Origin: a virus | Reading direction: 5' to 3' (one strand) | Length of the DNA stretch: 28,374 nt | IMG/VR virus record: IMGVR_UViG_3300044824_000141 | Location: 1-28,374 of that record | Shown: positions 1 to 28,374 of the stretch, piece after piece | Layout: each line of letters starts with the position of its first letter | Position numbering within the stretch: the stretch's first letter is position 1 | Notes under the pieces: generated by a model | Told to the model about the DNA's origin: nothing | Seen by the model: only the letters and a program-made list of their open reading frames with translations | The model's database searches: none | Made by a program: the position numbers and the translations under genes

Positions 1-782
1 AGGAGGGCAAGGTAGGGAACGGCCTTGTCGCCGAGCCACTCCCAGACCGAAGCCTGGCCGTTGTCGCTGATGACGACGTAGGTGTCATGCTGCCGAGCCC
101 ACGAGCCACTGTTGAAGTGATAGTCGGCGATGTGGCCAGGCTCATGCGTGTGACCGTAGACCACCACGTCGCAGTGCTTCTCCCGGCGGTAGTTCTCGAC
201 GCCGGCCACCATCTCGGCTTGGCGGCCATGCTGAAAAGTCACCGTCCGCCAGAGGGTCAGGGCATGTTCCATCGTGCCGACGAACTCGTCCTCAACAGCA
301 TGGCCGCTGCGGGTCATTGGCCCCTTGTTCCGGTCTTCCAACATGCCGGAGATGATGGCCGTGATCTCGCCCGTGCCCGGGTTCAGGCCGCAGCAGTAGG
401 GGTCTGCCTCGTGGCCGTGGAGGAAGGCGAACTTTCGGCCACCGATGGTCTCCTCGAAGGGACGGCGCGACCGCCGGAACATCGGGTGGTCGATCATCAG
501 CGGCGTGCCGATCAGCGGCTCCAGGGCGTTGTCGTGGTTGCCGACGATCCATTCCGCCCCGAGCGCATCGAGGCGATCCAAGAGCGGCCTGTAGGCGTTG
601 AGGGTGGCGCCCAGGTTGGCCTGCCACCAGTCGAACAAATCGCCGAGAATCCGCAGCCGGCCGTGGGACTCTTCCACGAAGTCCAGGAAGCGGTAGAACC
701 GCTCTTCGCGGCCGTTGTAGGCGAAATTGTCCCGGTAGCCACGCTCGCAAGCGTGCAGGTCGCTTACGCAGAAGGTAGGCAC
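1..782 (-). CDS. Calcineurin-like metallophosphoesterase (3' end outside window)
   Basis: I translated this by hand because the gene runs off the left edge. About 260 codons are visible. All the metal-binding blocks of the calcineurin-like phosphoesterase fold are present: SDLH (D8, H10), GDLFDWW (D48), GNHDN (N82-D84), LHGHE (H122, H124) and GHTH (H211, H213). Members of this family use two metal ions to hydrolyse phosphomonoesters, phosphodiesters or pyrophosphates; the SDLH...GDLFDWW pattern resembles LpxH-like or Ser/Thr-phosphatase-like members. The substrate cannot be told from sequence. The proposed start is the GTG at 782, with GGAG about ten bases upstream; it places the first metal motif at residue 8, as is usual. 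It is the most distal visible gene of the leftward operon, 34 bp after the 81-aa gene, and the second metallophosphoesterase there. Family is secure; role is inference. Confidence 0.88.
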   Translation of the reverse strand, partial: MPTFCVSDLHACERGYRDNFAYNGREERFYRFLDFVEESHGRLRILGDLFDWWQANLGATLNAYRPLLDRLDALGAEWIVGNHDNALEPLIGTPLMIDHPMFRRSRRPFEETIGGRKFAFLHGHEADPYCCGLNPGTGEITAIISGMLEDRNKGPMTRSGHAVEDEFVGTMEHALTLWRTVTFQHGRQAEMVAGVENYRREKHCDVVVYGHTHEPGHIADYHFNSGSWARQHDTYVVISDNGQASVWEWLGDKAVPYLAL

Positions 783-816
783 GGGGTCTTCTCCAAGGGT
801 GCTGTGGGGAGTAACG

Positions 817-1062
817 TCACCGGCACTTGGCCCGCAACTCGGCAATCACTTCATCGAGTCGCTGGTAGTCGCCGCGCTTGATCGCGGCGATGCACCGGCG
901 CTCCATCTTGGCGTCGTAGACGACCACTACGTCGTCCACCTTGAAGCAGCGGCCGAACCACTGCCGCCAAACGCAGAAATGAAGCTGATGCTGGGGGTCC
1001 CAATAGCGGGTGCGGTAAGTCAACGGCAAGAGCTGCTTGAAGAAGTAGACGAACGTACTCAT
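817..1062 (-). CDS. Small hypothetical protein (81 aa)
   Basis: I do not recognise a named domain. The protein is rich in aromatic residues at the N-terminus (MSTFVYFFKQLLPLTYR), followed by a Trp/Phe/Cys segment (FCVWRQWFGRCF), a short acidic-hydrophobic stretch (KVDDVVVVY) and a basic helical C-terminus. The ATG at 1062 directly follows the TAG stop of the upstream 70-aa gene (TAGATG), so the two are probably translationally coupled. Its position between other small proteins and two phosphoesterases suggests an accessory early phage protein. It is called real because of tight packing, same strand and a sensible composition, not because of homology. Confidence 0.65.
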   Translation of the reverse strand: MSTFVYFFKQLLPLTYRTRYWDPQHQLHFCVWRQWFGRCFKVDDVVVVYDAKMERRCIAAIKRGDYQRLDEVIAELRAKCR

Positions 1063-1275
1063 CTATATCTCTCCGATCACGTAGTAGTTGACGAGCAGGT
1101 CCATGACCTGATACAGCGTCAGGCCGTGGGCATAGATCAACGTGTCGCCGTACCGCATGAGCAGTTCGTAGCGAACCAGTTCACCGGTTTGCAGCCGCAC
1201 GTCGCGGAAGTGGTGGTCGCCATTGGCCACCCGCTCCTGCGCGTCGCACGCTCCGCCCAAGAAGATCGCTCTCAT
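1063..1275 (-). CDS. Small hypothetical protein (70 aa)
   Basis: This is an unrecognised protein starting MRAIFLGG and ending VNYYVIGEI. The ATG at 1275 lies after a GGGG/AGGA-rich stretch that could serve as a weak ribosome-binding site. The TAG stop abuts the ATG of the next gene without any gap. The composition is mixed, with a hydrophobic Tyr-rich C-terminal third (LTLYQVMDLLVNYYV) and no clear membrane segment. The only functional hint is context: it belongs to the run of short genes at the far end of the leftward early operon. Confidence 0.6.
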   Translation of the reverse strand: MRAIFLGGACDAQERVANGDHHFRDVRLQTGELVRYELLMRYGDTLIYAHGLTLYQVMDLLVNYYVIGEI

Positions 1276-1347
1276 GCCCCAAGTCCTGACACAAGGCCAT
1301 AGACAACGGAACGCTTACGTTGCGGTTTCCAGACGGACCTACGAGCC

Positions 1348-1641
1348 TCAGATGAAGAGGTGGATCAGGTAGCCGACCGCCAGCGCAGCGAACCCGTGGC
1401 CGAAGATCGCCAAGTAGCCGATCTTCTCTTTTGCGGTCGGCAAGAAGTAGTTGAGCACCAGCGCCACGCCGAGGGCCTGGGCAATCGACAGGTTGGGCAA
1501 GTTGAACACCGGGACGATCAACCAGGCCCAAAGGACCGACAGGCAGAAGCCGCGGACCAGCAGGGCCACCAGGAACATCACGATCCCGCCGGTCAATAGG
1601 GCCAGGATCGCCAGGACGAGGTTACCGGGATGCGTTCTCAT
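1348..1641 (-). CDS. Small hydrophobic membrane protein
   Basis: About 97 aa starting MRTHPGNLVLAILALLTGG. It has two or three hydrophobic segments: roughly residues 7-30, residues 33-70 broken by Pro/Asn, and a C-terminal stretch after TAKEKIGYLAIFGHGF. The basic PTAKEK loop separates the last segment, and the overall picture is a small inner-membrane protein. I chose the ATG at 1641, preceded by a GAGAG box, over the longer in-frame start at 1692 because the longer version overlaps the end of the phosphoesterase gene. No family is recognised. In phages, small membrane proteins at the end of an early operon can be superinfection-exclusion or lysis-related proteins, but nothing here decides between these. 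Confidence 0.6.
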   Translation of the reverse strand: MRTHPGNLVLAILALLTGGIVMFLVALLVRGFCLSVLWAWLIVPVFNLPNLSIAQALGVALVLNYFLPTAKEKIGYLAIFGHGFAALAVGYLIHLFI

Positions 1642-1654
1642 GGGTCTCTCGGGG

Positions 1655-2971
1655 TTAGGTGCGGAGCGGCCCGACATCTCGGCCGCCGTCAATCAGGTAA
1701 CGTCGCGGGCCTTGCTTTTCCCGCTCATGGCGCAACTTGACGTTCATCCGCCAGGTGATGCCGTGCTTGGGGTTGACGCCGTGAATCCACTGGGCGGGCT
1801 CCCGGTAGCCGGACAACGAGTTGTAGGCGAAGGCGTCGGTGCCGACCCACGAGCCGTTGACCAGCAATTCGCCGTCCACGTCGGACAGGACGCTGGCCGC
1901 ATGGTGGTGACCGACGCAGAAATAGCGGCAGCGCTGCGCGCCGGCCGCGGCCCCCAGGGCGATCAAGCCCTTCTGCCGGCGGACCATGCCGTACCAAGGG
2001 ATACCGCCATTGGATCGCACGTCGTCTCCGTGACTGACGTTGAAGCCGACGCCGTTGATGTTGACGTTGGCGCTCCACGCATCGGGGATGGTGAAGCAAA
2101 CGTTGCCCAGTTCGCGGCAGTGCAACCGGGCGACCTCGGCCACCAGGTAATCCCAGTTGTCATTCGCGCCGAGGTAGTCCTTCTTCGGCGTCCGCCGGCC
2201 GTGGTTGCCCGCCAGATACAGGACGTGGACCTCCTCGAAATGGGCGGCCAGGTCGCGGTACATCAGGGCGTGCAACTGCCCAATGGCGAGGCAGTTACGA
2301 AACTGGTTGCGGTAGTAGGACCGCTCGCAGGCTTTGTGGATTTCCCCGCTGGTGCAGTCGCCGTAGGCCAGCACCCACAGCACGGGAAAATGGAACTTCG
2401 GCGCCAGGGTGTCCTGGGTCCATTCCACCACGCTGTCCACGTAGCGCTCCGCGCGGGCGCACGAGACGGGAAAGTTGTAGTCCTCCAGGCCGCCGACCTC
2501 CTCGGGCCGCACGACCTGATCGTGGTGGCCGTCGCTCAGGTGCATCACGCAATGCTCGACGATTTCGGCCTTGCGGCGGAAATCCAGGGCCGGCGGAAGG
2601 GCCGCGAACGGCTTCACCCGCTGATCCATTTCCGCCACGACGGCCTTGAACAGCCCGGCGATCTTGGCGCTGGCCTTGACCCTGGCCCGCTCGCGGTTCC
2701 GCTCCTCCGTGAGGTGGACGACCTCGGCCTCCAGTTCGAGCACCTTCTTGTCGGTCGGGTCATAATCCGGGATGCTCTTGTGCTGGCCGCCCGCTGGTTT
2801 CGGCTGTGGCGGTCCGCCGGCCGGCCACGGCACATCTTTATGCACGCGGCCGGTGGCGATGTCGGAAATCACCGAGCGGCTGACGTTGAACTGATCGGCA
2901 ATCGCAGGCTGCTTTTGCCCGGCGGCGATGCACTCCTTGATCGCGGCGACCTTTTGTTTCGTGAGTTTCAT
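1655..2971 (-). CDS. HTH-metallophosphoesterase fusion protein
   Basis: 438 aa. Residues about 20-45 form a helix-turn-helix (AIADQFNVSRSVISDIATGR) of the type seen at the ends of phage homing endonucleases and small regulators. A Pro/Gly linker follows, then a predicted coiled coil at about 75-105. The C-terminal two thirds carry metallophosphoesterase blocks: HLSDGHH (145-150), YGDC (D205), AGNHGR (255-259), SHGDD (H314) and GHHH (354-357). The asparagine/histidine box is GNHGR rather than the common GNHD/E, but the full order of motifs fits a calcineurin-like catalytic core. The ATG at 2971 has GAGG seven bases upstream. It lies between the C5 methyltransferase and the small membrane protein. 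A DNA-targeted nuclease or phosphatase is a reasonable inference; the substrate is unknown. Confidence 0.82.
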   Translation of the reverse strand: MKLTKQKVAAIKECIAAGQKQPAIADQFNVSRSVISDIATGRVHKDVPWPAGGPPQPKPAGGQHKSIPDYDPTDKKVLELEAEVVHLTEERNRERARVKASAKIAGLFKAVVAEMDQRVKPFAALPPALDFRRKAEIVEHCVMHLSDGHHDQVVRPEEVGGLEDYNFPVSCARAERYVDSVVEWTQDTLAPKFHFPVLWVLAYGDCTSGEIHKACERSYYRNQFRNCLAIGQLHALMYRDLAAHFEEVHVLYLAGNHGRRTPKKDYLGANDNWDYLVAEVARLHCRELGNVCFTIPDAWSANVNINGVGFNVSHGDDVRSNGGIPWYGMVRRQKGLIALGAAAGAQRCRYFCVGHHHAASVLSDVDGELLVNGSWVGTDAFAYNSLSGYREPAQWIHGVNPKHGITWRMNVKLRHEREKQGPRRYLIDGGRDVGPLRT

Positions 2972-2989
2972 GGTGTATCCTCGGTGCCA

Positions 2990-3829
2990 TTAGGCTCGCA
3001 GAGCAGCCCACAGAGAGCAGAACGCATACGCCGCCTGAAGCGGGACCACGCCATTGCCGAGAAGCCGCAGCCAATGGGCGCGATCTCGGGCCAGCCCATC
3101 AGCCAGCAGACAAACCTCGGATTGAGCCGGGGCGAGCGTGCGGTCTTCTCGTAGGACTCGTCGCCATGCGTCGGTCTCTCCTGGTCCGGGCGGAAAGAGC
3201 AGGCGACGCAGCTCGTCGGGAATTGGTTCGCCCACTGGCGCACTTGCCCCGCCAAGAGCAGCTCGTTCTTCCGCGCCCCGCCCCGCGACGTGCTCCCGCC
3301 TTTGGACATATCCACGGGTGTTGCCCAGAGCGAGAATGAACAGTCGCTCCCTCTTCTGGCTGCCGCCAATTTCTGCCGCTGTGAACAGGCCCGCCGCAAC
3401 CCCGTAGCCCAGCCCTTCAAGGTCCCGGGCGACCTGATCGAATCCGAGGGACAGGTGGCCGGGCACGTTTTCGAGAAAGACGATCCCGGGTTCAGCTTCG
3501 CCAACGACGCGAGCGACGTGCGGCCACAGGTGGCGAGGATCGTCCTGTCCACGTCGTTTGCCAGCGAGGCTGAAGGGCTGGCAGGGGTAGCCCGCAGTGA
3601 GCGTATCCACGACTCCACGCCACGCGCTGCCGTCGAAGGATCGCAAGTCCGTCCAAATAGGCGATTCATCCAGGCAACCCGCTTCCATTGCCTCAGCCAG
3701 GATTTCGATGGCAGAGGCTTCGTGTTCCACACAACAGACTGTGCGAACGTTTCCCAAAGCGAGTTGCAGCCCCAGGTCGAGGCCGGCGCCGCCGGTACAC
3801 AGCGAGAGATTGTTGAAGGTAATATCCAC
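2990..3829 (-). CDS. DNA (cytosine-5)-methyltransferase
   Basis: About 279 aa from the GTG at 3829. The C5 methyltransferase motifs appear in order: motif I LSLCTGGAGLDLGL (S-adenosylmethionine binding), motif IV GYPCQPFSLAG with catalytic C83, motif VI ENVPGH (residues 120-125), motif VIII QKRERLF (158-164) and motif X LGNGVVPLQAAYAF (257-270). The enzyme transfers a methyl group to carbon 5 of cytosine in double-stranded DNA. The region between motifs VIII and X that sets specificity is short, about 90 residues. I prefer the GTG at 3829, with GAGG eight bases upstream, because the open frame to 4159 overlaps the protease gene and adds low-quality sequence. No restriction endonuclease is adjacent, so this is an orphan phage enzyme that probably protects phage DNA. 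Confidence 0.92.
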   Translation of the reverse strand: MDITFNNLSLCTGGAGLDLGLQLALGNVRTVCCVEHEASAIEILAEAMEAGCLDESPIWTDLRSFDGSAWRGVVDTLTAGYPCQPFSLAGKRRGQDDPRHLWPHVARVVGEAEPGIVFLENVPGHLSLGFDQVARDLEGLGYGVAAGLFTAAEIGGSQKRERLFILALGNTRGYVQRREHVAGRGAEERAALGGASAPVGEPIPDELRRLLFPPGPGETDAWRRVLREDRTLAPAQSEVCLLADGLARDRAHWLRLLGNGVVPLQAAYAFCSLWAALRA

Positions 3830-3941
3830 ACGCCATGCCTCGCTGAGCACTGCAAACCCGCTGGACTCTTGCGAACACTGCTTCCCGAAACGGTGGGCAT
3901 GGACCGCCACGTTGGCGGTCACAAAACAGAACCCGGCAGCT

Positions 3942-4883
3942 TCAGAGGGACCGATGCCCCGCAAGGAAGCGCTGCACCCGGCCGATGGCGTCGTCGCAAC
4001 CGAACAGTCGCTTGAAGGCGGCCGGAAGGGGCTCGCCCGGAGCCGGACCGCCCAGCGATCCGCCGTCTTCCACCGGTATCGCCTCGATCTCGGCCAAGGT
4101 GGGCACCTTCGCGCTGGGATCGACGGCCCACTCGATCCTGGCCGTCCTGGCAAAGGCATGGATGCGCCGCACGGGAACGATGAAGTTGAAGCCTTGCAGC
4201 TTCATCACGCCCTGCGTCAACATGCCCACGTATTCGCCGTTGGCCTTGAGAAACATGCCGCCGCCGGAGGAGCCGGGGAAGGCCACGGCCGTCACCTGGT
4301 CGAAGACCTTGACGTTGGCACCCTTCATTTCCAGAGTCCGTCCGACCTGGCTCAAGACGCCTTCGGTGTAGCTGTTGGCTCCGAACTGGCCGAGCAGGCT
4401 GCCGCAGTGGCTCAGTTCGACGCCGATGGCCGGGACGTAATTCACGTCGGTCTTGAACTTCGCCGAGACCGCAAGCGGGTAGGCGTTCACGCGGCGAACC
4501 ATCAAGAGGGCCAAGTCTTCGCCGAAGTCGGCGTCGGAGAACTTGATGACCCTGGCGTCCAGCTTCGTCTCGCCAACCCGCCGGCCGCCTTGCTGGAACT
4601 CCTGGACAATCTGCGCGTCCCGGAACTCGACCAGCACGCGGGTGCCGCCGTCCGCGGTAATGACCTTGCGGACGACGCGGAGGTTGTCAACGACGTGCCC
4701 TGCCGTCCAGATGAAGGAAACCGTGTCAGCGCCGATCTTGCGGGTGACGATCGTGCCGGAGCCTTGGGCATCGCCGGACTTGATCGTAACGCTGATCTGC
4801 TGCAAATCGTCGGGCACGCCCGCGAGGGCCGCGCCGCTTGCCAGAGTGGCCACAAGAATCAACAACATCGCCAGGTACTTCAT
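3942..4883 (-). CDS. Exported trypsin-like serine protease
   Basis: 313 aa from the ATG at 4883, with GGAG eight bases upstream. The first 21 residues (MKYLAMLLILVATLASGAAL and an Ala) look like a cleavable signal peptide, so the mature enzyme is probably exported. The chymotrypsin-fold triad is visible: H63 in TAGHV, D123 in EDLALL and S206 in GSSGG. The late FNFIVPVRRI segment matches the end of the HtrA/trypsin-like fold. No PDZ domain follows; the last 70 residues are Pro/Gly-rich and of unknown role. An upstream GTG at 4940 would add a hydrophobic leader but lacks a good ribosome site. It sits in an operon of DNA-metabolism genes, which is unusual. Proteolysis of host surface or periplasmic proteins is inference. 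Confidence 0.88.
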   Translation of the reverse strand: MKYLAMLLILVATLASGAALAGVPDDLQQISVTIKSGDAQGSGTIVTRKIGADTVSFIWTAGHVVDNLRVVRKVITADGGTRVLVEFRDAQIVQEFQQGGRRVGETKLDARVIKFSDADFGEDLALLMVRRVNAYPLAVSAKFKTDVNYVPAIGVELSHCGSLLGQFGANSYTEGVLSQVGRTLEMKGANVKVFDQVTAVAFPGSSGGGMFLKANGEYVGMLTQGVMKLQGFNFIVPVRRIHAFARTARIEWAVDPSAKVPTLAEIEAIPVEDGGSLGGPAPGEPLPAAFKRLFGCDDAIGRVQRFLAGHRSL

Positions 4884-4936
4884 CGCTGCAACTCCAAAAG
4901 GGAAAAGGGGAAAGCACACGAGACAGGCAATGCCCG

Positions 4937-5332
4937 TCACATCTCATCAAGCGAAACGCACGCTCCGTAATAGATCGCCGCAACGCCAAACGCCGACTCA
5001 AGACCACAACACAACGAGGCAACCTCCTCGCTGCGGTCCACCTCCAGTTGGCCCTCGTATTCGGGAACCAGGTGATAAAGGAGCGCCTCCAAGACGAAAT
5101 CGCCAAACAGATCAGGGTCGTCACGCCACCAATCGGCAACGATGTGGATGGCGACCCGCGGATCGTCGCCTGTCTCGGCCAAAGGCTCCAAGTCCACGGC
5201 ATAGAGGTACACGTCGCCGTAGTAACGACACATTCTGAACAGGGCGTGCCGTACTTGATCCGACAGACGCCCACGACCTTTGGGCGTCCATTTGCCGGCG
5301 TACATCAGGACATCGCATTGGACATGCTTCAC
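4937..5332 (-). CDS. Hypothetical protein (131 aa)
   Basis: The family is not recognised. The preferred start is the GTG at 5332, whose GTGA overlaps the TGA stop of the helicase gene by four bases, a standard sign of translational coupling. The longer frame to 5389 lies inside the helicase gene. The protein starts with KHVQCDVLMYAGKW and has an acidic, aromatic middle (IHIVADWWRDDPDLFGDFVLEALLYHL). Two adjacent cysteines occur near the end (SLCCGLES). No membrane segment or signal peptide is obvious. Close coupling to the helicase hints at a role in DNA transactions, but this is only context. Confidence 0.6.
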   Translation of the reverse strand: MKHVQCDVLMYAGKWTPKGRGRLSDQVRHALFRMCRYYGDVYLYAVDLEPLAETGDDPRVAIHIVADWWRDDPDLFGDFVLEALLYHLVPEYEGQLEVDRSEEVASLCCGLESAFGVAAIYYGACVSLDEM

Positions 5333-7302
5333 GACACGGCCTCCACGATCTGGAGAGTTCCGTCCACTCCATCCCAACCGGTTTCCCACTGGACGCCGCC
5401 CATTAGCTCGCCCATCGTCATTAGCTCCAACCTCCGGTTCTCACGAATCACGTCCAGGACGCGCTCGTCGCTGGGAAGATGGATCAAGTCAACGATCAGG
5501 CAGCCCTTGTTCAGGTCCATGCCGATGCGGTGGATGCGGTCTTCCGACTGGATGCGGTATTCCGGCTTCCACGAATTGGACCAGTAGACCGCCGTGCGGG
5601 CCTCCACCAGCGTCAGGCTCATGCCGCCCGACTCCGGGTTGGCGACAAAGGCCACTCGCGGCACGTCCATGTTCGCCCAATAGTCGAGGGGCTCTTCCTT
5701 GACCTCGGCCCCGTCGTGGGTGCGCACCTGGAACGCTCCTTGGTCGCACCGCACGACGTTCCATTTCTCCTTGAGGCAGAGGTTCTCCACGCGATCCACG
5801 GAGCCCGTGAAGCCGGCGAACACGACCAGGCGGCCGGTCTCCTCGTTCTCGTCCAAGAGCATCCGCAGGGCGGTTTCCTTGGGACAGGGAATCTGGCGGG
5901 CCACGCGGACCAGCTTGGGAACGTGTTGCGTGCCGCCGCAGGCCGGACACGTCGCCGTCTGTTCGACCAGTCGTGCAACGACCTCGGGCGGCAACATGCC
6001 GATGTCACGGTAGACCCGCCCCGTGTCCTTCGGGTCCGTCCACTCGCTCACACGGCCATCCTTGCAATGACGGCACACAGCCATGCCATCTTCGACCTCG
6101 CGGTACTGGAAGCCGTCGCTCAACTCGCGGAGCAGCGTCATGCCGGTGACAGCGTTCGGGGCCGCTTGCACGATGGCCTCGGCCGCGCGGAGCAGGCTGG
6201 CGGTCGGCTTGCAGATGATCTTGCGATAGCGCTTGTCCGGCAGGTTCAAGCAGTCCTTTTTGTGCTTGATCGTCACCAGGCCGTTGAGCCGCTTGTTCAG
6301 GTAGGCGACCTCGTTCTTGCTGGACACGAACTCGTGGAACTCCGCCGGGTCGGTGTCACCGTCCAACTCGTGCGGGCCCGCCTCGCGGTATTCGCCGCAG
6401 ACCGCACACTTCCGCTCGTCGTCCTTCCAGCCGATCCGCTTCTTGAAGCTGCCCTCGTCGAATTGCTGGAGCACCATGAAGGCCATCCGCTCTTCCATCG
6501 CCTTCATGCTCCCTTCACGGAGGAAGCCGGGCCACGCGATCTCGCATTGACTCCACCAATCGACCGGGCTCTTTGGCGAGGGAGTGCCGGACATCTCGAT
6601 GACGTAGCCGCGTTCCAAGCCGAATTGCTCGCGGATCAGGTCCGCAAGGCGCTGGCAGGCTTGCGAACGCTGCGAACCGGAGTTCTTGCAGCGGCTCGAT
6701 TCGTCACAAATGAGTCCCCGGGGAATCGGCTGACCAGGCTTCCACTGCTCCGCCCACGTCGTCAAGCCCTCATAGGTGAAGAACTCGACGTTGAACTTCT
6801 CGAAGGGGAAGGACCACTTGCGGAACTCCCGCTTGATGTTCGGCAGGCTGGTCTTCGGCCCGATCCAGAACCACCAGTCCACGCCCGACCGCTCGATCAC
6901 CTCTTGCGCCGCGAGGGTCTTGCCCGTGCCCATTTCGGCCGCGAAGATGTGGTAGTGGTAGGTCAAGCCGCCATCGGCCAGGTCCTTCTGGTGGTCCTTC
7001 AGCGGCCGGAGGTACTCGTGACGCCCGAGCGGCCGGTCGAACCAGGCATACGCCTTCTCTCCCATGAGGAAGGAAAGCTGGAAACGGTTGCGCTGGCAGT
7101 CTTCGACCGACCAAATCTTCCGCGGGTTCTCGTCCTCGTAGCCATGCCAACGCGAGCCGCGCATGGCCTTGATCTCGTCCTTGAGGCTGTAGGGGCTCTT
7201 GAGGAACCAGATGCGGCCGTCCTTGTACTCCAAAGTGGCGGAGAGCAGGATCGGCGTGCCGGTGGTAGTCTTCGTGCGCAACTTGGTCTGGACGACCGAC
7301 AT
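5329..7302 (-). CDS. SNF2/SF2-type DNA helicase with zinc-binding insertions
   Basis: 657 aa from the ATG at 7302 (GTG at 7305 is also possible); GAGGGGG lies just upstream. The SF2 motifs are clear (numbered from the GTG): Walker A EMGTGKT (124-130), motif II DESS (201-204) followed by RCKN, motif III SGTP (239-242), motif V ESGGMSLTL (558-566) and motif VI QSEDRIHRIG (586-595), whose arginines act as ATPase fingers. This pattern fits the SNF2-like phage helicases that remodel or unwind DNA during replication and recombination. Three CxxC pairs (C300/C303, C411/C414, C453/C456) are inserted between the two RecA-like lobes and probably bind zinc. The stop overlaps the start of the next gene by four bases. 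The 161-bp leader holds a 14-mer shared with the primase leader. Confidence 0.92.
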   Translation of the reverse strand: MSVVQTKLRTKTTTGTPILLSATLEYKDGRIWFLKSPYSLKDEIKAMRGSRWHGYEDENPRKIWSVEDCQRNRFQLSFLMGEKAYAWFDRPLGRHEYLRPLKDHQKDLADGGLTYHYHIFAAEMGTGKTLAAQEVIERSGVDWWFWIGPKTSLPNIKREFRKWSFPFEKFNVEFFTYEGLTTWAEQWKPGQPIPRGLICDESSRCKNSGSQRSQACQRLADLIREQFGLERGYVIEMSGTPSPKSPVDWWSQCEIAWPGFLREGSMKAMEERMAFMVLQQFDEGSFKKRIGWKDDERKCAVCGEYREAGPHELDGDTDPAEFHEFVSSKNEVAYLNKRLNGLVTIKHKKDCLNLPDKRYRKIICKPTASLLRAAEAIVQAAPNAVTGMTLLRELSDGFQYREVEDGMAVCRHCKDGRVSEWTDPKDTGRVYRDIGMLPPEVVARLVEQTATCPACGGTQHVPKLVRVARQIPCPKETALRMLLDENEETGRLVVFAGFTGSVDRVENLCLKEKWNVVRCDQGAFQVRTHDGAEVKEEPLDYWANMDVPRVAFVANPESGGMSLTLVEARTAVYWSNSWKPEYRIQSEDRIHRIGMDLNKGCLIVDLIHLPSDERVLDVIRENRRLELMTMGELMGGVQWETGWDGVDGTLQIVEAVS

Positions 7303-7369
7303 CACAAGACCCCCTCGTCAATCAAGGTAGCTGCGGCTCGCTGCCGGAAGACGGTTGCCAACCGCTTGC

Positions 7370-7383
7370 GCGCGTTTACACGC
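7370..7383 (-). promoter_or_regulatory. 14-bp element shared with the primase leader
   Basis: GCGTGTAAACGCGC, read on the minus strand, lies about 70 bp upstream of the helicase start. The identical 14-mer occurs upstream of the primase start on the plus strand, and in both places CAAG and then CGG follow with one-base offsets. Shared placement before two early genes suggests a common operator or promoter element. Confidence 0.5.
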
Positions 7384-7466
7384 ACTTCGTTCTCGTTCAT
7401 TCGCGGGTGCCGCCAGAAAGGGACAAATCGTGCTTACGCCCGCCACATCAACGAATGCGGAGAAAA

Positions 7467-8663
7467 TTAGAGTGATTCGAGACGAGCGACCGCGATTTCG
7501 CAGTTGTGCTCGGTCAACTCGACGCCGATGCACGGGCGGCCGAGCGCCTTGGCGGCCAGCAACGTCGTGCCGCTGCCGGCGAACGGGTCCAAGATCAGCC
7601 CGCCGGTCGGCGTGGACGCGAGCGTCAGGAGGTGTTCCATCAGCTTGATGGGTTTCACGGTGGGGTGATCGTTCTTCGGGCCCCAACTCGGGTTGCGCTC
7701 CTTGTGATTGGCCTTGGCGACATAGAAGAACCGGCTGGCCCCGCCGGAGTCCCCGTAGGTGCCGGCCGCCGTGGCGGTGGGCGGGAAACCGTGGTGATAG
7801 CCACCGTCCTTGCCCTCCGAACGCTGTTGCCCGGCCTTCATCATTCCGCTCTTCAATGTGCCGGTCTGCTCGTCGAGCGCGGCCGCCGCCTCTTCATCCA
7901 GCAGCAGGTTTGCCGGCCACCGGCCGGATTCCGAGCCGCCCACCGGCGTCCGATTGACGCTGACCCAGCCACCATCCGATTCCGAGCGGGGATTGCGGGT
8001 TCGGACCGTGCTGTCGGTGCCGACCCTGCTGCCATTGATGTTCAGACCAGCGACGCCCCACGCCTCGGCATTGTGGGCCAGCGTCCCGTCCAGCGGCTTC
8101 ATCGCCAACGTGATGGGCTCCCAGGCCGGCTTGAGGGAGTTGGCCCAGCCGGTCCACCGCTTCGCCAGGTCCGTCGCCGGGGCCGTGATTGCGCACTCGG
8201 CGGCCGGGTTATGCAGATCGCCGTAAACTGCGTTCGTGCGGCCGTTGTCGGCCAGCGAATAGCCGGGCTGACCGAGCTTGGTGCCAACGACCTCGCGTTT
8301 CGCCCCTTTCGCCTTGTCGATCAGCAGTCCGATGTCCGGGGCCTTGGGGAACCCTTGGCCGTAGAGCCACATGAAACAGTCCCGCACGTCCCAACCGGCG
8401 TCCTCGATCGCGCAGATGAGCCGATGGAAAGTCCGCGTGCCGCCAAAGGCCAGCATCATCGCGCCGGGCTTCGAGACCCGACGAAATGTCTCCCAGAACT
8501 GGACCCCCGGGACACCGTGGTCCCACTCGTGCCCCATGAACTTCAGCCCGTAGGGAGGGTCCGTGCAGATGGTGTCGATGCTGTTGTCGGCAAAGGACGC
8601 CAGCACTTCGCGGTTGTCGCCGCAGTAGAGCGTGATGCCGTTCTTGTCGTAGTAGGGGGTCAT
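7467..8663 (-). CDS. DNA methyltransferase, DPPY type (N6-adenine or N4-cytosine)
   Basis: 398 aa from the ATG at 8663, which overlaps the TGA of the upstream gene by four bases (ATGA). The catalytic motif DPPYGL is at residues 35-40 and the S-adenosylmethionine-binding motif LDPFAGSGTTLLAA is near the C-terminus (DPFAGSG about 359-365). DPPY before FAGSG defines the beta class of amino-methyltransferases. DPPY usually indicates N6-adenine methylation, although N4-cytosine cannot be ruled out. A long central region, about residues 150-330, probably includes target recognition. The last box, KPIKLMEHLL just before the FAGSG motif, is typical of phage and type II/III enzymes. There is no cognate endonuclease nearby. 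With the C5 methyltransferase this makes two modification enzymes in one operon, probably to evade host restriction. Confidence 0.92.
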   Translation of the reverse strand: MTPYYDKNGITLYCGDNREVLASFADNSIDTICTDPPYGLKFMGHEWDHGVPGVQFWETFRRVSKPGAMMLAFGGTRTFHRLICAIEDAGWDVRDCFMWLYGQGFPKAPDIGLLIDKAKGAKREVVGTKLGQPGYSLADNGRTNAVYGDLHNPAAECAITAPATDLAKRWTGWANSLKPAWEPITLAMKPLDGTLAHNAEAWGVAGLNINGSRVGTDSTVRTRNPRSESDGGWVSVNRTPVGGSESGRWPANLLLDEEAAAALDEQTGTLKSGMMKAGQQRSEGKDGGYHHGFPPTATAAGTYGDSGGASRFFYVAKANHKERNPSWGPKNDHPTVKPIKLMEHLLTLASTPTGGLILDPFAGSGTTLLAAKALGRPCIGVELTEHNCEIAVARLESL

Positions 8664-9184
8664 CGGGGCTTGTATTCCAGGAGCAAGGTGTGGTCGGCCG
8701 CCTCCCGCGTGCGATAGTCGCCCCACACGTCGAGGCCCGCACCCCGGAAAAGGCCGTGGATTTTGTTGAAGCCGGCACGAACAGAACTTTCGACGTTGCG
8801 CCCCGAACCCGCGGCCACGGCATCCCGCCACTGCGCCAAGGTGCCGCTGATGACCGCCGCCATGACCCCACGGGCCAGCGTGTCCGCGGTAATGAACGAC
8901 ATGCCCGAGCAGTATTCGAGGATGTCACGCATGTCCCGGTCGTCAGCGATTAGGAAGATGCTGAATGAGACATGCGACAGCAAATGCGGAGCGAAGCCCG
9001 CCGGGGCCTTCTGGTCCCGAAAGGCGGCCAAGCTGCTCAGGAACTTCTCGGTGTCCGACATCTGCCGTGGCGAAGCGTCCACAGCGCGCAGCGGCGAATA
9101 GCCCAGCACTTGCCGGCACGCGCCGGGAAACGCGCGGAAGTTGAAGGCCGGCGTTGAAAGCAGCATGACTTCGGGTGTCGCCAT
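8660..9184 (-). CDS. Hypothetical protein (174 aa)
   Basis: This protein from the ATG at 9184 starts MATPEVMLLSTPAFNFRAFPG. I do not recognise its family. It has a mixed alpha/beta look, with conserved-looking hydrophobic stretches (HLLSHVSFSIFLIAD, then GMSFITADTLARGVMAAVI) and a C-terminal segment rich in Gly, Arg and acidic residues. The open frame extends further upstream to 9718, but that part is an antisense shadow of the preceding gene. The ribosome site is weak; a hairpin lies in the 146-bp leader. The stop overlaps the start of the DPPY methyltransferase by four bases, so the two are probably made together. Confidence 0.65.
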   Translation of the reverse strand: MATPEVMLLSTPAFNFRAFPGACRQVLGYSPLRAVDASPRQMSDTEKFLSSLAAFRDQKAPAGFAPHLLSHVSFSIFLIADDRDMRDILEYCSGMSFITADTLARGVMAAVISGTLAQWRDAVAAGSGRNVESSVRAGFNKIHGLFRGAGLDVWGDYRTREAADHTLLLEYKPR

Positions 9185-9212
9185 TGTCGGGAACAAGGAC
9201 GCTGGAGAAATG

Positions 9213-9249
9213 CCTGCCTGCGGCGAGGACGCTCCCACCGCAGGACAGG
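9213..9249 (-). terminator. Hairpin in the leader of the 174-aa gene (possible attenuator)
   Basis: CCTGCCTGCGG and CCGCAGGACAGG pair with one bulged base, giving an 11-bp stem around a loop of about 14 bases. It lies between the 246-aa gene and the 174-aa gene on the leftward transcript. The downstream sequence is only weakly T-rich, so it could be a weak terminator, an attenuator or an RNA-stability hairpin. Confidence 0.35.
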
Positions 9250-9330
9250 CTGGAAATACCCGCCCATGATGCACGTCACCGAGAGTCCGGGAGCGGTGCG
9301 GCGGGTGTGTTGTCGAGAACCCCGCCGGGA

Positions 9331-10071
9331 CTAGCGGGCGCGGTCGTCCTCGGTGGCGGGGGCGCGCTGGACGCCGTTGTCCTTGACCGCCAAGAAGGCA
9401 ATGATTTCCTTCTCGATCCGCTCCAGTTTCGGCAGGTTCGTGAAGGCATCGCTGCACTTCACCACCACGGGAACGTGCCAGGAATACGTGCCCTTCTCCA
9501 CCAGCCGGCTCTTCAGGGTCAGCGGCAGCGGGCCGCGCGGCTCCAGGCCGGTCACGTCCTGGCCGGCTGCCGTCTTGGCGTCGATGTCGGCCTGCGTCAA
9601 CGGCAGGTAGGGGTAAATCTTCTTGGCCTCGCGGCGGTTCGACTGGTTGCCGCAGAAGAACTCCAGGAAGCTGCCCGTCGATCGCTCGAACACGAGGAAC
9701 GAGGGGCCGTACATGCAATGGCTTTCCTTCTCCAACGACGCCGCAGCGATCCGCTTGAACTCGTCGCTGTCCGGGTCGTAGTTGACGATGATCGCCTCGT
9801 CGTCGGCCATGTCGATAGCCTTCGGCCGGCGGGCCAACGGAACGATGTCGATGGTGTCGCCCAGGTCGTTCACCTCCTCGTCGCTGATCGGGATGCCGTA
9901 GTTGCCCAGACCGACCAGCTTGCGGTTGATCGCCTTGCCCTTGGTGAAGAGTTGGAGGCGGGCGAGGAAGTCAGCGCTCTTGGCAAGATCGGCGAACTGT
10001 TCGTCGCTGCCGATCTGCGTGGAGGGAAGTTGCTCCAGGCCAATGGGGACCAGGTTCGTGTTGTGGGACAT
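9331..10071 (-). CDS. Hypothetical protein, early operon (246 aa)
   Basis: The ATG at 10071 starts MSHNTNLVPIGLEQLPSTQ. I do not recognise a named family. It is soluble and slightly acidic, with no signal or membrane segment. Visible features are an acidic stretch after LGNYGIPISDEEVNDLGDT, an aromatic-rich middle (CMYGPSFLVFERSTGSFLEFFCG), a basic NQSNRREAKKIYPYLPL segment, and a C-terminal part with a possible beta-sheet core (GTYSWHVPVVVKC). It lies second in the leftward operon, between the ParB-like gene and the methyltransferase cluster, with 56 bp to the ParB stop. This position suggests a function in DNA replication or modification, such as a single-strand-binding or recombination mediator, but no motif proves it. 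Confidence 0.7.
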   Translation of the reverse strand: MSHNTNLVPIGLEQLPSTQIGSDEQFADLAKSADFLARLQLFTKGKAINRKLVGLGNYGIPISDEEVNDLGDTIDIVPLARRPKAIDMADDEAIIVNYDPDSDEFKRIAAASLEKESHCMYGPSFLVFERSTGSFLEFFCGNQSNRREAKKIYPYLPLTQADIDAKTAAGQDVTGLEPRGPLPLTLKSRLVEKGTYSWHVPVVVKCSDAFTNLPKLERIEKEIIAFLAVKDNGVQRAPATEDDRAR

Positions 10072-10120
10072 TGTTGCTGTCCTTAAAACGGGTGATTGGA
10101 AACAGGTACACGGATTGCAC

Positions 10121-10136
10121 TAGGGTTCTAGGGTTC
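10121..10136. repeat. Tandem 8-bp repeat over the ParB stop codon
   Basis: TAGGGTTC occurs twice in tandem. The ParB-like stop codon (TAG read on the minus strand) falls inside it. It may only be a small slippage duplication. Confidence 0.6.
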
Positions 10137-11018
10137 TTTGTCGGGCGGCTCCCTTCTCTTGCGATCTCGGTTCAATACGGCTTGACGCTGGACCTCGACG
10201 CTCGCGCGGTCCAGGTGCAGCACCCACGCGAGCGCTGCCCGCCACGCATCGGTCAGGGTCTTGCACTGTTCGGCCACCAACACCAAGGCGGCGCGCGACG
10301 GTTTCTCGTGCTCGGCGATCACTTCCTTCCACGGACGGCCGTGGGCGACTGGCTTGAACTCCGCAGTGAAGAAGGCGTCCAGCTTCCCTTGCCTGACACC
10401 CTCCTGGAACTGCTTCAAGAAGGCTTGCGCAGTGGCCCTGAACTCGGCCACCGGCATCGTGCGGGCGGCGTCGAAGAACTGTGGCTGGAACTTGTACGGG
10501 ATGCGAGCAAGCTCATAAGCCGATCCCAGCGGCATTTCGCCACGGTCCACGGCGGGCTGAAAATCCTGTCGCAGGTTCAGCAGCCCCAAGGTCTCGCTCA
10601 CCCACCTCGGGCTCTTGTGCAGGATGCTGGCGCTGAGTTCCGTGAGCGTGAGTTCTGGCCGGGCCGCCATGATCCTCTTGATCTGCCGGGCGAAATCGGT
10701 GGGGCTGGTTTCCGGCCGGAGGGCGTTGGCCTGAATCTGGATCGCCAACAGATCGTCGTCCGTCAACTCTTTGACCAGGGCCGGCACGGGGGACCGACCG
10801 GTTTCGCGGCAGGCAGTAGCCCGATAGAGGCCGTCCGCCACATCGTACATCCCCGGAAACCGCGCCGAGGCCCGCACCAGGATTGGATTGAGGAGGCCGT
10901 GAGCGGCCACCGAGTCGCGCAGCTCCATGTAGGCCAGGGACCCGCGGGCCACTAATCGGAGCACCACGGGCGGGTCTGCAAGTTGCTCGGTCGGAATCCA
11001 CTTCAACTCGTCGTTCAC
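10128..11018 (-). CDS. ParB/RepB-like DNA-binding protein
   Basis: 296 aa. Residues about 7-100 match the ParB N-terminal (ParB/Srx-like) fold: WIPTEQL, then LRDSVAAHGLLNPILVR (34-49), then DVADGLYRATACRETG (59-74), which corresponds to the family's G-x-R-R box but reads GLYR. A helix-turn-helix follows at about 124-148 (LTLTELSASILHKSPRWVSE), and the rest is helical and basic at the end. ParB proteins bind centromere-like sites and spread using CTP, while phage members also act as regulators or nucleases. The GTG at 11018 is the only start that keeps the whole domain; it directly abuts the 36-bp inverted repeat and has only a poor ribosome site. This makes autoregulation through that repeat plausible. 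It heads the leftward operon, divergent from the primase. Family assignment is good; function is inferred. Confidence 0.82.
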   Translation of the reverse strand: MNDELKWIPTEQLADPPVVLRLVARGSLAYMELRDSVAAHGLLNPILVRASARFPGMYDVADGLYRATACRETGRSPVPALVKELTDDDLLAIQIQANALRPETSPTDFARQIKRIMAARPELTLTELSASILHKSPRWVSETLGLLNLRQDFQPAVDRGEMPLGSAYELARIPYKFQPQFFDAARTMPVAEFRATAQAFLKQFQEGVRQGKLDAFFTAEFKPVAHGRPWKEVIAEHEKPSRAALVLVAEQCKTLTDAWRAALAWVLHLDRASVEVQRQAVLNRDRKRREPPDKEP

Positions 11019-11126
11019 ACCCTAACCAATGCCCAAAAACCCGCGATTGGCTAAACCGACGTGGAAAAACCTGCGGAATTGCAAGCCGACTTAGCCAACC
11101 GCAGGTTTTTGGGCATTGGTTAGGGT
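11019..11126. repeat. 36-bp inverted repeat with internal 12-bp motifs
   Basis: The arms are 11019-11054 and 11091-11126 with a 36-bp spacer. They match at 34 of 36 positions; the only differences are at 11042 and 11046, and the outer 23 bp are perfect. The motif AAAAACCTGCGG occurs in the spacer at 11065-11076, as an imperfect copy at 11035-11046 exactly 30 bp away, and inverted at 11099-11110. The element sits between the divergent ParB-like and primase genes. It could be an operator, a ParB-binding centromere or a replication origin. Confidence 0.9.
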
Positions 11127-11148
11127 AGCCGAGCAACCGGCGCAGGAC

Positions 11149-11166
11149 GGCGCGTGTAAACGCGCC
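11149..11166 (+). promoter_or_regulatory. Leader hairpin containing the shared 14-mer, upstream of the primase gene
   Basis: GGCGCG and CGCGCC pair as a 6-bp stem around the loop TGTAAA, just before the primase ribosome site. The 14-mer GCGTGTAAACGCGC (11152-11165) lies within it and is repeated in the helicase leader on the opposite strand. It may be a protein-binding operator or an RNA control element. Confidence 0.5.
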
Positions 11167-11181
11167 AAGACGGAGACCGTG

Positions 11182-13848
11182 ATGCCCACTGTCCGCGAAG
11201 CACTCGACAAGTTCCTCCATGCCCGGCAGACGGCTGCCAATGCCGATCTGATCGCGCGCTGGGGCATCCAGATGGAGACCCAGGTGAATGTGGCGGTGGG
11301 CAACGGGGAACCCGTGGCCGGCAAGCGGTCCACATTCACCAACGGCGCCGACACCTGGCATTCGATCCGGGTGCCCAAGGACGCCGACGCGGAGCCGTCC
11401 TGGGAGGACTACGAGCTACGGTACTCCTTCACGGAGCACGCCGAGGGGATCGGCTGCACGGGTTGGGACTGGCAGGCCCGCTGCTCCCGCTGGGTTGCCT
11501 TCGACTTTGACAGCATCACGGCGCACGCCAAGGGCGTGGGGCTGAGCAACGAGGACCTGGAGAAAGTCAAGCAGGCCGCAACGCGGCTTCCCTATATTGA
11601 GCTGCGGAAGAGCACGGGTGGAACCGGCCTCCATCTCTATGCCTACTTCGCCGCCGCCGGCATCCCAACCGAAAATCACACGGTCCACGCCGCCCTGGCC
11701 CGCTGCATCCTGGGCATGATCTCCAGCGAATGCAACTTCGACTTCGCCTCGAAGATCGACTGTTGCGGCGGCGTCATGTGGATATGGCACCGGAAGATGA
11801 CCGCTGGGAACGGCGGCCTCAGCGTCATCAAGCCGGCCACCAAGGTGCTCACGGCGGCCGATCTGCCGGCCAACTGGCGGGACCACATCGCCGTGGTCAC
11901 GCGCAAAAGGAGCAAGGTCCGCGTAAGCGAAGTGCCGGACGACAAGCTGGACACCTTCGAGGCCCTCGCCTCATCGCAGAAGATCATCCCCCTGGACGCC
12001 AGTCACAAAGCCCAGATCGAGGCGTTGCAGCGGTCCAGCTATACGACACTGTGGAACTCCGACCACCACCTGTTGCAGACGCACTCCTGCGCCCTGCAAT
12101 CGCTGATCGACGGGCCAGAGGCGAAGGAACTGGGATTGGTCGGCGTGTTCAAGACGACTTCCCAGGGTCGGAATCCGGGCAACCCGAACTGCTTCCTCTT
12201 TCCGTTGCCCAACGGCGCGTGGCGCGTCTACCGCTTTTCGCCGGGCGTCTCGGAAGCGGAGACTTGGAGCCAGGACGGCCAGGGGTGGACCACCTGCTAC
12301 TTCAACCGCCGGCCGGACCTGGCAGCCGCCGCCAAGGCGCATGGCGGCATGGAAGACCCCGACAAGAAGGGCTATGTCTTCAAGAGCCCCGACGACGCCA
12401 TGCAGGCCGCCAAGGTGTTGGGCCAGCCGGACACGACCATCGACCCGATGTTCAAGGACCGCAAGACACTCCTCAAACCGCACAAGGACGGCCGCCTGGT
12501 GGTGGAAATCGAGCGTACCAAAGGGGACGCCGACCAACCCGAGCCCAAAGGCTGGCTCGCCAAGAAGAGCAAGTGGGTCCGCGTCTTCGAGACCACCATC
12601 CGCGAGCAGACCAGCGACGACAGCGAGGCGACAAAGCACGACAACCTGCTTCGCGCCGTCAAGACGCCGGCCAAACAGTTCGTTGGCTGGGCGCTCTACG
12701 AGAAGATCGAATGGGTCTACCACCCCAGCGGCAACATCAAGATGCACTTGCAAAGCCTGGGCCACGCCAAGGATGAAGCCGAGCGCATCATGGGCGGCGC
12801 ACTTGGCCAAAGCTGGAAGCTGGTCAATTTGCCCTTCCGCGAGGAATACCCGGGCGGCCGACAGTGGAACCGGGATGCCGCTCAGTTCAAGCACCAACCC
12901 GCCGTGCTGGGACCCGACCAGAGGCCGCACCATCCGCATTGGGACATGATCTTCGACCACATCGGACTCGAATTGACGGCCGCCCTCCAAACCCTTCCGT
13001 GGGCCAAGAAGGCCGGCATCAAGACGGGAGCCGACTATCTGCGGGCCTGGGTCGCCTGCGCCTTCCGCGACCCCTTCGAGCCGACGCCGTACCTCTTCCT
13101 GTTCGGCAACGAGGACAACGGCAAGAGCATCTTCCACGAGGCGCTGATGACCTTGGTAACGAAAGGCATCATCAAGGCCGACAAGGTGCTCAAGACGCGG
13201 GGCGATTTCAACGGCGAACTGGCCGGAGCCGTGATTTGCGCCATCGAAGAAACGGATATGTCCAAAGTGCCCGAGGCCCTGCCGCGCATCAAGGAGTACG
13301 TCACGGCCCGCACGCTCGCCATCCGCGAGATGCGGATGAACACGTACCAAATCCCCAACACCACGCACTGGGTCCAAACGGCCAACTTCCAAAGCCACTG
13401 TCCCGTGTTTGCCGGCGACACGCGGATCACGGTCATTGAGGTGTGCGACCTTCTGGAAGAAAGGAAAATCGCCAAACCGCTCTTGCTGGTCAAGCTGGAC
13501 GAAGAGGCCCCGCACTTCATGTACACGCTGATGAACCTGCAACTACCGCCGCCGTTGGGTCGGCTGCGGCTGCCGATAGTCGCCACGCCGAGCAAACTCC
13601 GCACACAGGAACTGAACAAAGACTCCTTGCAGCAATTCCTCGACGACTTCTGCCTTGTCAAGAAGGACGCCCACATTCGCTTCGGCGAGTTCTACGACGC
13701 CTTCCAAAAGACGCTCGACGCCAGCGATAAGGGCGAGTGGTCCAAAATCCGCGTCGGCAAGAAACTCCCCAACCGGCACCAGGTCGTCAGGAGCAACGGC
13801 GAGCGCTTCGTTCCCGACCTGACCTTCAAGACACGGGAGCCGGACTAA
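11182..13848 (+). CDS. Primase-polymerase / SF3-type helicase fusion
   Basis: 888 aa from the ATG at 11182, with GGAG six bases upstream; the open frame to 11116 would begin inside the inverted repeat. The N-terminal part carries archaeo-eukaryotic primase signs: the metal-binding pair in VAFDFDS (107-111) and STGGTGLHLY (144-153). The C-terminal part is a D5/P4-like superfamily 3 helicase: Walker A GNEDNGKS (642-649), Walker B VICAIEETD (684-692) and the sensor stretch HWVQTANF. Such proteins make primers and unwind the origin, so one polypeptide can start phage replication. The middle about 300 residues connect the two and are not recognised. It is the first gene of the rightward operon, divergent from the ParB-like gene, and its TAA overlaps the ATG of the 55-aa gene. 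The inverted repeat upstream is a candidate origin. Confidence 0.92.
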   Translation: MPTVREALDKFLHARQTAANADLIARWGIQMETQVNVAVGNGEPVAGKRSTFTNGADTWHSIRVPKDADAEPSWEDYELRYSFTEHAEGIGCTGWDWQARCSRWVAFDFDSITAHAKGVGLSNEDLEKVKQAATRLPYIELRKSTGGTGLHLYAYFAAAGIPTENHTVHAALARCILGMISSECNFDFASKIDCCGGVMWIWHRKMTAGNGGLSVIKPATKVLTAADLPANWRDHIAVVTRKRSKVRVSEVPDDKLDTFEALASSQKIIPLDASHKAQIEALQRSSYTTLWNSDHHLLQTHSCALQSLIDGPEAKELGLVGVFKTTSQGRNPGNPNCFLFPLPNGAWRVYRFSPGVSEAETWSQDGQGWTTCYFNRRPDLAAAAKAHGGMEDPDKKGYVFKSPDDAMQAAKVLGQPDTTIDPMFKDRKTLLKPHKDGRLVVEIERTKGDADQPEPKGWLAKKSKWVRVFETTIREQTSDDSEATKHDNLLRAVKTPAKQFVGWALYEKIEWVYHPSGNIKMHLQSLGHAKDEAERIMGGALGQSWKLVNLPFREEYPGGRQWNRDAAQFKHQPAVLGPDQRPHHPHWDMIFDHIGLELTAALQTLPWAKKAGIKTGADYLRAWVACAFRDPFEPTPYLFLFGNEDNGKSIFHEALMTLVTKGIIKADKVLKTRGDFNGELAGAVICAIEETDMSKVPEALPRIKEYVTARTLAIREMRMNTYQIPNTTHWVQTANFQSHCPVFAGDTRITVIEVCDLLEERKIAKPLLLVKLDEEAPHFMYTLMNLQLPPPLGRLRLPIVATPSKLRTQELNKDSLQQFLDDFCLVKKDAHIRFGEFYDAFQKTLDASDKGEWSKIRVGKKLPNRHQVVRSNGERFVPDLTFKTREPD

Positions 13849-14015
13849 TGTTGATCCGTGTTTACGCCCACACCTGTCGCGTCACCCGGTCCATCCTCCA
13901 TGCGCGCCTCGTCGCCGAGACGGAGGTGGACAAGGAACCCGAAGACCCCCAAGACTTCGCCGACCAATTCGACGGCGATGCCATCGAGATTTTACCTGAA
14001 GAGGCACAGCCATGA
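13848..14015 (+). CDS. Small acidic hypothetical protein (55 aa)
   Basis: The ATG at 13848 overlaps the primase stop as TAATG, and the stop overlaps the next start as ATGA, so this gene is translationally coupled on both sides. It begins MLIRVYAHTCRVTRSILHARL and ends with a strongly acidic tail (DFADQFDGDAIEILPEEAQP). No family is recognised. The tail could mimic DNA or bind a basic partner, but that is speculation. The open frame extends upstream inside the primase gene and that part is discarded. Confidence 0.65.
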   Translation: MLIRVYAHTCRVTRSILHARLVAETEVDKEPEDPQDFADQFDGDAIEILPEEAQP

Positions 14016-14458
14016 GCAAGTACGGCATGACGGATAGCGGCAAGCGACAATCCTTCGGCAAAGGCATGGCGATCCGCGACACGGCAGACGAAAAGCCGCG
14101 GCCCGACCTGATCTCCCCCTTCGCCGAGGAGCGGCAAGGGCACTGGCTCCGCATGGGGGCCGCCAAGTACGCCGAGCGGAACTGGGAAAACGGAATGCCG
14201 TTCTCGCGCTGTGTGGCCTCGCTCAAGCGGCACGTCATGCGCTACCAGCAGGGCAGGCGAGACGAGGACCACCTGGCCGCCATCATGTTCAACGCGATGG
14301 CCCTGATCCATTACGAGGAGATGATCGAGCGCGGGGTGCTGCCTGCCGAACTGAACGACATGCCGGTCTATCGCAAGGCCGAGGCCCGGAAGAAGCCCCG
14401 CCGGAGCCGGCAGCCACGGAAACCCAGCGCACGGCGTCCGAAGTCCCGCCGCAAGTAA
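14012..14458 (+). CDS. dATP/dGTP diphosphohydrolase-like protein (DUF5664)
   Basis: 148 aa. The core fits the phage DUF5664 family, often labelled dATP/dGTP diphosphohydrolase: MGAAKYAERNWENGMPFS, RHVMRYQQGRRDEDHLAAIM and FNAMALIHYEE. This MazG-like helical fold places acidic residues (the D-E-D and terminal E-E of those motifs) around metal ions and cleaves deoxynucleotides. Phages may use such enzymes to remove dATP or dGTP and shape the pool for modified DNA. The C-terminal about 30 residues are highly basic (KKPRRSRQPRKPSARRPKS), which suggests DNA or RNA binding and lies outside the usual domain. The ATG at 14012 overlaps the previous stop as ATGA. No purZ-like gene for 2-aminoadenine synthesis is visible here. 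The activity is inferred from the family name. Confidence 0.75.
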   Translation: MSKYGMTDSGKRQSFGKGMAIRDTADEKPRPDLISPFAEERQGHWLRMGAAKYAERNWENGMPFSRCVASLKRHVMRYQQGRRDEDHLAAIMFNAMALIHYEEMIERGVLPAELNDMPVYRKAEARKKPRRSRQPRKPSARRPKSRRK

Positions 14459-14519
14459 CTTTCCCGCGTCTCTGGCCCCACGCAAGCGCAGGGCCGGAGG
14501 CAAACTGACCGAGCACGCC

Positions 14520-15131
14520 ATGCAAACCTATCCCGGCCTTCTGCATCTGAACGGCAACTTGCTCGTCTCCGTGGACTTGGAGACGACCGGCCGCCAGCCC
14601 GGCTACCACGAGATCATTCAGATCGCCTGCGTGCCGCTGGGACCCGATCTCAAGCCGGCGCCTAGCGTGCGGCCCTTCTACACCGAGATCAGGCCGGACT
14701 TCCCGGAGCGGGCTGAAAGGGCGGCCATGTGCAAGCACGGCGTCCCGATGGAGCAACTGCTCCTTCATGCCCCGAGCCAGGACAAGGTGCGCGACCTGTT
14801 CGTCGAATGGTTCGAGGGCCTGGACCTGCCCTTCAAGAAGAGCCTGGTGCCGATGGCCCACAACTGGGCCTTCGAGGCGTCGTTCCTGAAGGCTTGGCTC
14901 GGCGTCGAACTCTTCGAGAACCTCTGGTACAGCCACGCCCGCGACGGAATGCTGCTGGCCATCGCCATCAACGACAAGGCGGCCATGCGCGGCGAGGCAA
15001 TTCCTTTCAATCGCGTCGGCCTGGGATCGCTCTGCAACAAGTTCCACGTCGTCAACGCCAACGCCCACGACGCCCTGGCCGACGCCCTGGCCGAGGCCGA
15101 AATCTACCGAGCGCTCTTGCAAATGTTCTAG
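14520..15131 (+). CDS. DnaQ-like (DEDDh) 3'-5' exonuclease
   Basis: 203 aa. The fold is identified by ExoI VDLETTG (D19, E21), ExoII AHNWAFEASFL (H114, N115) and ExoIII AHDALADALAEAEIY (H183, D188), which is the DEDDh pattern of proofreading and RNase T-like nucleases. In most family members the ExoII motif has an aspartate that binds a metal ion; here the position reads E119. This may be conservative or reduce activity. Such enzymes trim 3' ends of DNA or RNA. It lies after the primase and the nucleotide-pool gene, so it is probably a replication or recombination exonuclease acting beside the host polymerase. GAG lies six bases before the ATG, with a stronger GGAGG further upstream. Confidence 0.88.
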   Translation: MQTYPGLLHLNGNLLVSVDLETTGRQPGYHEIIQIACVPLGPDLKPAPSVRPFYTEIRPDFPERAERAAMCKHGVPMEQLLLHAPSQDKVRDLFVEWFEGLDLPFKKSLVPMAHNWAFEASFLKAWLGVELFENLWYSHARDGMLLAIAINDKAAMRGEAIPFNRVGLGSLCNKFHVVNANAHDALADALAEAEIYRALLQMF

Positions 15132-15140
15132 GAGTCTGCG

Positions 15141-16235
15141 ATGGCCGCAACAATGGTGCTGACGCTCGCGGAATGGAACAGCATCATCACGGGTGTCAAT
15201 GCGCTCGCGGTCAACCCACCGCCCGGTTGCACGGCGCAGGGGACCATCCCGCAACTCACAGCGCCCCACCGCTGGTCGCAAGCCGACATCACGGCAGTCC
15301 AAGGCGTCTTGAAGTCGATCTGCCCCAGCAACACGTTCCCGACGCCGGCCCCAACCGAATGGAAGCAATCGACCATTGACGCCATCGGCCAGGCGATTTC
15401 CAAGGGCTGGTGCAATTGCCAACCGCCGCAGTGCAAATGCAAGAACGCGGGACCGTCCACCAGCATGTTCGTGGGCGGTTGGACAGTCGCCGGTTGCACC
15501 AGCAACACGGACATGCCTGACTGCAACCCCAACACGGGCACACTCAACAAGGCTTGCCTCCTGGGCGGCAATGCGTACCGTGCCTACAACAACTGGGCGA
15601 TCCAAGCCATCACGGCCTGTACCCTGGCCAAGATGCTGCCGCCCATGAACGCCCAACTGGCCAATTTGCAGGCGGCCATGACCGCCGCTTGTGCCGGTCA
15701 AGAGGCCCCTCTGCCTCCATGCCGCGCGGCAATGGCCGCCGTCCAACAGCAGCAGGCCGCCATTCAGTTGATCCAGAACAACATCAGCACGCTGAACCAG
15801 AAGGCAGGCGTCTACAAGGCACAAGGCGACAGCTACCGCGACCAGGCGATGGCCGCCCTCAAGGCCGTCGTCGGGCAGCCCGGGATGCAGAATACGGCAC
15901 TCCTCATACCGGGGAATGGAGCCCCGTGGCCCGATCTGGACACCAAGACCTGCTGCAACCCGAGCAATTGCATCTCCCGTTGGAGTCTGCAATACCGAAT
16001 CGCCACAAGCACAGGCATGAGCGTTTTTGGAGGATTCCCCACACCTTGGCGGGAAATCCTCTCGGGCTTCTTCTCACCGGACGGGACGCCGTACATCACG
16101 TCCGCCGGAATGTGCCCGCTGTTCGACACCCACACCTGTTGGTCCACCGACTGCTCCGTAGGCATGACGCTGCCCATTTGCCAAGGTGTCTCGACTGTTC
16201 AAGTGCAGTACGTCATCTACTATCCCATTTCGTGA
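15141..16235 (+). CDS. Cysteine-rich hypothetical protein with coiled-coil middle (364 aa)
   Basis: The ATG at 15141 has AGGAG seven bases upstream. I count about 19 cysteines, including CNCQPPQCKCK, KTCCNPSNC and CWSTDC clusters; this density is unusual for a cytoplasmic phage protein. The N-terminal third is Pro/Thr/Cys-rich. The middle, from MNAQLANLQAAMTAAC to GDSYRDQAMAALKAVV, is Gln/Ala-rich and probably helical coiled-coil. The C-terminal part is aromatic and Gly-rich (STGMSVFGGFPTPWREIL) and could be a beta-rich domain. There is no signal peptide. No family is recognised. It follows the exonuclease by nine bases and precedes two other Cys-rich proteins, so the three may form one functional unit. 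A virion or disulfide-stabilised structural role is only inference. Confidence 0.72.
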   Translation: MAATMVLTLAEWNSIITGVNALAVNPPPGCTAQGTIPQLTAPHRWSQADITAVQGVLKSICPSNTFPTPAPTEWKQSTIDAIGQAISKGWCNCQPPQCKCKNAGPSTSMFVGGWTVAGCTSNTDMPDCNPNTGTLNKACLLGGNAYRAYNNWAIQAITACTLAKMLPPMNAQLANLQAAMTAACAGQEAPLPPCRAAMAAVQQQQAAIQLIQNNISTLNQKAGVYKAQGDSYRDQAMAALKAVVGQPGMQNTALLIPGNGAPWPDLDTKTCCNPSNCISRWSLQYRIATSTGMSVFGGFPTPWREILSGFFSPDGTPYITSAGMCPLFDTHTCWSTDCSVGMTLPICQGVSTVQVQYVIYYPIS

Positions 16236-16239
16236 CGCC

Positions 16240-17025
16240 ATGATTACTTTTGCTGACGACGGCTCCTTTCAAGCCGACCCCGGCACACCCATCCCCGCCG
16301 GCTGGGTCAAGCGGGGCGACCGCTATGTGCCGACCTGGCCGGTCTGCCGCTACCGGTGTCTCTCCTACGGTGCCAGCGGCAACCTGCCGTGGTGCGCCAT
16401 ACATTGTCGTTTGCGGAAGCTGACCGGCACGATCCAGGACTGCCTGGCCTGTGAGCAGGCGGAGGCCGACGAGACGGAGGACATCCCGCAGGTCGATGAA
16501 AGCGGAAAACAGATCGGCACCGTCAGAGTCAGCAAGCGGCCGGACCGGGCGATCCCGACTGACGACAAGGGCAACCCGATCGGCGGCGTCCTCTGGACGC
16601 CCGAGCCACCGGTGATCCCGCCGCCCGTCCCGCCCCCGGCCGCACCCATCATCCCTCTGCCGCCAGCCGTTCCACGGCCGGACTTGCAAGCCATCAGCTT
16701 GACGCTGCCGCCTGCGGACCCGAAGCCGGAGCAGACCTTCAGGCGGCCTGTGTTCGAGAGTGACGGTTCCATTGTCTATCCGAAAAGCGACGGTGACTGG
16801 GAGCCACCGGGCAACATCAACGGCTATGTCCGCGATCCGCATGACCAATGGCGCTTCCGGCCGCTCTGGCTGCCGTGTTCGCTACGGGTGCAGAGCGCTT
16901 TCCTCAAAGCCAACTGCGGCTGCATCGACTTGACCATGCGCTGCAACAATCCGCAAGCGCCGCCCTTCGGCCAGCCCGTGCCCCACACCATCTGTCAAAC
17001 CTGTCCAGTGAGAAGCAAGCCATGA
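16240..17025 (+). CDS. Hypothetical protein with two cysteine-cluster modules and a proline linker (261 aa)
   Basis: The proposed start is the ATG at 16240, four bases after the previous stop; no clear ribosome site, so coupling to the upstream gene is likely. Residues about 25-80 hold module one: WPVCRYRC, LPWCAIHC and DCLACEQ. A polyproline linker follows, starting near VIPPPVPPPAAP. The C-terminal about 90 residues hold module two: GYVRDPHDQWRFRPLWLPC, NCGCIDLTMRCNNP and CQTCPVR. The next gene has a third copy. Each module ends in a CxxC pair, and the spacing allows a metal-binding or disulfide fold, but no known zinc-finger family matches by eye. The role is unknown. The stop overlaps the next gene by four bases. 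Confidence 0.75.
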   Translation: MITFADDGSFQADPGTPIPAGWVKRGDRYVPTWPVCRYRCLSYGASGNLPWCAIHCRLRKLTGTIQDCLACEQAEADETEDIPQVDESGKQIGTVRVSKRPDRAIPTDDKGNPIGGVLWTPEPPVIPPPVPPPAAPIIPLPPAVPRPDLQAISLTLPPADPKPEQTFRRPVFESDGSIVYPKSDGDWEPPGNINGYVRDPHDQWRFRPLWLPCSLRVQSAFLKANCGCIDLTMRCNNPQAPPFGQPVPHTICQTCPVRSKP

Positions 17026-17540
17026 CATGCCCTGACTGCCCTCCTGTCCCACTGGCGATGCCCGGCAGCAAACAGGTAGGGCGACCAGTCAACGTCCTCC
17101 TCAATCACGACGGGCCGCAGATCGAGATTTTCCGGTCCGTGGCATACGCGATTCCTGAAGGTGAACTGGAATGCGGGCGGCCCGTCGCCCATGACGATGG
17201 ATCGCTCGAATTCCCCTTGGGCACGCCGCCCGATCTCTACGGCTACATCCGCGACAGCGAGAACCCGCGGAGGTTCCACCCCGCGTGGCCGGAGTGCATC
17301 CACCGGATACTTGGGGTCTTCATCCACGACCGGCAGCTTCGGGTCGCGGGACAGTGCCACAACCCCGCTGCGGAGCAGTTTGGGCGTCCGGTCACGACCG
17401 ACCTGTGCCAGGGGTGCCCGGTCCGGCAACCGGCCAAGGTCTTCAAGCCCCGCCCGTCAACGGTCGAGGAGATGGTCGCCGTGATGGTGGAACGGGGCGA
17501 ACCGATCGCCACGGCACGCATCAAGGCCAAAGCCAAGTAG
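17022..17540 (+). CDS. Hypothetical protein with one cysteine-cluster module (172 aa)
   Basis: The ATG at 17022 overlaps the previous stop as ATGA. After an N-terminal TCPDCPP motif, the protein carries the module GYIRDSENPRRFHPAWPEC, GQCHNPAAEQFGRPV and CQGCPVR, which aligns with the C-terminal module of the previous protein. Shared signature: GY-V/I-RD, RF-P-W, C, C-N/H-NP-A, FG-PV, C-Q-x-CPVR. The last 50 residues are a charged tail (PRPSTVEEMVAVMVERGEPIATARIKAKAK) that may be helical. The gene is last in the rightward operon and is followed within 15 bases by a strong terminator. The pair looks like a tandem duplication that has since diverged. Function is unknown. Confidence 0.75.
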   Translation: MTCPDCPPVPLAMPGSKQVGRPVNVLLNHDGPQIEIFRSVAYAIPEGELECGRPVAHDDGSLEFPLGTPPDLYGYIRDSENPRRFHPAWPECIHRILGVFIHDRQLRVAGQCHNPAAEQFGRPVTTDLCQGCPVRQPAKVFKPRPSTVEEMVAVMVERGEPIATARIKAKAK

Positions 17541-17554
17541 CCGCGGAACAGACA

Positions 17555-17588
17555 AAAGGGCACCCAGGCGTTCGCCTGGGTGCCCTTT
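17555..17588. terminator. Perfect 16-bp-stem bidirectional terminator
   Basis: AAAGGGCACCCAGGCG pairs perfectly with CGCCTGGGTGCCCTTT across a two-base loop. A T-rich run ends the stem on the plus strand and the A-rich start serves as the T-run on the minus strand. It lies between the ends of the rightward replication operon and the leftward tail operon, so it should stop both. Confidence 0.92.
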
Positions 17589-17610
17589 CTCTGCTTCTGG
17601 ACGCCCGAAG

Positions 17611-17787
17611 TTACGGGATTGGCACCGGGCAGTCGGGGTCAGGCCCCATCGCTGCCACACGTTCTGCGCGAATGGCCTCCGCCGCAGTCCGTGCCGTGGC
17701 AAGGTCCTGCTGGACCGTTTCACGGCCCTGCGTTGGCACGAGGACCATATCGCTGTGGGTTGGTCTGGGGGAGTTGATCGCCTGCAT
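17611..17787 (-). CDS. Very small protein (58 aa), paralogue of the upstream 67-aa gene
   Basis: I read this short frame by hand: MQAINSPRPTHSDMVLVPT at the N-terminus, QQDLATARTAAEAIRAER in the middle and a Pro/Asp-rich C-terminus. It aligns with the next gene upstream: MQ-x-I, P-x-PTH-x-DM-x-L, QGR, QD-x-A-x-AR. It is last in the tail operon and 22 bp from the terminator. The ATG follows the previous stop as TAAGCCATG without a good Shine-Dalgarno site, so it is probably translated by coupling. Function unknown. Confidence 0.6.
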   Translation of the reverse strand: MQAINSPRPTHSDMVLVPTQGRETVQQDLATARTAAEAIRAERVAAMGPDPDCPVPIP

Positions 17788-17790
17788 GGC

Positions 17791-17994
17791 TTACTCCCCC
17801 GCGTAGCCACGATCCGGGCTGGGGTCATCATGGACCCACTGCGGGCCGGGATACTCGGGCTCCGTCTTCTTCGCATGGTCGCTGGCGCGGGCATCGGCGA
17901 CATCCTGGTTGACAACCGCGGGGGCACGCCCCTGGGCCGCAATCAGCGCCATGTCATCATGGGTCGGTTGAGGGTTCTTGCAGATCTCCTGCAT
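17791..17994 (-). CDS. Very small protein (67 aa), tandem paralogue
   Basis: The start reads MQEICKNPQPTHDDMALIAA and the end is rich in Pro, Asp and Gly. It is a clear paralogue of the downstream 58-aa gene, with PTH-DM and QGR conserved and identical TAAGCCATG junctions on both sides, which suggests a tandem duplication of the whole unit. It is hydrophilic, without signal or membrane segments. No family is recognised; the role is unknown. Confidence 0.65.
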   Translation of the reverse strand: MQEICKNPQPTHDDMALIAAQGRAPAVVNQDVADARASDHAKKTEPEYPGPQWVHDDPSPDRGYAGE

Positions 17995-17997
17995 GGC

Positions 17998-18186
17998 TTA
18001 CAGGCCCTTCCACTGACCGTCGTACTTGGCGGCCTTGTTGACCTCGGGGGCCTTGACTTCGGCGGAGTCCTTCAGGGCTTCGCTCAGCGCGGGCTGGCGG
18101 TCAACGTGATCGCCGGTCTCACCTTGGGCCTGAACGAGGATGGTGTCGAGTTTGCCGTTGCCGGCGGGGGCTCCGATGTTCTGCAT
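17998..18186 (-). CDS. Small hypothetical protein (62 aa)
   Basis: The start is the ATG at 18186, with AAAGG nine bases upstream; the frame continues to 18237 but lacks a good start there. The protein begins MQNIGAPAGNGKLDTILVQA and contains an acidic-basic middle (DSAEVKAPEVNKAAKY) ending GQWKGL. It shares the MQ start and general hydrophilic character with the next two genes, but I see no convincing alignment. Unknown function; it is the third small gene after the tail hub. Confidence 0.6.
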   Translation of the reverse strand: MQNIGAPAGNGKLDTILVQAQGETGDHVDRQPALSEALKDSAEVKAPEVNKAAKYDGQWKGL

Positions 18187-18259
18187 CGTAGTGAACCTTT
18201 CGCAGTAGAAACAGGATCGAACAAAACGCACACGCATGTCAACCGAACGCCGGCTGACG

Positions 18260-18442
18260 CTACTTGCCCTTCCGGCGATGGGACATCGCCATCAGGGTTT
18301 GCGCCATTGCGACCTGGCGCTTGGTCGTCGGGTCCTTGTGGGCCTCCCGCATGAACTGCGAAAGGCTCTCACCAGCCCGCTTGGCCTTGGCTTTCAAGGC
18401 CCCGGGGTGCTTGATTGCACCCTGAATCCATTTCTCGGCCAT
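18260..18442 (-). CDS. Small basic protein (60 aa), WIQGAIKHPGAL type
   Basis: The ATG at 18442 has a strong AGGAGG nine bases upstream. The protein begins MAEKWIQGAIKHPGALKAK and is rich in Lys and Arg to the end (SHRRKGK). Short proteins starting with this W-IQ-x-A-I-KHPGAL pattern recur next to structural genes in tailed-phage genomes, from memory; their function is not established. The charge suggests nucleic-acid or capsid contact. It lies between the tail hub and three other small proteins. Confidence 0.7.
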   Translation of the reverse strand: MAEKWIQGAIKHPGALKAKAKRAGESLSQFMREAHKDPTTKRQVAMAQTLMAMSHRRKGK

Positions 18443-18462
18443 TGGCTTGACCCTCCTGATTG

Positions 18463-21400
18463 TTAAGGTGATTGCAAGAAAGCCGTCCCTGCACCCAGTT
18501 TTTGGCCGGTGGTGTCGTACTTGAAGTCGAAACGCGCACCAGTCGTCGCATCATCCGTGAGAATCAACGTGCCGACATCCGATCGGCCGTCAATCATCAG
18601 CGTCGTGCCCCCATCGGGTCCATCCGTCAGCACGAACACCTCGCTCAATCCATCGGACCACGTAGTCGTCGAATCAGCAGGCGTGCTGTCCATGACGCGC
18701 GCACGCGCCAAGTCCAGCTTCAAGACGCCCGGCTCATTGTCGGACGGCGGCGCGATGTTGAACACGTCCGCCAGGTATCCCATCCGATTGTCGCCAGCGA
18801 CAGAGGAGACGATCTGCGTTTTGTCCAGATCAATCACCACCGGCACCGGGTCTTTTGCGACGGTCATCGGCTCGGAATCACGTAGCGGATAGGTTCGCAT
18901 GTTAAGGACAGGGCGACTGCTCGCAGCTATCCCTCCAAACGCCGGCGCAAGCGGAAGCGCCTGCGCCGCAAATCCCACGTCCGTTGGCGTTCGGTCGCCC
19001 CAATCCGCGGGGCCAGTGAACACCACGTTCGGACCACCCACAAAGATCACGGATGGCGGATGATAGCCTTCCAAAGTCCGCGAGCCAGGTGCCAAAGAGA
19101 TCGGCCCAAGCTGCATCACATTGATCGTGACGTTGCCGGCAGGCAAACCGACCGGGTTGAAGCCAACCATCCCGAGCGTCCCGACCATCCCGACCGGAAG
19201 TTGTCCCGTCGCGCTGCCGCCGATCCCGCCGCCGCCTGCATTGCCGCTGTCGATGTCCGACTGCGGCGGCCAGGTGGTGGTTTGCGGCAAGTCCGCGGGC
19301 CAGTAAAAGACATCCGGCACTAATGTCCCGGCCCTTACGGGGGTCGCGCACTCGAAGTCGATGCAGTTGTCGGCCGAGTTGTAAGCCGCCTTCGTGACGA
19401 CCATCTTGACCGGCTCCGTAGCCACGTAGCCCGTCGCTTCGAGTGTCACGCAATCGAACGCTTCCAGCGCCAGCTTGTGCAGGTAAGTACGGAACTTCAC
19501 CTGCTTCCAGGCACTCGACAAGCGGATCAACCAGAAGGTCGCCATTTTGAGGATGATGTCCGGCTGATTGAAAATGTACCACTCGTAGTCGCGTTCCCAG
19601 AGCCCGTAGCGTGCGACATTGTGACGCAAGACCATGTACTGCGTCGAGCCTGCCTGCTCCGAAGAATACTCGTAGCCCGGCACGTTCGTCCATCGCCAAC
19701 GGACGTTCATCTTCGTGATGATGTCCTCGGTCCGCACCGCCAAGTCCACCGCCATGCCGTGGTCGGCGTCAATGTCGCTCACCGTGAGCGTGTCCACCGC
19801 AGCCGGCTCTTCCGGCAGGTAGTTCAAGTAGACCACGTTGTCTTCCAACCAGAACGCACAGCGCGCCTGGAAGCAAATCTCCTTGAGTACCGCCACCACG
19901 TTCTTCCGCGAGAGGAGCGGGAAGTTGGCGGGGAACGGAGCCAGCTTCGTGCGCACGTAGTTGAAGCTGGCCGTGTCGCACGTCAGGGTCGAGTAGTTGG
20001 CGATAATGTACTCCAGGATGTCCACGATGTTCGGGCCGACCGTTGACTGGAAGGTCACGTACAGTTCGTCCGACCAGCCTTGCACCCAGTCGCCCTTGGC
20101 GTTGATGAACCACACCTGGCTCAACTTCTGGTTCAACGTGACCGTCGTGGCCGTGACGCTGCCGAAAGTCTGTGTCTGGACCGTGTACAGGTCATCCGGC
20201 ACCAGCGTCAGTCGCCGCACGCCGTCCACAGTCTGGAAGGCTTTGACCGCCAAAATCGTCCCGGGCGTAATGGACGCGATATACGTCACCGAAGTCGTCG
20301 TGTAAAGTTCGACCTTCGAGCCGGCGTCCGCCCAGAACTGCTGCATGACGATGTTGCCCGGGGCGGAGATGCTCGACGCGGGCCGCGGAATCAGCCAGCC
20401 ATACGTCCGCAGTTCACACGGGTTGAAAATGTCATTCGACGTGCCGCAGGGCACGGGCGCACGGTAATCGAAAGCCTGCGCGTTGTTCTGGAGCGGCGGC
20501 GTGCAAAACGGGAGCATTGCCTGCTGATACCGTTGGTCCGTCAAATTGTTGGCGATGATCGCCTCGACCTGGGCCTCCAATTGCGGGTTGATGCTGGCGC
20601 TGACGTAGAACGCCTGGCCCTCGAAGTGGCCGTAGAACAAGCCGCCGTTGATGTTGATGGTCAGGGGCGTATTCTGCGGGAAGTCCTCGCCGCCGAGAAT
20701 CTGGATCGGATTGGCACCCGTGCCCTGGAGGTTCGCGTTGTGAATCTGGAGCGCCAGCCGCTCACGGGCACACAACTCCTGCTTCGTGATCTGCGCAATC
20801 TGGGAGGCAATCTGCGCGTTAAGCTGGTTGCCGGCGGCCAAGTATTCCTTGATCTTTGCCTGGCCCAGCGGAGTCGCCATCGCGCCCACTTGCCAGCAAC
20901 TCGCCACTTGATACAGGAAACCGACATGAATCTGCTCAAGGGCCAACTGTTGCAGTTTCTTGTGGTCCGAATTCGTGCCGTTCTCGTAGAGCGGCGATTC
21001 GTACTCCAAGCCGGCCAGGATGCCTGCGCCCGTGAGGGTCGTGCCCTGGATAGCCATATTGATCTTGAGCGCCGGGTAATCGTAGGCCAGCCCGAACACC
21101 ATCGGCCACGCCTTCCCTACCAAGTCGGCGGGAATGTAGGGGAATTGCCCCTCTTCGACCGAGAACCCGATCTCCTTGTCCTCGATCTGCGAAATGGCGT
21201 CGAACTTGACCGTGCAGTCCCGCTCGTTCCAACTGGCCGGCGTGTTAATCAACCCCGCGAACACCAGGAACTTGTCCGTCAAGGCCAAGCCCGTGAACCA
21301 CTGGTAAATCCGCACCGGACGCTTGTGGATGTCATACCGGTCGAAGATCGCCTTGATCGAGCCGTCCGTGTCGTCGAGCGTGACGGAGATTTGTTGCGAC

Positions 21401-21609
21401 GGGGCATTCTGCATCGTCACGTCGATGGCTTCGTCCAGGTCGCCTAGCGCCACGATCTTGCCGGGGATCGCCGGTGGCCCGGCGATGTCCTTGTCGGCAT
21501 AGGACGCCGTGACCGCTCCATCATGCCAGTCGATCTCGATGATCGAGACCGGTTCGTTGCCCAGCCTGGCCGCCAGCTTCGTCAGCCCGTTTTCAGAAAT
21601 GGCACGCAT
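18463..21609 (-). CDS. Large tail hub / baseplate-type protein (1048 aa)
   Basis: The start is an ATG at 21609 (MRAISENGLTKLAARLG). The N-terminal about 170 residues have the look of siphophage tail hub proteins: SIIEIDWHDGAVTASYADKD, IVALGDLDEAIDV, QQISVTLDDTDGSIKAIFD, RYDIHKRPVRIYQWF and LVGKAWPMVFG. The middle is long and contains helical, Gln/Ala-rich parts. A glycine-rich linker (NAGGGGIGGSATG) precedes the C-terminal about 230 residues, which read as beta-rich repeats. Such proteins sit at the tail tip, close the tube and bind the tape measure and fibres. The gene follows the two smaller tail proteins in transcription order, after the spike and fibre genes. Exact orthology to lambda J or T4 gp27 is not shown by the sequence. 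Confidence 0.75.
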   Translation of the reverse strand: MRAISENGLTKLAARLGNEPVSIIEIDWHDGAVTASYADKDIAGPPAIPGKIVALGDLDEAIDVTMQNAPSQQISVTLDDTDGSIKAIFDRYDIHKRPVRIYQWFTGLALTDKFLVFAGLINTPASWNERDCTVKFDAISQIEDKEIGFSVEEGQFPYIPADLVGKAWPMVFGLAYDYPALKINMAIQGTTLTGAGILAGLEYESPLYENGTNSDHKKLQQLALEQIHVGFLYQVASCWQVGAMATPLGQAKIKEYLAAGNQLNAQIASQIAQITKQELCARERLALQIHNANLQGTGANPIQILGGEDFPQNTPLTININGGLFYGHFEGQAFYVSASINPQLEAQVEAIIANNLTDQRYQQAMLPFCTPPLQNNAQAFDYRAPVPCGTSNDIFNPCELRTYGWLIPRPASSISAPGNIVMQQFWADAGSKVELYTTTSVTYIASITPGTILAVKAFQTVDGVRRLTLVPDDLYTVQTQTFGSVTATTVTLNQKLSQVWFINAKGDWVQGWSDELYVTFQSTVGPNIVDILEYIIANYSTLTCDTASFNYVRTKLAPFPANFPLLSRKNVVAVLKEICFQARCAFWLEDNVVYLNYLPEEPAAVDTLTVSDIDADHGMAVDLAVRTEDIITKMNVRWRWTNVPGYEYSSEQAGSTQYMVLRHNVARYGLWERDYEWYIFNQPDIILKMATFWLIRLSSAWKQVKFRTYLHKLALEAFDCVTLEATGYVATEPVKMVVTKAAYNSADNCIDFECATPVRAGTLVPDVFYWPADLPQTTTWPPQSDIDSGNAGGGGIGGSATGQLPVGMVGTLGMVGFNPVGLPAGNVTINVMQLGPISLAPGSRTLEGYHPPSVIFVGGPNVVFTGPADWGDRTPTDVGFAAQALPLAPAFGGIAASSRPVLNMRTYPLRDSEPMTVAKDPVPVVIDLDKTQIVSSVAGDNRMGYLADVFNIAPPSDNEPGVLKLDLARARVMDSTPADSTTTWSDGLSEVFVLTDGPDGGTTLMIDGRSDVGTLILTDDATTGARFDFKYDTTGQKLGAGTAFLQSP

Positions 21610-22016
21610 TACTGTTCCACTCCCTCGAACTCGATGTCGATGGCTTGCAACTCGCCGCGAGGCATCGGGGCAATCGCCGGCTGGGCCGCGTTCGGCGTAT
21701 CGAACTCGAACGGGTTGCTGGTGAAGTTACCCACCCAAACCCGGCCGTTGTGGTCCGTCACGAACACCTTCGAGGCGAAGTAGGCGAAAATGAACGCCCG
21801 CAATTCCAGGCCCTTGTTGCGGCTCAGGAGGAAGGTCCACTTCAACTTGTGCCGGCCGTTCCGGCTCTTGACGTAGGTGTAGCGCGTGCCGTCCATCGCC
21901 AGCTTCCGAGAGACCGTATCCAGCAGATTCTCTTGGTCACTGAATTGCGGGCTCGGCAGCGTCGTCAGCGTTTGCAGAGCCGGGTATGGCGCAGAGAGTT
22001 GAAACATGCCGCGCAC
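21609..22016 (-). CDS. Small tail-tip protein paralogous to the end of the 499-aa protein
   Basis: 135 aa (GTG at 22016; the ATG at 22007, MFQLSAPYP, is equally possible). The C-terminal 90 residues resemble the last 90 of the upstream 499-aa protein: VSRK/VSRE, a Trp/Leu-rich strand, then LWTGVITNP versus VWVGNFTSNPF and finally LEFEG versus IEFEG. This shared fold suggests a distal tail or receptor-binding domain that exists both alone and fused. The gene overlaps the start of the hub gene by one base. Virion function is inferred from its place among tail genes. Confidence 0.68.
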   Translation of the reverse strand: MRGMFQLSAPYPALQTLTTLPSPQFSDQENLLDTVSRKLAMDGTRYTYVKSRNGRHKLKWTFLLSRNKGLELRAFIFAYFASKVFVTDHNGRVWVGNFTSNPFEFDTPNAAQPAIAPMPRGELQAIDIEFEGVEQ

Positions 22017-22018
22017 CC

Positions 22019-23518
22019 TTATGCCAACGCGCCCTCAAACTCCAACGACGCTGAGTACATCGCGCCGCGACCGTCCTGCGTTACGGCATCGTTCGGATTG
22101 GTAATCACGCCCGTCCATAGACGCTGCTCCCAGTCGATGAACCCGATCTCCAGGCCCAGGTGGCTGGACATGAAGCTCAGCAGGTGTTGCGCCTGGTCCC
22201 GCGTTAGCCCGGTGAAAGACAAGACCTGCACCTGGACCTTCGGCCACATCGGGTCCGCGTAGACCACCAGCGTACCGCCGCGAGTCTCCCGGCTGACCCG
22301 ATTGAACTGCAAGCGGTCCTTGTTGCCCAGCTCCGGCGACCGCAGCGTCAAGGTGTCGGTCGGCGAAACCGGCGGGTACAGAAGCGTGGTCGGTGGGAAA
22401 TCGTTGTCTGGGGCGTAGACCAACTTGCCGGGCGGCGGTGGGGGCGACCCCGGCAACGTCTGCCCGATCGACGGCTGGTACAGCCACTCGACCTGCTCGG
22501 TCGGCAAATCGTAAACGAATGCCTGCCCAATCGTGAGCGTGTCCGTGGCGGATAGCACGCGGACGATCACAACCGACGCATGATGCCCCAATGCCAGGGA
22601 GTCACGGATGGGCTGCTTGCCGACCGTGACTTCCGCCAGATCACCAAGCCGCAAGGCGTCAACGTCTGTGGGAGTCGGGGCTTGATTCGCCCTTTGAGCG
22701 AGACTTAGAACGTCGGTCGCCCCGGCCGCAATCGCGTCTGCGTGCAATACGCCGTGTTGATTACTGTCGCCGAGCGTCAAGCGGCTTGTTGCCCGCACGG
22801 GGCCGTGTGCATTCACGGCGACCGCGAGATCGTCCAAGCCAACATAGGCGTCCACCAACGCCCCGGCCGTGTTGTCGAAATAGGGCCGGTACTCCTGGAG
22901 AACGTCCGCCGCCGAAAGGGAGCGATGTTGCTGGCAGATTACGGCGGCGTGCCCAAGGACTAACTCGCTGCCGGCAGCGGCGGCCACGGGGCCAAGTTGT
23001 GCCGTCAATGCGTTTTCGGCCAGCGCGAGACTGCTCGTGGCCTGGCAGCTTCGCACTTGACGGACGCTTGCGGCCTGCGACACCTCCAACACGCTGCCGC
23101 ACGCCTTGCTGGCCTGTCCCGTGGCGGTATCCGCAAACGTCAGCGCCGTCGTGGCGGTCGCCGTAAGCACCAGCGCGATCGCAGTCTCAATCGCTACCGC
23201 CGACGTGGCCGTCGCCCAATGAACCGTATGGACCACAGCATGGTGTCCGAGCGTAACGCCCGTTGCCAGAACTTGGTCCAGGCGCTTTATCGCAACGGTC
23301 GCCTGTTGCCCGAGAGTGAGCGCGCTGGTCGCGTAGGGAGGAGCCTCGGCGGCCGTGTCCAACATGATGATGCCGAGACGCGCGCCCGCCACACCCAGCA
23401 AAGCGGTGTGCGCAGTGCTGACACCGCCACCACCGCTACCACCACCACCACCACCGCCGCCAATGGAGGCCGGCATCGCAGCGAGTGGCGGTTCCGAGAG
23501 TGGTGCGCGTCCCAACAT
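22019..23518 (-). CDS. Repeat-rich tail protein with glycine tract (499 aa)
   Basis: The ATG at 23518 follows the previous stop as TAAGCCATG. Residues about 20-33 are nearly all glycine, encoded by GGT triplets. After that come about a dozen degenerate copies of the motif S/D-x-L-x-L-G-x-x-A-x-V, for example SALTLGQQATV, TGVTLGHHAVV, SRLTLGDSNQ, DALRLGDLAEV and DTLTIGQAFV, spaced roughly 18-35 residues. This pattern suggests repeated beta strands in a tail-fibre or tail-tip shaft. A PSPPPPPGK-like linker (SPPPPPGKLVY) leads to the C-terminal domain, which matches the neighbouring 135-aa protein. Function in tail assembly or adsorption is inferred. Repeats could vary in number by recombination. 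Confidence 0.72.
   Translation of the reverse strand: MLGRAPLSEPPLAAMPASIGGGGGGGGSGGGGVSTAHTALLGVAGARLGIIMLDTAAEAPPYATSALTLGQQATVAIKRLDQVLATGVTLGHHAVVHTVHWATATSAVAIETAIALVLTATATTALTFADTATGQASKACGSVLEVSQAASVRQVRSCQATSSLALAENALTAQLGPVAAAAGSELVLGHAAVICQQHRSLSAADVLQEYRPYFDNTAGALVDAYVGLDDLAVAVNAHGPVRATSRLTLGDSNQHGVLHADAIAAGATDVLSLAQRANQAPTPTDVDALRLGDLAEVTVGKQPIRDSLALGHHASVVIVRVLSATDTLTIGQAFVYDLPTEQVEWLYQPSIGQTLPGSPPPPPGKLVYAPDNDFPPTTLLYPPVSPTDTLTLRSPELGNKDRLQFNRVSRETRGGTLVVYADPMWPKVQVQVLSFTGLTRDQAQHLLSFMSSHLGLEIGFIDWEQRLWTGVITNPNDAVTQDGRGAMYSASLEFEGALA
23423..23461. repeat. GGT/CCA trinucleotide repeat encoding polyglycine
   Basis: CCA-type triplets on the plus strand encode a run of glycines (eight, a serine, then four) in the 499-aa tail protein. 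Changes in repeat number stay in frame and would only alter linker length. Confidence 0.75.
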
Positions 23519-23521
23519 GGC

Positions 23522-24775
23522 TTAGTCCGCCTGGTTGTATTGCACAATCGTTCCGGTGCCGCTGTCCGCCACGTCCTGCCCACTCACCAAGTCGCAAAAC
23601 GCCACCGTGCATTTGGCGCAACCGCTGTCGATCTGGACCCCGTGGGAGCCGTTCGACTGGAAGCGGCAGCCCATGACGGTGATGCCGTTGGCTATCTTTC
23701 CGCCGTTGTTGTACATCCAGACTCCGGGGCCGGCGTTGGCGACCAGCGTGCAGCCGACGATGCTTACGCCGCCCATCGTGCCCAAATTGTTCTGGAACTT
23801 GATGCCGGGACAACCGGAGCCTGTCCCTTGAATGATGCAGTTGGAAATGCGCGTCAGGTCGCCCTCGTCCAGGCCAATGCCGCCGACGCCGCCGCCCTGG
23901 CAATTGGCGTTCAGGTTGCAATTGGATATGAGGCAGCGGTACGACTGGTTATCGACCGTAATGCCCTCATAGGCGTTGTGGTCCGAATGGCAGTCGGAGA
24001 TGATCGAATCGCAGACGTGGTTCTGCGAAATGCCGATGGCACCGTTGTCATGGGCATAGCAGGCATGAATCTGGTTGAACTGGCACGTTGTACTCTGGCC
24101 GTCCAGACAAATGCCGTGCCCCGCGTTCCCGTAGCTTTCCACGCCGTCGATGTAGTTGTCCGCACCCTTGACCACGAGGCCGCTGCCGCCATGACCGTTG
24201 CCGTCGATCGTAAGGCCACGAATCTGACATCCGTTGCCCGTGACCGTGAGGGCGTCCACTCCGGCTGTCAACTGAATCACGGCTCCCTTGGGTCCCTCCA
24301 ACGACTGGCCGTTGTTGGAGACCGTCAGGCCGGTCCCGATGGCATACGTCGCGGCCGGAAAGTGGACCGGCAGCCCGGTATTGATCGCCGCCTGGATGGC
24401 CGCGGAATCGTCGGTCGTGCCGTTGCCCACGGCCCCGTGGAGTTTCACGTTGGCGACCGCCAACGCCGCTTGCGAAAGCATGGTAGCTGGGGCGTCCACC
24501 CACACGTTCTTTGCGCCCGCTCCGAAGCTGACCAGACTGCCGCTGTTGCTGCTTGCCAGCACCGTGTTGCGCGCGAGCGTCGTCCCGCTCAGGGTGTAGG
24601 TGCCCAGACCAATCTCCCAGTGGCCCGCCCCATCGTCGATCACGTAGAAGCAGGTGTTGCCGTCGCCGACCGTGGAAAATGCGCAGCAACCCGCGACCGC
24701 CCCGGCCAATGTCAGTGTGCCGGTGCCGGTGGTGGCGGTCGTTTCCTGGACGCGATCCGCAACTACAAGTGTCAT
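23522..24775 (-). CDS. Tail spike with right-handed beta-helix (pectate-lyase-like)
   Basis: 417 aa. The N-terminal 100 residues (MTLVVADRVQETT, CCAFSTVGDGNTCFYVIDD, GTTLARNTVLASSNSG) match the virion-anchoring domain seen in many phage tail fibres. Then VKLHGAVGNGTTDDSAAIQAA is the start signature of the pectate-lyase superfamily domain (Pfam PF12708), followed by regularly spaced N-G, NCNL, GNG and GI-x-x-x turns typical of a right-handed beta-helix. Phage beta-helix spikes bind and often depolymerise host polysaccharide. I cannot see which catalytic acids are kept, so hydrolase or lyase activity is not certain. The gene has the conserved junction GAGGTGACGT before its ATG, as do two of the upstream genes. 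It lies between the triplicated genes and the 499-aa tail protein. Confidence 0.82.
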   Translation of the reverse strand: MTLVVADRVQETTATTGTGTLTLAGAVAGCCAFSTVGDGNTCFYVIDDGAGHWEIGLGTYTLSGTTLARNTVLASSNSGSLVSFGAGAKNVWVDAPATMLSQAALAVANVKLHGAVGNGTTDDSAAIQAAINTGLPVHFPAATYAIGTGLTVSNNGQSLEGPKGAVIQLTAGVDALTVTGNGCQIRGLTIDGNGHGGSGLVVKGADNYIDGVESYGNAGHGICLDGQSTTCQFNQIHACYAHDNGAIGISQNHVCDSIISDCHSDHNAYEGITVDNQSYRCLISNCNLNANCQGGGVGGIGLDEGDLTRISNCIIQGTGSGCPGIKFQNNLGTMGGVSIVGCTLVANAGPGVWMYNNGGKIANGITVMGCRFQSNGSHGVQIDSGCAKCTVAFCDLVSGQDVADSGTGTIVQYNQAD

Positions 24776-24785
24776 ACGTCACCTC
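24776..24785 (-). promoter_or_regulatory. Strong ribosome site in the spike gene junction
   Basis: GAGGTGACGT separates a TAA stop from the ATG of the beta-helix gene. The ten-base junction is the same at the next upstream start, including the full GAGGTGA. Confidence 0.75.
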
Positions 24786-25703
24786 TTAGCTGCCCAGGAT
24801 GCCTGCCCCGTCGTCCCACGCCGCCAAGGTTGCCCAGCCGCCGCTGGCCGGATTGATCGCACCGAAGAAAAGGCGATCGACCGTGCCCAGGAAGGCGGAC
24901 TCGCTGTAGCTGCCGACGTTGAGCCAGAACTTGCCGTTGTCCGAAATGTCGAAGTACCAGTTGCCGTCGTTCGGCCGGCGGATGCGAAACCACATCCACT
25001 CCAGCACGGGGCAATCGTAGGTGGTGATGACATCCGGCCAGACATAGCTCGCCGTCGCGTCCCACTTGTTGACGTTGCACTGCTTCTTGTGCGCCCAATA
25101 GTTCTGGCACACGATCTTGCCCGCCGTGTCCATCACGCCGAGGGACGCCCCCGACCACCAGCCGTTGTACGCCGCGGGCCCCATCGACACGCCCCGCACG
25201 GCCGCCGTCAATTGCCACGTCGCGCTCGTCGGCACAGGGCGGGTCAAGGCCGCATTCGTCAAGGTGTTCGTCGCCAGGATGATGCTACTGCCGTTGTCGG
25301 ACTTGACCGCCCCGCCGCTTCCCCAGTCCACGAGCGTGAAGTCCGCCGACGTGAGGAGGTTTTCATTGGCGTCAATGATGCGGAACGCCGGCCGGTCGCT
25401 GCCGAACAGTGGATCATTGTCTTGCAGGTAGCGGTCCATGTTGCCCGCCGTCAGGATCAAATAGGCACGGACGCCGCTGGCGTGCCCGACGTTCGCGGTG
25501 CCCTCCAGGCCGCGCACAATCGTCAGGGAAGTACCCGAGACCGCGGTGCAAAGCACCAGTTCGCTTTCGATCAGGAGCACGAAATTCCCAGCGGTCGGAA
25601 AGGCCGAAGCATCCACAACCGCCAGCGTGGTGCCCGAACCGCCGATAGTGGCACTGAGGATAGCTTGGCTGTTGTTCGCAAACTGCTCGCGGAGTTGGGT
25701 CAT
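24786..25703 (-). CDS. Tail fibre-like protein, tandem paralogue 3 (305 aa)
   Basis: This is the last, most diverged copy of three tandem genes. Shared elements with the others are REQF-x-N-S at the N-terminus, RGLEGT, DNDPLF, RPAFRI-D-AN-NLL, LTRPVP, PNDGNWYF, SDNGK-W and AAWDDGAGILG at the end. The N-terminal 90 residues look like a small beta domain (possibly for virion attachment). The following about 200 residues have a lectin/jelly-roll look with Trp-rich strands, which suggests carbohydrate or surface binding. Unlike the others it has C-containing inserts (CQNYWAHKKQC). Role as receptor-binding or fibre protein is inferred from position and sequence style. Family name is not certain. 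Confidence 0.75.
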   Translation of the reverse strand: MTQLREQFANNSQAILSATIGGSGTTLAVVDASAFPTAGNFVLLIESELVLCTAVSGTSLTIVRGLEGTANVGHASGVRAYLILTAGNMDRYLQDNDPLFGSDRPAFRIIDANENLLTSADFTLVDWGSGGAVKSDNGSSIILATNTLTNAALTRPVPTSATWQLTAAVRGVSMGPAAYNGWWSGASLGVMDTAGKIVCQNYWAHKKQCNVNKWDATASYVWPDVITTYDCPVLEWMWFRIRRPNDGNWYFDISDNGKFWLNVGSYSESAFLGTVDRLFFGAINPASGGWATLAAWDDGAGILGS

Positions 25704-25713
25704 ACGTCACCTC
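25704..25713 (-). promoter_or_regulatory. Near-perfect Shine-Dalgarno in duplicated gene junction
   Basis: The TAG stop of paralogue 2 provides the AG of AGGAGGTGA, and the ATG of paralogue 3 follows after CGT. The junction repeats at 24776-24785 and 26611-26620, which suggests that the ribosome site was duplicated with the genes. Confidence 0.8.
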
Positions 25714-26610
25714 CTAGCCGCCCAGGATGCCGGCCCCGTCGTCCCACGCACCCAGCGTCACGTAAGCGCCGCTGCCGCCCATGTCCATGTGCCCGAAGAG
25801 AATCCGGTTCGGAGTGCCCAGGAAGGACCCCTTGCCGAAACTGCCGACTTCGAGCCAGTTCTTGCCGTTGTCCGAAACCTGGAAATGCCAGTTGCCGTCG
25901 TTCGGGTCCGTAATCCGCATCCACAGCCAGTCGGTCGCAAAGACATTCTGGGGGCCTCCAATGTCGGGCGCGACGTAGCCGCCGCTGCCGTTCTGGTGCG
26001 TAATCAGCAGCCCTTCCTCCTGCGACCGGTAGCGCATAATCACGGACTGGTTGCCCGTGTCCAGGACACCGATCACTGCGCCGCCCCAGTAGGACTCGAT
26101 GCTCGTGCCCATCGTCCTGACCGCGGCCGTCAGCGTCCAGTTTGGCCCGGCGGGAATCGGACGTGTCAAGTAGGCCCCGCCGCTCCCTTGCAGCACGATG
26201 CTGTTTCCGCAGTCGTAGGCGACCGAGCCGCCGCCGTAATCCAGCAGTGTGAAATCCGCCGCATGGAGAAGATTCTGGTTCGCGTCCATGATGCGGAACG
26301 CGGGGCGAGTCGTGTCGAAAAGCGGGTCGTTGTCACGGAGATAACTCTGCAAGCCGCCCTGTGATATGACGTGGTAGACGGGAGCCGCCGTGGCGTGAGC
26401 AGCCGCCATTGTGCCTTCCAATCCGCGCGTGACGGTCAGCGTGTTGCTGGAGACTCCGGTGCAAAGCAGCAGTTCGCCGTCGATCAGAACACGAAAATCC
26501 CCGCTGGCCGGGAAAACCGTGGCGTCGGTGACAACAATCGTGGCGTCACTACTGCCGACTGCCCCGTTGAGCACCGTCAGGCTGTCGTTCTTGAACTGCT
26601 CGCGCCGCAT
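25714..26610 (-). CDS. Tail fibre-like protein, tandem paralogue 2 (298 aa)
   Basis: The ATG at 26610 starts MRREQFKNDSLTVLNGAVG. It is close to paralogue 1 over its length, with QFKNDS, TVTRGLEGT, YLRDNDPLF, RPAFRI-MDANQNLL, LTRPIPAGP-WTLTAAVR, TDPNDGNWHF, SDNGK-W-EVGSFGK and AWDDGAGILG in common. Differences cluster in the central loop region (about residues 160-225), which is where a receptor-binding surface would vary. There is no signal peptide. The domain seems to be a beta-sandwich of about 200 residues following a 90-residue N-terminal domain. A structural or adsorption function in the tail is inferred. Confidence 0.75.
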   Translation of the reverse strand: MRREQFKNDSLTVLNGAVGSSDATIVVTDATVFPASGDFRVLIDGELLLCTGVSSNTLTVTRGLEGTMAAAHATAAPVYHVISQGGLQSYLRDNDPLFDTTRPAFRIMDANQNLLHAADFTLLDYGGGSVAYDCGNSIVLQGSGGAYLTRPIPAGPNWTLTAAVRTMGTSIESYWGGAVIGVLDTGNQSVIMRYRSQEEGLLITHQNGSGGYVAPDIGGPQNVFATDWLWMRITDPNDGNWHFQVSDNGKNWLEVGSFGKGSFLGTPNRILFGHMDMGGSGAYVTLGAWDDGAGILGG

Positions 26611-26620
26611 GAGTCACCTC
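26611..26620 (-). promoter_or_regulatory. Strong ribosome site before paralogue 2
   Basis: GAGGTGACTC lies between the TAG stop of paralogue 1 and the ATG of paralogue 2. Together with the stop codon it forms AGGAGGTGA, a very strong ribosome site. Confidence 0.75.
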
Positions 26621-27520
26621 CTAAGCACCCAGGATGCCCGCCCCGTCGTCCCACGCGGCCAAGGTCGCCCAACAGCCGCTTCCCCAGGTGTCGATCTGCC
26701 CGAAGAAGATCCGGTCAATCGTTCCCAGGTAGGCCGTCTTGCCGAAACTGCCCAACTGGAACCAGCGCTTGCCGTCGTCCGAGAACCAGAAGTACCAGTT
26801 GCCGTCGTTCGGGTCCGTGATCCGCAGCCACATCCACTCCGTACCGGCGACCGGTATCTGGGAAATAATGTCAGGCGCGACGTAGCCCGCGCCGCCGTCG
26901 TTCTTCGTCACATGCAGCATTTTCCGGTGGGCCAGCCAGCGCACGGACACGATCTGGTTGCCCGTGTCCATGACCCCGATGCACGCCGCGCCCCAGGCCG
27001 CCTGGTTAGCGGTGCCCGTGTTCCTGACGGCGGCCGTCAAGGTCCAGGTGGGGCCCGCGGGGACCGGCCGTGTCAAGGCGACGGTCCCGGCCGTGAGCAC
27101 GATGCTCTTGCCCATGTCCGTCGCCGTCGCGCCGCTTCCGTAGTCGTGCAGCGTGAAGTCGGCCGCCGTCAGGCGGTTTTGGTTGGCGTCGATGATGCGG
27201 AACGCCGGTCGGTCGCTGTCGAACAGCGGGTCGTTGTCCCGCAGGTAGCGCTGCAAGCCGCCCTGCGTCAAGACCTGATAGACGCCGGCCCCGCTCGAAT
27301 GCCCGCTCGCGGCCGTGCCTTCCAGCCCACGGATGACAGTCAGCGTGTTGCCGGAGACTCTCAGGCACAGCATCAGTTCGCTCTCCACGAGGACGCGAAA
27401 GAACCCGCTGGCCGGAAGCACCGTGGCGTCCGTGACCGTAATCGTGCCATCGCCCGCCAGGACCGCCCCGTTCAGCGTCGTTTGGCTGTCGTTCTTGAAC
27501 TGCTCACGGCGTTGCGTCAT
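26621..27520 (-). CDS. Tail fibre-like protein, tandem paralogue 1 (299 aa)
   Basis: The ATG at 27520 starts MTQRREQFKNDSQTTLNGAV; GGAG lies eight bases upstream. It is the first transcribed of three tandem paralogues. The N-terminal domain ends near RGLEGTAASGHSSG, then comes YLRDNDPLFDSDRPAFRI, a conserved beta core (LTRPVPAGPTWTLTAAVR, ITDPNDGNWYFWFSDDGK) and the shared C-terminus WATLAAWDDGAGILG. Between the conserved blocks the sequence differs from the other copies. Repeated copies of one fibre protein in a tail operon can allow mixed assembly on one virion or recombination to switch host range. The exact place in the virion is unknown. Confidence 0.75.
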   Translation of the reverse strand: MTQRREQFKNDSQTTLNGAVLAGDGTITVTDATVLPASGFFRVLVESELMLCLRVSGNTLTVIRGLEGTAASGHSSGAGVYQVLTQGGLQRYLRDNDPLFDSDRPAFRIIDANQNRLTAADFTLHDYGSGATATDMGKSIVLTAGTVALTRPVPAGPTWTLTAAVRNTGTANQAAWGAACIGVMDTGNQIVSVRWLAHRKMLHVTKNDGGAGYVAPDIISQIPVAGTEWMWLRITDPNDGNWYFWFSDDGKRWFQLGSFGKTAYLGTIDRIFFGQIDTWGSGCWATLAAWDDGAGILGA

Positions 27521-27589
27521 GGGTCAGGCTCCGAAGAATGGGCTGGGACCGGACACGGTGCCCGATCCCAACCCGCGAGGGAGAGATCG

Positions 27590-28222
27590 TTACGCGGTGA
27601 CGCTGTAGGAGACCTTCAACTGGTCGCCGCTCAAGACGGCCACGTCGCCCGCGGTGAAAGCCGCAGCCGCCCACAAAATGGCGCTGGCCGCATGGTCGCC
27701 CTTCGTCTGGGCACCCGCGGCCCCGCCCACGATAAAGAGACCCTTCACCGTGCCGTTGCCGCCGCTGGTAATGTCGAAGACCGCGGGACTCGCGTTCGTG
27801 GTCGTGACCACTGCGGTCGGCGAGGTGCCCGTCACCGTTGCCGAGCCCGCGCCCCATGCGGGGCGCGTGGTCGCACTGTTGCTGTTCGCGTCGTCCGTGT
27901 AGCTGGTGTTCTCCGCCCAGCCGTTGGTGCCGCCGATCTGCGCATACGAGTCGCCCTGGCTGTAAGCCGTGAAACTGGTGCTGTCCACCAGACCCATCCA
28001 CCAGGCGGTGATCGGCGTGCCGCTGTTGAACATCACGTTCAAGAGCCGCGTGCGGCCCTCATTGGTGATGTAGTTCGGCATCTCGTACTCGGCAATCTTC
28101 TGGCCGCCACGCCAATGCTCGACGTGGAATCGCCCCTTGGCGTTCAGCATGTCCGCCACCGGCTTCGCAGGCCGCACCAGTTCGACGCCGGCTGCCTGGC
28201 CCATGTTCAGTTCGCTCTTCAT
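27590..28222 (-). CDS. Phage structural protein (210 aa)
   Basis: The ATG at 28222 starts MKSELNMGQAAGVELVRP. The segment GRFHVEHWRGGQKIAEYE, followed by NYITNEGRTRLLNVMFNSG and AWWMGLVDSTSFTAYSQGD, is a pattern I associate with conserved virion proteins in tailed phages. The second half is Thr/Ser/Ala/Gly-rich and beta-like, ending in VLSGDQLKVSYSVTA. This fits a small tail or decoration protein. It lies directly after the tape-measure gene and before the triplicated fibre-like genes. The function is not known in detail; virion location is inferred. Confidence 0.72.
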   Translation of the reverse strand: MKSELNMGQAAGVELVRPAKPVADMLNAKGRFHVEHWRGGQKIAEYEMPNYITNEGRTRLLNVMFNSGTPITAWWMGLVDSTSFTAYSQGDSYAQIGGTNGWAENTSYTDDANSNSATTRPAWGAGSATVTGTSPTAVVTTTNASPAVFDITSGGNGTVKGLFIVGGAAGAQTKGDHAASAILWAAAAFTAGDVAVLSGDQLKVSYSVTA

Positions 28223-28237
28223 GGTTGGTTCTCCGTG

Positions 28238-28374
28238 TTATAGGACCGAAGTGCCACGCCGCAACTCACGTCGCAGTTCCGTGGCGATGGATCGAGCCGT
28301 CTGGCGGCCCGTTCCGCCGCCTTCCACGTTCACGTTGATGTCGCCGATGTTGGTGACATGGCCGCCCTGGTTGT
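28238..28374 (-). CDS. Tail tape-measure protein, C-terminal end (partial)
   Basis: 45 codons are visible, reading from GGHVTNIGDINVNVEGGG to TARSIATELRRELRRGTSVL and a TAA stop. The G-D-I-N-V-N-V strand followed by a basic amphipathic helix with paired arginines is the usual end of phage tape-measure or minor-tail proteins. Those set the length of the tail tube and move with the DNA. Only the end is in the window, so length and domain content are not visible. It is the most upstream visible gene of the tail operon, which fits a siphovirus-like gene order. Confidence 0.7.
   Translation of the reverse strand, partial: NQGGHVTNIGDINVNVEGGGTGRQTARSIATELRRELRRGTSVL

Follow-up and report, generated by a model that had tools for sequence, protein, structure and literature searches.

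Inverted repeat and flanking genes

A large inverted repeat that lies between a ParB-like gene and a primase gene raises the question whether it serves replication, partition or the expression of the two genes. The window analysed here is a whole stretch of 28,374 nucleotides, a virus fragment whose left end lies about 11 kb from the repeat. The arms occupy positions 11019–11054 and 11091–11126, are identical at 34 of 36 positions and flank a 36-bp spacer (11055–11090), just as the earlier note had described. The inverted-block score for 11019–11126 is 26, whereas none of 60 Markov controls built on this region exceeded 11 and nothing else in the window exceeded 16; the repeat is real and far beyond chance, and the repeat strand folds far better than its shuffles (z about −8). 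The left arm adjoins the GTG start codon (11018) of the ParB-like gene (10128–11018, minus strand; ParB_N plus a ParB-type HTH), whose product has the ParB/Noc/KorB fold. On the other side, the DUF5906 primase/helicase-type gene (11182–13848, plus strand), whose product matches phage primases, begins with an ATG at 11182, 55 nt past the right arm, and a GGAGA ribosome-binding-like sequence lies upstream of this codon; the placement of the repeat between the two gene starts is thus also confirmed. A MITE or transposon end repeats were rejected as an explanation, since the flanks differ (TTCAC and AGCCG), there is no target-site duplication and the repeat occurs at a single locus in the record. 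A terminator or an ordinary sigma-70 promoter was dropped as well, because consensus scans for both gave nothing at the repeat.

The leftward operon of the window carries two DNA methyltransferase genes (2990–4159 and 7467–8831, minus strand), of the C5-cytosine and N6/N4 types, and a SNF2-like helicase gene at 5329–7305. Three consecutive genes encoding about 300 residues each (24786–25703, 25714–26610 and 26621–27520, minus strand) have closely similar N-termini (REQFxNxSQ...LNGAV...), as if a gene for a tail or receptor-type protein had been triplicated in tandem. A nucleotide search of the annotated phage collection returned no match to the window, and protein searches of this collection returned remote, partial matches alone and no full-length match. 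Related primase genes are found in Planctomycetota metagenome-assembled genomes, which suggests that this phylum is the host of the window's phage and its relatives.

The earlier note had also singled out a 12-mer, AAAAACCTGCGG, and its copies are indeed found where it had placed them, exact at 11065–11076 (plus strand, within the spacer) and 11099–11110 (minus strand), and with two mismatches at 11035–11046, 30 bp to the left of the spacer copy. The family as such did not hold up: about two sites with up to two mismatches are expected by chance per window, so that it is insignificant apart from the arms, and a role as an iteron was rejected because the 12-mer is not above chance outside the repeat. 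Half of it falls in a stretch of 9 nt that is free to vary in relatives, and the conserved unit of the relatives is not the 12-mer.

Conservation and anatomy of the repeated unit

A scan of viral contigs yielded 71 loci with the primase, and among those examined the ParB-like gene lies divergently upstream of it in 58, with ParB identities ranging from 92% down to about 29%. An inverted repeat scoring at least 13 is located between the two genes in 40 of 48 distinct relatives, which are uncultivated phages, whereas 116 of 118 random stretches stayed at or below 12; the two remaining control stretches, both scoring 27, may coincide with genuine repeats at loci whose offsets differ. Relatives that share the gene pair thus mostly carry the repeat as well, and the conservation of both supports the suggestion that it is a control element of the two genes. 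Its span in the relatives varies from 63 to 228 bp and its sequence differs greatly between distant phages, yet both arms of one phage match. The spacing of the window is not conserved: the inner blocks lie 5–8 bp apart in 24 of 26 relatives (40 bp in L069 and 19 bp in L014) versus 36 bp in the window, and the 30-bp phasing of the 12-mer is private to the window.

Some relatives depart further from this arrangement. In the distant relative L039, three copies of CTATCTATTCCTATCGC lie between the ParB-like and primase genes, at −664, −516 and −114 from the primase start, and in L032 the inverted repeat, 120 bp upstream of the primase, runs outward past the unit into imperfect 58-nt arms. Five other distant relatives (L031, L035, L042, L063 and L076) have a long inverted repeat in the same place with a wholly different sequence and a wider spacing of 155–228 bp; L031 and L063 have CCGGAAACA in common near its outer end.

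The anatomy of the arms was derived from an alignment of the 27 phages that could be set in register. Read outward, each arm comprises a 7-nt block (−36 to −30), nine free nucleotides and a 20-nt block (−20 to −1), with a near-invariant T at −7. The 7-nt block is GAAA-like and occurs as CTGAAAA, TGGGAAA, TTTGGAAA and TTAGAAA, and an example of the 20-nt block is TTTTGGCAGTCTTGTATAGGT. Both blocks differ between phages, yet within a phage the two arms carry them in nearly identical form, with arm-to-arm identities of 0.81–1.00 for the 7-nt block and 0.89–1.00 for the 20-nt block; the corresponding value for the 9-nt gap is 0.30–0.56, close to the between-phage level. Because the gap is free to vary and both blocks are matched within a phage, the arms are best regarded as two matching protein-recognised units and not as a selected hairpin. 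A hairpin or cruciform, or an RNA structure, was dropped as an explanation, the arms being unpaired in the 9-nt gap of relatives and Rfam holding no family that matches the repeat.

In the window, the arms agree at 7 of 9 positions of the gap, above every relative, and for this reason the repeat looked like one continuous 36-bp arm. The left promoter-like unit (11019–11054, minus strand) faces into the ParB-like gene and contains the 20-nt block at 11019–11038, the free nucleotides at 11039–11047 and a −35-like 7-nt block at 11048–11054, which reads TTAGCCA on the minus strand. The right unit (11091–11126, plus strand) faces into the primase gene, with its 7-nt block at 11091–11097, the free nucleotides at 11098–11106 and the 20-nt block, TTTTGGGCATTGGTTAGGGT, at 11107–11126, so that the spacer separates the two −35-like blocks. 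A single unit has no internal dyad (dyad score 3.7 versus 3.1 ± 1.0 for shuffled sequences), and it is directional, not palindromic.

The third copy and the phage sigma factor

When long contigs were searched for the unit of the phage concerned, a third, single copy emerged in four contigs, in all of them directly before a member of one gene family and oriented toward its start, and mostly followed by a ribosome-binding-like sequence. This gene heads a packaging/structural operon and was found in eight records, all of which have the phage's own unit upstream in the same orientation, including two in which no long inverted repeat is detectable. The third unit best fits the arms of its own phage, out of 27 phages, in six of six tested. 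Genes for an HNH endonuclease, the terminase large subunit, portal and tail proteins lie downstream, and the contigs that have a terminase and no third unit stop before that place. In the four contigs searched with a matrix, strong units number exactly three per contig. The three units each point at a gene start, sharing the two-element motif and the correct orientation across several transcription units, and since the unit recurs singly before the packaging operon, it is a directional element that stands at the start of three transcription units. For the window's phage the third unit is expected by analogy with the relatives and would be placed outside the 28-kb window; the prediction is one further unit resembling TTAGCCA-N9-TTTTGGGCATTGGTTAGGG before the packaging operon. 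The protein encoded by the head gene of this operon (L115 and homologues) has 177–190 residues with a Cys-rich N-terminus, finds no match in Pfam and only weak matches to unknown families in PHROGs, and is possibly a small terminase or a packaging accessory protein.

A weak Sigma70_r2 signal recurs at one place in most relatives. The protein concerned, of about 210–280 residues and encoded in L113, for example, at 15130–15753, matches phrog_351 (E 5.6e-14) and sigma factors in the PDB (E 2e-9), and its fold matches are all sigma factors, whereas the Pfam sigma domains (regions 2 and 4) score below the curated cut-off. Its gene is present in all 20 relatives G001–G020, which by these matches are judged to encode a divergent sigma-70-family factor with region 2 and region 4. 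The gene is located about 15–19 kb from the repeat on the ParB side, where the window ends at 11 kb, and that of the window's own phage, as judged from the relatives, would lie beyond the window. No clear host-type promoter was found in the regions upstream of the sigma gene.

The unit very probably represents a putative class of phage-specific promoter, and the repeat can probably be explained as two back-to-back, outward-facing copies of it that the phage's own sigma factor would read. This explanation is built on features that were observed directly, namely the conservation, the two-block anatomy, the directionality, the third copy and the sigma-like gene. Because the unit is phage-specific, a phage-encoded reader is likely, and the prediction that this reader is the phage's sigma-70-family factor has a fair likelihood. 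The left unit would drive the leftward ParB-like and DNA-metabolism genes, the right unit the rightward primase genes, and the third copy, seen in relatives, the packaging/structural operon. The 7-nt block would serve as the −35 element and the 20-nt block would span the extended −10 region and reach the start site, an assignment made by position only, as the conserved bases of the unit do not match the sigma-70 consensus. We infer promoter activity with a transcription start at the outer edge of the unit, which fits the block at −36 to −30, the near-invariant T at −7 and the ParB start codon, which abuts the unit in the window's clade; such a start would leave the ParB-like mRNA of this clade leaderless.

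Alternative readings and comparison with known systems

Co-variation was compared in 17 phages, using many tests. The distance between 20-nt blocks gave a partial r of 0.39 with sigma distance after removal of primase distance and a partial r of 0.00 with ParB distance, and the 7-nt block showed no co-variation with sigma region 4; it is suggestive only that the 20-nt block follows the sigma factor rather than ParB. These values bear on an alternative that we consider unlikely, in which the units are operators of the ParB-like protein or of another phage regulator and overlap three host-sigma promoters. The ParB-like protein has the appropriate fold and HTH, KorB of the same ParB/Noc/KorB family is a repressor, the divergent gene adjacency fits autoregulation, and in the same many-test comparison of 17 phages the core of the 20-nt block is also weakly correlated with the ParB HTH (partial r 0.28). 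However, whole-ParB distance explains nothing after removal of sigma or primase distance. ParB-type sites are palindromic and the single unit is not, which disfavours both a ParB operator and a parS site.

A replication origin, at which the adjacent primase/helicase would start replication on a repeat that is either bound or extruded into a cruciform, is very improbable. The primase/helicase gene does adjoin the repeat and the hairpin potential in the window is strong, but the 9-nt gap is unpaired in relatives, a single third copy lies far off before the packaging operon, and the extremes of cumulative GC skew, an indirect proxy, fall away from the repeat in nine contigs, with no turn at the repeat itself. 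There is even less to be said for a centromere of the parS kind, as part of a ParABS partition system. The adjacent gene and its ParB fold are what such a system would lead one to expect, but the unit is directional and non-palindromic, its third copy is found at the late operon, and a ParA-type ATPase (PF13614) is absent from 21 records, the search having been positive in 14 of 14 control genomes. Nothing observed calls for the origin or the ParB-type binding site put forward in the earlier note, the single third copy speaks against both, and neither is borne out, although either might at most be an added function. A striking palindrome that neighbours genes of the ParB and primase types is thus not necessarily an origin or a centromere. 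Least probable of all are promoters recognised by a single-subunit phage RNA polymerase of the T7 type, which the phage-specific blocks of about 20 nt ending in TATA-GGG (TA-GG end) resemble, but a separate −35-like block is not a feature of T7 promoters, these phages encode a sigma factor, and PF00940 gave no match in 21 records, a weak negative as the positive control was silent too.

Returning to back-to-back phage promoters, a broader proposal is tentative and somewhat doubtful: a Planctomycetota phage family may run its genome by way of a single promoter, present in three copies, and its own sigma factor, promoter and sigma factor having diverged together fast into dozens of distinct pairs among related phages, with the main pair of promoters locked back to back 5–8 bp apart. 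If this is true, the two main promoters may fire jointly or exclusively. Three promoters and one sigma factor would amount to a sequence-level transcription plan for phages that lack close relatives in the searched phage collection and that would infect a bacterial phylum about whose phages little is known, and some 25 natural sigma/promoter variants would provide material for testing recognition rules.

The earlier note could match the locus to no known phage system, but systems of this kind are known from phiEco32-like phages. PhiEco32 and Salmonella phage 7-11 encode a sigma factor and have few, well conserved phage-specific promoters, some of them before structural genes, which are detectable via pairwise comparison of intergenic regions (PMC4331800). 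The likeness consists in a phage sigma factor combined with few strongly conserved phage-specific promoters, which here are predicted from sequence. The phages are different, the phage collection offering neither nucleotide nor full-length protein matches, and unlike in phiEco32 and 7-11 the unit here is a two-block one of 36 nt, two of its three copies standing back to back between the ParB-like and primase genes. In T4 (gp55) and SPO1 (gp28/gp34), a phage sigma factor redirects the host polymerase to phage promoters, which are many per genome, as compared with three units per contig here, and the sequence of the present unit, unlike theirs, differs strongly between related phages. The KorB/Noc/ParB regulators share the fold of the adjacent gene product, but their sites, like parS-type sites, are palindromic, whereas the unit here is directional and without a dyad. 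The phage group, the two-block unit, the back-to-back pair between the ParB-like and primase genes and the set of diverged promoter variants appear to be new, being undescribed in the literature searched, and the comparison of sequences supports the membership of the unit in the class of phage-sigma promoters.
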